Source of the DNA: Oscillospiraceae bacterium
GTDB lineage: Bacteria > Bacillota > Clostridia > Oscillospirales > Ruminococcaceae
Length of the DNA: 62,834 bases
NCBI GenBank assembly: GCA_017550285.1
Contig: JAFZPP010000044.1
Span: 1 to 62,834 of the forward strand
Direction of reading: 5' to 3'
Part shown: positions 1 to 62,834 of the stretch, one piece after another
Layout of the letters: each line of letters begins with the position of its first letter
Numbering within the stretch: position 1 is the first letter of the stretch
Position numbers and translations under genes: made by a program
The notes under the pieces: generated by a model
The model's database searches: none
Told to the model about the DNA's origin: nothing
The model's input: only the letters and a program-made list of their open reading frames with translations

Positions 1-2
1 CA

Positions 3-116
3 GAAGAAGGCTTACTGCGGGAAAGTCTTTATAAAAACGGGCAGTATCATGACCTTATGATTCTTTCCGTTTTAGAGAGTGAATATCGTCGTACAAAGCA
101 GGAGCATGAAGGATGA
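3..116 (+). CDS. GNAT-family N-acetyltransferase, C-terminal end only
   Basis: The window opens inside a reading frame of 37 residues that stops at 114-116. The tail EEGLLRES-YKNGQYHD followed by a hydrophobic strand and LESEY is typical of the last strand and helix of RimJ/RimL-like GNAT acetyltransferases, which transfer acetyl from acetyl-CoA to an amine. The acetyl-CoA binding part lies outside the window, so substrate and start cannot be judged. Confidence 0.6.
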   Translation, partial: EEGLLRESLYKNGQYHDLMILSVLESEYRRTKQEHEG

Positions 117-286
117 TCCAATCGAGAAAGCCGAGCACGTTAAGTGCGTGGTATTGATGACGAAGCAAGGATAAAACGGAGGAATCATATGGGACTGCAT
201 TTTATGGATTCGATATTTGACGCATACCTTCATATAATATGGGAATACTTTTTTCTAAGGTTACATCCGGCAGAATGATATAGGGA

Positions 287-318
287 AGCACCGCCTGACC
301 GGATAATCAGGCGGTGCT
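287..318. terminator. Perfect 12-bp hairpin between the acetyltransferase and the broken dockerin gene
   Basis: Arms 287-298 and 307-318 are perfect complements (AGCACCGCCTGA and its inverse) with an 8-base loop. There is no clear T-run on either side. It sits where the left-edge plus-strand gene and the minus-strand dockerin remnant converge, so a terminator role is likely but not proven. Positions 117-286 hold no recognisable gene. Confidence 0.45.
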
Positions 319-341
319 TGCTGTTTATGATGTCTTATCGT

Positions 342-720
342 TCATGCTGTCTCTTCATCGGGAAGCCATTTGTCAAAATCTGTCCAGAGATACTCTGTCA
401 TCTTTTGCAGGAACGGAAGCTGCTGCCCCTGCGGCTTCTTTCCAAGCAAATCATCCCATGTGACTGTTTCACCCGAAAGGGTATTGCTCACATAGTAAAG
501 CAGGATCGTCTTTGCATCTTCAACAGACACCTCTCCGTCGCCGTTGACATCGGCTGCTTATATCTGCTGATTCGTGAGTCCGCTGTCCATTCCTGCCATG
601 GCTCGAGAACAGCTTGATATATTCCGCTTTCATCACCCAGCGGTTATTCAGATCCATCTGCACGCCCTGCGGCTGATTAAAATCTGTGAACGAGATCTGC
701 TTCTCTCATAAACTTATTCT
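342..720 (-). pseudogene. Remnant of a secreted dockerin protein
   Basis: The reverse strand encodes the end of a type I dockerin: DVNGDGEVSVEDAKTILLYY, then a tail ending WDDLLGKK, as in the intact dockerin at 12664-15240. The reading frame is broken twice. An in-frame TAA stands just before AADVNGDGE where the intact copy has Gln (CAA to TAA). Further upstream, the residues MAGMDSGL are in a different frame from the preceding stretch around VQMDLNNRWVMKAEYIKLF, which implies a frameshift near 600. Nothing upstream of about 720 gives a signal peptide or catalytic module. The original enzyme type is unknown. Confidence 0.7.
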
Positions 721-808
721 TGGTGTCTCCTGAAGTGCAAGTTTTTTCGGCTTAATCTTTACATTGCTATTATACCGTATGTTATCGCTTTTTCGAACTA
801 CGCGGGTT

Positions 809-1441
809 TTATTTGACTTGAGGAGAAACAATTTCAAGTTGAATCTGCCTGTTTCCGAAATCATGATATTTTGTATCATGCGTGACCATGATGATCGTTT
901 TTCCCATTTTGTTCAGATCCGAAAGAATGCCCATGACTTTTTCCGCATTTGCAGCATCCAACGAACCGGTCGGTTCATCTGCAAGAATCAGGCTGCATTT
1001 TTTCACCATGAGTCTTGCGAGTGCGATGCGCTGCTGCTCACCGCCGGAGAGCGAAAAAACCTTTTGATCCTCTGTTCCTGCCATTCCGACACGGGAGAGA
1101 GCATCCTGAACGGAAATCTCACTACGCGCCTGACTGCGCACCATATTCAGATTATCTGCAACGGTTTTATTTTCCACGAGTGCGAAATTTTGGAACAGAA
1201 ATCCGACATATTGCCGGAAATACAGCTTCAGATTTTTCGTTCTGGTGATATTCAGATCATCCACAATAATCTCGCCGGCATCGACAGGCTCAATGCCGCC
1301 GATCATATTGAGCAGCGTTGTTTTTCCGCAGCCGCTTGCGCCGGTGAATACAACGAATTCCCCGTCTGTAATTTCAAGCGAGAGACCATCAAACAGAATG
1401 TGTGTACCGAATGACTTTTTGAGTCCTTTAATTTGTATCAT
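809..1441 (-). CDS. ABC transporter ATP-binding protein of a bacteriocin-type exporter
   Basis: A 210-residue ABC ATPase that would energise the permease encoded just upstream (1438-3441). Walker A GASGCGKT is near residue 35, the signature LSGGEQQR near 130, Walker B LILADEPTGSLD near 150, and the H-loop THD near 185. Its start overlaps the permease stop as ATGA, so translation is coupled. Length and partner fit the small LolD/MacB-like ATPases found beside lactococcin-972-type peptides (TIGR03608-like). The transported substrate is inferred from context: most likely the secreted peptide of 3516-3986, or immunity to it. Confidence 0.85.
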   Translation of the reverse strand: MIQIKGLKKSFGTHILFDGLSLEITDGEFVVFTGASGCGKTTLLNMIGGIEPVDAGEIIVDDLNITRTKNLKLYFRQYVGFLFQNFALVENKTVADNLNMVRSQARSEISVQDALSRVGMAGTEDQKVFSLSGGEQQRIALARLMVKKCSLILADEPTGSLDAANAEKVMGILSDLNKMGKTIIMVTHDTKYHDFGNRQIQLEIVSPQVK

Positions 1442-3441
1442 AATGCACCGCCTTTCAGAATTTTTGTGATTTTCTGCTTTTCGATCCGCCGGATCAGTAC
1501 AGCAATCAGCAGGATATTCAGCAGAAACAGAATAACCGGTACTGCGATTGCGGACGAAAGCGGCAGAAGCTGTTTCCAGAGCGACGCCGTTACAGCCAGC
1601 AGTAAATTGACAATCAGCACACCGGCTGCACCGGTAAAATGCTTGTGATTCTTCTGAAAAACGGATTCACCCAGCGTCTTGCGGATTGCAAGCTCGGTTG
1701 CATGCACCTGATAATCCAGCTTCAGAATCGTATACATCACGGAAATATAAAAGATGAATGCAAGAAACGCGATCAGGACAGACATCAGCAGAAGGGCTTT
1801 CTGAATCTGATAGTCAATGTAGAATTTCTCATAGATATTGGTCATAATCGGTTTAACCGGATAATTCTGCATTATGCGCTCCATTTCGGCAACATCCGTG
1901 CAGCGGAAAATGGTGCCTGTCAGCAGATAATCGTGATTGACCGGATGATTCCGCTTTCCGGTGTACTGATATGTATCAGATGCAATGCAGATCACCGGAA
2001 GATTCACAAAGCGGAATTTGCTGTTTGTCTTCTGCGTAAAGCAGAGCAGGGATTCGCCCGGCTGATAGGTGCAGTACTGAATGCGGCTTTTCTCCGGATA
2101 ATACCCTTCACAGCTGTCAAAGGTTGATGCGAAGAGTTGCCGCATTTTCTGCTGCTCAGTCGGCGGCAGATTCTCCGGCATCAGATAGGCAAGATCATAG
2201 TTTGTGAGGTCGATTGCGGCGGCCTCCGGATAAACGCTTTGCAGATACGGCAGGGCATTGTGATTGCAGTAGACCGGATCCCAGAGCCGGTTCGTCCGCT
2301 CATTGATCTCTGCTTCATCCTGAATGACAACGCTTTCCAGTTCGGTGTCGATCTTCTCCTGCATTTGCCGGAGAACGTCGCGCACCTCTGCCATGTAGTC
2401 CATATCCGTCAGCATGCGGTTGCTGACCTTCATATCAAAGCTGTATTCCAGATAGACATAATCACGTTTATCGCGGAAAAAATGTTCTGCAACACGGTAT
2501 CTGCCGAGTGACGGCACCATTACGGTGCAGATCAGAATGATTACGCAGCTCACGACTGCGGCAACTTTTCCGAGACCGGAGGTCAGGCTCAGAACGTGAC
2601 CGGAGAGCTGATGCCCGTAGACCATTTCCTTCGGCGCAATTTTCAGCAGATGCAGATTGACAATCCAGATGCCAAATACAAACGGAATAAACAGGAGATA
2701 TACATTCCGGTAGAAGCGCGGCATCTGCGTATAGAACCGCTGTGCCGCAGTGCAGATGACAAATATCAGTGATAAAATAAGCGTATCCGTCAGTGAAATG
2801 CGGACATAATGCAGCCATGCGGAATCGCCGTTCAGTACGCGGATTGCAACCTCTTTCTTCTCAAAGGACGAATCCAGATAGCAGTAAAGCAGCAGCAGAA
2901 TCAGCGAAAAGCCGAGCATAAAATGCGGCAAATAATGTTCTATCCACAAGAGATCGCCTTCGTTTACATAGGAGACCAAGTTGTAATGCAGCTTGTTTTT
3001 GACTTCCAGCACAAATGCGCTGCAATCTGCTTTTTCGCCGATCATATACCATGTTCCTGCACCAAGTATTGCGTCGGAATCCGCTTTCAGATCGGCAAAA
3101 TTTCCGGCGCCGACCTCATATACTCTGCCGATCGGATTCCGGATGATGCCGGGCCTGAGTCCGAGATATTTGTTCCATAAAACATCCCGGTTTTCATCAG
3201 AGCAATAGATCGTGTTTTCCATGATCAGCTCTGATTGCAGGCGATCATAGCTTGTGAACAGAATCACATTGTGCCGCTGTGCGGCGGCATCCATTTCGAG
3301 CGGATCGACATGCTCAGAATTCTCCATAGTCATGAAATACTGCCCCGGCAGCCCGAGCTCCGGCGAGGCGCCGAGCAGCATATTCAGAATGATTGAGACT
3401 GCAAACAGAATAAACGCAGCCGCGTATTTTGATAGTTTCAT
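1438..3441 (-). CDS. Large ABC permease, bacteriocin-associated 7-TM type
   Basis: A 667-residue membrane protein with an N-terminal TM segment, a long extracytoplasmic domain, a central group of about four TM helices, a second extracytoplasmic stretch and three C-terminal TM helices. This size and layout match the bacteriocin-associated integral membrane (DUF1430/TIGR01654-like) proteins, distant relatives of FtsX/MacB permeases. A ribosome site AGGAG lies upstream of ATG 3441. It is followed without a gap by its ATPase and preceded by a secreted-peptide gene 75 bp upstream, with a perfect hairpin in between. The role in export or self-immunity is inferred from neighbours. Confidence 0.75.
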   Translation of the reverse strand: MKLSKYAAAFILFAVSIILNMLLGASPELGLPGQYFMTMENSEHVDPLEMDAAAQRHNVILFTSYDRLQSELIMENTIYCSDENRDVLWNKYLGLRPGIIRNPIGRVYEVGAGNFADLKADSDAILGAGTWYMIGEKADCSAFVLEVKNKLHYNLVSYVNEGDLLWIEHYLPHFMLGFSLILLLLYCYLDSSFEKKEVAIRVLNGDSAWLHYVRISLTDTLILSLIFVICTAAQRFYTQMPRFYRNVYLLFIPFVFGIWIVNLHLLKIAPKEMVYGHQLSGHVLSLTSGLGKVAAVVSCVIILICTVMVPSLGRYRVAEHFFRDKRDYVYLEYSFDMKVSNRMLTDMDYMAEVRDVLRQMQEKIDTELESVVIQDEAEINERTNRLWDPVYCNHNALPYLQSVYPEAAAIDLTNYDLAYLMPENLPPTEQQKMRQLFASTFDSCEGYYPEKSRIQYCTYQPGESLLCFTQKTNSKFRFVNLPVICIASDTYQYTGKRNHPVNHDYLLTGTIFRCTDVAEMERIMQNYPVKPIMTNIYEKFYIDYQIQKALLLMSVLIAFLAFIFYISVMYTILKLDYQVHATELAIRKTLGESVFQKNHKHFTGAAGVLIVNLLLAVTASLWKQLLPLSSAIAVPVILFLLNILLIAVLIRRIEKQKITKILKGGAL

Positions 3442-3460
3442 GCTGTTCTCCTATGTAAAG

Positions 3461-3496
3461 CATAATAGGAGCATCGGTCGGGATGCTCCTATTATG
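3461..3496 (-). terminator. 14-bp perfect hairpin between the peptide gene and the permease (attenuator)
   Basis: Arms 3461-3474 (CATAATAGGAGCAT) and 3483-3496 are perfectly complementary with an 8-base loop. On the minus strand it follows the stop of the secreted peptide gene (3516) and precedes the permease ribosome site. There is no U-run of terminator length. It probably gives partial termination or protects the 3' end of the peptide mRNA, so that peptide exceeds transporter. Confidence 0.55.
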
Positions 3497-3515
3497 CGAT
3501 TATTCAATCTAAAGA

Positions 3516-3986
3516 TTACCAGTAAACAACGCCGCGGAATTTAACATAGCTACCGGTTTTAATTCCTTTCTGCGACCCGGTAGTTACAACGCTATTGCCC
3601 CATGTAAAGGAACTCCAAGATGTTGCTCCATTGTCCATATTGGTAACACTTCCATCAAAGCCGGAATCATTGCGGATACCCGTAATCTGAGTATAGGCCT
3701 TATCATGTCCATATGCAACATCGTAGTTGTAAAATGCTGTAACATAACCAGTTTCAATCAACTGACCGCTTTGATAGTACGGTCTCTTAAGAGACGCAGC
3801 ATACTTCGATTTCCAACCGAATCCACTTGAGAAACTGTATCTTGTAAATGTAGCATAATTGCTTCTTGCATTAGCATGATATCCGCCATTATTATCATAT
3901 GCAGCGGATGCCGGAACAGAAGTTACCGTCATTGCAGAAAGAGAGAGAACTGCCGCTCCGATTACAGACAAAAATTTCTTATTCAT
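3516..3986 (-). CDS. Small secreted protein, candidate bacteriocin of a lactococcin-972-like cluster
   Basis: A 156-residue precursor with a classical Sec signal peptide (MNKK, a hydrophobic run, then cleavage near VPASA-A at residue 28). The mature part of about 128 residues is rich in Tyr, Ser, Gly, Asn and Thr, has no Cys, and ends in an aromatic VVYW. AAAGGAG lies 9 bases before ATG 3986. It precedes a 7-TM permease and an ATPase, the order of lactococcin-972 operons. It is longer than known Lcn972 precursors (about 90 residues) and I do not recognise the mature sequence, so bacteriocin function is an inference from context. Confidence 0.55.
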   Translation of the reverse strand: MNKKFLSVIGAAVLSLSAMTVTSVPASAAYDNNGGYHANARSNYATFTRYSFSSGFGWKSKYAASLKRPYYQSGQLIETGYVTAFYNYDVAYGHDKAYTQITGIRNDSGFDGSVTNMDNGATSWSSFTWGNSVVTTGSQKGIKTGSYVKFRGVVYW

Positions 3987-4086
3987 AATATATACTCCTT
4001 TTGTGTCGTTTGTTTGAGTCTCATATATTTACATCGGCGCGCACGATATAAAACAATGTTAATACAGTGGTAGAGTGAGAACAATG

Positions 4087-4680
4087 TCAAATGACATGAA
4101 AGACTTTATTCAGATTACCAAAAAGGCGCATCAGTTCATCATGCCCTTCTTCATAGAGTTTTTTTTCCTGTTCAGAAAAATCTGCTCCGTTTTTTAGCTC
4201 ACCGTCCGGACCCAGTATGCAGAAAACGGAGGTTTGTTCACCGGATGCTTCCAGTGAACCGTCTGCATCAAAGCGTTCTATGGAGCAGCGATAATTTTGA
4301 ATCGAACCATCATAATAAAAACCTGCCAGAATGTCAATCTGAAAATCCGATCCGTTTTGCAGATAGGATTCAACGGTGTTTCCGTATTCTGTCTTAATCG
4401 GCTTTCTGTCATCCATTATAACTGACGGGAAATTGCCGATGTGGCAGTCAAATGAACCGAAATCAGGCATTGAAAAATAATAATGATCGCCTTGCTCATC
4501 TTCTGCAATATAAACAGTCTCTCTTGTCTGTGGATAATGCTCTGCTTGAAAATCCATATCAGTCTGATTCAGATGCGGCATCCAGACAAAATTCCGATAG
4601 AACAGCCACACACCGCAATAAAGCAGCACCAGCCCGAGCACAATGCACGGCAAAATAAACAGAGTTTTCTTTTTCTTCAT
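4087..4680 (-). CDS. Membrane-anchored hypothetical protein
   Basis: A 197-residue protein with a lysine-rich N-terminus, one TM helix (residues 7-28) and an extracytoplasmic domain of about 165 residues with no motif I recognise. A ribosome site AAAGGGAG precedes ATG 4680 by about 10 bases. It lies upstream of the peptide/ABC cluster on the same strand but 100 bp away. A 27-bp perfect palindrome overlaps its probable promoter (4706-4747). Possible roles such as immunity or sensing are speculation from position. Confidence 0.6.
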   Translation of the reverse strand: MKKKKTLFILPCIVLGLVLLYCGVWLFYRNFVWMPHLNQTDMDFQAEHYPQTRETVYIAEDEQGDHYYFSMPDFGSFDCHIGNFPSVIMDDRKPIKTEYGNTVESYLQNGSDFQIDILAGFYYDGSIQNYRCSIERFDADGSLEASGEQTSVFCILGPDGELKNGADFSEQEKKLYEEGHDELMRLFGNLNKVFHVI

Positions 4681-4705
4681 TCAGCATATCTCCCTTTGAA
4701 AAATC

Positions 4706-4747
4706 TATACAAATAATAGTATTATTTGTATATTAAAACAAAATCAA
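4706..4747 (-). promoter_or_regulatory. Promoter with 27-bp palindromic operator before the 4087-4680 gene
   Basis: On the minus strand TTGATT (4742-4747) and TAATAC (4719-4724) are separated by 17 bases. Positions 4706-4732 form a perfect palindrome of 13+1+13 bases (TATACAAATAATA, one base, inverse) covering the -10. This is the geometry of a repressor operator. The regulator is not evident next door. Confidence 0.6.
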
Positions 4748-4776
4748 GGGTTTGTCAAGACCAATTCGGTGAGCGG

Positions 4777-5094
4777 TCAAAATAAGGCGGCGAACGGTCG
4801 TTTTGGCTCACGAGGATGTGGCATTGACATGAAGTATTCGTTAATGGCACATGTCGGAAATCTCACGGCGCTTTTGTAGTACTCCTCCGGTGATGAGAGT
4901 ATACTAACCAGCGGAGCAATCATACTCATGCGTCGCTCAGCGATTTCCTTTGCCACAGTTAGGTTTATTGCTTTTGTTTTCCCGGGAACATCTGCTGCCC
5001 TGACAAAACAGGTGGGCATTCTATCAAAATAGACTGTCTTGCCTTGACAGAGCATATGCCAGCGTGACAAAATACATTCACTTTTGGATGACAA
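4777..5094 (-). CDS. Short unrecognised reading frame, possibly a mobile-element remnant
   Basis: A 105-residue frame with no clear ribosome site. The segment around KEIAERRMSMIAPLVS faintly recalls the N-terminal helical region of Mu/rve-type transposases, but I cannot support a family call. It sits in a stretch (4750-5540) with decayed genes on both sides, so it may be a fragment or not a gene. The rest of 5095-5300 holds nothing I recognise. Confidence 0.25.
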   Translation of the reverse strand: MSSKSECILSRWHMLCQGKTVYFDRMPTCFVRAADVPGKTKAINLTVAKEIAERRMSMIAPLVSILSSPEEYYKSAVRFPTCAINEYFMSMPHPREPKRPFAALF

Positions 5095-5294
5095 ATTGGT
5101 TGGGCAGTTGCGGCAGCATCAGAAATGCTGCTCATATTGTTTACAGTATATCATAGAATGCCGATAAATGCAATATCTTGTTGATCAAATATCCGGCATC
5201 CCGATTTTACTGATCATAATTTCATGTGAATGGCAGGTGTATTGTGCTTTTTCAAGTCGTCCGTCCTATCAACATCTGATTATTCTGAAGGAAC

Positions 5295-5338
5295 AAAAAA
5301 CAACACACCCGTCAATCACATTCCTGATGGGCGTGTTG
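5295..5338 (-). terminator. Orphan intrinsic terminator
   Basis: An inverted repeat (5301-5314 with 5325-5338, two imperfect pairs) is followed on the minus strand by a run of T (the AAAAAA at 5295-5300). No intact minus-strand gene ends here, so it probably belonged to a lost gene. Confidence 0.5.
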
Positions 5339-5541
5339 TGATATATTCGCTTGTCTTACTGTAATTTGGGCAACTTTTAGTCAACTATTTGGCTGAAAGC
5401 CACATTAAAATTGGATAAGCTGATTTCCCTATTCGAGCTGATTTTGTCGATACAGCGAACTTTTCTGCTGGTGCTGTTTTGTCGCGATAAGCCGCGATTA
5501 TAATAGCATATAACCAGCGCGAGTACTCTTATGATAACGCT

Positions 5542-6186
5542 ATGACGGAATTGATCCGTCATACGATTGAGTTTATCAAGCGGAAGCCTTATGGACGGCA
5601 GCTGCTTGTGAAAGTTAAAGATGAAGTACAGCTGATTGTGGATGTGACACAGCAATATGAGCTGTATGACCGAAGAAAGGTCGTCATCGTCAATTCCCAC
5701 AATCCAATCCGTCACGCCTATTACCGTGAGTATCGAGCATTGCAGCACCTGTGCTTGCTGATTTTGAAAAATCAGGAGCATAATATCGGATCCGGCTCTC
5801 GTCAGATCTATGGTATCCTGTTTGACGGGGCATGGCTGTGGGAGGAATACATTCACTCACTTGTCAGTGATTTCTTCTATCATCCAATGAATAGAAGCGG
5901 AGATGGAAAGCAATGGCTCTTCTCTCCGAAGAATGGATTGATATATCCAGATTTCATTGGCAAGGATCAGCAGCAGCGTATCATAGCCGATGCAAAATAC
6001 AAACCGTTTGGAAATATCTACGGGGATGACTATTTACAGCTGTTGGCATATATGCTGCGGTTCGACGCCAAGAGTGGATACTATTTCTATCCGGAGAAAG
6101 GTATATCCGTCGATCAGAAGATCGTATGCGACAAACAATCGACGCCTTGCAGTAAAGAACTAGCCTTGCCGGAATGGCGAGGCTAG
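5542..6186 (+). pseudogene. McrC-type restriction nuclease subunit, N-terminally truncated
   Basis: This 214-residue frame matches the C-terminal half of McrC, the nuclease partner of the McrB GTPase in 5-methylcytosine-dependent restriction. It has the helical region ELIRHTIEFIK, then the PD-(D/E)XK nuclease core with YPDF near residue 132 and IIADAKYK near 150. In-frame stops lie just upstream (TAA about 50 bases before, around 5490), and the N-terminal part that contacts McrB is missing. No mcrB is in the window. An IS66 element begins right after the stop. Likely a remnant, although the nuclease core looks intact and a short product from ATG 5542 is conceivable. Confidence 0.6.
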
Positions 6187-6673
6187 TAGCATCATGTATT
6201 AAGTGGTAAAATGATCGTCCCGACAGGCTGCGAGAACAGCTCCGTCAGGTACTGCTCTGTGTTCAATCCGTTTGCCTGAGCCGTTGCCAGGATCGAATAA
6301 AGTACAGCGCTTGCTTTCGCACCATTCGCTGTATTACAATGAATCCAGTTTTTCCTGCCAACGGTAAACGGGCGAATCGCATTTTCAGCGCGATTATTGT
6401 CAAGAGGAACATTGCCGTCCTCTAAAAATGTGTAGAGATTCGTCTTTTCATGCAGTGCATAATTCACCGCTTTCGCCAGATTACCGTTCCCGCTGACCTG
6501 TAAAGTTTCAAGCCGCGCAAAAAGCCCGTCCAGCAAAGGCTTGATCTTTGCAAGACGCTGTTGTTTTCTTTTGTCCGCTGACATTTCTTTCAGCTGGCTT
6601 TCTTCATGGTAGATACGGTCGAAGCATTTGACTGCTTCTGTTGCGTATGATACACTGTAAATTGGCTTTTCAC

Positions 6674-7079
6674 TGTATATGCCGGAAGCAAAACCGCATC
6701 TGCACGGACTCTGAACCGCGCTTTGCCGGTACCTCGACCGCACCTTTGCCGGTGTAGAACCGCACTTCATTTGGATGCAATCTGCATTGTTGTGGATGTG
6801 AGTGAGCTTTTATGCCGCAAAAGCCGCTTGACAGTGAGTAGGAGTGTGGTAGGCTGGTGGCCAGGCAGCAGCCCTCGTGGCTGCCTGCCTGTGCTGCCGG
6901 ACTACCGCGCTCATAGAGGCTTGCTGTCAAGTGGACTGTGGAATAAATGCGAACGGACTGAACGAGCATTATATTGCTCATTCGTCCAAGATTATCACAC
7001 TTAGTTGGGGTGCGGTTCTTGTCCGGCAAGAGTGCGGTCGAATCCCCGTGCAGATGCGGTTCTTGTGGCGGCATACACA
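6674..7079. mobile_element. 406-bp MITE-like element with 22-bp end-repeat arrays
   Basis: The ends are inverted: TGTATATGCCG at 6674 and the complement of TGTGTATGCCG ending at 7079, giving TGT...ACA termini. The flanking TTTCAC (6668-6673 and 7080-7085) is the target duplication. Inside the left end, ACCGC recurs at 6693, 6715, 6737 and 6759, exactly 22 bp apart. Inside the right end, on the other strand, it recurs at 7060, 7038 and 7016, also 22 bp apart, and the first motif is 19 bases from the tip at both ends. Such arrays are typical of binding sites for Tn7/Tn552/IS21/Mu-type rve transposases. No transposase is encoded, so it must be mobilised in trans. Confidence 0.88.
6824..6934 (+). 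other. Structured core of the 406-bp element (possible RNA fold)
   Basis: On the plus strand 6824-6834 pairs with 6924-6934 (11 bp, one G-U), 6842-6852 with 6902-6912 (11 bp, two G-U), and a GC-rich hairpin lies at 6860-6890. Because the wobble pairs work on the plus strand but would be A-C mismatches on the minus strand, a plus-strand RNA is favoured. Whether it is transcribed is unknown. Confidence 0.45.
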
Positions 7080-8228
7080 TTTCACTCGGCATCGCGTTGA
7101 CAAAAGCCCGGCGAACATGAATCATGCACGCGACATGCTTTACGCCGGTGACCTTATGGTAGCCGCTGAACCCGTCCCGCACCAGATAGCCGTGAAAGCC
7201 TTGCAGGAATTCCTGTGCATTCGCACCTTTTCTGGTTGGCTTATAATCGAAAATGACGATGCTGCGGTCATTCATCTTTCCGTTGCAGTACACCCACATC
7301 TTGGATTCGGTGGTCGCTTTCCTGCCTTCCTCATGCAGAACCTGAACCGGGGTTTCGTCTGCATGAATCACAGAACTGGTCAGAAGCAGTTCGTGCATTT
7401 TCTCTACAACAGGGAGACACCATTTCTCCGCTGCGGTCAGGATCCAGTTAGACATGGTTGCTTTCAGCAGCGGGATATGCTTCGATGCCAAATCTTTTTC
7501 CTGTCGGTGCAGCGGCACAGCTTTGGCATATTTTTCATATACAATATGCGCCATCAGTTCCGGTGAGCAGAAGCTGCCCGGAATCATCGGCTTCGGATAG
7601 TATGCCCGGCGGATATTGCAGCGCTCAATGTCATCAGATTCGTTGTCATGATCAGATGGATATTCACCGCACTCCGGACACTTATATGTGTATACGATAT
7701 GACGGCGGATATGGTATTTTGCAGGGGTAAATACCAGCTCGTCATAAGCCTTTTCCTTGCCGATCTCCTTCATCTCCGCTCCGCAGATCTCGCAGACAGG
7801 ATGTTCTTCTTTATGCTCGATCTCCTCAACAGGTAGTTTACTCATCCAATCATCATGTGTACGCTTTTTCTTGCGCTTATGCTCCGGGACAGTTATGGTT
7901 TCTTCGGCGGGTTTCACAGACTGTTCCTGTTCTTCCGGGAACAGTGTAAGCTGCTGACCGTTGTCCATGATGACAGAGCTTTGTTCTGTTTTGCGTCCGA
8001 AGACCTGCTTTTTTAACCATGCGAGCTGTTCCTGCACCAAAGCAAGTTCTTCTTCCAGAACTGAGACACGCGAACGGAGCGCAGCATTTTCCTGCGCTAA
8101 TGACAGTTCATTATGCACTGCATTCTGCTCAGACATACCGCACTCCTCCGTTCGTATTATCTACTTATATTATACCATAAAACGTGCAAAAAAGCAAGGG
8201 AAATGGCCGATTTTCCTTGCTTTTTCCT

Positions 8229-8585
8229 TCAATATAATGCGCCCGGTTTTCCTTCACGAATTGCCTTCGGCTGTTCAATTTTCAACCCTTCCAGCAGCCA
8301 TCTGACCTGCTGCGGAGTAAGCAGTTTTGCTTCCATCTCACTGCGCGGCCATTGAAAACAGCCGTTGTCTAACCGCTTGTAAAGCAAAAGAAACCCGTCT
8401 GATTCCCAGAGGAGACATTTGATGCGATCCCGCCGTCTGCCGCAGAACAGAAACAGGGCGGTGCTGAACGGATCAAGGTTTAACTGACCTTGTATAATTG
8501 ATGCAAGTCCGTCGATTGAGCGGCGAAGGTCGGTATATCCGGTGATCAGATAGACCTGCTGACCGGCAGGAAGATCGTTCAGCAT
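8229..8585 (-). CDS. tnpB: IS66 accessory protein TnpB
   Basis: 118 residues of the IS66 Orf2 family: LPAGQQVYLITGYTDLRRSIDGLA at the start, then DPFSTALFLFCGRRRDRIKCLLWESDGF and the RLDNGCFQWP segment. This is the full family length. Its role in IS66 transposition is required but biochemically obscure. It ends about 90 bases upstream of tnpC on the same strand. The frame is intact, unlike tnpC, so this copy of the IS can only move if tnpC is supplied from elsewhere. Confidence 0.92.
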   Translation of the reverse strand: MLNDLPAGQQVYLITGYTDLRRSIDGLASIIQGQLNLDPFSTALFLFCGRRRDRIKCLLWESDGFLLLYKRLDNGCFQWPRSEMEAKLLTPQQVRWLLEGLKIEQPKAIREGKPGALY

Positions 8586-8674
8586 AACGCATACGAGATT
8601 CTCCGATTCGGAAGGCTTTGTATATTCGGCAAGCTACAGACCGGGTTACATCACAGTCACTCCGTAATACAAAC

Positions 8675-8712
8675 AGCCCTGCACACCATAGCGGTTGCAG
8701 GGCTTAGTTTTT
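8675..8712 (+). terminator. Hairpin terminator beside the IS66
   Basis: AGCCCTGCA (8675-8683) pairs with 8696-8704, followed on the plus strand by TAGTTTTT. It lies in the 212-bp gap (8586-8797) between tnpB and the small gene at 8798, in which I see no gene. Confidence 0.5.
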
Positions 8713-8797
8713 ATCAGGTATTATTTTGTTACCTTTTATATAGAGTCTCATACCCAGCACGAGGCTACTAAGTGATCATCGCCACTCAACGTTTTTA

Positions 8798-9013
8798 TCA
8801 CGAATCCCCAAGGTACTTCTCAATGATATTCATGACCAGTTCAGTCCGCTTTTCGCCCATGCCACTGATTGCACGGATTTCCTTTTCCAGATCTCTCAGA
8901 TCAATAGGTGTGCATAGGTTCTGCGCATAACGAACCAAAAAGTTGTTTAGTTCCTCACGGCTCATCTTCTTGATTTGCCGGTATGTATCCCGGTCGATTG
9001 CCTTCTGCTCCAT
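8798..9013 (-). CDS. Small hypothetical protein downstream of the serpin
   Basis: 71 residues, mostly helical and charged, with no TM or signal peptide. A short ISGMGEKRTELV turn looks like a helix-hairpin-helix, but one such motif is weak evidence of DNA binding. Ribosome site GAGGAG precedes ATG 9013 by 8 bases. It starts 39 bases after the serpin stop on the same strand, so the two are probably cotranscribed. Function unknown. Confidence 0.6.
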   Translation of the reverse strand: MEQKAIDRDTYRQIKKMSREELNNFLVRYAQNLCTPIDLRDLEKEIRAISGMGEKRTELVMNIIEKYLGDS

Positions 9014-9052
9014 AAAAATCTCCTCTTTCTCAAACAGTATTGCCGCATCGGC

Positions 9053-10153
9053 TCACAGGTTCTGCAGAATTCCGATAAAAAGCGGCAGATTGGTCTCGGT
9101 GTCAAGAATCATGAACACGAACGGTCGGTTCAATATCACGTATTTTCTGTCAATCGGCATCGCGCAGCCGGCAGCGGCGAGCATTGCCGTCACCGCAGCA
9201 GCGCGGGTGCCCTTCGGGTCAATTTCAATATGCGTCTTTTGCAGAATGCTGTCAATTTTCAGCGGCTCCTCCGTGATGCCGGAGAAGTCCGCGTTCTGCG
9301 CGAAAGCCTGCGTCATGCCCATTTCCGCGAGAATCGGTTTCAGCTCCGCAGAAAAATCGGTTTGGAAAACCGGTATGCCCGCCCGGACGTCCGCATACCG
9401 CCGCGTTTCGAGAATGTGCCGCAGCCGCTGAGGCGTGAGCGACATCGCGTATTCCGCCGCAGAGAGTCCCTCCTCCGGCAGAAGCGCCGCAAATGCGTAC
9501 GAATGACCGCGGTAATGCTTCAGAAATCCCTCGGCGCGGCCGTCGGAGAGATAACTGTTCTCATGGGAGAACATCATTTTTGTCTCCTGCTGTCTGCCTC
9601 TGAAGTCCGTAAACTGTTCTGTCTGAATATCGTCATCTTTGTAAAGCACTTCCCATTTCGCGTCAAACAGCACGGCGTTGATGATGCACAGCCGCAGGTC
9701 GGGGGAAAGCGTCCGCAGGATCTCCGGAATCATGCCGTCCGTATTTCTGCTGCACCATGCGTTGATTTCCCGCACGGTCGAATCATCAAAAGGGGCGGTG
9801 AAGATCTCCGCGCCGGACTGCTTCAGGAATACCTCCCGAACGCGCAGTCCCTCGCGGATCCAAACGGAATCCGCTGTTTTCAGGCGGCATTCTTCGCTCT
9901 CCGGCAGCGCGTTTTTCCAATCGGAAAGCGCGCTCTGCAGGTCCCGGAGCGGAAGTCCGCCGAGTGCCTGTTCCATGCCGGCAAGCGTTTCGCCCTTTGC
10001 TCCCCCTGCCGCAAGCGCGAGTGCCAGCGCCGCGGACAGCGGGGAAACAAGGACATTTTCATTTTTGCAGGAAGCGAGCCCGCGCTGAAACAGCTCCAGA
10101 GAAAACTTCGTATGTGCGTCTGAAAAGAGATTGCTTCCATTCTGAGTATCCAT
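9053..10153 (-). CDS. Serpin-family protease inhibitor
   Basis: A 366-residue serpin: FSLELFQRGL at the start, the breach and shutter segments NAVLFDAKWE and FKGT-like strands, the hinge of the reactive loop as GTRAAAVTAM near 330, then the serpin signature RPFVFMI. The hinge is rich in small residues, as in inhibitory serpins, although the canonical Glu of GTEAAA is Arg here. There is no signal peptide and no dockerin, so it probably acts in the cytoplasm or leaves by another route. AAAGGAG precedes ATG 10153. It follows the resolvase by 15 bases, hinting at arrival with mobile DNA. The target protease is unknown. Confidence 0.93.
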   Translation of the reverse strand: MDTQNGSNLFSDAHTKFSLELFQRGLASCKNENVLVSPLSAALALALAAGGAKGETLAGMEQALGGLPLRDLQSALSDWKNALPESEECRLKTADSVWIREGLRVREVFLKQSGAEIFTAPFDDSTVREINAWCSRNTDGMIPEILRTLSPDLRLCIINAVLFDAKWEVLYKDDDIQTEQFTDFRGRQQETKMMFSHENSYLSDGRAEGFLKHYRGHSYAFAALLPEEGLSAAEYAMSLTPQRLRHILETRRYADVRAGIPVFQTDFSAELKPILAEMGMTQAFAQNADFSGITEEPLKIDSILQKTHIEIDPKGTRAAAVTAMLAAAGCAMPIDRKYVILNRPFVFMILDTETNLPLFIGILQNL

Positions 10154-10168
10154 ATTCAGTCTCCTTTA

Positions 10169-10747
10169 CTACTTGATTTCGAGTCGCTTCACAATCCGGT
10201 AAAACCGGTTCGGCTTTATGTTAAGTTTCTGCATGGTTTCCCGTGCAGTCTGTTCGCCGCGCTTCCATTTAGCACATTCTTCCCGGAACCGTGCTTCATC
10301 GAACGGGATCGGTTGCCTTCCTTTATACTTTCCGTTCTGTTTGGCAATCTCAATACCTTCGCGCTGGCGTTGCAAGATCGTGGAACGTTCCAGCTCTGCC
10401 AGAGCTGCGAAGACAGTCAGCATAAATTTACCTTGCGGTGTATCTGTATCCAGATTCTCTTTCATACTTATCAGACCAACACCTTTATCAGTGAGATCCT
10501 GCACGATTTGCAGCATGTCCTTCGTGCTGCGTGCAAGGCGGGAGAAGTCAGATACCACGACAACATCGCCCTCGCGCACATAATCTAGCATAGCTTTCAG
10601 TTGCGGACGATTCATGTTCTTCCCGCTGCACTTGTCGATAAACGTCTTGGAGATCGATTCGCGGAATGATCGGAACGATTCAAGCTGTCGGGCTTCGTTC
10701 TGTTCTTCGGTCGATACTCGTGCATAGCCGATATAGGTCTTTTGCAT
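10169..10747 (-). CDS. Serine recombinase (resolvase/invertase family)
   Basis: 192 residues. The N-terminal catalytic domain starts YIGYARVSTEEQN with the nucleophile Ser of RVST near residue 11, followed by the conserved VVVSDFSRLARST with both Arg residues. The long E helix around FAALAELERSTILQRQREGI and a C-terminal helix-turn-helix (ARETMQKLNIKPNRFYRIVKRL) complete the family length. AAAGGGGG precedes ATG 10747. It would cut and rejoin DNA at short crossover sites. A diverged 5' fragment of the same gene is at 11544-11720. I did not identify the res or inversion sites. Confidence 0.92.
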   Translation of the reverse strand: MQKTYIGYARVSTEEQNEARQLESFRSFRESISKTFIDKCSGKNMNRPQLKAMLDYVREGDVVVVSDFSRLARSTKDMLQIVQDLTDKGVGLISMKENLDTDTPQGKFMLTVFAALAELERSTILQRQREGIEIAKQNGKYKGRQPIPFDEARFREECAKWKRGEQTARETMQKLNIKPNRFYRIVKRLEIK

Positions 10748-10793
10748 GATCTGTCCCCCTTTACCTTTTAAATATAGTATATGAGCGCATTTA

Positions 10794-11153
10794 TCACGGG
10801 AAATCTTCTGGAATGCCTATTTTCAACGCCATTCCTGCCGATATAGATAAATTGCTATAGTATTTTTGTAACCCTGTTTTAACTGACATTTCAGAAATCT
10901 CTTTTAATACCTGTTTACATTTTTCCGGGTAGCAGTGATAAAGTAAACCGGCAATATCACGTCTGTAAGATACATTGTCACTATCTAATAGTGGTAATAA
11001 TTCATCTTGCCTTCCAGCATCAATTGCCCTTCTTGCATATTTACACATTATATCAAAATACTTATTGTACTGCCTTATAGATTTTCCTTTTATTAATATT
11101 TCATCTCTTTTTTTCAAGGCTTCAACTACATACTCAACATCGTCTTTTCCCAT
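10794..11153 (-). CDS. Small helical (DUF2019/HEAT-like) protein, copy 2
   Basis: 119 residues, all-helical, with MCKYARRAIDAGRQDELLPLLDSDNVSYRRDIAGLLYHCYPEKC and the terminal GIPEDFP. It is a paralogue of the equally long protein at 11188-11547, sharing the KYAR-ID-R-EL-P-L, YPEKC/FPEKC and GIP-DFP blocks. The pattern resembles DUF2019-type HEAT-repeat proteins, sometimes found among immunity proteins, but I have no functional evidence. GAGGT precedes ATG 11153. It lies 34 bases after its paralogue and 46 bases before the resolvase. Confidence 0.65.
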   Translation of the reverse strand: MGKDDVEYVVEALKKRDEILIKGKSIRQYNKYFDIMCKYARRAIDAGRQDELLPLLDSDNVSYRRDIAGLLYHCYPEKCKQVLKEISEMSVKTGLQKYYSNLSISAGMALKIGIPEDFP

Positions 11154-11187
11154 TTTTACACTTACCTCATTTTACCATAGCAGTTTA

Positions 11188-11547
11188 TCACGGAAAATCT
11201 TTTGGTATTCCGTATTTCAAACTATTAGATGCAGATGCACCGATAGTTGTTAAATGTTTGGGTAGTCCAGTTGCGATAGTCATCTCAGAAACTTCTTTAA
11301 TGATTGGATGGCATTTTTCAGGAAAAGAATTATACAGAATGCATGCAACTTCGTAACGGATCATCAGACTCTTGTGATTTAAATATGGAATAAGTTCCTC
11401 TGCACGATTTGCATCAATAAGTGCTCTTGCATATTTTATCATCTGTCTGAAATTATAATTGTATTTTGAAGTTGACCCATTATTTAGCAAAATAGATTCC
11501 ATCTTATTGCAGCATTCAATTAATTTTTGCACATTGTCAACTTTCAT
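11188..11547 (-). CDS. Small helical (DUF2019/HEAT-like) protein, copy 1
   Basis: 119 residues, the same length as its paralogue downstream, with MIKYARALIDANRAEELIPYL, YNSFPEKC and the terminal GIPKDFP. The start is placed at ATG 11547 because GAGAGG lies 6 bases upstream and this ATG overlaps the stop of the resolvase fragment as ATGA. Translation is therefore probably coupled to the fragment. Tandem duplication with divergence suggests selection for diversity, as seen with immunity genes; that is inference. Confidence 0.65.
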   Translation of the reverse strand: MKVDNVQKLIECCNKMESILLNNGSTSKYNYNFRQMIKYARALIDANRAEELIPYLNHKSLMIRYEVACILYNSFPEKCHPIIKEVSEMTIATGLPKHLTTIGASASNSLKYGIPKDFP

Positions 11548-11720
11548 AAACAACCTCTCAGAGGGTTCTTATACTGCGGACGGTTCATGTTCTTGCCGCT
11601 GCACTTGTCAATGAACGTCTTGGAGATCGGTTCGCGGAATGTCCGGAAGGATTCAAGCTGCCGGGCTTCGTTCTGGTCTTCGGTTGATACTCTTGCATAG
11701 CCAATGTAAACTTTTGCCAT
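11544..11720 (-). pseudogene. 5' fragment of a serine recombinase gene
   Basis: It starts MAKVYIGYARVSTEDQN, runs in parallel with the first 49 residues of the full recombinase (10169-10747) up to GKNMNRPQ, then switches to YKNPLRGCL and stops. AAGGAAGGTG lies before ATG 11720. The stop overlaps the start of the next gene (ATGA), so the fragment may still serve as a translated leader. The rest of the catalytic domain is absent from the window. Confidence 0.75.
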
Positions 11721-11981
11721 GGGATCACCTTCCTTTTCGGAATCTGCACCACACTTTGACAATAAATGCAGTGCCTAACGGAAAGAAAAGTTATATCAAT
11801 AGGGTAAACCCTAAAGACATGCTCAAAACATACTATAAACTGTGTCATATAAGTTCGGTTTTATATTTCGGGATATGTCATAAATGGAAGCATATCCTAT
11901 CAACACACAACCCATTCATTATCGTATAATTGAAGCCTAATCTAAAGCATTTTATTCAATATTTGCAGACACACCTGATGG

Positions 11982-12479
11982 TCAACATAATATATATACT
12001 GTCTCTGTGCTGCGTAAAAACGGACCGTGTTCTTCATAGTGACGTTCTTCGCACACGCCGCCGTAGCTCTGGACCTCTATGACACATGGACCGCCCCCGT
12101 GCAAAGAGACGCAGTTTTCGCGTTTTAGTTCGGATACATGGCTGTACTCATATTGTTCAAAGCCCCAAAATCCGCCGATTGCTGCCGCAGCAGCCCAGAG
12201 TGTACACAGAATTATTTTGACCGGTTTCAATTTGATATGAAGAATGATTTGCAGCAGTCCAGCCGCAGCGCCGAAGGCAATGAGCAATGTCACTGGTTCG
12301 CGTATCCAGACGCGCAGCTCCAGATCCCTCCCGACCAGTTTTTCCGTGATGTATACAAATACTGCAAACAGAATCGCTGTCCAGAACAGAATGCATTTTG
12401 TTAGCTTCAGCGCTATTTCCTTCAAGGTTTTCAGCAACATGCCGGAAGTTTTATCCGAGCTGTTCTCTTTTTGTTCCAT
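11982..12479 (-). CDS. Membrane protein of unknown function
   Basis: 165 residues with three hydrophobic helices (about 28-47, 63-82, 88-107), then a soluble C-terminal tail of about 55 residues containing HGGGPC and three Cys. A weak GAGAG lies before ATG 12479. I recognise no family. It is flanked by intergenic DNA: 11763-11981 holds no gene I can see, and a strong hairpin follows its promoter side. Confidence rests on length and membrane pattern. Confidence 0.5.
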   Translation of the reverse strand: MEQKENSSDKTSGMLLKTLKEIALKLTKCILFWTAILFAVFVYITEKLVGRDLELRVWIREPVTLLIAFGAAAGLLQIILHIKLKPVKIILCTLWAAAAAIGGFWGFEQYEYSHVSELKRENCVSLHGGGPCVIEVQSYGGVCEERHYEEHGPFLRSTETVYILC

Positions 12480-12598
12480 CTGCGATTTCTCTCCTCATCT
12501 CACAGAAAGGCTTATTATTAATAGTATAGCAGATTTCATTGAATCATACAATAGCTTTTCTGAAATATAATGCCGATAGGATCTTTCTTATTATAAAG

Positions 12599-12633
12599 CA
12601 CAGAGGAAGTCTCATTGCGAGGCTTCCTCTGTG
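12599..12633 (-). terminator. Terminator of the NPCBM-dockerin gene
   Basis: CACAGAGGAAG (12599-12609) pairs with 12623-12633. Four more pairs bring the stem to 15 bp with a 5-base loop, followed on the minus strand by GCTTTATAAT. It lies 31 bases after the stop at 12664. Confidence 0.7.
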
Positions 12634-12663
12634 TTGAAACGAATCACTCAAAGGTGCTAACTT

Positions 12664-15240
12664 TTATGATTTATTCTTGCCGAGCAAAGCATCCCATGTG
12701 GTAGGAATACCGGAAACCGTGTTGTTGACATAGTAAATCAGAATCATCTGCGCATCTTCCACAGAGACAGTCTTGTCCCCGTTGACATCTGCTGCCTGTG
12801 ACTGCTCCTCTGTCAAACCGCTGTCCAGTCCTGCCATGGATTGCACATATGCGATCAGAGCAAGCTGGGCATCCTCAACGCTGATTTCACCGTCTCCGTT
12901 TACGTCACCGGTCATGACCTCCGTCTGGGGCTCCGCAAAAGCAATTTCAGCGAGTGCATAGCTGTCATCACGGTTTGCTGTTACAACGAGCTCAAGAACA
13001 GATCCGTTTACGGTGTTAAAGACATAGTCGCTGACAGTCATGTCCTTAGTCAGCGTAATCTTCTTGATCTCCTTATTGTCAAGCATAACGCGCAGAACCG
13101 ATTCCCCTGTTCCGGTTCCTTTTACAAAACCGAGTTTTGCAGTCACAGCACCGACATGTTCGACGTTGAAGGAGATGCGGTTTTCAGTTGCCTGAGAATA
13201 TGACGCTCCGCCCTGGAAGACGATACCCTGTCCGGATGCCTTATCTCCCACGGAAAAGGTCTTGGATGTATCCTCGCCGGTGTAAATGACTGTGCTGACC
13301 GGATTGAATCCTTCTTTCAGCATCTGAACGGGCTCTTCATATTTCGGGATATGGCAATCCAGCTCCGCCTGTTTGTCATCAAAAGCCACATTGCCGAAAC
13401 CGTATGCGGCATCCGAATTGCGCACAACAACAAAAATCAGAACATCTGTATCCTTTACATCCAGTTCGTACTTTTTGAGCGGCATTGCTGCACTCAGACT
13501 GATCGTTTCATCTTCGCTTTTGACATTATCGCGGTAGATATATACAGTCGCATCCTTCAGCGCCGTATTATCAATATGTCCTGCGGTAAACGAGAGCTTG
13601 CTGATTTTCTCCGTATTGAAGGTGATTCGTGAAGTGTTTGTCGTATTGTAGCTTGCACCGCCGGAACAGATGATACCCTGATAATAGGTTCTGCCGTTCA
13701 TTTTAAAGGATTTGCTCTTGTCGGTGGCGCTGCAAACAGACGACAGATCGTGGTTGAAACCTGCATCCAGCAGCTTTTCTGCGGATGCATAGGAAGGAAC
13801 GGTGTGCTTCACGGCAGATTCTTTTTCATCCGCAGAAATATCTGCAAATGCATAAGCAGAGTCTGCACTGCGTTCGACATAAAACCGCAGCACCTTGGTA
13901 TCTGCAACATCCAGCGTGTAATCCTTCAGCTTCATGGTGCTGTTCAGCGAAATTGTCGCCGCCTCGTCCTTGACATTATCGCGGTAGACTGTCACGGTTG
14001 CATCCTTTCGCGTGGTATTGTCAATATGGCCGGCTGTAAATTTCAGCGTCTTGTAGTTTTCGACGTTCAGTGAAACAAGAGATTCATTGGTCTGATTGTA
14101 GCTTGCGCCGCCTGAAAACATCATTCCCTGATAATAGGTTCTGCCATTCATTTTGAAAGATGTACTTTTATCATCTTTTGTGTAATAGCTGCAATTAAAG
14201 CTGTTGAACATACTGCTGAGGAGCTGTTCCGGCGTACCGGCAGCAGGGATGACACAAGGGATCGCAGCCTCTTTGTCATCTGCTGCAAAATTTGCCAGCG
14301 CATATGCAGCTTCTCCCGGGCACTCTGTCCGGATCATCAGGCATTTGGTATCCGTAACGTCCAGTTCAATATCTTTCAGCGGCATACCGGGTGTCAGTGC
14401 AATATCTTCTGATTCTTCATGTACATTGTCACGATAGAACTGCAAGGTTGCATTTTTTCTGACCGTGTTGTCAACATGTCCTGCCGTGAAGCGGAGCTTT
14501 TTGATGTTCTCCGTATTGACGGTAAAGATCGAGACATAGTTTATATTATAGCTGCCGCTGTCGGTAAACATCACACCCTGATAGTAGGTTCTGCCGTTCA
14601 TTTTGAAGGATTTGCTTTTATCTTCGGCGGTATAGAGGGAAGCATACTGTCTGTTGTAGCCTGCATCCAGCATCTTTTCCGGTGTCTCGTATTTCGGTGC
14701 GGAAGCAGGCGCAGACAGCTTGCTTCCGTCAACAGAAACATCACCGATGCCGTAATCCGCACCTCCGGTTGCCTTGACAGTAAAAGTCACGGTTTTGGCA
14801 TCTGAAACATCCAGCGTATATTCTTTGACGGTCATATTGTATGAAAGCGGAATACTGTCTGTTTCTGTTTCATCCTTCATAATGATGAGTGTTCCGTTAC
14901 TGAGCTTTGCGTTGTCGAGATGCCCGATCATAAAATGCAGCGATTTGACCGCAGAGACATCGTACTGGATTGATGCAACGGTTTCGGTTGAATAATAAGA
15001 AGGAAGCCCCTTAAACAGAATTCCCTGTCTGAATGTGCGTCCGCTCATCTTGAAAGAGTCATTTTTGACACTATCATAGATCACTGTGTTTTTCGCATCA
15101 GTACCGGTACTGATCCATTCTTTTTCGGGCGTTTCCGCTTCAGCCTGAACAGATGCAGCACAGGCAGGAAGACTGATCGGTTGAATGGCAGCAGTGCTGC
15201 ACATCATTACAGCCATGGCGACGACAAAGCTCTTTTTCAT
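12664..15240 (-). CDS. Secreted protein with five NPCBM-like repeats and a dockerin
   Basis: 858 residues. A signal peptide (MKKS, hydrophobic core, cleavage near PACAA, residue 29) is followed by five repeats of about 145 residues. Each carries SFKMNGRTYYQG or a variant, a central FTAGHIDNT, a YRDNV strand and a final AYGFGN-like block, as in NPCBM/NEW2 carbohydrate-binding domains. The last repeat is the most diverged. Residues 779-858 are a type I dockerin with two calcium loops (DVNGDGEISVEDAQ and DVNGDKTVSVEDAQ). No catalytic module is present, so it is probably a non-enzymatic binding component attached to a cohesin scaffold. A consensus promoter and a terminator frame it as a single-gene unit. 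Confidence 0.85.
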   Translation of the reverse strand: MKKSFVVAMAVMMCSTAAIQPISLPACAASVQAEAETPEKEWISTGTDAKNTVIYDSVKNDSFKMSGRTFRQGILFKGLPSYYSTETVASIQYDVSAVKSLHFMIGHLDNAKLSNGTLIIMKDETETDSIPLSYNMTVKEYTLDVSDAKTVTFTVKATGGADYGIGDVSVDGSKLSAPASAPKYETPEKMLDAGYNRQYASLYTAEDKSKSFKMNGRTYYQGVMFTDSGSYNINYVSIFTVNTENIKKLRFTAGHVDNTVRKNATLQFYRDNVHEESEDIALTPGMPLKDIELDVTDTKCLMIRTECPGEAAYALANFAADDKEAAIPCVIPAAGTPEQLLSSMFNSFNCSYYTKDDKSTSFKMNGRTYYQGMMFSGGASYNQTNESLVSLNVENYKTLKFTAGHIDNTTRKDATVTVYRDNVKDEAATISLNSTMKLKDYTLDVADTKVLRFYVERSADSAYAFADISADEKESAVKHTVPSYASAEKLLDAGFNHDLSSVCSATDKSKSFKMNGRTYYQGIICSGGASYNTTNTSRITFNTEKISKLSFTAGHIDNTALKDATVYIYRDNVKSEDETISLSAAMPLKKYELDVKDTDVLIFVVVRNSDAAYGFGNVAFDDKQAELDCHIPKYEEPVQMLKEGFNPVSTVIYTGEDTSKTFSVGDKASGQGIVFQGGASYSQATENRISFNVEHVGAVTAKLGFVKGTGTGESVLRVMLDNKEIKKITLTKDMTVSDYVFNTVNGSVLELVVTANRDDSYALAEIAFAEPQTEVMTGDVNGDGEISVEDAQLALIAYVQSMAGLDSGLTEEQSQAADVNGDKTVSVEDAQMILIYYVNNTVSGIPTTWDALLGKNKS

Positions 15241-15315
15241 GTTTGATTTCCTTTCTGAAAGTAAGATAAAATCTCAATCACAATCATGCTTTCTTGCGGC
15301 AGATTGAATGGTGCT

Positions 15316-15344
15316 ATTATACCACATTTTTATGGCGATGTCAA
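15316..15344 (-). promoter_or_regulatory. Promoter of the NPCBM-dockerin gene
   Basis: On the minus strand TTGACA (15339-15344) and TATAAT (15316-15321) are 17 bases apart. The start codon is about 75 bases downstream. Positions 15345-15469 contain nothing further that I recognise. Confidence 0.85.
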
Positions 15345-15469
15345 CAAAAAGCATTCTGCGTTCATGTGCAATATTACCAGTATATAGGTAAAACGGGGGT
15401 ATCATTGCTCTCCTGCTTCTGTTATGAAGTCGGTATCATATTTCAGTTCATTCACCAACAAGAACTCTG

Positions 15470-15757
15470 TTACTTCTCTTCAGGGATGAAATGATACTTC
15501 TCCATGTCTTCTTTGATCAGACGTTTAATATAAACATGCAGGGTTTCACCATGTCTTTCAGCAAACTCTCGATACCATTCCGGAAATGACATATCTTCCG
15601 CAATAAGACGATTGATATACGCATTCAAGCTTTCGCCGTGACTCACTGCAAATTCTCGGTATATCGCTTTTTTTCCCGCAGAAAATGTTGCCGTAAAGCG
15701 ATCATATTTCTCTGCGATAAACTGATTCTGATACTGAAACTGTTTTTTCTGGCTCAT
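15470..15757 (-). CDS. Ribbon-helix-helix (Arc-type) transcriptional repressor
   Basis: 95 residues from ATG 15757; an earlier in-frame ATG at 15793 lies inside the promoter and is not used. Residues 14-50 (KYDRFTATFSAGKKAIYREF, then GESLNAYINRLIAEDM) have the strand-helix-helix pattern of Arc/MetJ-fold antitoxin-like proteins. The second half (PEWYREFAERHGETLHVYIKRLIKEDM) repeats the helix-helix part, an internal duplication. Its promoter and the divergent promoter each carry a near-identical 16-bp palindrome (15799-15814, 15854-15869), so it very likely represses both. I found no toxin-like motif in the divergent gene. Confidence 0.75.
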   Translation of the reverse strand: MSQKKQFQYQNQFIAEKYDRFTATFSAGKKAIYREFAVSHGESLNAYINRLIAEDMSFPEWYREFAERHGETLHVYIKRLIKEDMEKYHFIPEEK

Positions 15758-15781
15758 AATATCACGCCCTTTCTCTTCTAT

Positions 15782-15814
15782 ATTATACCACAAATCTGAA
15801 TATTACGCAATATT
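15782..15814 (-). promoter_or_regulatory. Repressor promoter with overlapping operator O1
   Basis: On the minus strand TTGCGT (15805-15810) and TATAAT (15782-15787) are 17 bases apart. The near-perfect palindrome AATATTACGCAATATT (15799-15814) covers the -35. It matches operator O2 in the divergent promoter, with centres 55 bp apart. Confidence 0.75.
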
Positions 15815-15849
15815 GAAATAATAAAACATATAAATTGACCTCTCTGCTA

Positions 15850-15878
15850 TTGACATATTACGTAATATGTGCTATAAT
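15850..15878 (+). promoter_or_regulatory. Consensus promoter with operator O2 in the spacer
   Basis: TTGACA (15850-15855), a 17-base spacer and TATAAT (15873-15878) drive the gene at 15953. The spacer holds the perfect 16-bp palindrome CATATTACGTAATATG (15854-15869), placed so that a bound repressor would block RNA polymerase. Confidence 0.85.
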
Positions 15879-15952
15879 AACTGCAAGGAAGGCAGCTGTC
15901 CTTTCGATGAATATCAAACATTCTGACTCGCTTTTTGAAAGGAGCGTTTATC

Positions 15953-16636
15953 ATGCGTACAGGAAACAATCAGATTCTGCGGCAAATACCGGATTCGGAA
16001 TGGCATACGGAGCTGCCGAAGTATTTTGTCGTTGACGGTTCTCCGGATATGTTCGATCAAATGACTGCATATGCAAGTGCCGGCATTCGGTCGGTTGAGG
16101 TTTTGACAAGAGAGGAGTACGAGTATCTTATAAATCAGGAAAATGAACGATTGCAGGAAGAAGCAAAAGGACTTGTTTTCGCGGAGAGTGAAGTGACAGA
16201 GACGCTGAGGAAGCAAACTGCCAAACGCGGCGTAAAGCTGAATATCGTGCCGGACGAGCAGTATCAGACTGATATTTTGCAGGGCTGGCTCGCATCTTTG
16301 GCATCCGAAGCGCAGGAAACCGACCGGACAGAGCCTTCCGGAAAAACAAAGGTCATTGATTGTCAGAAAGATGACCGCACGCTGCTGGAATATGTCAATC
16401 AGGCTGTAATCGGCAGCGGTATCACGTATTTAACCGTCAACTATTTTTTCTTTTCAGATCTTGACAATCCCGATGCCGAGCCGAGCTCGCATTTCAGCTA
16501 CTCCGGCAAGGCTTCGCAGTTTGAAAAAACGATGCAGCAGCATGCGTTCATCTTTCAATATCGTATGAATGTCGAAGTTCAGCGCGTGGAGTTTGATCCG
16601 GACAAGGATCTGTGTTACATTGAAATCTGGGTTTGA
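15953..16636 (+). CDS. Hypothetical protein under divergent repressor control
   Basis: 227 residues, soluble, with no signal or TM segment. It contains a glutamate-rich helix (REEYEYLINQENERLQEEAKG) and a C-terminal strand-rich part. The start is set at ATG 15953 because GAAAGGAG lies 8 bases upstream; an in-frame ATG 18 bases earlier lacks one. I do not recognise the family. The perfect consensus promoter with an operator in its spacer implies tight repression and strong induction. A hairpin terminator (16677-16720) separates it from the AAA/TOPRIM pair. Confidence 0.6.
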   Translation: MRTGNNQILRQIPDSEWHTELPKYFVVDGSPDMFDQMTAYASAGIRSVEVLTREEYEYLINQENERLQEEAKGLVFAESEVTETLRKQTAKRGVKLNIVPDEQYQTDILQGWLASLASEAQETDRTEPSGKTKVIDCQKDDRTLLEYVNQAVIGSGITYLTVNYFFFSDLDNPDAEPSSHFSYSGKASQFEKTMQQHAFIFQYRMNVEVQRVEFDPDKDLCYIEIWV

Positions 16637-16676
16637 AAGAACGAATAGTCATTGAAAGTACGGTAGCATTCGCTTT

Positions 16677-16720
16677 ATAGGGTGCAATTCAGCTCTTGCA
16701 GGAAGTGATTTGCACCCTAT
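16677..16720 (+). terminator. Terminator after the 15953-16636 gene
   Basis: ATAGGGTGCAA (16677-16687) pairs perfectly with 16710-16720, followed by ATTTCTCCTTT on the plus strand. Confidence 0.6.
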
Positions 16721-16763
16721 ATTTCTCCTTTCGCAGCGATCCGTAATTTTTTTACGGGAAGCA

Positions 16764-16792
16764 TTGATTTATTCTGCTCTCTGTGATATAAT
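16764..16792 (+). promoter_or_regulatory. Promoter of the AAA/TOPRIM pair
   Basis: TTGATT (16764-16769), a 17-base spacer and TATAAT (16787-16792) lie 46 bases before ATG 16838. A short hairpin (CCGTAA, loop, TTACGG; 16741-16757) lies just upstream. Confidence 0.75.
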
Positions 16793-16837
16793 AGAAGAAA
16801 ATGAGCAATCTGCTATGCGCCGAAACAGGAGGACATT

Positions 16838-17980
16838 ATGCTTCGTTTCTTTTCAGTCAAGAACTTTCGGCAATTCCGCAAGGAATTGGTCTTTGATTTC
16901 ACAAATACAAGAGATTATCAGTTCAACTCCAACTGCGTGAAGAACGGTCTCGTAAACAAGGCAATCATCTACGGCAAAAACGCGGTCGGCAAAACAAGCC
17001 TGATGGAAGCCATGCGGGATATCTATTATATGACAATCGGCACATATGTGCCTGAATTTGATGCACCATATCGGAACGCTGATGCAGATGACGATGAGAA
17101 TATGCAATTCCATTATACTTTTCAGTTGGATGGAACTATTATTGATTACAGCTATGAGAAGACAGATTATACTCATGTTATTGCAGAAAAGTTTTCTTTG
17201 GATAATACTGTTATTTTTGAATATGACCGAAGAAAAAAGTATTTCAACTTCGATAACGTCGGTGCTATTGGTGCAGAGCAGTTGAATTGGGATACATTTC
17301 AACTAATGGATGTCGATGAGGATCGCACAGGACTCGTGGGGACATTGACTGCACTTCGATTTGTTTTCAGCAATACAGCAATGAATGACGGATCATTATT
17401 GAGAAAGTTTATGTGGTATTTATCCAGAATGCGTTTTTCTAGTTCCATGAATACACTAATTACTAATCGCAATTTAAAGCATTTGCTTGGCTCATTGGCA
17501 AACTCAGGCGAAGATGCCGTGAACAGATTCCAATCCTTTCTCAACGAGTTTGGCGTTGACTGTAAACTCACTGTCCTGAAAGAAGTTGACGGCAAGAGCG
17601 TTATTTATTTTGATAACAAGACTCCGCTGGCATTCTTTGAAAATATGTCATCCGGAACTATGCTGCTGACAAAGTTTTATTTGCAGTTTATGACAAACAG
17701 TACACCGTTTACGTTTTTATTTATTGACGAATTCGATGCCTATTATCATTACGAACTATCAGAAAAAATAGTACGGCTGCTGGAAGAAGATTTTGAATGT
17801 CAGGTTGTTCTTACAACACACAACACAAATCTGCTGAGCAATTCTATCATGCGCCCGGATTGCTTCCTGATCCTGCATGACGGCAAGCTCACGCCGATCT
17901 GCGATGCAACGACCAGAGAACTGCGGCAGGGGCATAACCTTGAAAAGCTGTATATGAGCGGTGAGTTCGATGCAGAGTAA
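16838..17980 (+). CDS. AAA (AAA_15/OLD-like) ATPase, first gene of a defence-like pair
   Basis: 380 residues. The N-terminal FSVKNFRQF strand is typical of SMC/OLD-like ATPases, Walker A is GKNAVGKTS near residue 48, the signature FFENMSSGTMLL is near 265, Walker B FLFIDEFDAYYH near 290, and the H-loop TTHNTNLL near 325. AGGAGG lies 7 bases before ATG 16838. The next gene overlaps it. The pairing of such an ATPase with a TOPRIM nuclease is seen in RloA/OLD- and PARIS-type antiphage systems; which type this is cannot be settled by eye. Confidence 0.8.
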   Translation: MLRFFSVKNFRQFRKELVFDFTNTRDYQFNSNCVKNGLVNKAIIYGKNAVGKTSLMEAMRDIYYMTIGTYVPEFDAPYRNADADDDENMQFHYTFQLDGTIIDYSYEKTDYTHVIAEKFSLDNTVIFEYDRRKKYFNFDNVGAIGAEQLNWDTFQLMDVDEDRTGLVGTLTALRFVFSNTAMNDGSLLRKFMWYLSRMRFSSSMNTLITNRNLKHLLGSLANSGEDAVNRFQSFLNEFGVDCKLTVLKEVDGKSVIYFDNKTPLAFFENMSSGTMLLTKFYLQFMTNSTPFTFLFIDEFDAYYHYELSEKIVRLLEEDFECQVVLTTHNTNLLSNSIMRPDCFLILHDGKLTPICDATTRELRQGHNLEKLYMSGEFDAE

Positions 17981-18797
17981 TAAAAGAAAAACGCTGCTGC
18001 TGGTTGAAGGCAAATCCGCAGAAGTGAAGTTATTCAGCAAGATACTGGACTGTTTCCCTGAAATCAATGTCAATAAGCAGGATATCCTTGTTTACGGCAC
18101 CAATCTGTGGACACTTTATCATGCACTGGAAAAAGAATTCGGCAGTACATGGTATGAGGGCGAGATTGATTTCATTGAGTTTCTCAAATCATCGCCTGTC
18201 ATTCTTGAGCAAATTGAAGGCTTTCAGCTGCATCCGGAATCGTTGTCGGATTTCAGCCGTAATCAGTTCAGGGATATCTTTCTTGTCTTTGACTACGAAC
18301 GGCAGGATCCGCATTTTGATGCTTCCCGAATCAGGAATATGCTTGGATTTTGGAGCGAATCGACCGAAAACGGCTTGCTGTATATCAATTATCCGATGAT
18401 CGAAGCATACAAGCATCTGAAAAAACCGCTTCCCGATCTCGGCTATCTCAGCAAGAAATGCGTTTGCTCCGAGCTTTTCAGTGATGAAACAAAGCAGAAT
18501 AAGTACAAGAACATCGTCGGCAGCGAATCGAGTTTTACGGATTTGAGAAAGTATACCAGAGAACTGTTCAGGGACTTTGTGATTCACAATCTCTGCAAGG
18601 CATCCGTCATGACCAAAGGAACAACTGACATTTCTGCGGAAACAGCACAGCAGTTTTGGCAGCGCCTGAGTCTTGAAGAAATCCTCGAGGTGCAGAATCA
18701 ATGCTCGCAGGATGCTGTGAACGGTTTTGTTCATGTGCTGGCGACCTGCCTGTTCTTCATTCCGGAATATCACAGCAAATTGATATTTGATACTTGA
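17970..18797 (+). CDS. TOPRIM-like nuclease partner of the AAA ATPase
   Basis: 275 residues. KTLLLVEGKSAEVKLF near the N-terminus gives the Glu of a TOPRIM fold, and DIFLVFDYERQDPHFD near residue 105 gives the Asp-x-Glu pair. An MIEAYKHL-type segment follows, as in DUF4435/RloB-like proteins. The start is set at ATG 17970, overlapping the ATPase stop by 11 bases; a GTG at 17961 is an alternative. Translation is coupled, so the two products probably form one complex. Nuclease activity against phage or host RNA/DNA is inferred from the family. Confidence 0.65.
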   Translation: MQSNKRKTLLLVEGKSAEVKLFSKILDCFPEINVNKQDILVYGTNLWTLYHALEKEFGSTWYEGEIDFIEFLKSSPVILEQIEGFQLHPESLSDFSRNQFRDIFLVFDYERQDPHFDASRIRNMLGFWSESTENGLLYINYPMIEAYKHLKKPLPDLGYLSKKCVCSELFSDETKQNKYKNIVGSESSFTDLRKYTRELFRDFVIHNLCKASVMTKGTTDISAETAQQFWQRLSLEEILEVQNQCSQDAVNGFVHVLATCLFFIPEYHSKLIFDT

Positions 18798-18822
18798 TAT
18801 TTCCCAAATACTATGTTATAAT
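18794..18822 (+). promoter_or_regulatory. Strong promoter with no gene downstream
   Basis: TTGATA (18794-18799), a 17-base spacer and TATAAT (18817-18822) overlap the end of the TOPRIM gene. No supported plus-strand reading frame follows before the hairpin at 19030, so it may make a non-coding RNA. Confidence 0.6.
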
Positions 18823-18828
18823 AGGGAT

Positions 18829-19070
18829 AGCTGAAACACCTCATGAAAAACTGTTTCAGTTCATTGCATTCTGATGGCAACATTTTGGCAACGTGAAACC
18901 AGACAGCCAGAAGATTTTTGAATAATACAGCCATTTCACACGCTTTTTCCTCCGTAAAACAGCCGTAATAAGCCGGTTTATGCGTGAGAAAGACGAGTGG
19001 GAATAACCCACCGCGGTCATACAAAAAGCAAGAGCTGTCCGATTCACGCTGAACCGGACAGCTCTTTGTA
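18829..19070 (+). ncRNA. Candidate non-coding RNA downstream of the AAA/TOPRIM pair
   Basis: The stretch starts at the promoter 18794-18822, has a hairpin (CTGAAAC with GTTTCAG, about 18831-18858) and ends at the strong hairpin 19030-19066. It has no convincing coding frame on either strand; short minus-strand frames here lack ribosome sites. Transcription is predicted only. Confidence 0.35.
19030..19066. terminator. Bidirectional terminator (HAD gene / candidate RNA)
   Basis: A perfect 12-bp stem: AAGAGCTGTCCG (19030-19041) with 19055-19066. On the minus strand it is followed by GCTTTTTGT just after the HAD gene stop; on the plus strand by TGTATTAT. Confidence 0.75.
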
Positions 19071-19075
19071 TTATG

Positions 19076-19678
19076 TCAGCGGATACGCCGGACATTTCCC
19101 TTTTGCACGAGGTATACCTTTTCTGCAATCTGCATCATTGCGCCGTCATTGTAGGAATCTGTATAAAACGCTTTGACCGGCGTTTGTCCGAAGCGCTCCC
19201 TGTACCGCTGTACCTTATGATCGCTGAAATTCAGATACAAGACTCTTTTGCGCGAGAGATCAACCTCGGAGCAGAGCAGATTCGCTGTGCCGAGCTGCTT
19301 CCGGATCGGAAGGAGCAGAAATGCAGGACCGGCGGTTATGATCACATCTTCCGGATTGATTCTGCTGATCATGCCGGAATCCAGCTTGCGGATATGTAAT
19401 TTCCAGAACTGCCGGACAAGCCGCCGCAGATTCTCCGGTTCCGGCAGACAGCTTTGCAGGAAGCGGTCGATCTGTGCTTCCATGTTGTCCTTTTTGACGA
19501 GACACAGCTTGTATTTCAAAAGATTCCAGAAGATTTTGGGCAGCCAGAAAATGATCTTCCGGTTGCTGCGGATCATGAACAGCGCAAAATCGACTGCGCT
19601 TTCTCCGCGATAAAGTGTGTTATCGAAATCAAAAATCTTCGTTTGATTCACCTGCCTGATATCGCATTTGTTTCTCAT
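19076..19678 (-). CDS. HAD-superfamily phosphatase (subfamily IB)
   Basis: 200 residues. Motif I FDFDNTLYRGES near residue 16 has the nucleophile and acid Asp. Motif II Thr/Ser lies in VIITAG near 95, a Lys follows, and motif IV is DSYNDGAMM near 175. The helical cap between motifs I and II is that of SerB-like subfamily IB enzymes, which hydrolyse small phosphomonoesters; the substrate is not predictable. No clear ribosome site precedes ATG 19678. It lies 24 bases after the histidine kinase stop on the same strand, so it may be the third gene of that operon. Confidence 0.8.
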   Translation of the reverse strand: MRNKCDIRQVNQTKIFDFDNTLYRGESAVDFALFMIRSNRKIIFWLPKIFWNLLKYKLCLVKKDNMEAQIDRFLQSCLPEPENLRRLVRQFWKLHIRKLDSGMISRINPEDVIITAGPAFLLLPIRKQLGTANLLCSEVDLSRKRVLYLNFSDHKVQRYRERFGQTPVKAFYTDSYNDGAMMQIAEKVYLVQKGNVRRIR

Positions 19679-19702
19679 AATGCAGCGGCAATCGCCGGAT
19701 GC

Positions 19703-20926
19703 TTATAGCGGCAGCGATACAAAAAATGTATTGTATCCGTTTTCGCTTTCCGCCCAGATTTTTCCCGCATGTTCACGGATAATGCTCTCTGCAATCGAGA
19801 GCCCGAGTCCGTAGCTCTGCCCGTCATTCCGTGCCTGATCGACACGGTAGAAACGCCGGAAGATGTTTTCACATTCCTCTTTGGAGAGCGGCGTACCGAG
19901 ACCCGAAACGCGCAGGATACAGTTTGCGGACTGCCGTTTCAGACTGACCGTGACCTTGTCGGCAGGATCGCAGTATTTCAGCGCATTATCGAGGATGATC
20001 GTTACAACCTGCCGCAGCTTGTCTTTGTCGCCGTCCAGCGTGATGCCGTCCTCGATTTCAGCGGCAAGCTCCATTTGATTTTCATAGAACAGCGGCTCAA
20101 ACGGCAGAAGACTATCATTGATCAGTTTACTGAAATTCATGCTTTCGTGTTTAATCTGTGTGCTGCTGTTGTCCAGACGTGCAAGCTCCAGCAGACTCTC
20201 GACCAGTCTGCGCATGCGTTTTGCAGTCGAGAGGATATTCTGCGTAAATTGCGCACGGTTTTCTTCGGAATATCCCGTATCTTCAAGCATTTCCGCATTT
20301 GTCATAATGACCGTCAGCGGCGTTTTCAGCTCATGTGAGGCATCTGCGATAAACTGCTTTTGTTCATTCCATGTCTTTTCGACCGGTCTTGTCACCCATT
20401 TTGCCAGCAGCAGACTGATCACAAAAAACACTGCATAGCCGCTCAGACCAATCATCACCGCATTCCGGAGCAGCCCGCGCATCATTGCCTTTTCGCGGGA
20501 TATATCCGCAAAAATGATTCTGCTCATGCGGTGCATATCCGATTTCATATAGCGCAGATCGTAATCCGGAAGGATGCCGGTCTGCTTTTTGCTTTCGCTG
20601 ACCTCACGGACAAGCTCTGTCAGCGTTGCCTCATCGGTCAGACCGAAGAAGTCGCTGCCAGATGTGAGAATACTGCCGTTCTCGGTGATATCGACGGTAA
20701 AAAACGGCAGGCGGATATTATCCGGCATATTATCCGGCTTTTTGTCCGGCTTGCGCATCGGTTCACCGTCCGGCGGACGGAATGCCATAGAACGCATTGT
20801 TTCGATGCTTTCGCGCTCGATATTCTGCTTTGTAAAATGCAGCACGAAGCCGAATATGACAATGAACAGAACCGTGACGATGCTCATAATCACGATGATA
20901 AATTTGATCCGCAGACGTTTCAGCAT
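19703..20926 (-). CDS. Membrane sensor histidine kinase
   Basis: 407 residues: TM helix at 7-28, an extracytoplasmic sensor of about 120 residues containing a DKKPDNMPDN stretch, TM helix near 155-172, then HisKA with FIADASHELKTPLTV (phosphoacceptor His near 198) and HATPase_c with an N-box DNALKYC near 298 and G-boxes including SYGLGLSIAE. It phosphorylates the response regulator whose stop it overlaps by 7 bases. The signal is unknown; the Met- and Lys/Asp-rich sensor has no recognised domain. Confidence 0.93.
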   Translation of the reverse strand: MLKRLRIKFIIVIMSIVTVLFIVIFGFVLHFTKQNIERESIETMRSMAFRPPDGEPMRKPDKKPDNMPDNIRLPFFTVDITENGSILTSGSDFFGLTDEATLTELVREVSESKKQTGILPDYDLRYMKSDMHRMSRIIFADISREKAMMRGLLRNAVMIGLSGYAVFFVISLLLAKWVTRPVEKTWNEQKQFIADASHELKTPLTVIMTNAEMLEDTGYSEENRAQFTQNILSTAKRMRRLVESLLELARLDNSSTQIKHESMNFSKLINDSLLPFEPLFYENQMELAAEIEDGITLDGDKDKLRQVVTIILDNALKYCDPADKVTVSLKRQSANCILRVSGLGTPLSKEECENIFRRFYRVDQARNDGQSYGLGLSIAESIIREHAGKIWAESENGYNTFFVSLPL

Positions 20927-21597
20927 GTTTCATCACACTCCAGATGATATCCGAGCCGCCGGACCGCTTCGATCCGCACATCGGAACCGATGCTTGTGAG
21001 CTTTTTGCGCAGAAAGCTGACATATGCTTCCACATGGTTTTCAACCGCGTTGGAATCAAAGCCCCAGACCTTTGTCAGCAGTGTTTCCTTGGAGACATGA
21101 TTTGTGCCCGATACCATGAGAATCCGCATGACCTCAAATTCTCTTGCAGAAAGGCGGACGCTGTTTTCCTCGCAGATCAGCGATGCAGATTCGAGATCGA
21201 GCCGCGTATTTCCGAAGCTAAGCTCGTTGACCTGTGAGCCCTGCCGCCGCAGCAGCGCATTGACGCAGGCGAGCAGCTCACGCGCATCAAAGGGCTTGGT
21301 CAGGTAGTAATCCGCACCGGCATTCAGCCCGGCGACCTTATCCTCGATATCGGATTTTGCGGTCAGCATCAGAATCGGCACGGCATTATGTGCGGCGCGG
21401 ATATGCTTTGCGACCTGATATCCGTTCTGCTTCGGCAGCATGATATCCAGAATGATCAGGTCATAGATATTCAGCATCGCATACTGCTCGCCGCTTTCGC
21501 CGTCATAGACTGCCTCGGCTTCAAAGCCTCTGGATTCGAGCATCAGCCGGACTGAATTCGCCAGCACCTTTTCATCTTCAATAATCAGTATTTTCAT
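20920..21597 (-). CDS. OmpR/PhoB-family response regulator
   Basis: 225 residues. The receiver domain has the acidic pair near residue 7-8, phosphoacceptor Asp in LIILDIMLP near 52 and Lys in YYLTKPF near 101. The C-terminal winged helix has the LSAREFEVMRILM and ETLLTKVWGF elements. It binds DNA as a dimer after phosphorylation by the adjoining kinase. A TATAAT with extended TG lies about 80 bases upstream (near 21681). No target operator was identified. Confidence 0.95.
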   Translation of the reverse strand: MKILIIEDEKVLANSVRLMLESRGFEAEAVYDGESGEQYAMLNIYDLIILDIMLPKQNGYQVAKHIRAAHNAVPILMLTAKSDIEDKVAGLNAGADYYLTKPFDARELLACVNALLRRQGSQVNELSFGNTRLDLESASLICEENSVRLSAREFEVMRILMVSGTNHVSKETLLTKVWGFDSNAVENHVEAYVSFLRKKLTSIGSDVRIEAVRRLGYHLECDETC

Positions 21598-21774
21598 GAT
21601 ATTTCCTCCGGCGTTCCGGTCAGTCGGAGAGGCTGCGCCGAGTCTCTGATTGTCTCCGGCGCAGACTTCCCTCTGTTCTTATTATACACCGAAACGGCAG
21701 CATTGTAAATAGCTCTTTGAAAAACTGTGCTGTGCAGGGCGGGGGAGCTGCTCAGACGGCTGGAGACAGAAAAA

Positions 21775-21805
21775 AGAGGTGCACACCGTTCGGGTCTGCA
21801 CCTCT
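21775..21805 (-). terminator. Terminator of the fatty acid synthesis operon
   Basis: AGAGGTGCA (21775-21783) pairs with 21797-21805, followed on the minus strand by TTTTTT. It lies 17 bases after the accA stop. Confidence 0.85.
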
Positions 21806-21821
21806 CTGTATTCTTTGCATT

Positions 21822-22607
21822 TTATGCGCCGATCTTGCGGAATTTCTCATAGCGGTGATCGAGCAGTTCTTCATTCGTCAGTCCGCGCAGCTTTGCGATC
21901 TCATCCAGCAGAATCGTCTTGAGCGCCGAGCAGATTTCGCGGTCGGTCTTTCCAGCCTCGGGGATGACCTTCTCAACAACATCAAAGCTCAGCAGATCGT
22001 AGGAGGTCAGGCGCAGATGCGCTGCCGCTTCCGGTGCCTTTGCCGAATCCTTCCAGAGAATGCTTGCGCAGCCCTCCGGCGAAATGACAGAATATACGGC
22101 GTTTTCAAGCATGATTGCCGTATCGCAGACGCCGAGTGCCAGTGCGCCGCCGCTGCCGCCTTCGCCGACGACAACTGAGATGACCGGTGTTTTCAGTCCC
22201 ATCATCTCATAGAGATTCTCGGCGATTGCCAGACCCTGCCCGCGCTTTTCGGCACCGATGCCGCAGTATGCGCCGGAGCTGCCGATGAAACAGATCACGG
22301 GACGGCGGAATTTCTCGGCTTCCTTCATCAGGCGGAGCGCCTTGCGGTAGCCCTCCGGCTCGGGGCAGCCGAAATGACGCTTCATGCGGTCCTCAATCGT
22401 ATCACCGCGCTCCATTGCGATTACCGTCACCGGAATATGATTGATATAGCCGATGCCGCCGACGATTGCCGGATCGTCGCCGTAGCGGCGGTCACCGTGC
22501 AGCTCGACGAAATCGTCTACCATATGCTCGATATAATAAGAACCCATCGGACGCTTGCCGTTGCGCGCAGCCTGTACGCGCTCATAGGCTGTTTTGGTCT
22601 CAGACAT
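21822..22607 (-). CDS. accA: Acetyl-CoA carboxylase carboxyltransferase subunit alpha
   Basis: 261 residues. AccA with AccD moves the carboxyl group from carboxybiotin to acetyl-CoA, giving malonyl-CoA. The crotonase-fold segments HGDRRYGDDPAIVGGIG, FIGSSGAYCGIGAEKRGQGLAIAENL and VVVGEGGSGGALALG are all present. The start is placed at ATG 22607 (GAAAGG upstream); an in-frame ATG 48 bases earlier would overlap the preceding gene. It is the last gene of the fab operon. The usual N-terminal extension of AccA is short here, as in many Firmicutes. Confidence 0.95.
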   Translation of the reverse strand: MSETKTAYERVQAARNGKRPMGSYYIEHMVDDFVELHGDRRYGDDPAIVGGIGYINHIPVTVIAMERGDTIEDRMKRHFGCPEPEGYRKALRLMKEAEKFRRPVICFIGSSGAYCGIGAEKRGQGLAIAENLYEMMGLKTPVISVVVGEGGSGGALALGVCDTAIMLENAVYSVISPEGCASILWKDSAKAPEAAAHLRLTSYDLLSFDVVEKVIPEAGKTDREICSALKTILLDEIAKLRGLTNEELLDHRYEKFRKIGA

Positions 22608-22630
22608 GCGGATTCCCTGCCTTTCTTCAA

Positions 22631-22990
22631 TTATGTTGTCTCGCGGATGACCCACGCTGCAAATATGACAAATGCTATCGCAATCAGAATCAGAAATCCA
22701 AGCCCTGCATATCCGACTGCACGCAGAATCTTTTCATCCTTGCTCCGACTGCTTTTTATCTGCATGCGGATTTCCCTTGCCGGAATTGCATCCGGATTTG
22801 CGGCATAGATTTCATTCAGTTCTGCACAGAGCTGTGCATGCTCCGGATATTGCAGCGCAAAATACGCAGCATATTCCGCATCTTTACGGATTTTCTGCTT
22901 TACAAGCGCATTGTTCAGCAGCCGGATCAGCCATTTTGTCAGATGCCGGAACAGGATTACGGCAGCCAGTGCGATCAGCACATGCAGCAT
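22631..22990 (-). CDS. Membrane protein inserted between accD and accA
   Basis: 119 residues from ATG 22990, with hydrophobic helices at about 2-16 and 94-115 and a charged middle. No good ribosome site precedes this ATG. The frame continues upstream through another hydrophobic helix to ATG 23218 with only one interruption, a TAG at 23174-23176 (codon 15). A 195-residue protein with a nonsense mutation, or a shorter real gene, are both possible. It is not part of conserved fab operons. Function unknown. Confidence 0.5.
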   Translation of the reverse strand: MLHVLIALAAVILFRHLTKWLIRLLNNALVKQKIRKDAEYAAYFALQYPEHAQLCAELNEIYAANPDAIPAREIRMQIKSSRSKDEKILRAVGYAGLGFLILIAIAFVIFAAWVIRETT

Positions 22991-23227
22991 GCTGCCTGCC
23001 CGCCTGAGCCAGACGGCTGCGGCTCCGATCAGTATAACCGCTGCGACCAGAGAAAGACATTCCAGTACAGAAGCTGTCGGGCATTCGTGATATGCTGTAT
23101 AGCTGTATGCGCCCTGTCCGGCTGCATCTCCGGTGCGCTGTTCTGCGCCGAGGTGCGTTTGGCGGAAACGAAGCTACTTTCTGCGCAGCCGTTCGCCATA
23201 CTGTTCTGTAAAGCGCATTGCCGCTGT

Positions 23228-24046
23228 TTACTTTGTCTGATGCAGCTTCAGCAGCTTGGAGAGCGTGTAGGTCATGCGCGGACGTTCCTCAATGATATCG
23301 ACAAAGCCGTGCTCCAGCTGAAATTCTGCGCGCTGGAAGCCGGACGGCAGCTTTTCGCCGGTCGTCTGCTCGATGACGCGCTGACCTGCAAAGCCAATCA
23401 GTGCCTTCGGCTCTGCGATGATAATATCACCCTGCATCGCAAAGCTGGCGGTAATGCCGCCCGTTGTCGGGTCGGTCAGGACGGCGATATAGAGCAGACC
23501 TGCGTCCGAATGCCGCTTGACGGCGCCGGAAACCTTTGCCATCTGCATGAGGGAGAAGATGCCCTCCTGCATTCTCGCGCCGCCGGATGTGATAAATCCG
23601 ATGACCGGCAGACCGAGCGCCGTTGCCTTCTCAAACAGGCGCGTGATTTTTTCGCCGACAACCGTACCCATACTGCCCATCATGAATGCGGAATCCATAA
23701 TGAACAGCGCGCAGTCCGTGCCGTCGATCTTTGCGGTGCCGCAGACAACGCCCTCGGCAAGTCCGCTTGCCTTTTCCGCTTTGTCGAGCTTCTCGGCATA
23801 ATCGGGGAAATTGATTGGGTTCTTGGATTTCAGTTTGCGGTCGATTTCCTGAAAGCTGCCCTTATCGGCTGTTGCATCGAGACGCTCCACAGCACGCATA
23901 CGGAAATATGCGCCGCATTCCGGACAGATGCAGTGATTGTCGATGTATTTTTCATACGGAATCTCCGCATTGCATTTTTTGCAGACACGCGGCGGCTGTT
24001 CGACATTGCCTGTAATGGTATTGAGAATCGTTTTCAGCGTACTCAT
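23228..24046 (-). CDS. accD: Acetyl-CoA carboxylase carboxyltransferase subunit beta
   Basis: 272 residues. An N-terminal zinc ribbon (CKKC near 21, CPEC near 37) is followed by the carboxyltransferase domain with SGGARMQEG and [15 protein letters not shown], which form the oxyanion holes for the biotin and CoA thioesters. The start overlaps the fabZ stop by 4 bases (ATGA). It pairs with AccA at the end of the operon. AccB and AccC, needed for the first half-reaction, are not in this window. Confidence 0.96.
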
Positions 24047-24477
24047 ACCTCTGCCTCCTCCTGCGGTTTGATCACAAACGAGAATTCCGCGCTGACGCAG
24101 CGCTTGCCGTCTACAAAACCTTCGCCCTTAGCCCAGTAGAAGGGACCGCGGTTCTTGATGATCTCGCATTTCGTTTCAAAGACATCGCCCGGCACGACCG
24201 GATGACGGAATTTGACTTTATCAAGACCGGTGAACAGCGTCAGCGGCTGGGAGCCGTCCGGCTGCTTTGCCATGCAGACGCAGACCGACTGTGCCATGAT
24301 CTCGCAGAGGATCACACCCGGCACGACCGGATGCCCCGGGAAATGTCCGTCCAGGAACCATTCCTCTCCCGTGATTTTCTTTTTTCCGTGCGCGGCACCG
24401 TCAATCAGCTCTGCTTCATCGAGCAGCAGCATACTGTTCCGGTGCGGCAGCAGCTCCATGAGTTCTGTCCGGTTCAT
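24043..24477 (-). CDS. fabZ: 3-hydroxyacyl-ACP dehydratase
   Basis: 144 residues of hot-dog fold. [15 protein letters not shown] near residues 46-60 carries the catalytic His and, further on, the conserved Glu position in the next helix. The first residues [21 protein letters not shown] are typical. It removes water from 3-hydroxyacyl-ACP in the elongation cycle. It lies 44 bases after fabF and overlaps accD. In many Firmicutes accB and accC flank fabZ; here both are missing. Confidence 0.95.
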
Positions 24478-24521
24478 GTGTATTCCTCCGTTTTCGGTCT
24501 GACCGCGAAAAAACGGTCAGA

Positions 24522-25760
24522 TCAGATTTTTGCGAATGCGATGCAGGCATTGTGACCGCCGAAGCCGAGCGAGGTGGAAAGTGCCAGAGAGAGCGGCGTT
24601 TCGAGTGCGGTATTCGGGGTGATTTGTAGGTCGCATTCGGGATCGGGATCCTTATAGTTGATTGTCGGCGGGACGAGATTGTTCTCCAGTGCCTTGATTG
24701 CAGCGACTGCTTCGATTGCACCGGCTGCGCCGAGCAGATGTCCGGTCATGGATTTGGTCGAGCTGACATGAATCTGATAAGCGCGTTCCGTACCGAATGC
24801 TTTTTTGATTGCAGCAGTTTCGGTTTTATCGTTGAGCGGTGTGCTGGTGCCGTGTGCATTCAGATAGATTTCGCCTGCCGGAACCTCTTTGCCGACCTCG
24901 GCGAGACAATCTGCGATTGCCTTCGAGGAAGCGGTCGCTTCGCTGTCCGGTGCGGTGACATGGTAGGCGTCGCAGGTGCTGCCGTAGCCGACAAGCTCTG
25001 CATAAATCTTTGCGCCGCGCTTGACAGCATGCTCATATTCCTCGAGCACGAGCGCACCTGCGCCTTCACCCATGATGAAGCCGTGTCTGCGCTTATCAAA
25101 CGGAATGGATGCCGCATCCTTGTCGGTGCTCTCGCTGAGCGCCTGACAGTTGATAAAGCCTGCCATGGAGAGCGGGTTCAGCACGGCATCGACGCCGCCT
25201 GCGATGATTGCATCCGCATAACCGTGACGGATCGTGCGCAGCGCCTCGCCGATTGCATTGGTACCCGTTGCGCATGCGGTCGTGACCTCGATGCAGGGAC
25301 CCTGTGCATGCATCTGAATGGCGATCATGCCCGCTGACATATTCGCAATCATCTTCGTGATGAAGAACGGCGAAACACGCGACGGACCTCTGTTCAGAAG
25401 TGTATTGTGCTCATTGATGAAGGTCTCGAAGCCGCCGATGCCGGTACCGAAATAGACACCGAAGCGCTCCGGCGCGATCTTGTTCAGAATGCCGGAATCT
25501 TCGACTGCCTGTGTTGCCGCGACCAGCGCATACTGCTGGCAGCGGTCGGACTGGCGAACCGTCTTTGCCTCGAGATACTGCTTCGGATCGAAGCCCTTGA
25601 GCTCTGCTGCGAGTTTTGCTTTGAGATCTGCTGTATCGAATCGTGTGATGAAATCAATGCCGTTTCTGCCGTTTTTCAGACCGTCCCAGTAGCTGGCGAC
25701 ATCATTGCCGATCGGTGTCAGCGCGCCGAGACCTGTTACGACTACTCTTCTGTTTGCCAT
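24522..25760 (-). CDS. fabF: 3-oxoacyl-ACP synthase II
   Basis: 412 residues, full KAS II length. The triad is Cys in VTTACATGTNAIG near 163, His in NAHGTSTPLND near 303 and His in KSMTGHLLGAAG near 340. The start MANRRVVVTGLGALTPIGND is typical. It condenses malonyl-ACP with acyl-ACP in elongation. It follows fabG by 12 bases and precedes fabZ in the operon. Confidence 0.97.
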   Translation of the reverse strand: MANRRVVVTGLGALTPIGNDVASYWDGLKNGRNGIDFITRFDTADLKAKLAAELKGFDPKQYLEAKTVRQSDRCQQYALVAATQAVEDSGILNKIAPERFGVYFGTGIGGFETFINEHNTLLNRGPSRVSPFFITKMIANMSAGMIAIQMHAQGPCIEVTTACATGTNAIGEALRTIRHGYADAIIAGGVDAVLNPLSMAGFINCQALSESTDKDAASIPFDKRRHGFIMGEGAGALVLEEYEHAVKRGAKIYAELVGYGSTCDAYHVTAPDSEATASSKAIADCLAEVGKEVPAGEIYLNAHGTSTPLNDKTETAAIKKAFGTERAYQIHVSSTKSMTGHLLGAAGAIEAVAAIKALENNLVPPTINYKDPDPECDLQITPNTALETPLSLALSTSLGFGGHNACIAFAKI

Positions 25761-25772
25761 AGCTTCCTCCGT

Positions 25773-26519
25773 TTAAGAAATTGCGAGTCCGCCGTCAATG
25801 CGGATGACCGTTCCGGTGATGTAATCGGATTCCGGTGAGGCGAGGAATGCTGCGAGATTGGCAACATCCTCCGGCTGACCGGTTCTGCCTGCCGGAATCG
25901 AGGCGAGGTAATTCTGCGCGGCTTCTTCGCCGATTGCTTTGGTCATATCGGTTTCGATGAAGCCCGGTGCGATTGCGTTGCAGGTGACATTCCGCGAGGC
26001 GAGCTCTCTTGCCGTGACCTTTGTCAGCGCAAAGACGCCTGCCTTGGATGCGGCATAATTTGCCTGACCTGCCGTGCCGAGCAGACCGGAGACCGAGCCG
26101 AGATTGATGATCTTGCCGTATTTCTGCTTCATGAACGGGCGGTAGCATGCCTGCGTCATGTTGAATGTACCCTTGAGATTCGTATTGATGACCGCATCAA
26201 AATCTGCTTCCTTCATGCTGATCATCAGACCGTCGCGCGTAATGCCGGCATTGTTGACGAGAATCGTAATGTTGCCGAAATCTGCGAGAATCTGCTTGAC
26301 GGTCGCCTTGCACTGCTCTGCATCGCTGACGTCGCAGGCATAGACCTTTGCCTTGACGCCGTATTCCTTAGCGATGTCCGCTTCGAGTGCGAGTGCCTGT
26401 TCATTGGCGGATCTTGCGACGATTGCGACGTCCGCACCCTGCGATGCGAGCTTTTTGCAGATCGCAGCACCGATGCCGCGTGCGCCGCCTGTCACGACGG
26501 CAGTCTTTCCGTTCAGCAT
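25773..26519 (-). CDS. fabG: 3-oxoacyl-ACP reductase
   Basis: 248-residue short-chain dehydrogenase. The NADPH-binding TGGARGIG is at 10-17, NNAGITRDG near 88, and the catalytic Ser (NLGSVSGLLG), Tyr and Lys (YAASKAG) near 139, 152 and 156. The C-terminus GTVIRIDGGLAIS matches FabG. It reduces 3-oxoacyl-ACP. It overlaps fabD by 7 bases and is 12 bases from fabF. Confidence 0.97.
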   Translation of the reverse strand: MLNGKTAVVTGGARGIGAAICKKLASQGADVAIVARSANEQALALEADIAKEYGVKAKVYACDVSDAEQCKATVKQILADFGNITILVNNAGITRDGLMISMKEADFDAVINTNLKGTFNMTQACYRPFMKQKYGKIINLGSVSGLLGTAGQANYAASKAGVFALTKVTARELASRNVTCNAIAPGFIETDMTKAIGEEAAQNYLASIPAGRTGQPEDVANLAAFLASPESDYITGTVIRIDGGLAIS

Positions 26520-27433
26520 CCCTTCACCGCCTTGATCGTTTCTGCCAGCGTCTCTGCGCTGTCAACATTGTAAATCCGCACATCTGCGGAGATTTTCTTC
26601 ACCAGACCGCTGAGCGTTTTGCCTGCGCCGACCTCGATGAAATCGGTGAAGCCCGCTGCGATCATATTTTCGATTGTAGTCTGCCAGCGAACCGGATTGC
26701 ACATCTGGTCGCGCAGTGTCTCCGCGATCCTGTCTGCTTCATAGGGCTGTGCGGTCAGGTTTGCGTAGACCGGAATCTGCGGTGCCGCAAAGCAGAAGGA
26801 TTTGAGCACGGCGCCGAAATGATCGGCTGCATCGTTCATGAACGGCGAATGGAATGCCGCGCTGACTGCCAGCGGGATGCATCTGCCGCCGAGCTCCTTG
26901 ATCTTTGCCGTAAAATCGGGCATGCTTCTCTTTAATCCGGAGACAACGGTCTGACCGGGGCAGTTGAAGTTGACCGCATAGAGCTGATCGAATTCCGAAG
27001 CAGCCTTTGCGACGGTCTCCGCATTGAGCTTGACAACCGCGCACATTGCCGTATCGGCTGCATCGGATGCGTCCTGCATCAGCTTGCCGCGCGTGCTGAC
27101 GACCTTGAAGCCGTCCGTATCAGAATAGACACCTGCATAGGCGAGCGCTGCGATTTCTCCGAGCGAGAAGCCTGCGACGGCATCCGCTTGGATGCCTGCC
27201 TCATTCAGTGCGCGTGCCGCTGCCAGATCAATGAGATACAGGCAGGGCTGTGTGTTCTCGGTGCGTTTGAGCTCCTCATCCGTGCCGGAGAAGGACTGAT
27301 TCATCGTGTTCGGACGGATTGCCTCCGCCGCATCATACAGCTCTTTTGCCGCGGCGCTGGTCTCGTAGAGCGATTTGCCCATGCCGCTGTACTGTGCGCC
27401 CTGTCCGGCAAAGAGAAATGCAAGTTTACCCAT
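26513..27433 (-). CDS. fabD: Malonyl-CoA:ACP transacylase
   Basis: 306 residues. LAFLFAGQGAQYSGMGK at the N-terminus, nucleophile Ser in GFSLGEIAAL near 92, the Arg helix near 117 (TRGKLMQ) and catalytic His in SAAFHSPFM near 199 identify FabD. It loads malonyl onto the AcpP encoded two genes upstream. The fabK stop lies 36 bases before its start. Confidence 0.96.
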   Translation of the reverse strand: MGKLAFLFAGQGAQYSGMGKSLYETSAAAKELYDAAEAIRPNTMNQSFSGTDEELKRTENTQPCLYLIDLAAARALNEAGIQADAVAGFSLGEIAALAYAGVYSDTDGFKVVSTRGKLMQDASDAADTAMCAVVKLNAETVAKAASEFDQLYAVNFNCPGQTVVSGLKRSMPDFTAKIKELGGRCIPLAVSAAFHSPFMNDAADHFGAVLKSFCFAAPQIPVYANLTAQPYEADRIAETLRDQMCNPVRWQTTIENMIAAGFTDFIEVGAGKTLSGLVKKISADVRIYNVDSAETLAETIKAVKGC

Positions 27434-27469
27434 TTTGAGATGCCTCCAGTTTTTGTTTGCTGTGCAGGA

Positions 27470-28405
27470 TCAGAACTGCCAGCCGAGCAGCTGACCTGCC
27501 TGTTCCATGATCTCCGCGATCATTTCGGCAGCAGGCTGCTCTTGATTGACCATGCCCGAAATCTGACCGGCGAGGAAGCAGCCGCGCTTCGGGTCGCCGT
27601 CCACGACCGCCGCACGCAGGGTGCCGACAGCCATTGCTTCCAGCTCTTCGTCCGAAATATCGGTATATTCCACCTTTGCGTAGCCGCGCGAGAAGGCGGT
27701 TTTCAGCGAGCGGACCGGATGTCCGAGCCGCTTGCCCGTGACAATCGTCGAGGTATCCTTCGCTTTCAGCAGACGCGCCTTGTATTCCGGATGTACGCTG
27801 CATTCCTCGGCTGCGAGGAAGCGTGTGCCGATCTGTACGCCGCATGCGCCGAGCATAAATGCTGCCGCGACGCCTCTGCCGTCCGCGATGCCGCCTGCCG
27901 CAATGACAGGAATCTGTACCGCGTCACAGACCTGCGGCACGAGTGCCATCGTTGTCATTTCGCCGACATGACCGCCGGATTCCGTACCCTCCGCGACCAC
28001 GGCATCCGCACCGGATTTCTCCATAAGCTGTGCCATTGCTGCGGTCGAGATCACCGGAATGACCTTGACGCCTGCTTCGCGCCACATCGGGATATAGGCT
28101 GCCGGAGAACCGGCGCCCGTTGTGACGACGGCGACCTTCTTCTCTGCAACCAGCTTTGCAATTTCATCAATATTATTACCGCGCAGCATGATATTGACGC
28201 CGAAGGGCTTGTCAGTCAGTGCGCGGGCTTCGTCGATCTGTGCTGCGACCTGCTCGGGATTGCCGCTTGCGGCAGAGATAATACCCAGACCGCCGCCGTT
28301 GGAGACCGCTGCTGCAAGGCGCGCATCGGAAATATGCGCCATTCCGCCCTGCATCAGCGGATAACGGACACCCAGCAAATCACAGAGAATTGCTGTACGC
28401 TCCAT
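27470..28405 (-). CDS. fabK: FMN-dependent enoyl-ACP reductase II
   Basis: 311 residues of the nitronate monooxygenase/FabK fold. YPLMQGGMAHISDARLAAAVSNGGGLGIIS at the N-terminus, the flavin-phosphate site GGIADGRGVAAAFMLGACGVQIGTRFLAAEE, and the operon position between acpP and fabD support FabK rather than a nitronate enzyme. It performs the last reduction of the cycle and replaces FabI. FabK enzymes are naturally insensitive to triclosan. It lies 4 bases after acpP. Confidence 0.93.
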   Translation of the reverse strand: MERTAILCDLLGVRYPLMQGGMAHISDARLAAAVSNGGGLGIISAASGNPEQVAAQIDEARALTDKPFGVNIMLRGNNIDEIAKLVAEKKVAVVTTGAGSPAAYIPMWREAGVKVIPVISTAAMAQLMEKSGADAVVAEGTESGGHVGEMTTMALVPQVCDAVQIPVIAAGGIADGRGVAAAFMLGACGVQIGTRFLAAEECSVHPEYKARLLKAKDTSTIVTGKRLGHPVRSLKTAFSRGYAKVEYTDISDEELEAMAVGTLRAAVVDGDPKRGCFLAGQISGMVNQEQPAAEMIAEIMEQAGQLLGWQF

Positions 28406-28409
28406 AGAA

Positions 28410-28631
28410 TCAGCCCTGCTTGCTGTCTACGTAAGCGATCAGCTCTTTGACGGAGGTGCCTGCCTCCTGCGGGTTGATCTCAATGCCCAGCTCGTCTTCC
28501 AGCTCCATCATGATCTCGACTGCTTCGAGGGAATCGACGCCGAGGTCGGTGAAGGTGGTCTCCTCGGTGATCTCAGAGGGATCCATCTCGAGGTGATTTG
28601 CAAGGACTTCGATAATCTTTTCGCTGTTCAT
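28410..28631 (-). CDS. acpP: Acyl carrier protein
   Basis: 73 residues, acidic, with the phosphopantetheine Ser in GVDSLEAVEIMMELEDE near residue 34. The start is placed at ATG 28631 because GGAGG lies 8 bases before it; an in-frame ATG 21 bases earlier precedes that site. It carries the growing acyl chain for all the Fab enzymes here. It is 92 bases downstream of fabH, the largest gap inside the operon. Confidence 0.97.
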   Translation of the reverse strand: MNSEKIIEVLANHLEMDPSEITEETTFTDLGVDSLEAVEIMMELEDELGIEINPQEAGTSVKELIAYVDSKQG

Positions 28632-28723
28632 AATTTGTTCCTCCATAATCAAATGTGTTGGAATAAAATATATCTAAAAATAAGCATCTGCTTATTGATA
28701 GCCGTTTGAGATGCGCCGCCGGT

Positions 28724-29677
28724 TTACCAGCGGATGAGGCATGCGGCGCTGGAAAGTCCGCCGCCGAAGGCACAGAGCGCAATCAGATCGCCCTTTTTCA
28801 GTTTCCCGCTGCGCGCGAGCTCGTCAAAGGAGATCGGGACGCTTGCCGAGGAGGTATTGCCGTAGCGCTCCAGATTGAGCACGAATTTCTCAATCGGGAG
28901 ATGCAGACGGCGCGCTGCCAGCTCAATGATCCGGTAGTTTGCCTGATGCGGCACAATCCAGTCCAGATCGGTGACGGAAATGCCTGCCTGTTCCGTGATA
29001 TCCTTCAGCCCGCCGACGATCTGCTTGACGGCAAACTTGAAGGTCTCCTGTCCGACCATATGGACTGCGAGCGGCATCTCCTCTCTGTGATAGAAGGGGG
29101 AGTTGCCTTTGCCGAGCGGGATCAGCAGGACATCGTCGCCGCCCTGTGTATGGAGCTGCGAGCCGAGATAATTCTCACCCTTTGCGATGACAAATGCACC
29201 GGAGCCGTCGCCGAAGATGACACAGGTTGAGCGGTCCGACCAGTCCACGATGCGGCTGAGCCGTTCCGCGCCGAGCACCAGTGCATACTGAATGCCGCCG
29301 CGCTCGATGAATGCTGCTGCGGTATCCAGTGCAAACAGGAAGCCGCTGCAAGCGGAATTGACATCGAATGCCGGACACTTTGCACCGATCAGCTGCTGTA
29401 CCTTTGCCGCAACGGACGGGCAGACGACATCAGAGGAGACCGATGCACCGACGATCAGATCGAGCTGCTCTGCGGTGATGCCGGCAGCCTCCAGTGCGCG
29501 CTGCGCCGCCTTTGCACCCATTTCCGCCGCAGATTCATCCACGGAGATTCGGCGCTCTTTGACACCGACGCGCTGTGTAATCCATTCATCCGAGGTGTCA
29601 ACCATATTCGATAATTCGTCGTTTGTCAGGACCTTTTCCGGCACATAGGCGCCGGTTCCTAATATCTGAAAACTCAT
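28724..29677 (-). CDS. fabH: 3-oxoacyl-ACP synthase III
   Basis: 317 residues. Cys of NSACSGFLFALD near 112, His of WIVPHQANYR near 243 and Asn of YGNTSSASVPI near 273 form the KAS III triad. ILGTGAYVPEKVLTNDELS at the start is typical. It starts synthesis by condensing acetyl- or branched acyl-CoA with malonyl-ACP. It follows the TetR regulator by 29 bases and is the first biosynthetic gene of the operon. Confidence 0.97.
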   Translation of the reverse strand: MSFQILGTGAYVPEKVLTNDELSNMVDTSDEWITQRVGVKERRISVDESAAEMGAKAAQRALEAAGITAEQLDLIVGASVSSDVVCPSVAAKVQQLIGAKCPAFDVNSACSGFLFALDTAAAFIERGGIQYALVLGAERLSRIVDWSDRSTCVIFGDGSGAFVIAKGENYLGSQLHTQGGDDVLLIPLGKGNSPFYHREEMPLAVHMVGQETFKFAVKQIVGGLKDITEQAGISVTDLDWIVPHQANYRIIELAARRLHLPIEKFVLNLERYGNTSSASVPISFDELARSGKLKKGDLIALCAFGGGLSSAACLIRW

Positions 29678-29706
29678 TCCGGTGTCTCCTCTGTATTCTT
29701 ATGATT

Positions 29707-30303
29707 TCAGGCAATTACGCTGCTGAGCAGACATGTGAAGCCGAAGGTAAAGTTGCGTACTGCCTCCTCGCGCGAAAGCTGCCGCGAGACAGCATCGGCA
29801 TAATAGCCTCTGCAAAAGCACCAGATTGCACAGCAGAGTGCTTCGGCATCGACCGGCTTTGCAAAGCCCTGCTCCAGCGCATACTGATAATATTTTTTGA
29901 TCTTGTCATACCAGCGGATGCGGTTTTCTTCGGTGAGCGAATCATGCTCGAAGATATACCGCCGAAACTGCATCTTCACATCATAGGACTGCACCAGCAC
30001 ACTGACCGCCGTATCAAGGCAGAACTGCGCAAAGCTCGCCTTGTCATGAAATTCCGGCTTGATGCTCTCGCGCATATTGACGACGGTGTTCCGGTAGACA
30101 ATCCGCAGAACTTCGTCGATATTGGAAAAGCGATTATAGAAAACGCGGTTTGTCACGCCCATTTCGTTGATGATCTTTTTGACGGTAACCTTATGGGCGC
30201 CCTCTGCGGCGGTGATGCGGGCAACGATCTCAACGATCTGATCGGAGATATCGTCATGTATCCGCTCCTGCTTCGGGGCTTCCGTTTCGCCTGCCAGTTC
30301 CAT
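29707..30303 (-). CDS. TetR/AcrR-family regulator heading the fab operon
   Basis: 198 residues with an N-terminal helix-turn-helix (VEIVARITAAEGAHKVTVKKIINEMGVTNRVFYNRFSNIDEVL, about 25-68) and an all-helical ligand domain. It is cotranscribed with fabH, and a palindrome TGTGCTAT-N-ATAGCACA sits on the -10 of the shared promoter, so it probably controls itself and the whole operon. This is the place FabT (MarR family) takes in streptococci. An acyl-CoA or acyl-ACP ligand is likely but inferred. Confidence 0.88.
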   Translation of the reverse strand: MELAGETEAPKQERIHDDISDQIVEIVARITAAEGAHKVTVKKIINEMGVTNRVFYNRFSNIDEVLRIVYRNTVVNMRESIKPEFHDKASFAQFCLDTAVSVLVQSYDVKMQFRRYIFEHDSLTEENRIRWYDKIKKYYQYALEQGFAKPVDAEALCCAIWCFCRGYYADAVSRQLSREEAVRNFTFGFTCLLSSVIA

Positions 30304-30370
30304 GCTGCGTCAGACTCCTTTCCGAGAAAATACGAAGAATATGCTCAGCACACACTGTGCCAGCACGCCA

Positions 30371-30405
30371 TGTGCTATTATAGCACAGTTTTCCTTTTCT
30401 GTCAA
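30371..30405 (-). promoter_or_regulatory. Fatty acid operon promoter with palindromic operator
   Basis: On the minus strand TTGACA (30400-30405) and TATAAT (30377-30382) are 17 bases apart. The perfect inverted repeat TGTGCTAT-T-ATAGCACA (30371-30387) covers the -10, a fitting TetR operator. The leader to ATG 30303 is about 65 bases. Confidence 0.8.
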
Positions 30406-30508
30406 GTGAAACCTGCGTGAAAATCTGATTCTGTACGCAAAAACGTGCAAAATGATACGTTTTTTTGCAGAGGCCGCGCGGTCTGTGTCCTGTTCGGGCG
30501 GCGAAAAA

Positions 30509-30539
30509 AACCGGTGCCGCTTGTTCAGCAGCACCGGTT
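30509..30539 (-). terminator. Terminator of mscL
   Basis: AACCGGTGC (30509-30517) pairs with 30531-30539, followed on the minus strand by a run of seven T. It lies 23 bases after the mscL stop. Confidence 0.85.
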
Positions 30540-30561
30540 GCAGGTGTATGTATCTGAGAGA

Positions 30562-30975
30562 TTACTTCTTTTCCTTGAGCAGGTCGCGGATTTCGGTCAG
30601 CAGGACCTCTTCCTTCGGCGGCTCGGCAGGCTTTTCCTCTTCCTTCTTCTTGCCGATTGCCATTGCCTTGTTGACTGCCTTGATGATGCAGAACAGGATC
30701 AGCGCGATAATCAGGAAGTTGATGACAGCGGAGATGAAGTTGCCGTAGTTGAACTCTGCACCGTTGACGGTGAAGCTGCCGCCGATCTTGACGCCGCCGT
30801 CCTCAGCGGTGCTGCCGGTGATCGCCTGAATCAGCGGATTGATGAAGCTGTCGGTCAGCGCGGTGACGATGTTGCCGAAAGCAGCACCGATGATGACGCC
30901 GACTGCCATGTCCATGACATTGCCCTTGAGTGCGAATTCCTTAAATTCTGCGAGAAAACCCTTTTTTTCTGCCAT
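30562..30975 (-). CDS. mscL: Large-conductance mechanosensitive channel
   Basis: 137 residues. The N-terminal amphipathic FLAEFKEFALKGNVMDMAVGVIIGAAFGNIV leads into TM1, an extracellular loop follows, TM2 is at about 78-100 and a charged C-terminal bundle ends LLTEIRDLLKEKK. It opens under membrane tension to release solutes during osmotic downshock. GAAAGGATG precedes the start. It is a single-gene unit with its own terminator and a TGTGCTATAAT -10 near 31030. Confidence 0.96.
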   Translation of the reverse strand: MAEKKGFLAEFKEFALKGNVMDMAVGVIIGAAFGNIVTALTDSFINPLIQAITGSTAEDGGVKIGGSFTVNGAEFNYGNFISAVINFLIIALILFCIIKAVNKAMAIGKKKEEEKPAEPPKEEVLLTEIRDLLKEKK

Positions 30976-31314
30976 TTTTTATTTCATCCTTTCATTCTGC
31001 GGTGTGCTGCCGCATTGCTTTACTACTATTATAGCACACTCATGCGAAAAATGCATCTGTACAAATCGACGAAATTGCGGACGGATTTGACGCTTTGTTT
31101 TGTCATGTGCGAAATCCGATACGCAGAAATGCACAAAGTATGCACGCGGAAATTGTGCAGGACACCAAAGTTACCGGATGCTATTCCATTTTTGCAAAAA
31201 CCTATGTTATAATAAGTGCATGCAGAGAGAAACAGTTGTATTTGCAGGAAGTGCAGATCAACCTCAGTTCAGAAAGGAGCGTGCGGCGTTTGTAAGCGCC
31301 GTACAACAAAGCAT

Positions 31315-32322
31315 ATGGCTGAATACCGATCAACCGGCAGAGAATTGCGAAAATCCCCGAAGGGTCTGATCGTCGGTCTCTTTCTCATTGCACTGACGGC
31401 AGCCGGTGCATTTTACGCCGGAAATGTCCTGAATAATATGGTCTCGCTGGAACCGGATGATTCCGATGAAGCGGAAATCTCGGTGCCGGATATGTCCGAA
31501 ATGTCTGAGGAGAGCAGCCGGATCGAATACGGTTCGGTGCGCATCTCAAAGGACCGTATCCGCCGCGGTCCGCTGATGCTGGTGAATGACAGCTTCCCGA
31601 CCGAGGACGCCGAGGAGGGCATTGTTTCCGTCTTTGAGCAGAAGAATGAATATTTGACCGTCCGCGATATGGAAGTGCGCCTGCTGGATGAGACAATGGA
31701 TGCGCTCAACCGCATGGCGGAGGGCTTCCATACGGCGACCGGACATGCCGATCTGCTTGTCCGCGACGGCTATATTACAAAGGATGCGCAGAAGCGGCTT
31801 TATGAAGCGGATTTGCAGATGACAGGCGGCAGCAGTTCTGCGCTTTATGCGATGCCGGGATGCAGCGAATTTGAATCCGGCTATACGTTTGAGCTTTCGC
31901 TGTTCGTCAACGGCGCCTTCGAGGATTTTACCGATGAGGGCGATTATGCATGGATTCTCCAGCACTGTGCCGAGTACGGCTTTGTGCAGCGATATCCCGA
32001 GGGCAAATCGGAATATACGCATGTGACGGACCGCCCGTGGGTGTTCCGCTATGTCGGCACGCCGCATGCATGGTATATGTACAAAAACAAGCTCTGCCTC
32101 GAAGAATATACGGAGCTGCTGGAAATGCATCCCTTTGAAAGTGAGCATGCAGTCATCAGCGACCAGCTCGGGCGGGAATATGAGGTCTATTATGTTTCCG
32201 TCGATCCGGACGATCCGGAGCCGGATACCGTTGTGCCGATGCCGATTGACTGTCAGTACAGCTACACGGGCAATAATAAGCACGGTTTCTATGTGACCGT
32301 CAATCTGGAAACAGCCACATAA
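31315..32322 (+). CDS. VanY/DacB-like M15 peptidase homologue lacking zinc ligands
   Basis: 335 residues: TM helix at 17-38, linker, then an M15B fold. The blocks line up with VanY D,D-carboxypeptidases (GCSEFESGYTFEL, then RYPEGKSEYTHVTDRPWVFRYVGTPHAWYM and LCLEEYTELL). The zinc-binding SEH-TG-A-D becomes SEF-SG-T-E (His to Phe 186, Asp to Glu 193), and the EPWHFRYVG block becomes RPWVFRYVG (His to Val 243). It is therefore probably not an active peptidase but an extracytoplasmic binding protein. ATG 31315 is chosen because the promoter -10 (31208-31213) rules out earlier starts; no strong ribosome site is seen. Confidence 0.8.
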   Translation: MAEYRSTGRELRKSPKGLIVGLFLIALTAAGAFYAGNVLNNMVSLEPDDSDEAEISVPDMSEMSEESSRIEYGSVRISKDRIRRGPLMLVNDSFPTEDAEEGIVSVFEQKNEYLTVRDMEVRLLDETMDALNRMAEGFHTATGHADLLVRDGYITKDAQKRLYEADLQMTGGSSSALYAMPGCSEFESGYTFELSLFVNGAFEDFTDEGDYAWILQHCAEYGFVQRYPEGKSEYTHVTDRPWVFRYVGTPHAWYMYKNKLCLEEYTELLEMHPFESEHAVISDQLGREYEVYYVSVDPDDPEPDTVVPMPIDCQYSYTGNNKHGFYVTVNLETAT

Positions 32323-32340
32323 ACTGCATATGACAAACAA

Positions 32341-32370
32341 ATCCGCCGTACTGCTGTCAGTACGGCGGAT
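32341..32370. terminator. Bidirectional terminator between the VanY-like and LCP-like genes
   Basis: A perfect 13-bp stem, 32341-32353 with 32358-32370, loop CTGT, followed on the plus strand by ATTTTTTG. It serves two convergent genes. Confidence 0.88.
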
Positions 32371-32379
32371 ATTTTTTGC

Positions 32380-33399
32380 TTATTCGGCAGCCGAAGAGGT
32401 GTCATCTGCTTCGGAGCTGCTTGCGACACTGTGCTGGAAGAAGGCGATCTTAATAGAATCCAGCCATGCCGGAAGCGGAACAACTGCACCGTCAGCACCT
32501 GCGGTACAGAGAACGCCCTGACCTGTTGCCGGTGCGGAGGAATACTGGAACATATAGCTGATTGCGTGGCGGTGATTGGAGAAATCCATCGCCGTGATGT
32601 CAGTCGTAATGGAATCGACGAAGATACTGAAATACGTGTCGAGGTTTCGTGCGACACGCTCGCCGCCCTCGCCCCTGCGCGTTGCGCGCGTCGAGGTGAT
32701 TTCGCCGCCGCCGATGCACTGGTTCAGCAGCTGCGCGACGGAGTTGCCGATGACGCTGCACCGTTCCTCTTCGTCCTTATAGTTGCTGCTCGTCAGCATC
32801 GTTTCAAACTGCGTGTTGTCGAGCGTGACTTCCATATCGTCCTCCATCGGACGCAGACCGGTATCTCTGACCGGAATCCGGTAGGTGACGTTGCCGATCA
32901 GCTCGACGATCTTCTGGAAGCCGGTGCTGTTCATCTTGACATAACGGTCGATCGGCTGATCCAGCAGATCGGAGATCGCGGTTTTCATTGCATCCATGCC
33001 GTGGTTTGCGTAGCAGGTATCAACGGTCATTGCCTTGCCGTCATAGACTACCTGCAAATCCAGCGGAACGCCGATGCAGAAAATCTTTTTGCGGACCGGA
33101 TCAAAACGCAGCATCATGACGGCGTTCTTTTTCGTGTCATCGTCCGGATCGAGCACAAAGAGCAGTGCGTTGACGTCATCTTCGGAGATACTGGTCGTAG
33201 CGCTCTGCATGGTTTGCAGCTCTTTCTGTTTGTTGGTCAGCTTATTGTAGAAGTAAAGTCCGACTCCGCCGAACACGATCAGAGAAATCAGAACAGTGAT
33301 CATGAACGGAATCGCCGTACTGCCCGCCTTCGGACCGCGGCGGCGTTGATAGGTAGTGGTCATTTTGCCGTTATTGCAGTATATGCAGCAGCGCTGCAC
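32380..33399 (-). CDS. LytR-CpsA-Psr (LCP) family-like membrane protein
   Basis: 339 residues with a TM helix at about 30-50 and an extracytoplasmic LCP-like domain (DDVNALLFVLDPDDD, then VDTCYANHGMDAMKTAISDLLDQPIDRYVKMNSTGFQKIVELIG). LCP enzymes attach teichoic acids or glycans to peptidoglycan. The strand that normally ends IPRDT, whose Arg binds the pyrophosphate of the lipid substrate, reads GVPLDL here, so activity is doubtful. GTG 33399 is chosen because AAAGGAG lies 10 bases upstream. It follows the SLOG gene by 24 bases and is probably cotranscribed with the DnaD operon. Confidence 0.75.
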   Translation of the reverse strand: MQRCCIYCNNGKMTTTYQRRRGPKAGSTAIPFMITVLISLIVFGGVGLYFYNKLTNKQKELQTMQSATTSISEDDVNALLFVLDPDDDTKKNAVMMLRFDPVRKKIFCIGVPLDLQVVYDGKAMTVDTCYANHGMDAMKTAISDLLDQPIDRYVKMNSTGFQKIVELIGNVTYRIPVRDTGLRPMEDDMEVTLDNTQFETMLTSSNYKDEEERCSVIGNSVAQLLNQCIGGGEITSTRATRRGEGGERVARNLDTYFSIFVDSITTDITAMDFSNHRHAISYMFQYSSAPATGQGVLCTAGADGAVVPLPAWLDSIKIAFFQHSVASSSEADDTSSAAE

Positions 33400-33423
33400 A
33401 GGGGCTGCACTCCTTTCCTGAGT

Positions 33424-33954
33424 TTATTTGCTGAAATAATCATGTGAAGGGTCTCCATGCAGGATCGCATCCTGAACGGATAGGACATGCATTTCGAGCC
33501 CCGCACGTTCTGCCATATGGACGGTTTGCCCCGTACCGGAGCGGATATCCGCGAGCAGTGCAATCAGACGCTGACTGTGCTGCACCATGTATGCATTGCG
33601 GTCGCGGTAGCAGCCGCGGTAATAATGCTCGCTCAGCGGAATGACACGGTCTGCTGCCTGCATCACGGCGCGGACATGAAACCGCTCTGCGCTGCTGTCC
33701 GGCTGGAGCCGGTCGGCATAGGGGAGTACGCAGATCAGCCGGACCGCCGGATACTGCCTGCGGAAATGCAGGATCATATCCGCTGCCCAGAGATCGACGC
33801 CGCGCGCCATACCCGTATAAAAGGTATCGGCACCCTCCTCCATGGCGGATTCAATCTCGCGGAAGAGCAGGCTTTGCAGCATGCGAAGCGGTGCACCGGT
33901 CGGGAGCTTTTCGGGCCGGTGACCGGAAATACAGACCGCAAATCCGCGCTGCAT
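33424..33954 (-). CDS. SLOG-family (YpsA/DUF1273-like) protein
   Basis: 176 residues of Rossmann-like fold: AVCISGHRPEKLPTG at the start, ADTFYTGMARGVDLWAADMIL and CVLPYADR, as in DUF1273/YpsA proteins that bind nucleotide-derived ligands. ATG 33954 overlaps the preceding stop as TGATG, so translation is coupled to the kinase-like gene; an earlier in-frame start would lie deep inside that gene. Function is unknown beyond a likely ligand-binding role; relatives affect cell division in Bacillus. Confidence 0.8.
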   Translation of the reverse strand: MQRGFAVCISGHRPEKLPTGAPLRMLQSLLFREIESAMEEGADTFYTGMARGVDLWAADMILHFRRQYPAVRLICVLPYADRLQPDSSAERFHVRAVMQAADRVIPLSEHYYRGCYRDRNAYMVQHSQRLIALLADIRSGTGQTVHMAERAGLEMHVLSVQDAILHGDPSHDYFSK

Positions 33955-34889
33955 CAGCTTGTGAAAACGGAACCGCCGATGAATTCTCTGACAAGCGACT
34001 GCTCCGGAATCCATGCGGGATCCATAGGCTGCATCGCCTCCATGAAGCGCAGCAGCATCGGAATGCCGCTGTCCCTGTCGGCAGTCTCTGCCAGTGTGCG
34101 GACGGTTTCGAGCAGAATCGGCTTGTAGACCGAAAGCTCATAGCCCATGAAGGTATCCAGCTCATAATCCGCCAGATGCTTATAGGGCATGATGTAGAGA
34201 TTTTCGCCTCTGGAAATGCTCGTCAGCATTTCGCTGGATTCCGCCGGTGCTCTGCCTCTGGTGCGGTGGTCGCGGATGAGGCGGCGTGCAAAGCGGATGA
34301 GCGAGGGGTGCAGACGCTCATGTTCCATCGTGATGCGTGTGCGGACGCTGAGATAGATGCGGTTGGCGATTGCGTGCGAATCGCCGGTGACATCCGGATT
34401 CAGCGCGTGGATGCCCTCCATAATAATCAGCTCATTGGACTTGCGCTGCAAAATCCTGCCGGATTTCCGCTGCTTCTGCGCGGCAAAATCAAAGACCGGC
34501 AGCTCAACTGCCTCGCCGCGTGCGAGCTGTTCCAGCTGCGTATTGAGCAGATCGGTATCGAGACGCAGCGGCGATTCATAATCCGGTCTGCCGAACTGAT
34601 CGACAATATCGGCATTGCGTGTGCCGTCTGCGTAGTAATTGTCCATGGAAAGGGTATGTGCCTCAAAGCCTGCGGCATCGAGAATCTGTTCCAGGCGGCA
34701 GGCTGTCGTGGTCTTGCCGGAGCCGGAGGGACCGGAGATCAGTGTGATCGGGCGCTCCTTGGCGTGGCGGCAGATATCGTCCGCGAGATCACGGAGCTGC
34801 TTGTCATATGCAGCTTCGGCATCAATCACGAAGGATTCCGGTTCATCATGCGCCATGCGGTTGATGTCTGCAATCGAAATTTCATTCAT
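33954..34889 (-). CDS. Uridine kinase-like P-loop protein
   Basis: 311 residues. The P-loop ISGPSGSGKTTTACRLEQ is near 55-72, then LSMDNYYADGTRN near 92 and NELIIMEGIHALNP near 160, the pattern of uridine/phosphoribulokinase enzymes. An N-terminal extension of about 45 residues and a C-terminal helical part make it longer than Udk (about 210). It is placed between DnaI/DnaC and the SLOG gene. It may phosphorylate a nucleoside or another small hydroxylated substrate; assignment as Udk itself is uncertain. Confidence 0.8.
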   Translation of the reverse strand: MNEISIADINRMAHDEPESFVIDAEAAYDKQLRDLADDICRHAKERPITLISGPSGSGKTTTACRLEQILDAAGFEAHTLSMDNYYADGTRNADIVDQFGRPDYESPLRLDTDLLNTQLEQLARGEAVELPVFDFAAQKQRKSGRILQRKSNELIIMEGIHALNPDVTGDSHAIANRIYLSVRTRITMEHERLHPSLIRFARRLIRDHRTRGRAPAESSEMLTSISRGENLYIMPYKHLADYELDTFMGYELSVYKPILLETVRTLAETADRDSGIPMLLRFMEAMQPMDPAWIPEQSLVREFIGGSVFTS

Positions 34890-34907
34890 GCGGCAGTCTC
34901 CTTTTCA

Positions 34908-35879
34908 TTATCCGGTCTCAGCTTTTCTGTGCACGCGGATATCCTTGCCGTAAAAAGGCAGAATCCGCGAGGACGACAGCAGGCGTGAGAGAATACGGTC
35001 GCCGTAGCGATCCTTGACCTCCTGATGCGTCAGATTGGTATTGATAATCATCGGCTTGCGCGCATTGATGCGGCTGTTGATGATCGTATAAAGCATGGAA
35101 CGGGAAAATGCAGTATCGAATTCGGTTCCGAAATCATCCAGAATCAGCAGATCGCATTCGAGCAGGGCGGGCAGGGAATCGCTGCTTTCCTTTGTTCTGC
35201 GGAACTGCTCCTGATCGAGCGTATGCATCAGGTTGATCGCGGAATCGTAGATGACGTTATATCCTTTTTTGAGCACCTCGTTTGCAATCGCAAGCGAAAG
35301 ATGTGTCTTGCCGAGCCCCGTTCCGCCGCAGAGATACAGATTGTCTGCGGTTTCCGCCGAAAAGGCTGCGGCATATTGCTGACATGCGGCAAAATTCTGC
35401 TGCATGGTATAATACTGGTCTGTCGGAAGGTCAGCATAGTAGGAAAGGGAAAAATCCGAGAACCGCGACAGCGAAAGCTGTGAGCGCGCATTGAGCGCCT
35501 CTGTTCCGACTCTGCCGATCTCCTGCTTCAGACACTGACAGGGCTTTCCGCCGACAAATCCGGTATCGTCACAGAGGGAGCAGCTGTAATGCAGATCGAG
35601 ATAATCCTCCGGATAGCCGTGCGCGGTCAGGAGCTGCCGGAGCATGGCGTCTGCTTCCTTGCAGTGCCGCTCGATTGCAGCGAGGCGCGCCTGATTATCC
35701 GGCCTGCCGAGTGCGTGCGTGATATCCAGGCAGGCGGTGCGGAGCTGACGGTCCAGCTCGGCGGTTTCCGGAATTTCGCGCTGAATCTGTACGATTCGGA
35801 GCTCCTGCGTCCGTTCTGCATTGCGGCGGCGCGCCTGAATCTGTCCGATTGCCTCTGTGTAGATTTCCTCCTGCGTCAT
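34908..35879 (-). CDS. DnaI/DnaC-type helicase loader ATPase
   Basis: 323 residues. The N-terminal helical part carries CSLCDDTGFVGGKPCQCL (four Cys, zinc binding, near 100-117). The AAA+ core has Walker A CGGTGLGKTHLS near 183, Walker B LLILDDFGTEFD near 245 and a sensor region NLTHQEVKDRYGDRILSRL. It would load the replicative helicase or act at restart. It follows DnaD by 18 bases, a pairing (DnaD-DnaI) common in Firmicutes. Confidence 0.88.
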   Translation of the reverse strand: MTQEEIYTEAIGQIQARRRNAERTQELRIVQIQREIPETAELDRQLRTACLDITHALGRPDNQARLAAIERHCKEADAMLRQLLTAHGYPEDYLDLHYSCSLCDDTGFVGGKPCQCLKQEIGRVGTEALNARSQLSLSRFSDFSLSYYADLPTDQYYTMQQNFAACQQYAAAFSAETADNLYLCGGTGLGKTHLSLAIANEVLKKGYNVIYDSAINLMHTLDQEQFRRTKESSDSLPALLECDLLILDDFGTEFDTAFSRSMLYTIINSRINARKPMIINTNLTHQEVKDRYGDRILSRLLSSSRILPFYGKDIRVHRKAETG

Positions 35880-35897
35880 TCCGTTTCACCTCCTGCA

Positions 35898-36926
35898 TTA
35901 TAACCTATAGGGGTTCATGATCTTTTCGACATCGCTCATATCAATCGAAGAATTGGTGCTGCCCTCCGGCGGCTTTTTAGTGCTGCTGCGCTTCTGCTGA
36001 CGGGCAGCGTAATAGGCGTCATCCTGCTTCTGCGCATCGGCGACGGTACGGATGCCGTCCTGTGCCCAGTGTTCCAGAATGCCGTTCATATAATTGAAAT
36101 TCAGCTTATCATCCTTCTGATTGCGCGTTTTTTCATAGGCAATCTGAATCATCTCCGTTGACCAGCCCTGCTGCTGCCAGCGGTCGATGAATTCCTGCTG
36201 CAATCTGGTCGGCTGCCGCTTCATCTCAAACATCCGCATCAGCTTCGCGGTGAAGCTGCGCGCTTCGGTTCTGCGGCGGATATCCTCCTCAACCAGTGCA
36301 TGTGTCATGACGCCGCGCTCCTGCCATTCGATTGCGATTTTCTCCATGTAGCGCACATGAAAACAGTCATTCTGAACGCAGTATGCAGCGAGCATCAGAA
36401 TCAGATCAGGCTCCAGTCCGAGATATTCGTGCATCCAGATCATGCTCTTCTGCTCGGTATTGTTCAGCATTCTGCCCGCAAGCGGCTCCACGCTCCGGAA
36501 CATCTCCGCGATTGCCTGATTCTTTTCAATCCGCGCGGCGATCTCAGAGGGCAGCAGCGAAAACTGGCTGCTGCTGCTTTGCAGCTTCGCGGTCGGCTCT
36601 GCCGACAGCTCCGGTACAGTGACCGTAACCGGCGGGGCAGGGGCGGCAGGCTGAACCTGCGGCGCAGCGGTCTGCAATCTGACCGCGGGCTGCTCCTGTG
36701 TATCCGAGAGTACGTTTGCATCCTGCCAGAAGGCAATCGCATCCTCGACGGACGCAGGCATGACCTTGCAGTTCTGTGCGACGGTCTCCGCAGTGAGCGG
36801 TTCGTCTGCGTGACAGAGCAGATAGAGCAGGATTTTCAGCTGATCATGGCTTGCGAGCTTGAGCAGATTGTCTGCGACCGTTACCGGAACGGCAAAGGTA
36901 TGTCCCTGTTTCAGATAGATTTCCAT
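35898..36926 (-). CDS. DnaD-domain replication protein
   Basis: 342 residues. An N-terminal winged-helix-like part (HDQLKILLYLLCHADEPLTAETVAQ) is followed by a Pro/Ala/Val linker (about 95-135) and a C-terminal DnaD/DnaB2 domain with YLGLEPDLILMLAAYCVQN and a second repeat containing WSTEMIQIAYEKTRNQKDDKLNFNYMNGILEHW. It takes part in helicase loading with the next gene. ATG 36926 follows GGAGG by 7 bases; an in-frame start 51 bases earlier lies within the promoter. Confidence 0.85.
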   Translation of the reverse strand: MEIYLKQGHTFAVPVTVADNLLKLASHDQLKILLYLLCHADEPLTAETVAQNCKVMPASVEDAIAFWQDANVLSDTQEQPAVRLQTAAPQVQPAAPAPPVTVTVPELSAEPTAKLQSSSSQFSLLPSEIAARIEKNQAIAEMFRSVEPLAGRMLNNTEQKSMIWMHEYLGLEPDLILMLAAYCVQNDCFHVRYMEKIAIEWQERGVMTHALVEEDIRRRTEARSFTAKLMRMFEMKRQPTRLQQEFIDRWQQQGWSTEMIQIAYEKTRNQKDDKLNFNYMNGILEHWAQDGIRTVADAQKQDDAYYAARQQKRSSTKKPPEGSTNSSIDMSDVEKIMNPYRL

Positions 36927-36965
36927 ACATTCGCCTCCCGTATCCGGACATAGTGATACTCTTAT

Positions 36966-36994
36966 AGTATAACACAAAACGCAGAAATTGTAAA
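36966..36994 (-). promoter_or_regulatory. Promoter of the DnaD-DnaI operon
   Basis: On the minus strand TTTACA (36989-36994) and TATACT (36966-36971) are 17 bases apart, 40 bases before ATG 36926. Confidence 0.75.
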
Positions 36995-37107
36995 GTGCGG
37001 GAATTCTGAAATTTTCCTGAAGCCGCTGCTGGATTTTGTGTACAGCGTTCAGACATGCTGATTTGCACGGGATACAGACAACATCATATGAATCTGATAA
37101 AAAATCA

Positions 37108-37136
37108 TTGACAACTGCATAAAAAACTGATAAAAT
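37108..37136 (+). promoter_or_regulatory. Promoter of the M6-type protease gene
   Basis: TTGACA (37108-37113), 17 bases, TAAAAT (37131-37136), 30 bases before ATG 37167. Confidence 0.75.
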
Positions 37137-37166
37137 ACAATCAGAGGGCAGAAGGGGGGATTTTTC

Positions 37167-38750
37167 ATGCCGAAACAGAAAACGATTTTCAAAAGGGTCA
37201 CGGCTGCGCTGACAGCAGCCTTTGCGGCAGGTTCACTCGCAGTTTCCGCATATGCCGCGACAGAGCAGCGCCTTGTCGGATACATGGGCGATCTGAACGG
37301 CGATATGTTCGTCAGCGACATAGATATTCAGATTCTGACCGAGCATCTCCTGACAAACGGCGGGATCACCGATCCGGAGGCCGCGTTCCGTGCCGATCTC
37401 AACAAGGATCAGTGTCTCGATGTCCGCGATCTGACACTGCTGCGGCGTGTGGTGCTCGGCGGCAAGGGTCCGGATGAGATTTACGAGGAGGTCGAGGTAC
37501 CCGATCCGGAGCCGGAGCTGATCGCACCGCCGGTGAAGAGCGTCAGACCGACACTGCCTTCGGTCGGCGATACGAATATTCTGATGTTTGTCATTGATTT
37601 TCCCGACTGCGTCCGCTCCGATCACTATACCGCAGAGGAGATCACGGAGCGCACCTTCGGTCCGGAGGACAAGAACAGCAAAGCCTATCCCATGGAGAGC
37701 ATATCTGCGTTTTATAACCGCGCCTCCTACGGCAGACTGCAAATGCACGGCGATGTCTTTCTCTATAATGCGCAGGGCAGCATCAATAATTACATCAATC
37801 CGAAGGGCGATACCGCAAGCTATGTCGGTACCGATAAGCTGCTCGATGAGGTCATGGCTGCCTTTGATGCGCAGGTCGATTTCACAAAGTACGATACCGA
37901 CAAAAACGGCACGATTGATACGATTCTGCTGGCTTTGCCGGGCTCAGCCGGTTCGGAATACTGGTGGCCCTGCTCCGGCGGATATTACGGCAAGCAGAGC
38001 TTTGACGGCGTCCGCGGCGGCAATCTCTGCTACGGCGGCTGGGACCTCAGCGACCGCGCCGGCTTCAACGGCACATGGACACATGAGCTCGGGCATGCAA
38101 TGGGTCTGCCGGATTATTACCGCTACGAAAACTTTGATAATACGGCAGAGGATGACTACGGCAGAGGATTGAGCGGCGACGCAGGCTGGCTGACTATGGA
38201 CGATGCGCTCGGCGATATGAGCTGCTTTGACAAGCTGATGTACGGCTGGTATACCGATGCGGAGGTGCAGATTTATTCCGGCGGCACGCAGACCTATACC
38301 CTGCAATCCTCGCAGTATGCGCCGAACTGTGTGCTGATTCCGCGGAAGGAGCTGAACGGTTTTCACAGCGAATATTTCATGATCGAATCCGTCACGCCCG
38401 ATGAGAATAACTATATGGGCTTTTCCTACCGGCAGTCATTCCAGATGTTCCGAAAGGGCGGCGTCCGCATCCTGCACTGCAATGCGGAGATCGCAAACGG
38501 CTGGTGGGGACCGGAATTCAAGTGGAACAATTACGGCAAGAATTATGACACTTCCAATCTGACCCGCCGTGTGCTGCGGCTGGTCAATAACTTCGGCGGA
38601 TTTTTCCGCGAGGGCAGTCTGATTGACAGCAGCGTCAAGGGCTTTGCGTGGTATGATGCGCTCGGCTTTGAGACGGTTGATCCGGGCTTTACGGTCAAGG
38701 TTGACAGCCTTCAGGACGGCACCGCCGTTGTGACGGTTTCACCGAAATAA
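37167..38750 (+). CDS. Secreted M6-type metalloprotease with N-terminal dockerin-like module
   Basis: 527 residues. A signal peptide (cleavage near AYAA, residue 31) is followed directly by two calcium-loop repeats (GDLNGDMFVSDIDIQILTEHLL and ADLNKDQCLDVRDLTLLRRVVL, about 41-98), i.e. a dockerin-like module at the N-terminus. An acidic Pro linker follows. The protease domain resembles M6/immune-inhibitor-A peptidases, with HExxH in WTHELGHAMGLPDYY near 305, a second zinc-ligand region downstream (DDYGRGLSGDAGWLTMDD) and SISAFYNRASYGRL upstream. It probably degrades protein in or around the cellulosome. Single-gene unit with promoter and terminator. Confidence 0.85.
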   Translation: MPKQKTIFKRVTAALTAAFAAGSLAVSAYAATEQRLVGYMGDLNGDMFVSDIDIQILTEHLLTNGGITDPEAAFRADLNKDQCLDVRDLTLLRRVVLGGKGPDEIYEEVEVPDPEPELIAPPVKSVRPTLPSVGDTNILMFVIDFPDCVRSDHYTAEEITERTFGPEDKNSKAYPMESISAFYNRASYGRLQMHGDVFLYNAQGSINNYINPKGDTASYVGTDKLLDEVMAAFDAQVDFTKYDTDKNGTIDTILLALPGSAGSEYWWPCSGGYYGKQSFDGVRGGNLCYGGWDLSDRAGFNGTWTHELGHAMGLPDYYRYENFDNTAEDDYGRGLSGDAGWLTMDDALGDMSCFDKLMYGWYTDAEVQIYSGGTQTYTLQSSQYAPNCVLIPRKELNGFHSEYFMIESVTPDENNYMGFSYRQSFQMFRKGGVRILHCNAEIANGWWGPEFKWNNYGKNYDTSNLTRRVLRLVNNFGGFFREGSLIDSSVKGFAWYDALGFETVDPGFTVKVDSLQDGTAVVTVSPK

Positions 38751-38769
38751 TTGCATATCGGCAGCAGAA

Positions 38770-38804
38770 AGCCGCGGGATCACGAGGATCCCGCGGCTGC
38801 TTTT
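38770..38804. terminator. Terminator between the protease and the large membrane protein
   Basis: AGCCGCGGGATC (38770-38781) pairs with 38787-38798, then GCTTTTTT on the plus strand. The same stem sequence recurs at 57345-57374. Confidence 0.88.
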
Positions 38805-38815
38805 TTAAGCGGTTG

Positions 38816-41800
38816 TTACCATGTCCACTCTTCCCAGAGCTTTCCGGCTTTGGATTTAAGCGATTCACCGCGCTGCTTGAGCATTTCGTTCGAGCCTGCC
38901 ACCACAATCAGCACCAGTCCGGCGAGCAGCAGATAAACCCACCACTGTTTGCCGTCGGTCAGCTTCATATGCATATACATAGCGGTCAGAACCAGCGAGA
39001 TGCCGCCCAGCAGGAACCATTTTTTCTGCCGGATATAGAACGATGCGATGAAGAGCAGCATTGCCGTAATCAGCAGCGTCAGCAGATCGGAGCCCGCTTC
39101 GGTTGCCATTGCGGTGATCATAAGCCGCAGCATCGTATAGATACCGACACCGAAGAGGAAGTTTCCGCCTGTCTGTTCGCCGTAAAGCTGACGCAGCACG
39201 ATACCGAAGAGAATCAGCGGCAGGATATGCAGCTTGCCCTCGAACCATGTATCCGAGACATCGACAAGCGGCTGCATCCAGAGCGCGATCACACCGAAGC
39301 CGGCGGCAGCCGTCATCAGCATGCGGCGGCGGTTTGCATCCTTCTCAAAGAGCAGGAAGTGCAGCAGATAGCCTGCAATCAGAACCGGTACAAAGAAATA
39401 CATCCATTCGCGCTGTTCACGGGTATAGCTTGTGAGCAGTGTGCCGAGGTTTGCGGCAGTCAGCAGCCAGATCGGCATGACGCCGCCGAGACCTGTCAGC
39501 ACCCATGCGCGCCGCTGCATCCGCGGTTCCTCATCCGCTTCGCGTGAGACGATGCCGAGATAGGGGAACAGCACCGTCATAATCACAAAGACGAACAGCA
39601 GCAGAATGACGGTTCCGGTACTGACCTTTGTGGTGTGCGTGCGCAGTGCGTCAACGGTAAAGATAAAGGAGAGTGCGCACACGGACGGCAGAATGATCTG
39701 CCGTTTTTTCGTTGTGAACCATGCGAGAATGCACAGCCCGAGGACATAGACAAAATAGAAGGGTTCCCAGTTTTTGCCCTGCATGAAAACCAGACCGCCG
39801 GAGAGAATCAGCGCTGCGGCAGGTGCAGCAGCCTGCATCACGGCAGGGATGTCAGCGCCGCCGACAAAGAACAGCATTCTGCGCGAAATGACAATCGCCA
39901 GAACGGAAAACAGCAGAATCCATACCGATGCAATCAGCAGGACATTGTAGTTCATTTCGTCCTCATAGACTCTGTGCCAGATCAGGCATGCCGTCGTTTC
40001 GAGCAGCATGAGCAGTGCGGTGCTGAACGATGCAATCGACAGCGAACGGAATCCGCGGTTTGCGAACAGGAGCCAGAGTCCGGCTGCGCCTGCCGTTCCG
40101 AGAAGCTGGAGCGGGAGATTCTGCGCATCCGGATGCGCGATCTCGATGCAGAATGCAACGACAATCGGCGGCACTGCGGTCAGACCGAAGAGCAGCTTCC
40201 GGACGCCGTGGAACCGGCGCGGTGTTGTGAAATAGGCTGCGGCGCCGAGCAGATAGGAGAGAATGCTCCAGCAGACCGGCAGCAGGATATCCGGTGTTTT
40301 TCTGAGCAGACCGTCGCCGGATGCGACCGCCGTTACTGCCAGCAGCAGCGGCGACAGTACGGCGAATGCATACTGCTGCGGCTTGCGCGTGTCATGTGCG
40401 AAGGCGAGGAACCAGTACAGTACGACAAATCCGAGCAGGAGCATCAGTCCGCCCCACTGGTACGGCAGATGCTTGAGCAGCGGCTGTTCCGCAATCAGCG
40501 AGATCAGCGGGAAGACCGGCGAGACTGTCAGCAGCAGGTCCGAGAATCCGGTACGGTGCTTTTTTGTCAGGACGAGCGCGATAAATCCGGGCAGGAAGCA
40601 GAGTGCGGAGATCAGCTGTCCGAAGCATCCGACATCGCCTGTACGCGCTGCAAATTCACCTGCTGCGGCATCCGCGGCGATCATGCAGAGCATCCAGACC
40701 TGTGCGCCGATCAGTGCATGCAGCGCAATATGCGACTGCTTGCGCATACCGATTACCCAGACGGCGAGCAGCACTGCGCCTGCGGCGAACATCGCCGCCG
40801 CGACCGTCAGCGGATTGTATGTCAGATGCATGAGCTGAACCGGAATCGAAAGCGCCGTCAGAACGCCGGCACCGATCCGGAAGCCTTTGCGCGTTTCATC
40901 CGGCAGGCTGTTTGTCAGCAGCAGAATCAGCCAGATCAGCGCGGAGACCATCAGCATCAGAGCGAGATAAGCAGCGCTGTAATGCTCCGTGTATCCTTCA
41001 TATTCAGCGCGGAATACGGTATTGTAAAGCGGATACAGCAGCGCCGTGAATGCAGGAACGGCAAGCAGCGATGCCGGAATGACCGTATATGCCTTCAGTC
41101 GCTCCGTCAGGATCGGCGAGAAGAATGCAAACGCTGCCAGCAGCGCCGGAATCCAGTAACACCAGCATTCTGTATGATTTTTATTCATCAGCTCGCCGCA
41201 TGCACCCAGCGTGGCAGCAAATGTGACGACCGAGGAAAGTGCAGTAATGATAATTGCAAACGGCTCCAGTACACTGCCGATCGGCTGCGGAATCCGCGGC
41301 GCGAGCAGTCTCGTGCCGAATGCGAACAGCAGTGCATATGCCGTCACTGCGATTAGGAACGGTGCGAGGTCCGTATCGCGGTGGATTGTCACGGCTTCGG
41401 CTATGCAGATATAGGTGATCGTCAGACCGCTGAGGAATGCGGTACCCCAGCCCTTCATGCGGTAGAATAATACCGCAAGCAGCGAAATCACTGTAAATGA
41501 ACCGAAGGCAAGTGCGATCAGCCACGGGTTTCCGGCGCCGGAGAGCCCTTCGCCGAGCAGATTCAGATAGCCTGCCGCCCAGACGGAGATCGGCAGGAAT
41601 GCGGCGCCGAGCGTGAAGAATGCCATGCTGGTACGTTCGAGCCTGAAGGTACGCTTTGCGAGCGCGGATGTGCCGAAGAACAGGACGCTGCCTGCGGCGA
41701 GGGTTGCGAGTCTGCCGACGTCGGAGAGCTTATCCCATGTCGTGCGGCCGAAGATCAGTCCGGCGACGATCACGAGCAGGACGCCGACCGAAAGCATCAG

Positions 41801-42385
41801 CGTGATTGCGGAGATATGCTTCGGAATCGCTGCGGCAGGCTGTGCGACAGGCTGCGGCGGCGTATTCTGCGGCGGAACCGGTGCTGCCGTTTCTGCGGCA
41901 GGGGATTGTTCTGTTTCGGGTGCTGTGTCTGCAACGGACGGTTCCGGCACAGACGCGGCTGCCGGCGGCGCGAAGACCTCACCGTACAGTTCCGTTTCGG
42001 CTGCCGCAGTATCCGAAACAACGATGTCGCCGATCTGTGCAGATGCGGCGGCGGTTGTACCGCTGAGCTCTGCCTCTGCGATTTCCGCGGCACGCGCTGC
42101 GGCGGCTGTCAGCGAATCAGCCGTATTTGAAGGCTGTATGACTGACGGTTCAGACGGCAGTGCGGGCGGCAGCGGCTGTGCAGCCTGCTGCGGAATCTGC
42201 GGGGCTTTCTTTGGCGGCAGCTTGATGCCTGCCTGCTGCAATTCCTCCGGGAGGATTCTTTGCTGATCAAGCAGTTGCTGCAAAAATCCCTTCTGCCTTT
42301 TTGACTTTGCGTCTGAACGCATCCATAGGAGCAGCAGCGGGATCGGAGATATCAGCCAGATAATACATATGACAACGAATTCCAT
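38816..42385 (-). CDS. Very large polytopic membrane protein, unknown function
   Basis: 1189 residues. One N-terminal TM helix (3-21), a cytoplasmic or extracytoplasmic segment of about 170 residues rich in Ala, Pro, Ser and Glu (low complexity), then roughly 30 hydrophobic helices to the C-terminus, some with charged loops. The multi-TM part recalls DUF2157/DUF2339-like proteins of Gram-positive bacteria, but I cannot assign a function. GGGAGG lies before ATG 42385. It is alone between two convergent and divergent units, with its own promoter. Confidence 0.8.
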   Translation of the reverse strand: MEFVVICIIWLISPIPLLLLWMRSDAKSKRQKGFLQQLLDQQRILPEELQQAGIKLPPKKAPQIPQQAAQPLPPALPSEPSVIQPSNTADSLTAAAARAAEIAEAELSGTTAAASAQIGDIVVSDTAAAETELYGEVFAPPAAASVPEPSVADTAPETEQSPAAETAAPVPPQNTPPQPVAQPAAAIPKHISAITLMLSVGVLLVIVAGLIFGRTTWDKLSDVGRLATLAAGSVLFFGTSALAKRTFRLERTSMAFFTLGAAFLPISVWAAGYLNLLGEGLSGAGNPWLIALAFGSFTVISLLAVLFYRMKGWGTAFLSGLTITYICIAEAVTIHRDTDLAPFLIAVTAYALLFAFGTRLLAPRIPQPIGSVLEPFAIIITALSSVVTFAATLGACGELMNKNHTECWCYWIPALLAAFAFFSPILTERLKAYTVIPASLLAVPAFTALLYPLYNTVFRAEYEGYTEHYSAAYLALMLMVSALIWLILLLTNSLPDETRKGFRIGAGVLTALSIPVQLMHLTYNPLTVAAAMFAAGAVLLAVWVIGMRKQSHIALHALIGAQVWMLCMIAADAAAGEFAARTGDVGCFGQLISALCFLPGFIALVLTKKHRTGFSDLLLTVSPVFPLISLIAEQPLLKHLPYQWGGLMLLLGFVVLYWFLAFAHDTRKPQQYAFAVLSPLLLAVTAVASGDGLLRKTPDILLPVCWSILSYLLGAAAYFTTPRRFHGVRKLLFGLTAVPPIVVAFCIEIAHPDAQNLPLQLLGTAGAAGLWLLFANRGFRSLSIASFSTALLMLLETTACLIWHRVYEDEMNYNVLLIASVWILLFSVLAIVISRRMLFFVGGADIPAVMQAAAPAAALILSGGLVFMQGKNWEPFYFVYVLGLCILAWFTTKKRQIILPSVCALSFIFTVDALRTHTTKVSTGTVILLLFVFVIMTVLFPYLGIVSREADEEPRMQRRAWVLTGLGGVMPIWLLTAANLGTLLTSYTREQREWMYFFVPVLIAGYLLHFLLFEKDANRRRMLMTAAAGFGVIALWMQPLVDVSDTWFEGKLHILPLILFGIVLRQLYGEQTGGNFLFGVGIYTMLRLMITAMATEAGSDLLTLLITAMLLFIASFYIRQKKWFLLGGISLVLTAMYMHMKLTDGKQWWVYLLLAGLVLIVVAGSNEMLKQRGESLKSKAGKLWEEWTW

Positions 42386-42441
42386 GTTTTTGCACCTCCC
42401 GAAACAGTGATATACATTAGATCATTTGCATTTATGTGGTA

Positions 42442-42470
42442 ATTATAGCACATTATTATGCAAAAAGCAA
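42442..42470 (-). promoter_or_regulatory. Promoter of the large membrane protein gene
   Basis: On the minus strand TTGCTT (42465-42470) and TATAAT (42442-42447) with extended TGTGC are 17 bases apart. Confidence 0.75.
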
Positions 42471-42550
42471 GCGCTGTCTGTCATTCCGGACGTGACATTT
42501 GTCACAGAATCCGTGATTGCATACACTGCATCTGCACGGAGATTCTGTGC

Positions 42551-42556
42551 TATAAT
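42551..42556 (+). promoter_or_regulatory. Extended -10 promoter of a small membrane peptide gene
   Basis: TGTGCTATAAT with TATAAT at 42551-42556, about 30 bases before ATG 42586. There is no good -35 at the right distance. Confidence 0.55.
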
Positions 42557-42585
42557 AGGGACAATATTCAAACCGGAAAGGATTT

Positions 42586-42712
42586 GATGAACATGCTTCT
42601 GAAACTGCTCGGCATCCTGCTGACCGTACTGCCGTTTCTGCTGCCGCTGCTGACAGCGCTGTTCCTCTTCTTTCGCAGAAACCGGCTGCACGAATCCCCG
42701 AAAAAACCGTAA
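42586..42712 (+). CDS. 41-residue single-pass membrane peptide
   Basis: The frame from ATG 42586 has AAAGGA 5 bases upstream and encodes a peptide whose residues 3-28 are almost entirely Leu, Val, Ile, Phe and Pro, followed by a basic tail (RRNRLHESPKKP). It is preceded by an extended -10 and followed at once by a hairpin terminator, so it looks like a real small gene rather than chance. Role unknown; size and shape allow a regulatory membrane peptide or a type I toxin-like peptide, neither shown. Confidence 0.55.
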
Positions 42713-42718
42713 ACAAAA

Positions 42719-42748
42719 CAAGACCCTCGCCGCAAAGCGAGGGTCTTG
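42719..42748. terminator. Terminator shared by the small peptide and the VWA operon
   Basis: A perfect 12-bp stem CAAGACCCTCGC (42719-42730) with 42737-42748; on the minus strand it is followed by TTTTGTTT, 11 bases after the VWA gene stop. Confidence 0.85.
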
Positions 42749-42759
42749 CAGTATTCTTC

Positions 42760-44463
42760 TTACATCTGTGCATTGAAGAGACTCTTGAGGTTGTAGATGA
42801 CGTCGTCATTGTCTGCGTTGATGCTTGCAGCCTCATTGATTGCGGAAAGCTCCTGCAATGCACTGAGATTTGCGTTATAGCCGATTGTGTAGACCGGAAT
42901 CTCCAGTCCGCCGACAATCGGGGTAATCTCACGCAGCGATGCGCCGACATTCTGTTCGCCGTCGCTGAGGACAAAGAGCAGCGGCTTGATGTGCTCACCG
43001 GTTTCGGCTTCGGTTTCTGCCTGTGCCTTGGTCAGCATATCGAGCGCGACGAGCACCGCGTCATAGGTTGCGGTATTGCCGCCGGGGGTGAGTGATCCCA
43101 CTGCACCGGTAAAGTAGCTGCGCTGGTTGAGGTCGAATCTTGCAATCGGGAGATTGATCGCAACATTCGTGCTGTAGCTGACCAGACCGACATAGTTGCT
43201 GTCATTGATATACTGCGATGCGTTGATCAGCGAGGATTGCAGGTTCTGGATCGGCGCACCGCCCATGCTGCCGGAGACATCCGCGACGAAGACAGCCATA
43301 ACCGGATTGCCTGCGTCCTTTTCCGTCTTCCAGAGCTTCTGTGCGCTCTCAAGGGTCTTGCCGTCGAGATCCCACTGTGCAGCCTTGTACTCGTCCTTGT
43401 AGTTGAAGCCGTATTTTTTCGCGGATTTCTGTGACTGATCGCCCTTGACATAATCTGCAAAGGCATTTGCGAGCTCCTTCTGATCGGTGCTGATATCACC
43501 GATTGTATAGAGCGGGCTGTCATGCCGCACGCCGAACGGGATGAACTCATAATCGCGCAGCTCGGTTGCATTGTAATAGCCCTGATATTCCATGAGGAAG
43601 GCATCGAGGACACCGTTCTTTGCTGCTTCACGCATTTGCAGCGTGCTGTAGGCGACGAACGGGACATTCTGCTGGAAGGAACGGAAGGTTTCCGTTGCCT
43701 TGGTGCCCAGGATATCCTGCGAATCGAATTCCTCGAGCGCTGCGACAAGGAAGTTCAGACCGGTCGAGGAGGCATAGGGGTTCGTATAGCCCATCGTGAT
43801 CTCACTGTTGACCGTTGCCTGCACGATTGTGCTGATATCGACCTTGCCGTAGGTATCGTTCAGCTTCTTGTGGGTCTCCTTGCTGATCAGGATGCCTGCG
43901 GTATTGCCTGCGAGACGGTCGGTGACCATTTCGATCTTGACATTCTCGGCTGCGATCATCTGTCCCCAGAGCTCATTGGAAGGGGAGTAGGCTTCCGGCA
44001 CATATTTGCCGGAGATGATGTAGTCGATTGCCGCGCCGGATGCAATCGGGCGGACGGAAACAGTTGCCCATTTGCCGTCGATTGTATAATGCGAGGCATT
44101 GAAATTGTCGGCGACTTCATTGAGCCAGCCGTCGGTGCCGGAGGATGCCTTCTCGGTCGAGGAGATGATTTCGATATTGATATCGCCTCTGCCGGTGACG
44201 GTCATCGGGTACTTGGAGATATCCGGCAGCTCCTCTGCGAGATTGGAGCCGGTAATCTCAACGGTTGCCTTGTGCGCCGGAACATTCTGGACGCTGATCT
44301 TTTTCAGTTTTTTGTCCAGCTGGGTCACAGCCGTATCACGGGAGATTTCCTGCTTGGATTTGCCGATATTGCGGCTGAGCAGGATACCGCCGGTGATGCC
44401 GCCTGCAAGCAGCAGTCCGAGTACCGCGAGGAATACAGTGTTCTTGGATTTGGTGTTCGCCAT
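42760..44463 (-). CDS. Membrane-anchored substrate-binding/VWA domain protein
   Basis: 567 residues. TM anchor at 8-30; residues about 60-340 look like a periplasmic-binding-protein fold (VTGRGDINIEIISS, YVPEAYSPSNELWG, YTNPYASSTGLNFLVAALEEF); residues 375-560 are a von Willebrand A domain with the MIDAS motif DVSGSMGG near 389, a Thr in the GGNTATYD loop near 473 and LSDGEQN near 502. It would bind a ligand and, through a metal ion, a partner outside the membrane. It is third in an operon with two XpaC-like paralogues. The ligand is unknown. Confidence 0.82.
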   Translation of the reverse strand: MANTKSKNTVFLAVLGLLLAGGITGGILLSRNIGKSKQEISRDTAVTQLDKKLKKISVQNVPAHKATVEITGSNLAEELPDISKYPMTVTGRGDINIEIISSTEKASSGTDGWLNEVADNFNASHYTIDGKWATVSVRPIASGAAIDYIISGKYVPEAYSPSNELWGQMIAAENVKIEMVTDRLAGNTAGILISKETHKKLNDTYGKVDISTIVQATVNSEITMGYTNPYASSTGLNFLVAALEEFDSQDILGTKATETFRSFQQNVPFVAYSTLQMREAAKNGVLDAFLMEYQGYYNATELRDYEFIPFGVRHDSPLYTIGDISTDQKELANAFADYVKGDQSQKSAKKYGFNYKDEYKAAQWDLDGKTLESAQKLWKTEKDAGNPVMAVFVADVSGSMGGAPIQNLQSSLINASQYINDSNYVGLVSYSTNVAINLPIARFDLNQRSYFTGAVGSLTPGGNTATYDAVLVALDMLTKAQAETEAETGEHIKPLLFVLSDGEQNVGASLREITPIVGGLEIPVYTIGYNANLSALQELSAINEAASINADNDDVIYNLKSLFNAQM

Positions 44464-44516
44464 TTTTAGCTCCTTTCAGATGATACACCATAGAATTTTG
44501 TCATATCGGAAACATA

Positions 44517-45344
44517 TTAACCGCTCATCCGGCGCTGCATCATGTTGCTGTCATATTCATACATGACATCATCGGGCAGTGCGCCTTCCTGTGTGCGGAC
44601 ATCGTGCAGCGTGGCTGCGAGGACATCCAGACAGGGCTTGGTTTCCGGCGTATCGAGATCAAGCTGTGAGACTTCGATCACCAGATTCTCAAAATCGCGG
44701 AGAATCTTCTCATTGTCTGCCAGTCTGCCTTCCAGAAAATCCGCATGGACTCTGCAAAGGTTCGGATCAGTCTGATCGCAGTATTTCAGACGGTAGAGAA
44801 TCTGCTTGCAGTTTTTGAGAATATAGGCTTCGGCTTCGTTGCCGTTTTTGATGAAGGGATGCTCCTTGCCGAGCATGGCGGTCAGTGCCTGCTGCTTTTG
44901 CTCCAGCTGCTCGATCTGATGCATGGCGCGCTCGCCGTAGGGACCGAGCGGCATATCATAGAGCTGCATGGAACCGAAGCTGCGGAGATAATCAGTGCGC
45001 GTCTGGAGCTGCTTGCCGCAGGGGACATAGCTCATCTGCTTCGGCTGCGCTGCGGGATTTTCCGCGACTTTTTTGCAGATTCTGACCAGCGTGACGGTCA
45101 GAAAAATTGCGATCGGAATCAATCCGACTGCAAAGGTTACAACGATACCTGCAATCAGCAGAACGATTGCGGTGCCGGATTGTTCCATTGCTTTTTCGTC
45201 TGCCGCTGTCGGTGTCGCACTGCGGAACGCAGTATTCTGATAGCTGAACTGCCGGAAGCACTTGGGGCAGACTGCGGTGCTGCCGGATACCTGCTGCAGC
45301 ATAACACTGCATGCAGGACATTTTCTGCTGGTTGCATTGAGCAT
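44517..45344 (-). CDS. Zinc-ribbon membrane protein, XpaC-like paralogue B
   Basis: 275 residues. The zinc ribbon CPACSVML...CPKCFRQF is at 9-30, a hydrophobic helix pair at about 60-82, then a helical domain parallel to the gene upstream (SFGSMQLYDMPLGPYGERAMHQIEQLEQKQQAL, FENLVIEVSQLDLDTPETKPCLDVL). ATG 45344 follows a strong GGAGGGGG; an in-frame start 36 bases earlier precedes that site. The helical domain recalls XpaC/5-bromo-4-chloroindolyl phosphate-type proteins found with TelA and VWA proteins. Function unknown; it probably acts with the VWA protein. Confidence 0.7.
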   Translation of the reverse strand: MLNATSRKCPACSVMLQQVSGSTAVCPKCFRQFSYQNTAFRSATPTAADEKAMEQSGTAIVLLIAGIVVTFAVGLIPIAIFLTVTLVRICKKVAENPAAQPKQMSYVPCGKQLQTRTDYLRSFGSMQLYDMPLGPYGERAMHQIEQLEQKQQALTAMLGKEHPFIKNGNEAEAYILKNCKQILYRLKYCDQTDPNLCRVHADFLEGRLADNEKILRDFENLVIEVSQLDLDTPETKPCLDVLAATLHDVRTQEGALPDDVMYEYDSNMMQRRMSG

Positions 45345-45417
45345 GGACAACCCCCTCCTTTCACGGGACCCGCCATGCATGGCGTCTGTATGTCTGAACT
45401 GTCGGTAATCATCTGTT

Positions 45418-46119
45418 TTACTGCATCATCATCTGCTGCGGCGGCTCATTGCCGGCGTCTGTCGGAACGGCAGGTGCCTCCCACGCAGAATCCGCACCGC
45501 TTCGCATGCTGCGCAGTGCATTGGTCAGCTCATTGAGGCAGGGCGTTGCGGCATTTGCATCGTCTCCGATCTGCGAAACCTCGAGGATGAGATTCTCAAA
45601 ATCTGAGAGAACATGTGCATTTTCGCCGAGCACCTGCTGCAAATAAGCGATATGCATATTATATTTGTGCGCATCGCTCTTGTCATAGATCATGACACGG
45701 TTGAGAATGCGCTTGCAGTTTGCGAGAATATACTGATCGACCTCATCCGCAGTGGAGAGGAACGGGCTGTCCTTGGAATCATCGAGGATGACGCGCAGTG
45801 CCTTCTGCTTGCGCTTGAGCGATTCGAGCTGGTTGATCGCCAGCCGGATATATTCGGTAAAGGGCGTATCCTCGCTGAGCCACGCCTGAAACGCACGGAT
45901 ATAATCGTCAGTATCCTTGAGCTTTTTGGCGTCGCTGACAACCGATGCGCTGACGCTGTGCATGATTGCTGCATCTGCGATCAGTGCGAGCAGGATGACC
46001 GCTGCCACAATGATGATCTTGACGAGCATGCTTGTGTTCAGTGCGTTGAACAGAACAACCGCCAGTGTGCCCTCAATCAGGCTCATTGCGACCAGCAGGA
46101 TTTTTGTGCTGTTTTTCAA
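45418..46119 (-). CDS. Membrane protein, XpaC-like paralogue A
   Basis: 233 residues with two TM helices at about 7-52 and a helical cytoplasmic domain (AFQAWLSEDTPFTEYIRLAINQLESLKRKQKAL, YILANCKRILNRV, FENLILEVSQIGDDANAATPCLNEL). The same blocks occur in the next gene, so the two arose by duplication. The start is TTG 46119 after AGGGGG. It is the first gene of the VWA operon, 73 bases upstream of paralogue B. The C-terminus is a Gln/Met-rich tail. Confidence 0.7.
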   Translation of the reverse strand: MKNSTKILLVAMSLIEGTLAVVLFNALNTSMLVKIIIVAAVILLALIADAAIMHSVSASVVSDAKKLKDTDDYIRAFQAWLSEDTPFTEYIRLAINQLESLKRKQKALRVILDDSKDSPFLSTADEVDQYILANCKRILNRVMIYDKSDAHKYNMHIAYLQQVLGENAHVLSDFENLILEVSQIGDDANAATPCLNELTNALRSMRSGADSAWEAPAVPTDAGNEPPQQMMMQ

Positions 46120-46157
46120 GGCTTGAGCCCCCTTTTGTTTGTATTTCGTATGGAAAT

Positions 46158-46187
46158 ATCATACCATACGGCAGCCCTGCGTGTCAA
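46158..46187 (-). promoter_or_regulatory. Promoter of the VWA operon
   Basis: On the minus strand TTGACA (46182-46187) and TATGAT (46158-46163) are 18 bases apart. Confidence 0.7.
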
Positions 46188-46230
46188 GGCTGAAAAACGG
46201 TCAGGAAAACCGGATTTCCGTCAAAAACGG

Positions 46231-46261
46231 AAAGGAGGACGAATCTCCTCCGTCCTCCTTT
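46231..46261 (-). terminator. Terminator of ispH/S1
   Basis: AAAGGAGGACG (46231-46241) pairs with 46251-46261, followed on the minus strand by CCGTTTTTGA; 42 bases after the stop at 46304. Confidence 0.65.
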
Positions 46262-46303
46262 TGCAATCTGAATCAGGCTCAGACCGTTCAAAATTCTGCG
46301 GTA

Positions 46304-48373
46304 TTACTCAGCCGGAGCTTCCTCAGCTGCCGGAGCATCGTCGGAGTAAACAACCTCGTCAGCCTCTGCGGCTTCCTCAGCAGCATCCTCCTCGTTGACA
46401 GCACGCATCGAAAGGCTGATGCGCTTCTTCTCGGTGTCGATTGCTGTGATCTTAACAGTCACGGTATCGCCGACATTGACAACGTCCTTCACATTGGTTA
46501 CGCGCTCAGAGGAGAGCTGGGAAATGTGAATCAGACCGTCGATGCCGTCGGTGATGCGTGCAAATGCACCGAACGAGGTAACGGAAACGATCGTTGCATC
46601 AACAACATCGCCGACTGCATACTCGTTCGTGAACTTCACCCACGGATTGTCCTCCGGTCTTCTGTGACCGAGGGAAATTCTGCCGGTTTCCGGATTGAGA
46701 GCCTTGATGTAGACCTCGAGGGTATCGCCGACTTCGACAACATCGCTCGGCTGGTGGATTCTTGCCCAGGAGAGCTCGGAAACGTGCACCATGCCGTCAA
46801 TGCCGCCCAGATCGACGAATGCGCCGTAGCTGGTCAGGGACTTGACTTCGCCGGTGTAAACGTCACCGACCTTCGCATTCTCCCAGAACTTTGCCTTTGC
46901 GGCATCGCGCTCTGCCTTCTGTACCTGACGGATCGAGCCGACCGCTCTGCGGCGCTGCTCGTTGACGTCGATGATGACGAAGCGGATCGGCTGCTTGAGG
47001 AGCACATTGAGATCTGCGCCTCTGCCGAGACCGGACTGGGAAGCCGGAATGAAGACGTGAACGCCGTTGCTGTCAGCGACAAGACCGCCCTTGACAACAC
47101 TCAGAACGGTACCCTCAAGCACCTCGCCCGATTCCTGGGCTTTGAGGATGTTCTCGAAGCCGACCATTTCATCGACTCTGCGCTTCGAGAGCTGAACAGT
47201 ACCTTCTGCATCGTTCACCTGAATAACGACAAGCTCGAGCTCATCTCCGACCTTGACAAGGTCAGAGGGCTTTTTAGAGGTATCACTGGTCAGTTCGGAG
47301 AGGGTAATATAGCCGGTCTGCTTGGCACCTACGTCAACCATGACTTCGTTGTTTCCGCTGATGGAAGCGACGATGCCGACAACCCGGTCACCCTTTCTGA
47401 TTTTTTTCGTGAAGGTCTTATCCAGTTCCTCCTCGAATGCTGCTGCGAAGTCCTCGCTTTCCGGGATATTGGTATCGGTGTCAAAAATTCCAGACATATT
47501 GGTTTGAACCTCCTTAATAATGTGGGCTGGCGTACTCGCTCCTGCCGTGATTCCGATTTTCAGGATATGACTGCTTCCGGCTGCCGCAGCAATTTCCGCA
47601 GCCTTCTGCCGAATCTCATCCGCATGCGCGTGCAGTTCCTCCGCGGTCTCAATGAGCCATGCCGGACAGTTCCGGCTGCATACATCAAAGAGCTTGACGG
47701 TATTGGAGCTGTGTCTGCCGCCGACGACAATCATCAGATCGGATGCACGGGAAAGCGCATCTGCGTCCGACTGCCGCGCAGCGGTTGCGCTGCAAATGGT
47801 GTCAAAGACCTGTAGATCGGGGTGATCGGAAGGCAAAAGCTCTATACAGTCCCCCCATAATAATTTATTATACGTTGTTTGCGCGACGATTGCAAGCCTT
47901 TGCGGTAAACTTCTATCAATCAAACACATCAGCTCTGTCTTGTCACGAAAAACTGTACAATTTCCCTCACAATGTCCGACGATCCCCTGCACCTCAGGAT
48001 GTTTGGGGTCACCGGCGATAAAAACATGCCGTCCGGAAGCGGTCTGCTCGGCGACAATTTTATGGATTCGCGCGACAAACGGACAGGTCGCGTCGATCAC
48101 GGGATTGCCCTGCGCTTCAAGCTGCTCATAGACCGATCTTGCGACGCCGTGTGCGCGGATAATCAGCGTTTCGTCCGGTTCGAGCTCCGCAGGATCACTG
48201 ATAATGCGTGCGCCCTTTGCGTTCAGGTCGCCGACAACGGCTTCGTTGTGAACGATCGGACCGAGCGTTGCGACATGTCTGCCCTCTTCCAGTGCCTGAT
48301 AGACCAGCTTGACGGCGCGGTCTACACCGAAGCAGAATCCGGCGGATTTTGCCGTTTCAATCTCAGCACGCAT
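46304..48373 (-). CDS. ispH: IspH-ribosomal protein S1 fusion
   Basis: 689 residues. Residues 1-285 are HMBPP reductase, the last enzyme of the MEP isoprenoid pathway, with the Fe-S Cys residues in GFCFGVDRA near 14, IDATCPFV near 97 and DTICSATAAR near 192. Residues 310-650 contain four S1 RNA-binding repeats (for example GDVYTGEVKSLTSYGAFVDL and GDVVDATIVSVTSFGAFARI), and the end is acidic. Such fusions are known in Clostridia. The S1 part would act in translation initiation. It follows the lipoprotein gene by 14 bases on the same strand. Confidence 0.95.
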   Translation of the reverse strand: MRAEIETAKSAGFCFGVDRAVKLVYQALEEGRHVATLGPIVHNEAVVGDLNAKGARIISDPAELEPDETLIIRAHGVARSVYEQLEAQGNPVIDATCPFVARIHKIVAEQTASGRHVFIAGDPKHPEVQGIVGHCEGNCTVFRDKTELMCLIDRSLPQRLAIVAQTTYNKLLWGDCIELLPSDHPDLQVFDTICSATAARQSDADALSRASDLMIVVGGRHSSNTVKLFDVCSRNCPAWLIETAEELHAHADEIRQKAAEIAAAAGSSHILKIGITAGASTPAHIIKEVQTNMSGIFDTDTNIPESEDFAAAFEEELDKTFTKKIRKGDRVVGIVASISGNNEVMVDVGAKQTGYITLSELTSDTSKKPSDLVKVGDELELVVIQVNDAEGTVQLSKRRVDEMVGFENILKAQESGEVLEGTVLSVVKGGLVADSNGVHVFIPASQSGLGRGADLNVLLKQPIRFVIIDVNEQRRRAVGSIRQVQKAERDAAKAKFWENAKVGDVYTGEVKSLTSYGAFVDLGGIDGMVHVSELSWARIHQPSDVVEVGDTLEVYIKALNPETGRISLGHRRPEDNPWVKFTNEYAVGDVVDATIVSVTSFGAFARITDGIDGLIHISQLSSERVTNVKDVVNVGDTVTVKITAIDTEKKRISLSMRAVNEEDAAEEAAEADEVVYSDDAPAAEEAPAE

Positions 48374-48387
48374 TGCGCACGCCTCCT

Positions 48388-49044
48388 TTATGCCTGATGA
48401 ATGCTGTCGAGCAGCATTTGCTTATGCGTTTCACCGTCCTGCCCTGCCGGATAGGTCATCAGCAGATAGACGAAGCTGTCCTCCGTCGCGGTGACATACA
48501 GCCGCATCTGCGTGGTATCCGGTTCATCAGCGGCTGAATCTGCCTGCGCAGAATCATGCGCTTCCGCTTCCTCGCCGTCATGATGATGCAGAAGCTGGGC
48601 ATGCGCGGCGATATGCGCGGTTTTGAATTCCGCCTTGCCGCGGCTGAACTGATCCAGCTCGCGCACCTCAAAGCCGGTTTCCTCATTGCGGAGCTTATTG
48701 CAGATACGGATGAGAAATGCTTCCGCAGTATCCTGATTCGTATTCGGCTCGCTGCATATCAGAAACTCAAAATCATCCGCTTTTGCTGCATATTCGCAGA
48801 CAAAATCTGCCGCGGCATCCCGCTCGGCAGCCTGCTGCTTTGCGGTCTGATAGGAAATGAGCTGTTCATAGTTCTCCTTCGGGATGACGGAGAAATCCTC
48901 GGGCGTTTCGAGCCGGAATTTCGCAGCGGAATTGCGGTATACATTGCCTTTGGTTTTTCCGGAATGATATCCGCCGCAGCCGGTCAGCAGCAGACAGCAG
49001 AGTGCTGCCGCGGTGCATCGCAGCCCGATTTTAGTAATGTTCAT
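48388..49044 (-). CDS. Lipoprotein of unknown function
   Basis: 218 residues. A lipobox CLLLTGC near residue 18 predicts lipid anchoring outside the membrane. Afterwards comes an alpha/beta domain (FRLETPEDFSVIPKENYEQL... FEFLICSEPN... MRLYVTATEDSFVYLLMTYPAGQDGETHKQMLLDSI), the pattern of PsbP/DUF1795-like lipoproteins. It overlaps the carboxypeptidase stop by 14 bases, so it is translated with it. A His-Asp-Glu-rich insertion (AHAQLLHHHDGEEAEAHD) could bind metal; that is a guess. Confidence 0.7.
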   Translation of the reverse strand: MNITKIGLRCTAAALCCLLLTGCGGYHSGKTKGNVYRNSAAKFRLETPEDFSVIPKENYEQLISYQTAKQQAAERDAAADFVCEYAAKADDFEFLICSEPNTNQDTAEAFLIRICNKLRNEETGFEVRELDQFSRGKAEFKTAHIAAHAQLLHHHDGEEAEAHDSAQADSAADEPDTTQMRLYVTATEDSFVYLLMTYPAGQDGETHKQMLLDSIHQA

Positions 49045-50179
49045 AGAGCGGCAGATCCGCCTCGTCCGGAACAATGCGCTGCACATCGCTGAGCGGCATG
49101 CCGGTCAGCTGATAGAGCGACAGCGTATCTCCGACCGCATCGAGCGGCTGGAAGGTTGTGGAGCCTGCAACAACGCAGACATAGGTCTTGCCGGACGCGG
49201 ACTCTGCCCATGTTGCGAGGCACTGTCCTGCCGGATTCGTAAAGCCGGTCTTGCCGCCGATCACATGCAGCGGATCGGGCAGGTTTTCCAGCTCATTGCC
49301 GACCATGCGCGAAAGCGTTGTCGAGACAAGGTCAATGCCCTTCGGATGCTCCGCGGTTGCGGCGGTTGTATACTGTAGCGTGGACATTGCATCGGCGCAG
49401 AACGGATCGCGGATTGCGGTCATCAGGATTCTGGCAATATCGTTCAGGCTGCTGACATGGGTTTCCTCATGCAGTCCGGTGACATTTTCAAAATGCGAAT
49501 GCTCGAGTTCCATTTCCGCGGCGAGACTGTTCATCTCGGCAACGAATTTCTCCTCGCTGCCCGCTGCATAGGTTGCAAGCATGACGGCTGCATCGGCACC
49601 CGAGGGGAGCATCATTGCGTAAACCAGATCGCGGATTCTGCAAGCCTCGTCGGCTTCAAATCCGGCGACATATGCCATTTGCTCCTCCTGTCTGCGCAGA
49701 ACGTCGGCGTCCATGAGAATCGTCGTATCGAGCGCCTCGGTATCGCAGAGCCGCGAGAAGGTGAGCAAAGTCATCATTTTTGTCATGGATGCCGGATAGA
49801 TTTCGGCATCCGCATCATGATCTGCAAGAACCGTGCCGCCGTTGCCGCTGCATTCAATCAGCAGGGCATTGCGCGCAAGCACCTTGGTCGTGTCATTGAC
49901 GGTAATTGTATCGGTTGTCCGTTCCGCCTTATCTGCGAAGCCGGACAGCGCTTCGGTCGTGGTTTCGGCGGGCTCGGCTGATACAGGCGGCGCGGTTTCC
50001 TCCGGTACGGACTGCTCCGCGGTGTTCTGCGCGGTATCCGGCTTGCCGCCGCGGTTATTCAGGATATCCTTGCCGGCAATATAAAGACCGCCGCCGAGCG
50101 CTGCAAGAATCAGCGGGATCAGTATGACGCCCGCTGCTGTTTTGCCGCCGCTCTTTTTCTTTTTTGATTGCTGTGCCAT
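49031..50179 (-). CDS. D-alanyl-D-alanine carboxypeptidase (peptidase S11)
   Basis: 382 residues with an N-terminal TM anchor (18-35), an Ala/Thr/Glu linker and a penicillin-binding domain: SxxK as YPASMTKMMT near 131, the second motif as LPSGADAA near 193, and KTG as GGKTGFTNPA near 308. It trims the terminal D-Ala of peptidoglycan stems. The second motif is usually Ser-x-Asn; here the Asn position is Ala. It is second in the cluster zinc-ribbon - carboxypeptidase - lipoprotein - ispH/S1. Confidence 0.92.
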   Translation of the reverse strand: MAQQSKKKKSGGKTAAGVILIPLILAALGGGLYIAGKDILNNRGGKPDTAQNTAEQSVPEETAPPVSAEPAETTTEALSGFADKAERTTDTITVNDTTKVLARNALLIECSGNGGTVLADHDADAEIYPASMTKMMTLLTFSRLCDTEALDTTILMDADVLRRQEEQMAYVAGFEADEACRIRDLVYAMMLPSGADAAVMLATYAAGSEEKFVAEMNSLAAEMELEHSHFENVTGLHEETHVSSLNDIARILMTAIRDPFCADAMSTLQYTTAATAEHPKGIDLVSTTLSRMVGNELENLPDPLHVIGGKTGFTNPAGQCLATWAESASGKTYVCVVAGSTTFQPLDAVGDTLSLYQLTGMPLSDVQRIVPDEADLPLYEHY

Positions 50180-50221
50180 GTTCTCTCCTTTGAATGATCT
50201 CTTTCTCTTTATTGGATGCTG

Positions 50222-51529
50222 TCAGGAAGCGGTGTTATCATCCTCCGGTGCTTCGGGGAAGCCTGCCGTTCCGTTGAGGACGGCATCCACGATGTTTTCG
50301 CCGGTTTCCTGATTGGTACCGCAGTATTTGCAGAATTTCATATCCGCAGCAAGCTCCTTGCCGCAGCAGACACAGACCCTGTCGGTCGCCGCAGGTGCGG
50401 GGGATGCAGCCGGTGCCGCCGGAGCCTCTGAAACGGGCTGCTCCTGACTTGCACCGCAGTATTTACAGAATTTCGAGCCGGATTCCAGCTCCTTGCCGCA
50501 TTTGACGCAGGGGACTCTGTATACCGGTGTGACGGCAGTATCCTGCATCTTCGGCTTTTTCTCCTTCTTCGGCTTTGCGGGCGCGGTTTCCTTATAGAGC
50601 TTCCGTGCGCGGATGAAGCCGCAGAGCTCGATCATCAGCAGTGCAAAGCTGACACCGGTGACTGCGATATACCAGTACGGTCCGCGGATTGCCTTTGTGA
50701 CGCCGGTCAGACCGATCACATCGTCGCGGATGAAAAACGTCCGGATGCCGCCGATCAGCACGCATATAAGGGTCAGTGCTGCCGGAACCATAACCGCAAT
50801 GCCCGTACCCTTGAAGGCACCGGCAATATCTTTACCGCTGTTTCTGCGGATGACGCACCAGCGCCAGATCAGCAGTCCGAGCAGGATGACCTCGAGGATG
50901 TATGCCATAAGGCTGACGCCGAAGCGCTCGACTGCCCTGCCCGCCTTTGTGGAACCGAGTCCGTCACTGACTGCATTGAACTTGCCGAGCACCGGCTCCG
51001 CAACAGACTGAATCTGCCGGCGGTCGCTGTCCTCAATGACGAGCTTGCAGGATTCATGCAGCGATTCGGTGATCTGATCGAGCAGACCCGTAACCTCTTC
51101 GGGATCAATGCGCACCGGTGTATCGGATTCGCCGCGCAGCATTGCAAAATGTGCGTCGAGCTTGTCCGCTAGGAATGCCGGAATGCCCATGCCGTCCGCC
51201 GCCTCTGCGACGTCTTCGGTCAGGACATTTTCATCGGTGACATAATTGCTTTTGATGAACTCCGAAAGATTCTGTCCGGTGAACGGAATATCCGCATCGG
51301 AGAGCTTTGCGCTGCGGAGCGCTTCCGTCAGCAGACCGGAGCCGCAGTAGCTGCGGAGCGAAACGGTATTCGCAAAGCAGAACCAGAGAATCAGGATGCC
51401 GATGACGCAGAGCAGCGTGTGGAAGAAGCGGTATCCGCCGGAGCGCGGCTGTCTTTTGCCGCAGGATGTACATACACCGCCGTCAAACGTGCCGCCGCAG
51501 GTGCATGTGATTTGTTTTGATTTTGACAT
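50222..51529 (-). CDS. Membrane protein with three zinc ribbons
   Basis: 435 residues. Cys-rich start (CTCGGTFDGGVCTSCGKRQ, 9-27), TM helix near 33-52, an extracytoplasmic helical part, three more TM helices (about 205-320) and two C-terminal zinc ribbons (CVKCGKEL...FCKYCGASQ and CVCCGKEL...FCKYCGTNQ) separated by an Ala/Pro linker. Zinc-ribbon/TM proteins of this type are common in Ruminococcus; their role is unknown. It heads the minus-strand cluster with its own promoter. Confidence 0.75.
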   Translation of the reverse strand: MSKSKQITCTCGGTFDGGVCTSCGKRQPRSGGYRFFHTLLCVIGILILWFCFANTVSLRSYCGSGLLTEALRSAKLSDADIPFTGQNLSEFIKSNYVTDENVLTEDVAEAADGMGIPAFLADKLDAHFAMLRGESDTPVRIDPEEVTGLLDQITESLHESCKLVIEDSDRRQIQSVAEPVLGKFNAVSDGLGSTKAGRAVERFGVSLMAYILEVILLGLLIWRWCVIRRNSGKDIAGAFKGTGIAVMVPAALTLICVLIGGIRTFFIRDDVIGLTGVTKAIRGPYWYIAVTGVSFALLMIELCGFIRARKLYKETAPAKPKKEKKPKMQDTAVTPVYRVPCVKCGKELESGSKFCKYCGASQEQPVSEAPAAPAASPAPAATDRVCVCCGKELAADMKFCKYCGTNQETGENIVDAVLNGTAGFPEAPEDDNTAS

Positions 51530-51601
51530 TATGGTTACCCCTTAAATCAATTCACATTCCGAACCGGAATGCGCCGATTATATATTTTTTCGGCATCTTA
51601 T

Positions 51602-51631
51602 ATTATAGCACAAGCGTCTGCAAAATGTCAA
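51602..51631 (-). promoter_or_regulatory. Promoter of the zinc-ribbon/carboxypeptidase/ispH cluster
   Basis: On the minus strand TTGACA (51626-51631) and TATAAT (51602-51607) are 18 bases apart, with extended TGTGC. The leader of about 65 bases contains two short hairpins. Confidence 0.8.
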
Positions 51632-51693
51632 CAATTCCGCCGCTGAATATCCGGACGGTTTTTCGCAGGATTTTGTATTTTGTGCAGACAAAT

Positions 51694-51727
51694 GAAGAAC
51701 GCACCCACATGCGCGGGTGCGTTCTTC
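51694..51727 (-). terminator. Terminator of the CE4 esterase gene
   Basis: A 13-bp perfect stem, 51694-51706 with 51715-51727, 8-base loop; 72 bases after the stop at 51799. The T-run is weak (CATTTGT). Confidence 0.6.
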
Positions 51728-51798
51728 GGGAGTAGAAATGCTTTGTCTGAGATAAGGAATGAAATTGGATTGGTTTGAGTGAAATCCAACTGAGCAAA

Positions 51799-53358
51799 TC
51801 AGTCGAAAACGGTGTTATAGACCTTATGTGCCTGTGCTTCCTTGTTGTGGAACTTAAACATCTCGGAAACGGTAACAACTGCATAACCCTGCTGCTTCAG
51901 CCACGGGCAGAGCTGCTCAACGGCACCGGCGGTCGAGCTGTAGTTTTCATGCATCAGAACGACGCAGCCGTCGAGCTGACCCATGTTTGCCTTGTTCTGG
52001 ACTGCGGAGACAATCGACTGCGTCGAAGCACCGTTCCAGTCCTGCGTATCCAGACCGCAGTTCGGCATCGGAGCCGGAATTGCTCTGAGGACTTCCGAGT
52101 TCTGCTCGAGGAACGGCAGACGGACGAGATACTCGCGGTCTTCGCCGACGAGCTGGTCAAGTGCCTGCTTGCACTGATTATATTCCGACTGTGCCTGCTG
52201 GAAGTTCAGACCCTGCATGTGCGGATGCGACCAGGTGTGGTTTGCGACCTCAAAGCCTGCTGCTTCAGCGTCCTTGACTTCCTGCTGGTTGCTTGCGATA
52301 TGCTGACCCCAGTAGAAGAAGGTTGCGTGGAAACCGTTCTTCGTGAGTGTCTGCTGAATCTTCTTTGCGTTCTGACCTTCCTGCGTATTTGCACCGAACG
52401 GACCGTCATCGAAGCTCAGTGCAACGACCTTCTTGTAGCCGCCGTCCTTGATCCACTGGATATCGGCGACATTCGTCCACTGACCCTTGATGCGCTGTGT
52501 CTTCGGCGCGGTGGTTGTGGTGGTCGTTGTAGTAGTGGTCGTCGTCGTGGTCGTTGTGGTCGTCGTTGTGGTGGTGGTCAGCTCCGGATAGATAAAGAGC
52601 TGTCTGACCATGGTGAGATCAGCTGCGGAGAGCACGCCGTCGCCGGTCATATCGGCAGTATCCATGAAAATGGATTTGCCTTCATCTTTTGTAAGCAGAT
52701 AGTCTTCCAAGATCGTAAAATCCTTCTTATCAATCAGGTCATCGTGGTTGACATCGCCCTTGCGGTATTTCGGCTGCTCAGGCTGCTGCGGCTCGGTCGG
52801 TGTTGTGGTGACAGGCTCGGAGCCAGCTTCACCGCCCGCGATTGCATCGACATAGAATTCGCAGAGATCGCTTACGGTCTCGACGTAAATCTGCAAGTCG
52901 GATGCGCCGGCAGGAATCTGGTAAGACGTATTGGAAAGAACAGTCCATTCGCCGTTGTTGACGCTTGCGCCGGCGATTTTGTCGTAGTTCTGCGTGCCTG
53001 TGGAGTCGCTGTACTGCATGGAAAGCTGCATATCGACTGCACTGCCGGAATCCTGGCGAACCGCGCAGGAGAAGCTGTAGGTCTGACCTGCGGAGAAATC
53101 ACTGCCGAGCATAGAAACAGCGCCGTTCCAGGCGTTGGTACGGTTGCTGATGAGCAGGCTGTATTCGCCTTCGTATGCCTGCGTGTTGACACGCTCAACG
53201 GATTCCTGTGCTCTTGCACCGAAGCCGTCAAAGCCGCTCTCGAAGCCGGCGTTCAGGTAGGTCTGTCCGGCACTTGCCGGAATAGATGTTGCGGTGAGAG
53301 TCATCAGCAGAATGCTTGCGCTGACGGCTCGTGCGAGTGTGCGTTTGAAATTCAGCAT
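51799..53358 (-). CDS. Secreted CE4 esterase/deacetylase with CBM and internal dockerin
   Basis: 519 residues. Signal peptide to about 30 (IPASAG); CBM22-like domain 31-172; dockerin 197-258 (GDVNHDDLIDKKDF and DMTGDGVLSAADL); a run of about 25 Thr; CE4 domain from 300 with FDDGP, NHTWSHPHM (metal His pair), RLPF, DTQDW and VVLMHE. Such enzymes remove acetyl groups from xylan or chitin-like glycans; with CBM22 an acetylxylan esterase is most likely. The start is ATG 53358, preceded by AAAGGGGA; the frame is open further upstream but crosses a terminator-like leader. Confidence 0.9.
   Translation of the reverse strand: MLNFKRTLARAVSASILLMTLTATSIPASAGQTYLNAGFESGFDGFGARAQESVERVNTQAYEGEYSLLISNRTNAWNGAVSMLGSDFSAGQTYSFSCAVRQDSGSAVDMQLSMQYSDSTGTQNYDKIAGASVNNGEWTVLSNTSYQIPAGASDLQIYVETVSDLCEFYVDAIAGGEAGSEPVTTTPTEPQQPEQPKYRKGDVNHDDLIDKKDFTILEDYLLTKDEGKSIFMDTADMTGDGVLSAADLTMVRQLFIYPELTTTTTTTTTTTTTTTTTTTTTTTAPKTQRIKGQWTNVADIQWIKDGGYKKVVALSFDDGPFGANTQEGQNAKKIQQTLTKNGFHATFFYWGQHIASNQQEVKDAEAAGFEVANHTWSHPHMQGLNFQQAQSEYNQCKQALDQLVGEDREYLVRLPFLEQNSEVLRAIPAPMPNCGLDTQDWNGASTQSIVSAVQNKANMGQLDGCVVLMHENYSSTAGAVEQLCPWLKQQGYAVVTVSEMFKFHNKEAQAHKVYNTVFD
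52508..52583 (-). repeat. Thr-codon repeat encoding the CE4 linker
   Basis: A run of about 25 consecutive ACN codons (GTN on the plus strand) with varied third bases. It encodes an extended linker, probably O-glycosylated, between dockerin and CE4. Codon variation shows it is kept for the protein, not as simple DNA slippage. Confidence 0.85.
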
Positions 53359-53465
53359 TACGCCATCCCCTTTTTTCAAAATGAATGATACAATCCCAGT
53401 GCCCGTTCCCGGGTCCCCATGTTTTATTGTTTCTGCTGCTCTTTGCAGCATGAAGCCCATATATG

Positions 53466-53549
53466 AAGAATGCGGCATACGCCGCTGAAAAAAAAGAGTG
53501 GAGCGCCGGTCGGTAGTCGTTGCCGGCACCGTGCGCCGACGCTGCCACT
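53466..53549 (-). promoter_or_regulatory. Attenuator-like terminator in the CE4 leader
   Basis: On the minus strand a long hairpin (53545-53549 with 53497-53501, continuing inward 8 pairs past a 1-base bulge) is followed by eight T (53488-53495), about 130 bases before ATG 53358. A small GCGGC/GCCGC hairpin follows (53472-53485). A TATGAT near 53695 may be the promoter, giving a leader of about 330 bases. I do not recognise a known riboswitch class in it. Confidence 0.5.
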
Positions 53550-54058
53550 TAGGGGGAACTTTATGAAGCTGCGCAGTACGCTGCTGCGTAACCGGCAGGA
53601 TGTGAAAGCCGCGCTGCCGGAAGGTGCCGGTCAGCGGCTGTGAGAATCGGTTTTTGAATCGGTTTTCAACGCTCTGTTGAATTCCTCTGTCACTATCATA
53701 GCATATTTTTGTACAGATTGCAAATAGGTTTTTCCTGATAGGGGTCATAAGAAAAAACATATGGTATTTCAATACATATTTGATACTCCGAGTATAATTC
53801 AGGAATGATATAACAATCCAGCATTACTATCCGTCGAAAATGCGAGCAATATAATTATAATCTGAGAGAAAATGACCATACTTTGCGGAAATGAATGCCG
53901 CAATTTATGAGGTCACAATCGCAATTTTTGCGCTTCGCAATAAATGAGGACCTTCCCGCAAAAATTGATTCCCGCCGCAGGGCACATCCGGACCTGCTTC
54001 TGCGGCATGTCAGCAGGCGGAAAAAGCCCTTTTGCCGCGCAGATTTACAAAATATTTC

Positions 54059-54087
54059 TTGACACTCCGTCTGAATCATGCTATAAT
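54059..54087 (+). promoter_or_regulatory. Promoter of the DUF1292 gene
   Basis: TTGACA (54059-54064), 17 bases, TATAAT (54082-54087), 39 bases before ATG 54126. Between 53773 and 54058 I see only AT-rich DNA with short inverted repeats (CGCAATTTTTGCG) and no gene. Confidence 0.85.
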
Positions 54088-54125
54088 AAAAAATACCACT
54101 ATACGCGGGGAAAGGAGCTTATATA

Positions 54126-54431
54126 ATGGAAAATGAAAAAATGAATCCGGATGCACAGGAAGAGCTGGATGACGATATCGTCATTCTGGAGGATGAAGAA
54201 GGCAATGCCGTGACATTCCAGTTTCTGGAGCTTGTGACGGTCGGCGAAAAGCCTTATGCGGTTCTGCTTCCGCTGGATGAGGGCGACGAGGATATGGGCG
54301 TCGTGATTGTGGAGGTTGTTGATCTTGGTCTGGAATCCGAGCACTATGATGCAGTGCTGGACGATGCGCTGAATGATCGGATTTTCGAGCAGTTCCGCAA
54401 GGAGTTCGGTGATAAATACGATTTTGAATAA
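54126..54431 (+). CDS. DUF1292-family protein
   Basis: 101 residues, very acidic. The pattern DDIVILEDEEGNAVTFQFLELVTVGEKPYAVLLPLDEGDEDMGVVIVEV and a C-terminal DRIFEQFRKEFGDKYDFE match DUF1292 (YrzB-like), a conserved small Firmicutes family of unknown function often near yrrK/ruvX-type genes. AAAGGAG lies 6 bases before ATG 54126. The BrkB-family gene follows in the same direction. Confidence 0.85.
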   Translation: MENEKMNPDAQEELDDDIVILEDEEGNAVTFQFLELVTVGEKPYAVLLPLDEGDEDMGVVIVEVVDLGLESEHYDAVLDDALNDRIFEQFRKEFGDKYDFE

Positions 54432-54482
54432 GCGGTCTGCGGCTTGCAGCGCTGCCTTGCTGAGAGGGAAAGGAGGGGCGGC

Positions 54483-55415
54483 TTGAAATCCGGACATTAT
54501 CTGCGGAGAATCTGGCGGTTCCTGACGGAAGCGGGCAAAAAGTTCGCTGCCGATCATCTCTCCGCCTATGCTGCGCAGGCGACCTTTTATCTGATGCTTG
54601 CAGTGTTTCCGTTCATGATGCTGGTCTGTATGGCGAGCCGTCTGCTGCCGTTCTTAAATGAGGACAGTCTGCTGCGGCTGATCCGGCTGCTGCTGCCGGA
54701 GAGCTACCGCGCACTCGCAACGGACCTGATCGACAGCTATTATAATGAGAATATCGGCTCGGCAAAGATCGTGCTGATCATTTTCCTGATCTGGACGGCG
54801 TCGCGCCTGATTCAGGCATTGATGAACGGCTTCAACACATCCTACGGCATTAAGGAAAGCCGCAGCCAGACGCTTCTGCGGCTGATCGGCTGTCTTTATA
54901 CAATCGCACTCTGCGTGATGTTTGTGACGCTGATCGTCATGTATGTGCTCGGCACGAAGCTGATCGCGCTGATTCTCAATCATGCGCCGAATTTCGGTCT
55001 GCTGGAGCTGATTCTCCGGCTGACGCGCAATCTTGCGACACCGGTTCTGCTGCTGATTGTATTCTGGCTCTCGTATGTGATTCTGCCCAGCCGGAAGACG
55101 AAGTTTCGCTATGAATTTCCGGGCGCGCTCCTGACAACGATTGTCTGGCGCGGCGCCGCGGAGCTTTACGGTCTCTTCCTCGGCAAATCGTTCAGCCGGT
55201 ATTCCTATGTGTACGGCACGCTTGCCGGTGTGGTCATGATTCTGATCTGGCTGTATACCTGCGTGTATTTCTGGTTTATCGGCGCAGAGCTGAACAGCTT
55301 TCTGCGCAGAAAAGCCGAAGCGGGCGCATTCGACAAATATCACATTCCGCTGCCTTCGCTCCTGCGCCGGAAGCGCAAGCAGGCGATTGAGCAGACGGTC
55401 AGGAAATCCGCATAA
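54483..55415 (+). CDS. YihY/BrkB-family membrane protein
   Basis: 310 residues, about six TM helices, with SAYAAQATFYLMLAVFPFMMLV at the start, the conserved WTASRLIQALMNGFNTSYGI near 100, FRYEFPGALLTTIVWRGAAELYGLFLG near 210 and YGTLAGVVMILIWLYTCVYFWFIGAELN near 250, as in YihY/UPF0761. TTG 54483 is chosen because GGAGG lies 6 bases upstream. Once called ribonuclease BN in error; the true role is unclear, perhaps transport or envelope homeostasis. Confidence 0.88.
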   Translation: MKSGHYLRRIWRFLTEAGKKFAADHLSAYAAQATFYLMLAVFPFMMLVCMASRLLPFLNEDSLLRLIRLLLPESYRALATDLIDSYYNENIGSAKIVLIIFLIWTASRLIQALMNGFNTSYGIKESRSQTLLRLIGCLYTIALCVMFVTLIVMYVLGTKLIALILNHAPNFGLLELILRLTRNLATPVLLLIVFWLSYVILPSRKTKFRYEFPGALLTTIVWRGAAELYGLFLGKSFSRYSYVYGTLAGVVMILIWLYTCVYFWFIGAELNSFLRRKAEAGAFDKYHIPLPSLLRRKRKQAIEQTVRKSA

Positions 55416-55511
55416 AACAATATACCGCAGTGTATCGGGCTGATGCCGGATATGCTGCGGTTTGTTCTATATAGAGGGTATCTTCGCATATGCTCTCACG
55501 GAGGGATGCAT

Positions 55512-55733
55512 ATGGAACAGCATACGCCGGAGGTGCCTTTGTGTGATGTTTTTGCCGTGCAGGGGATTGTTGTTGTCCTGATCTGCATCGGGATTTTTGC
55601 GCTGCATCTGACTGCACCGGCATTCTGCCGCGATCTGCTGGCGGAATGGCGCCGGATTGCCGCCGGCAGTCCGGAGCTGACCGGAATTGCGCATCGGGTA
55701 TCGGAATGGTTTGCTTCGATTTCTTCGGGCTGA
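55512..55733 (+). CDS. Small membrane protein upstream of the M50 protease
   Basis: 73 residues with one TM helix (about 17-36) and a short amphipathic tail. GGAGG lies 7 bases before ATG 55512. Its end overlaps the start of the M50 protease gene by 28 bases, so the two are probably made together. It could be a partner or substrate of the protease, as small membrane proteins are for SpoIVFB, but I do not recognise it. Confidence 0.55.
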   Translation: MEQHTPEVPLCDVFAVQGIVVVLICIGIFALHLTAPAFCRDLLAEWRRIAAGSPELTGIAHRVSEWFASISSG

Positions 55734-56308
55734 GGCTCGCGCTCGATTTTACCGCGCCTGCATGGTTTGCGCTCCTTTCGCTGTATCTTCCGCCTGCGGC
55801 GCTCTGCCGGACGGCTGCCGCCTGCCTGCTGCATGAATGCGCGCATCTGCTGGTGCTTGCGCTGACCGGCAGAAAGCCCGCACTGCTGCGGGTTTCCGCG
55901 ACCGGACTGCGCCTGGAAACAACCGGAACCGCCGTCATGCCGCTGCACATGTTTGCGGCGATTCTGCTTGCCGGACCGCTTTCCAATCTGCTGACGGCGG
56001 TGCTGTTCAGTGCATCCGGCATGCGGGAGAGCGCATCGGTGCATCTGTCGCTCTGCGGTTTCAATCTGCTGCCGTTTCGCAGCACCGACGGCGGCACACT
56101 GCTGTATGCGTGGCTCGAGCAGCATTATGCTGCAAGGGCGCCGGAGCTGCCGCGCAGGATCATGCGTATGCTCGGGTGCATAACGGCTGTAGTTGTATGC
56201 ATCTGCACTTTTTACAGTAAATGCTGCAATTTATCACTGCTTGGCATGGCTCTGATGATGCTGACAGCAGAATTTGCAGATCAGCCGCATTTTTTGCAGA
56301 ATTATTAA
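55706..56308 (+). CDS. M50-type (site-2) membrane metalloprotease
   Basis: 200 residues with about five TM helices. HExxH as LLHECAHLLVLAL near residue 45 supplies two zinc ligands and the catalytic Glu; FNLLPFRSTDGG near 130 matches the NxxPxxxxDG motif carrying the third ligand Asp. Size and order are those of SpoIVFB/group III site-2 proteases, which cut TM segments. ATG 55706 is the best start in the overlap; no strong ribosome site is seen. Substrate unknown; a sporulation role is not supported by neighbours. Confidence 0.8.
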   Translation: MVCFDFFGLRLALDFTAPAWFALLSLYLPPAALCRTAAACLLHECAHLLVLALTGRKPALLRVSATGLRLETTGTAVMPLHMFAAILLAGPLSNLLTAVLFSASGMRESASVHLSLCGFNLLPFRSTDGGTLLYAWLEQHYAARAPELPRRIMRMLGCITAVVVCICTFYSKCCNLSLLGMALMMLTAEFADQPHFLQNY

Positions 56309-56421
56309 AAGTCGTTTCAGAATTCTTCCCAATTATTGCGCAACTTGTATTATTTATTGCGCTGTTATCAACCTGAAAGCAATCTTGTATGTTTTTTCAG
56401 ATTATTTTAATGTTTACCCGA

Positions 56422-56556
56422 TATAATGCAAACAGTGAAGCGGAACAACCGCTTCCGGATTGATTTCAACCCCCATTTTCCAATTTCTATTTCCCTATTT
56501 CCCAATGTGTTGATTTCAGATGCACACCGGACTGCTCAGGCAGTCCCTTTTTTTTT
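56422..56556 (+). ncRNA. Candidate small RNA with pyrimidine-rich centre
   Basis: A TATAAT at 56422-56427 is followed by a hairpin GAAGCGG-AACAA-CCGCTTC (56437-56455), a single-stranded C/T-rich stretch with CCCCC, TTCCC and TTCCC, and an intrinsic terminator GGACTGC-TCAG-GCAGTCC plus nine T (56529-56556). No reading frame is supported. Predicted length about 120 nt. The -35 is weak. It lies in the 320-bp gap between the M50 gene and the P-loop ATPase gene. Confidence 0.5.
56529..56556 (+). terminator. Strong intrinsic terminator of the candidate small RNA
   Basis: A 7-bp GC-rich stem with a TCAG tetraloop followed by nine T. Confidence 0.88.
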
Positions 56557-56629
56557 GCATTTCTGCCGCCGCTTGATTTTCTTCCGCAGGCATGGTATAA
56601 TAGATATAACACATTGAAGGAGTGATCTG

Positions 56630-57328
56630 ATGTATCAGCCAAAGAAAATCATCGTCGTGACCGGACATTTCGGCTCCGGAAAAACGAATTTCTCCACGGC
56701 GCTTGCGCTTGCACTCGCAAAAGAGGGCAAAAAGGTGACGGTCGTGGATTTTGACCTTGTCAACCCGTATTTCCGCACTGCGGATTTCAAGGAGGCATTT
56801 GCCAAGCGCGGCATCACGCTGCGTGCGCCGGATTATGCGAATACGAATGTGGATATCCCGAGTGTCCAGTTTGATCTCGGCGGACTTGCCGCGGAGGAGG
56901 GACATCTGATTATCGACGTCGGCGGCGATGAGGACGGTGCCGTTGCGCTCGGCAGATATTCGCATGTGCTGAACAGCTATGCGGAAACGAATGAACTGGA
57001 TATGCTCGCCGTGGTCTCGTTCCGGCGCTATCTGACGCGCACGGCGGAGGAGGCGGTGCAGTATCTGCGCGGGATCGAGCGCGCCAGCCGCATGAAGCTG
57101 ACGCATATCGTCAACAATACGAATCTCGGCATGGAGACCACGCAGGAAATGATTGCCGAGAGTATGCCGCGCTGCGAACAGCTTGCAGAAGCGATGCAGC
57201 TGCCGGTTGCCTGCGTGACGGTGCCGGATTTTGTCGAGCCGCCGCAGTCGGTTCCGGCTGATTTGGTAATGCGTGTGCCGGTTGTTGTGCGCCTGCCGTG
57301 GATGCCGAAATCCGAGGCGGTGCAATAA
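56630..57328 (+). CDS. P-loop ATPase of the MinD/ParA-like (SIMIBI) class
   Basis: 232 residues. KIIVVTGHFGSGKTNFSTALALALAKEGKKVTVVDFDLVNPYF gives a Walker A near 11-19 and the switch Asp of VVDFD; LIIDVGGDEDGAVAL near 85 is Walker B; VNNTNLGMETTQEMI gives the base-specific segment. A TATAAT lies at about 56595 and GGAG before ATG 56630. In other Firmicutes such proteins often stand by ferredoxin oxidoreductase genes; here it is alone with its own terminator. Function unknown. Confidence 0.75.
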   Translation: MYQPKKIIVVTGHFGSGKTNFSTALALALAKEGKKVTVVDFDLVNPYFRTADFKEAFAKRGITLRAPDYANTNVDIPSVQFDLGGLAAEEGHLIIDVGGDEDGAVALGRYSHVLNSYAETNELDMLAVVSFRRYLTRTAEEAVQYLRGIERASRMKLTHIVNNTNLGMETTQEMIAESMPRCEQLAEAMQLPVACVTVPDFVEPPQSVPADLVMRVPVVVRLPWMPKSEAVQ

Positions 57329-57344
57329 TCATCATAACAAAAGT

Positions 57345-57378
57345 AAGCCGCGGGATTCGGATGATCCCGCGGCTTTTG
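57345..57378 (+). terminator. Terminator of the P-loop ATPase gene
   Basis: AAGCCGCGGGAT (57345-57356) pairs with 57363-57374 and is followed by TTTTGCA. Its stem is nearly the same as that at 38770-38798. Confidence 0.8.
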
Positions 57379-57388
57379 CATGCAGTTC

Positions 57389-58114
57389 TTATGTGTCGGT
57401 ATCGCGCAGTGCGCCGTGCGCAATATCGTTCAGCGGGAGCACCAGCATTTCCTGCCCGTTGATTTTGATGTGCAGCTCGGAATAATACCTTTTGGTATCC
57501 GAGAAATTGAACGGGAAACAGAAACCTGCCCAGCCGCAGTTTTCAATGTCTTCCTCGTGCGCTTCTTTGTCATAATTGCCTGCGGTTGACAAGCGCCAGC
57601 TGCCGTCAATCTCAATGCTGTAATTATAATTGTACCGCGGCAGGTCTGTATCCAGACAGAACAGAAACTGCGGCGAGACGGCATTCGGCTCCTGTGCGAT
57701 ATAATAAACGAGCGTATCCTTTCCGATTGCGTTTGTATAGCGGTTGTAGCCCGGAATTTCATCCGATGCAGAATAACCTTTCAAGTGTTCAAATTCCGGA
57801 CAGAATCCAAATACCGTTTTACAGCCGTTGAGGACGGAATCATCATGGTTGAGCCGCAGACCGGTCCGGATCATGAGCGCTGAAAAGCCTATAACTGTCA
57901 GGAAAAAGGCGCTGAGCAGACAGATCACTGCAATATGAAACGGCGACAGCTTTTTTGCTTTTTTCTTGCCGAGCGAATGCTCCGCGATCCGTTTGTCCAG
58001 ATAGCGGCGGTAGGATGCTTTGTAGAGGATAATCGCCAGCGAGATGAGTCCTGCCAGCGCAATCATAATGATGAGCAGGAAAAAAACAAATACGAATGAA
58101 ACACCCACAGTCAT
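57389..58114 (-). CDS. Membrane protein of unknown function beside a LytTR regulator
   Basis: 241 residues with TM helices at about 5-30 and 58-82 and an extracytoplasmic C-terminal domain of about 155 residues that contains four Cys and many aromatic residues. I recognise no family. GAAAGGAG lies before ATG 58114. It starts 13 bases after the LytTR gene, so the pair is one operon, and the regulator may control its own membrane partner as LytTR/DUF3021 pairs do; this is not a DUF3021 protein by eye. Confidence 0.6.
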   Translation of the reverse strand: MTVGVSFVFVFFLLIIMIALAGLISLAIILYKASYRRYLDKRIAEHSLGKKKAKKLSPFHIAVICLLSAFFLTVIGFSALMIRTGLRLNHDDSVLNGCKTVFGFCPEFEHLKGYSASDEIPGYNRYTNAIGKDTLVYYIAQEPNAVSPQFLFCLDTDLPRYNYNYSIEIDGSWRLSTAGNYDKEAHEEDIENCGWAGFCFPFNFSDTKRYYSELHIKINGQEMLVLPLNDIAHGALRDTDT

Positions 58115-58127
58115 AATGTAACTCCTT

Positions 58128-58574
58128 TCAGATACCGAGCGTATCCTTGAATATATAATAGTATGAACGGGTGACGTCCACGCGCGCGCCGTCGGACATT
58201 GTCAGCACGAATTTCTGCGAGAGCGACGGACGGATGCTTTTGATATGGTTGATTGAGATGATCGCGGAATTGCTGACGCGGATGAATTCCTGCGGGTCGA
58301 GCATTTCCTCGAGCCGGCGCAGGGGGTCGGAGAGCCTGCATTCGACGCCGTCGGTATATGCGATGATGTCGTGTGCGAAGCTCTCGATGCGGATGATTTC
58401 GGCTGTTCTGAGCCGGTAGAGCTCCTCGCCGTTCCGCCCGATCAGGTGTGATGCATAGACGTTTTTCTCGGAGAGAATCAGGTCGGCGCCGTCGTCGATT
58501 TCGGCGCCGTGTACAGTCAGCCAGTCTGCGATTGCTGCGTAGTGCTCCTCGCTGACCATGAGCCGGATTTTCAT
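58128..58574 (-). CDS. LytTR-domain transcription factor without receiver
   Basis: 148 residues. The C-terminal LytTR domain covers about 55-148 (ELYRLRTAEIIRIESFAHDIIAYT, LEEMLDPQEFIRVSNSAIISINHIKSIRPSLSQKFVLTMSDGARVDVTRSYYYIFKDTL). The N-terminal 50 residues are a short alpha/beta part, not a phosphoreceiver. ATG 58574 follows GGAGG by 6 bases. LytTR proteins bind pairs of about 9-bp direct repeats; such sites were not identified here. Cotranscribed with the membrane protein downstream. Confidence 0.88.
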   Translation of the reverse strand: MKIRLMVSEEHYAAIADWLTVHGAEIDDGADLILSEKNVYASHLIGRNGEELYRLRTAEIIRIESFAHDIIAYTDGVECRLSDPLRRLEEMLDPQEFIRVSNSAIISINHIKSIRPSLSQKFVLTMSDGARVDVTRSYYYIFKDTLGI

Positions 58575-58781
58575 GCTCCCGCCTCCTTTTCCTTGGTCTG
58601 ATATTATCATATCATAAAACATAGAAAGACGCAAGCGGTTCTGCATACCTTGCATATCCGGCAGCATGAAATACACGGATTCGGATGCGGATGTGTGATG
58701 CGGCAGCATAATACGGCGGAACGGTTGCAGTTTTGGGCGGCATATGGTATAATAGTGCTATCTCAGACACGGAGGTGCCGG

Positions 58782-60986
58782 ATGCAGATGCTGAAACAAC
58801 TGAATGCCAAGACTCTGCCGCGTGATGTTTTCACGGGCATCATTATAGCGCTTGTCTCGATTCCGATTTCCATGGGCTATGCGCAGATTGCCGGACTGCC
58901 TGCGGTCTGCGGTCTTTACGGTTCAATCTTCCCGATTCTGGTTTTCGGTCTGTTTTCAAGCTCGCCGCAGTTTATCTTCGGTGTGGATGCGGCACCGGCG
59001 GCACTGGTCGGAAGCTGGCTTGTCTCGCAGGGAATCGCGCTCGGCTCGCCGGAGGCGGCTGAGATTGTGCCGGTCCTGACGCTGCTGGTCGGGCTGTGGC
59101 TCGTGCTGTTCTCACTGCTGAAAGCAGGAAAAATCGCAAAATATATCTCGACGCCGGTCATGGGCGGCTTTATCAGCGGCATCTGTACGACGATCATCCT
59201 GATGCAGATTCCGAAGCTGCTCGGCGGCAGCAGCGGTACCGGTGAGCTGCCGGAGCTGATGATACATATTATAGAGGTGTGCCGTGAATCGTTTCAGCCG
59301 ATGTCGCTGGCGGTCGGCGGCGCAGCGCTTGCGATTCTCCTGCTCGGCAAAAAATTCTGTCCGAAGGTGCCTATGGCAATCTTCATTATGGCAGGCGGTG
59401 CGCTGCTCGGCGTGACGGGTTTTGCACAGCGCTGCGGCATCCGGCTGCTCGATGCGGTCGAACCCGGGCTGCCGGCATGGCATATCCCTGCACTGACATT
59501 TTCCCGCGCACATGATTTGCTGACGGTCAGCCTGACAGTCGCGGCAGTCATTATGGCAGAGACTTTGCTTGCGTCCGGCAGCTTTGCAAATAAAAACGGC
59601 TACAAGCTGAAAGACAACCGCGAGATTCTGGTTTACGGTCTCGGCAATCTGGCGGCGTGCCTGACGGGCTGCTGTCCGGTGAACGGCTCGGTCTCGCGCA
59701 CGGCAATGGGCGAACAGTACGGCGGAAAATCGCAGGTGATGTCCGTTGCGGCATCGGTGACAATGGCAGGCATTCTGCTGTTCTGCACGGGATTTATCGG
59801 GTATCTGCCGGTGCCGGTGCTGACGGCGATTGTCATTTCGGCACTGCTCGGCGCGGTCGAATTTGATCTCGCGCACCGGCTGTTCAAGCAGGACCGCCGT
59901 GAACTGCTGATCTTTCTCGGTGCATTTGCAGGCGTACTGTTTTTCGGAACGGTCGCGGGCGTTGTGATTGGTGTGCTGCTGTCGTTTGTCTCGCTGATGC
60001 TCCAGACCGCAAATCCGAAGCGCTCCTTCCTCGGTGTGATTCCGGGGCATGAGGGCTTTCATTCGCTCGAGCGCAATACCTATGCCGCGCCGATTGAGCA
60101 TGTGATTATCTACCGGTTTTCGAGCAATCTGTACTTTGCGAATGTAAATCTGTTTATCAGCGATTTGGAGCAGGCAATCAAGCCTGACACCAAATGCATC
60201 GTGGTCGATTCGGGCGCGGTCTGCAATCTTGATGTCACCGCAGCCGACCGCATCGAGGCGTTCCGCAAATCACTGAACCGCTCCGGCACCGAGCTCTATT
60301 TTGCATCGCATATCGGTGCACTGAATGACCGGTTCCGCGAGCTCGGGCTTTCGGGCTGGGTCGAGCACGGCTATGTCCGCCGGACGATTCCAGCCGCATT
60401 GAAAAATGCAGGCTTTGAGCCGCCTTATGTGCTGGAATCTGCCGGAAAGGACGGCTCCGGCGTACAGGGAGCGGGCAATCCGACGCGCATGGAATTTGAA
60501 TGGGCATTCGGCGTACATGCCGAGGCGGAAATGGAGCAGTATACTGCGGCGCTGCTGCAAAATATTGATGAGAACGCCGCACCGGAGGAGCAGCTCAGCG
60601 GCATCCTGCGGGCGAAGGGCGTCTGGAAGGATGTCAGCGATTCCGATCAGGAGGAGCTGCTGACGCATTTGCAGCGGCATATTCATGAGCTTGCAGAGAA
60701 GCTGCATCTGAAAGAGAGCGCGGTCGAGGAGGCAATCGAGGCACGCAGAATGAAGCTCGCGCTCCGGCTGATGAAAAACAATCCGAAGGCTGCCGAAGCC
60801 GTCCGCATATACAATCAGAATTATGAGGCATCTCTGAAAGAACAGGAGCCGAAGCTCTATGAAACGCTGATGCAGTACCGGCGGCAGTCGCTGGAGCATC
60901 TGACCGAGGTGCATCCGGAATATGCCGATATCATTCATGCCTTTTATGCGGACGAAACCCGTCCGGCGCCGGCAGAGGAGGGATAA
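58782..60986 (+). CDS. SulP-family anion transporter with STAS and extra C-terminal domain
   Basis: 734 residues. The SulP membrane core (about 1-410, starting TLPRDVFTGIIIALVSIPISMGYAQIAGLP) has around 12-14 helices, followed by a STAS domain (about 435-545, HVIIYRFSSNLYFANVNLFI, VVDSGAVCNLDVTAADRIEAFRKSL). It probably moves sulfate, bicarbonate or a dicarboxylate into the cell. The last 180 residues are a helical, charged extension beyond STAS not usual for the family. GGAGG precedes ATG 58782. A TATAAT is at about 58748. Confidence 0.9.
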   Translation: MQMLKQLNAKTLPRDVFTGIIIALVSIPISMGYAQIAGLPAVCGLYGSIFPILVFGLFSSSPQFIFGVDAAPAALVGSWLVSQGIALGSPEAAEIVPVLTLLVGLWLVLFSLLKAGKIAKYISTPVMGGFISGICTTIILMQIPKLLGGSSGTGELPELMIHIIEVCRESFQPMSLAVGGAALAILLLGKKFCPKVPMAIFIMAGGALLGVTGFAQRCGIRLLDAVEPGLPAWHIPALTFSRAHDLLTVSLTVAAVIMAETLLASGSFANKNGYKLKDNREILVYGLGNLAACLTGCCPVNGSVSRTAMGEQYGGKSQVMSVAASVTMAGILLFCTGFIGYLPVPVLTAIVISALLGAVEFDLAHRLFKQDRRELLIFLGAFAGVLFFGTVAGVVIGVLLSFVSLMLQTANPKRSFLGVIPGHEGFHSLERNTYAAPIEHVIIYRFSSNLYFANVNLFISDLEQAIKPDTKCIVVDSGAVCNLDVTAADRIEAFRKSLNRSGTELYFASHIGALNDRFRELGLSGWVEHGYVRRTIPAALKNAGFEPPYVLESAGKDGSGVQGAGNPTRMEFEWAFGVHAEAEMEQYTAALLQNIDENAAPEEQLSGILRAKGVWKDVSDSDQEELLTHLQRHIHELAEKLHLKESAVEEAIEARRMKLALRLMKNNPKAAEAVRIYNQNYEASLKEQEPKLYETLMQYRRQSLEHLTEVHPEYADIIHAFYADETRPAPAEEG

Positions 60987-60988
60987 CC

Positions 60989-61363
60989 GTGCAGCATACC
61001 TATCAGGCAAAGGTCATAAAGCTCGAGCATGTCCGCGAAAACGGCGTGCGCCGCAGCATCTATACGCTGGAATATGAGGAGAACGGCGAGACAAAGCAGA
61101 TCACGGCGGAGAATGAGCCGTCAAGCTGGGTCGATGAGGGCGCAGTCATTGAGATCACGGTCGAGGACGGCAAACTGCTCCGGACGAGCATCGGAAAGTG
61201 TAAGCATCGGCATAATCTTATCATGATCGCGTGCTTTCTGCTGTTCTGGGCGGTTGTGTTCGGCTGGATTGCGCTGATCGTGACAACAAAATCACAGATC
61301 ATTCGCTGGTCGGCAATCGCTGCCGGCGGCGCATTGGTGCTCTGGATCTTTCACAGCACATGA
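60989..61363 (+). CDS. Small membrane protein after the SulP gene
   Basis: 124 residues: a strand-rich N-terminal domain (about 1-70) and two TM helices (about 75-97 and 103-121). The start is GTG 60989 with GGAGG 7 bases upstream, only 2 bases after the SulP stop, so it is cotranscribed. The N-terminal part resembles the beta-barrel of DUF3592-like proteins, a weak resemblance. Function unknown. Confidence 0.6.
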   Translation: MQHTYQAKVIKLEHVRENGVRRSIYTLEYEENGETKQITAENEPSSWVDEGAVIEITVEDGKLLRTSIGKCKHRHNLIMIACFLLFWAVVFGWIALIVTTKSQIIRWSAIAAGGALVLWIFHST

Positions 61364-61451
61364 AAATACACATTCTGCGCATGAAAATGCCGAAAGGAAA
61401 CAGGGTTTTCCGTGGACTTTTTTGTCAAAAGCACGGAATTTTCCAAAGCAC

Positions 61452-61480
61452 TTGACTTTTGACGGAAGTTCATATATAAT
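61452..61480 (+). promoter_or_regulatory. Promoter of the rpsL operon
   Basis: TTGACT (61452-61457), 17 bases, TATAAT (61475-61480), 61 bases before ATG 61541. Confidence 0.85.
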
Positions 61481-61540
61481 GTTATGTGCGCGTACTGTCC
61501 GGTCGCGCACAAATCTATTTTTTGAAGAAGGAGGAAAATC

Positions 61541-61963
61541 ATGCCAACTTTTAATCAGCTCGTTCGTAAGGGCAGAAAAAGTCTGACGGAGAAGTCCACC
61601 GCTCCGGCACTTCAGAAGGGCTACAATGCACAGAAGAAGTCCCAGATCGACCTCAGCTCTCCGCAGAAGCGCGGTGTCTGCACTGCTGTTAAGACTGCCA
61701 CCCCGAAAAAGCCGAACTCCGCAATGCGTAAGATCGCCAGAGTGCGTCTGACCAACGGTTATGAGGTAACTGCCTACATTCCGGGTATCGGTCACAATTT
61801 GCAGGAGCACAGCGTCGTGCTGATCCGCGGCGGTCGTGTCAAGGACCTGCCTGGTGTGCGTTACCACATCATCCGCGGTACACTCGATGCGCAGGGCGTG
61901 AACGGCCGTATGCAGGCTCGTTCCAAGTACGGCGCAAAGCGTCCGAAGGCAGGCAAGAAGTAA
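61541..61963 (+). CDS. rpsL: 30S ribosomal protein S12
   Basis: 140 residues. [13 protein letters not shown] at the start, [27 protein letters not shown] and the terminal [12 protein letters not shown] are invariant S12 features. S12 shapes the decoding centre. The segment [20 protein letters not shown] is the longer version usual in Firmicutes. The Lys of PKKPNSA, whose change gives streptomycin resistance in other bacteria, is wild type. AGGAGG precedes the start. Confidence 0.98.
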
Positions 61964-62161
61964 TTTACTTTTCCTGCAAACCAAACGTATTCGCATTTAC
62001 CCACAAGGCTCTTGTGGATCTGATAGATAGCATTCCCTGTTGACGGGACGCACATGCTGCGGCTGCTGTCTCTTGATATCTGCAATGGCGCCTGACACCG
62101 GCAGCTCCGCGCTGCCAGTGAGTACCTGTGAATTCATCTTTTATGAAGGAGGGAAGCGAGT
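61964..62161 (+). promoter_or_regulatory. Long structured spacer between rpsL and rpsG
   Basis: The 198-base gap holds hairpins CCACAAG-GCT-CTTGTGG (about 62000-62017) and GGCAGC-TCCGC-GCTGCC (about 62099-62116) and no gene. In E. coli the S12-S7 spacer is the S7 autoregulation site; a similar role is possible here. Confidence 0.4.
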
Positions 62162-62632
62162 ATGCCAAGAAGAGGCAATATCGCAAAGCGTGACGTTCTG
62201 GCTGATCCGATGTACGGTTCCAAGCTCGTAACACGTCTCATCAACAACATCATGCTCGACGGTAAGAAGGGTGTCGCACAGAAAATTGTGTATGAAGCAT
62301 TCGATATCGTCAAGGAAAAGACCGACCGCGATCCGCTTGAGGTATTTGAGCAGGCAATGGAGAACATTATGCCTGTCCTGGAGGTCAAGGCACGCCGTAT
62401 GGGCGGTGCAACCTATCAGGTGCCGATGGAGGTTCGCCCGGACCGCCGTCAGACGCTCGGTCTGCGCTGGATTACCAAGTATTCCAGACTCCGCAGTGAG
62501 AAGACCATGAAGGAGCGCCTTGCAGGCGAGATCATTGACGCTGTCAACGGTACCGGCGGCTCTGTCAAGAAGCGTGAGGATACGCACAAGATGGCAGAGG
62601 CAAACAAGGCGTTTGCACACTATCGCTGGTAA
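62162..62632 (+). CDS. rpsG: 30S ribosomal protein S7
   Basis: 156 residues, full length. [37 protein letters not shown] and [18 protein letters not shown] are typical. S7 starts assembly of the 30S head by binding the 3' domain of 16S rRNA and is the usual repressor of this operon. GGAGG precedes ATG 62162 by about 7 bases. Next downstream is fusA. Confidence 0.98.
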
Positions 62633-62706
62633 TTTTCTGCACATTTTTTTGCGTCTGCCGTGCGCTGCCGGCAACCGGCAGATGATTCTGATTAGGAGGA
62701 ACCCCA

Positions 62707-62834
62707 ATGCCTAGAGACTGTAGTCTTGAGCAAACAAGAAACATTGGCATTATGGCTCATATCGACGCCGGAAAGACCACCACGACCGAGCGTATTCTGT
62801 TCTACACCGGTATCAACCACAAGATCGGCGATAC
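62707..62834 (+). CDS. fusA: Elongation factor G, 5' end only
   Basis: The window ends after 42 codons: [20 protein letters not shown], then [15 protein letters not shown], i.e. the G1 P-loop of EF-G. EF-G drives translocation of tRNA and mRNA by GTP hydrolysis. AGGAGG precedes ATG 62707. Gene order rpsL-rpsG-fusA is the conserved str operon. Confidence 0.97.

Follow-up and report, generated by a model that had tools for sequence, protein, structure and literature searches.

Single-strand (lagging-strand) origins, or sso, are known from filamentous phages. Such origins are also known from rolling-circle plasmids (PMC5703833) and from conjugative elements (PMC4595007); their folds are read by host RNA polymerase, a primer is made, and an sso is not reversible (PMC5703833, PMC4595007). 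The hairpin described here, which lies in a small transposable element, resembles the plasmid classes ssoA, ssoU, ssoT, ssoW and ssoL (PMC5703833) in that it is long, folds on one strand, and has an RSB-like motif and promoter-like boxes. Recombination site B (RSB) of the plasmid single-strand origins has the sequence TTTATGCCGAGAAAA (PMC6395029), and a motif similar to RSB is also found in PMC4598088. As with the known sso classes, members of the hairpin family are present in rolling-circle plasmids, of both the Rep_1 and the Rep_trans type. The hairpin differs from the plasmid classes in that TAGGCT replaces CS-6, and in its location inside or beside insertion sequences (ISs) and MITEs.

Integrating elements that carry an sso, as the element described here probably does, include ICEBs1 with sso1 (PMC4595007) and IMESag-rpsI with ssoA (PMC5090054). 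However, these have a relaxase and can conjugate or be mobilised, and the ICEBs1 sso1 is of the pTA1060 type. The closest precedent is the sso-like sequence of Mycoplasma ICEs (PMC3942029), which likewise has a DDE transposase gene on one side and an inverted repeat on the other; the Mycoplasma ICEs are large conjugative elements, whereas the hosts of the hairpin are simple ISs and a transposase-less MITE. Frpo (PMC11541004) is also a folded single-stranded DNA with −35/−10 boxes that allows transcription of ssDNA, but it drives genes in conjugative leading regions, whereas the element here has no known gene. An IS5-family terminal repeat upstream of a plasmid's own sso alters host range (PMC12016507), which is different from an sso borne by an IS. 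Among the papers listed and the passages covered, which take in few subscription journals, none was found to describe an sso located within an IS or a MITE. What is new here is that an IS21 MITE has as its cargo a probable single-strand origin of the RSB type, which by analogy with the plasmid origins would function as one.

The window, i.e., the whole stretch of 62,834 nucleotides that was analysed, has an IS66 tnpC gene on the minus strand that is split into a 5′ part (7086..8136; PF03050, PF13005 and PF13007) and a 3′ part (6192..6673; PF03050), both halves matching DDE_Tnp_IS66. Between them is a 406 bp element at 6674..7079 on the plus strand, TGTATATGCCGG...CGGCATACACA, flanked by the target duplication TTTCAC at 6668..6673 (left copy) and 7080..7085 (right copy). 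The initial annotation had described TGT/ACA ends, the TTTCAC duplication and the disruption of tnpC, and all three are borne out; the joined flanks encode 510 residues plus a stop, i.e., 511 codons. The end coordinate of 7085 in that annotation takes in the right-hand target duplication. The seven ACCGC sites reported at an exact 22-bp period are also present. Four, starting at 6693, 6715, 6737 and 6759, form the left array (6693..6763, plus strand), which presumably binds IstA, and three on the minus strand (7056–7060, 7034–7038 and 7012–7016) form the right array (7012..7060); both arrays align with IS21 ends. The outermost site is 19 bases from the tip at each end, as had been noted. There are five occurrences of the pattern ACCGC-N17-ACCGC in all 62.8 kb of the window, every one inside the 406-bp element, vs. 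0.11 expected from 100 shuffles.

The joined 400-nt junction was searched in 30 genomes of the genus, the window's own included, and ten had matches. G019:C163 is an empty site, because the full length of the junction is matched (at 94%) with the target letters in single copy; the junction is also spanned, at 75–77%, by less closely related sequence at two places in G008 and in G010. Thus an empty IS66 copy agrees with the predicted 511-codon junction, with one copy of TTTCAC. Other IS66 copies are without the insert, and the related elements in other genomes are situated at places other than this tnpC site.

The larger element that the initial annotation gave reason to look for, with the same ends, an rve transposase and an ATPase partner, is found at G008:C91. 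About 2.8 kb separate its two end matches, and all four ends of this and the window element can be aligned such that their outer ACCGC sites coincide. It encodes a 516-aa protein that is an IS21 family transposase (NF033546, E 3.6e-76; rve, Mu-transpos_C_2), i.e., IstA, and a 258-aa IstB (PF01695, E 3e-44). The window element is a non-autonomous IS21-family element (MITE) on sequence grounds, because its ends and site arrays match those of the IstA/IstB-bearing IS21 element. Tn7, Tn552 or Mu as a source was discarded, the full-length relative being IS21. The earlier proposal of movement in trans by a transposase that binds 22-bp arrays fits these data and is narrowed to IS21; IstA/IstB given in trans would have moved the MITE. 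The MITE and its full-length relative have in common the ends and the multiple sites spaced by 22 bp, and the duplications of 5–6 bp at three MITE copies agree with the IS21 family; the MITE differs in having no transposase genes and in carrying a hairpin, which model R1 (see below) does not detect in the full-length relative (L132). Inspection of the flanks by eye showed no matching target duplication around the G008:C91 element.

The 50-contig draft assembly to which the window belongs (96% complete) has a single copy of the MITE, and a search of it for a full IS21 partner with these ends returned the element alone (E 0.001); current mobility there is therefore unproven. Copies are found in relatives, with matches to the element in 8 of the 30 genomes of the genus, a count that includes the window's own. 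G125 and G318 have full copies, 98% identical over the core and at other genomic places; these two (loci L143 and L144) have 5-bp target duplications, ATCGA in G318 and ATAAT in G125. Partial or decayed copies are present at other places in G006 and G019. Matches to the core were detected in 11 of 347 genomes of the family, own included, and a Ruminococcus albus 7 plasmid displays a 56-nt match (86%) to the left end of the MITE. No match to the whole element was found in the phage collection. A pattern scan of genome contigs gave at least 117 stretches, with hits in unrelated phyla among those listed, as expected by chance, and a first pattern scan of viral sequences gave 87.

Within the MITE, at 6801..6955, is a feature that the initial annotation does not mention, a conserved sso-type hairpin whose folding strand is the plus strand, as seen from model matching, DNA folding and covariation. 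With DNA parameters the plus strand of 6801–6955 folds at −45.6 (z −7.0) and the minus strand at −27.5 (z −2.1). RNAalifold on the 11 sequences of alignment A2 gives 44 pairs, 19 of them with two-sided changes, and a model, R1, was built from these 11 sequences; R1 scores 161.5 bits on the window hairpin, which is itself one of the source sequences. A larger alignment, A5, has 59 non-identical hairpins with E at most 1e-9, and excludes weak members and opposite-strand echoes; its sources left out loci that were matched elsewhere, including L134, L135, L290, L332, L333 and plasmids L414–L417. In A5, 95.8% of 2401 cells pair, vs. 75.0% in column shuffles, and with the partners slid 32.6–47.9% pair, a comparison that favours the model structure since the alignment was fitted to it. 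Two-sided changes are seen in 34 of 42 pairs (shuffled mean 23.1), and doubly changed cells number 481 vs. 126.8 in shuffles. G-T or T-G pairs are far more numerous than A-C or C-A pairs, 188 vs. 21, and thus what selection maintains in this widespread hairpin family is the fold of a single strand.

The RSB-like motif is at 6809..6823 of the plus strand and agrees with the published sequence at 12 of 15 positions. The base of the 5′ arm in most members of the family is TTTATGCCGCGAAAG, which matches the published RSB. The motif is found at 12/15 or better in 55 of the 59 hairpins, always at position 8–9, and in 1 of 1180 shuffled sequences, although these hairpins were chosen by R1, which includes the RSB region. 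The four that do not have it are a damaged copy (L133:1887) and the phage-type L261, L262 and L265, which are the hairpins of L316, L317 and L319. Downstream in the stem are TTGACA, a −35-like box (6828..6833, plus strand), and, 16 nt past it, TAGGCT (6850..6855, plus strand), preceded by TGn, which may be −10-like or CS-6-like.

R1 was used to scan for the hairpin in other genomes. Matches were obtained in 4 of the 30 genus genomes, in at least 16 of 347 genomes of the family (E 0.001) and in at least 52 of 391 of the class (E 1e-4), own included in each case; 7–8 candidates were scored per genome in the family and class searches, so that these counts are lower bounds, and the weakest matches (G685, G696) may be false. 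The sole Rfam match in the window up to E 1, the microRNA-like mir-654, was rejected, since it scores 20.2 bits where the cut-off is 63.5. An open reading frame following the GAGG bulge was also discarded, its frame differing between copies by eye. A plasmid search with an IS256-type hairpin had no match, and the Halobacillus plasmid NC_017670 gave a partial blast match with no R1 match.

Nine small plasmids, from Bacillus, Exiguobacterium and Planococcus, do have the hairpin according to R1. In six of them there is a rep gene, in each case on the strand of the hairpin: Rep_1 in L407 and L408, Rep_trans in L412, a G2P-type Rep in L417, and a gene that bears the annotation ‘protein rep’ in each of L414 and L415; no rep gene was identified in L406, L413 and L416. 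The hairpin also adjoins G2P-type Rep genes in L316 and L317, is near a Zot/pI-like phage morphogenesis gene in L319, and has three strong R1 matches (L368, L379, L403) among 70 viral contigs that have the 15-mer. Taking the Rep coding strand as a proxy for the displaced strand, the hairpin is on that strand in 9 of 12 cases (L407, L408, L412, L414, L415, L417, L316, L317, L368), which are not independent, four being Bacillus plasmids with closely similar hairpins. It is opposite a G2P-type Rep gene in the other three (L331, L332, L379), and these also carry serine recombinases (by Pfam for L331 and L332, by eye for L379).

The ssoT regions of pTA1060 and pTA1040 (coordinates from PMC4595007), unlike the window hairpin family, are not matched by R1, even at E 10, and their best match to the 15-base motif of the hairpin is 8–9 of 15. 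Since R1 does not match ssoT and the RSB is present, the hairpin is read here as an sso-type origin of the RSB-bearing kind and outside the ssoT class, an assignment in which the whole-sequence comparison covers ssoT alone. The window element is thus a hairpin-bearing IS21 MITE, and the hairpin is likely to be a mobile single-strand origin, with priming that would proceed by analogy with the plasmid origins.

The surroundings of the hairpin were assessed at 29 of 34 loci, leaving out L303–L306 (weak G685 matches) and L321 (a twin of L320); six further G412 copies (L297–L302) are outside the 34-locus list. At 10 of the 29 loci a transposase gene is against the hairpin or within about 100 nt of it, in some cases with the hairpin against the stop codon. 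These genes are of the UPF0236/ISLre2 type in L296, L307 and L334, IS256/Mutator in L310, L314 and L312 (a fragment), IS6-like, below cut-off, in L313 and L329, IS30 in L315 (and in L251, a further case outside the 29), and IS3 in L324; NCBIfam names were obtained for L307, L310, L313, L315, L324 and L329. Rep, phage or recombinase genes adjoin the hairpin at seven loci: L311 (a weak match), L316, L317, L319, L320, L331 and L332. The hairpin is on the same strand as the transposase gene in ISLre2, IS3, IS30 and IS6-like elements and on the opposite strand in IS256 and with serine recombinases. Repeat arrays seen beside hairpins are TGAGCCA, GTTTACA and GGGGGATTTTT.

Location inside a transposon is shown only for the G412 ISLre2 and the IS21 MITEs. 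Perfect 9-bp duplications surround the IS plus hairpin in four of the seven G412 copies. A scan for inverted repeats and target duplications gave nothing convincing for the other G412 copies (L296, L298, L302), for ISLre2 L307 and L334, for IS256 L310 and L314, or for IS30 L315, IS3 L324 and L329. L312 has a perfect 20-base inverted repeat with just a 4-bp direct repeat, and the IS6-like L313 an inverted repeat of 15/20 with a low-complexity 7-bp repeat.

MITEs can trap adjoining DNA. The hairpin could therefore be an sso by descent, captured from a plasmid or phage and carried as a functionless passenger in ISs and MITEs, a reading that is rather unlikely here. Consistent with it are the L135 copy, which has lost the upper stem, and the G323 copy (L149), which retains the 3′ edge only, as well as 12 of the 29 context loci, at which no mobile gene was identified next to the hairpin (L308, L309, L318, L322, L323, L325–L328, L330, L333, L335), a count for which neighbours were scanned at all but L325–L327 and L335, and on one side only at several. 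Among the twelve, L318 has FtsK-like matches below cut-off, L308 and L330 are within a repeat some 370 bp long that has a GTTTACA array, and L328 has an IS256-like end (by eye). However, hairpins borne by elements still show two-sided changes, and at ten loci the hairpin either abuts the stop codon of a transposase gene or is no more than about 100 nt from that gene, which speaks against a passenger. The nearest neighbour of a hairpin is also of the same element type in 22 of 32 labelled hairpins, where shuffles give 2.4 on average and 9 at most, in a count that is uncorrected for host kinship and near-identical copies and uses some labels set by eye. The ISLre2 hairpins are not mutual nearest neighbours, and this suggests repeated recruitment.

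A functional role at the RNA level was also considered and is improbable; the hairpin would then be a UTR element or a non-coding RNA with a defined structure, transcribed from the plus strand and spread by mobile elements. As RNA, the plus strand of 6780–7000 folds at −119.7 kcal/mol (z −10.4 vs. shuffles) and the minus strand at −86.6 (z −6.7). G-U-type wobble is seen on one strand only, and 53 of 57 hairpins retain one wobble of the base stem; a structured RNA could also show a conserved G-T pair at this place. Such a role leaves unexplained the match to RSB and the TTGACA and −10-like boxes in the stem, as well as the presence of the hairpin in rolling-circle plasmids and next to phage-type Rep genes, and at the six loci tested the hairpin has no Rfam match that attains the family cut-off.

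Conservation along the stem takes in more than TTGACA. The TTGACA columns have 1.05–2.0 bits, while five adjoining stem columns have 0.21–0.82; beyond TTGACA, the next GAG has 1.09–1.31 bits and the base stem is mostly above 1.4. A TGn-TAGGCT block is found downstream of TTGACA/GAG in the hairpin family. TTGACA, with up to two mismatches, is followed 14–19 nt later by TAnnnT in 49 of the 59 hairpins. The ten without a TAnnnT box at 13–19 nt from the best TTGACA match include all five plasmid hairpins of A5 (L406, L407, L408, L412, L413), and since the RSB is absent from phage-type hairpins, the two motif arguments cover different members. In the window and many relatives TAGGCT is at the place of the published CS-6, TAGCG(A/T), but the variants TATAAT (L295), TAAAAT (L293, L333) and TACAAT (L335) favour a −10 box. 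An outward promoter of the Frpo type was rejected, as by eye TTGACA faces the loop rather than the base, whichever strand is considered. That the hairpin is an ordinary double-stranded promoter or insulator, which drives or shields transposase genes, would agree with the paired boxes in 49/59 hairpins but is very improbable, because the orientation to the transposase varies among element types, there is no transposase gene in the window element that it could drive, and a plain promoter does not need the complementary 3′ arm.

If the hairpin is a mobile single-strand origin, it would act once the plus strand becomes single-stranded, by conjugation, transformation, rolling-circle replication of the carrier, or as a transposition intermediate. 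The single-stranded plus strand would then fold into the hairpin, host RNA polymerase would read the fold as a promoter and lay a short RNA primer, and DNA polymerase would extend the primer and complete the second strand. An IS or MITE could profit from the hairpin on entry as ssDNA or at a figure-eight intermediate. In IS3, IS30, IS21 and IS256 the figure-eight is converted to a minicircle by host replication (PMC3299598), the copy-out pathway is described in PMC7780238, and ISLre2 transposases belong to the Mutator superfamily (PMC3942029). A broader and still unlikely proposal is that copy-out/paste-in transposons (IS21, IS256, IS30, IS3 and the Mutator-related ISLre2) recruit sso hairpins as working parts, for second-strand synthesis at the single-strand-joined figure-eight or for immediate conversion to double strand after entry into a new cell as ssDNA, and that MITEs spread a portable origin open to any ssDNA replicon.

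The model R1 is a handle for the annotation of a conserved non-coding element that has no Rfam match at cut-off in the loci tested. Should the reading as a mobile single-strand origin be true, single-strand origins would be mobile in their own right, and this would be a route for plasmids to change host range. The families IS3, IS30, IS21 and IS256, for which figure-eights are described (PMC3299598), are among the hairpin-associated families found here, and completion of the second strand by copy-out transposons would become testable.

Hairpin sequences related to the one carried by the 406-bp IS21-family MITE are also found between other repeated motifs. In locus L308 (genome G707) and locus L330 (G563), a repeated stretch of ~370 bp has the hairpin placed between GTTTACA motifs at ~23-24 bp spacing. 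This stretch is possibly a second kind of array-ended MITE, again with the hairpin as cargo. Repeated motifs of other kinds, TGAGCCA and GGTGGGGGATTTTT, flank the hairpins of L133 (positions 8727-8882; G006), L252 (G235) and L255 (G174), and these repeats look like additional array-type ends.

Other hairpins are found in elements that have recombinase or integrase genes. A serine recombinase is present in elements L331, L332, L379 (identified by eye) and L403, all of which display the hairpin on the opposite strand, and the first three also have a G2P-type (phage-type) Rep gene. In both L331 and L332, 12 nt separate the recombinase stop codon from the hairpin; a tRNA-Arg adjoins L332. In the two-contig genome G141, two copies of one stretch (L320 and L321), each with a tyrosine integrase and a hairpin, are situated ~100 kb apart in opposed orientations.

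Matches to the hairpin model R1 are weak in four loci of genome G685 (L303-L306), one of which lies inside an apparent group II intron reverse-transcriptase region. These loci probably represent a different element.

The window, in which the MITE splits an IS66 element, has two other features of note. A gene for a serpin-family protease inhibitor is at 9056-10153 on the minus strand (PF00079, E 9.7e-74); serpin-family genes are unusual in bacteria. The C-terminal part of a McrBC restriction component (PF10117; 5542-6183, plus strand) directly adjoins the IS66 element, by which it was possibly truncated.
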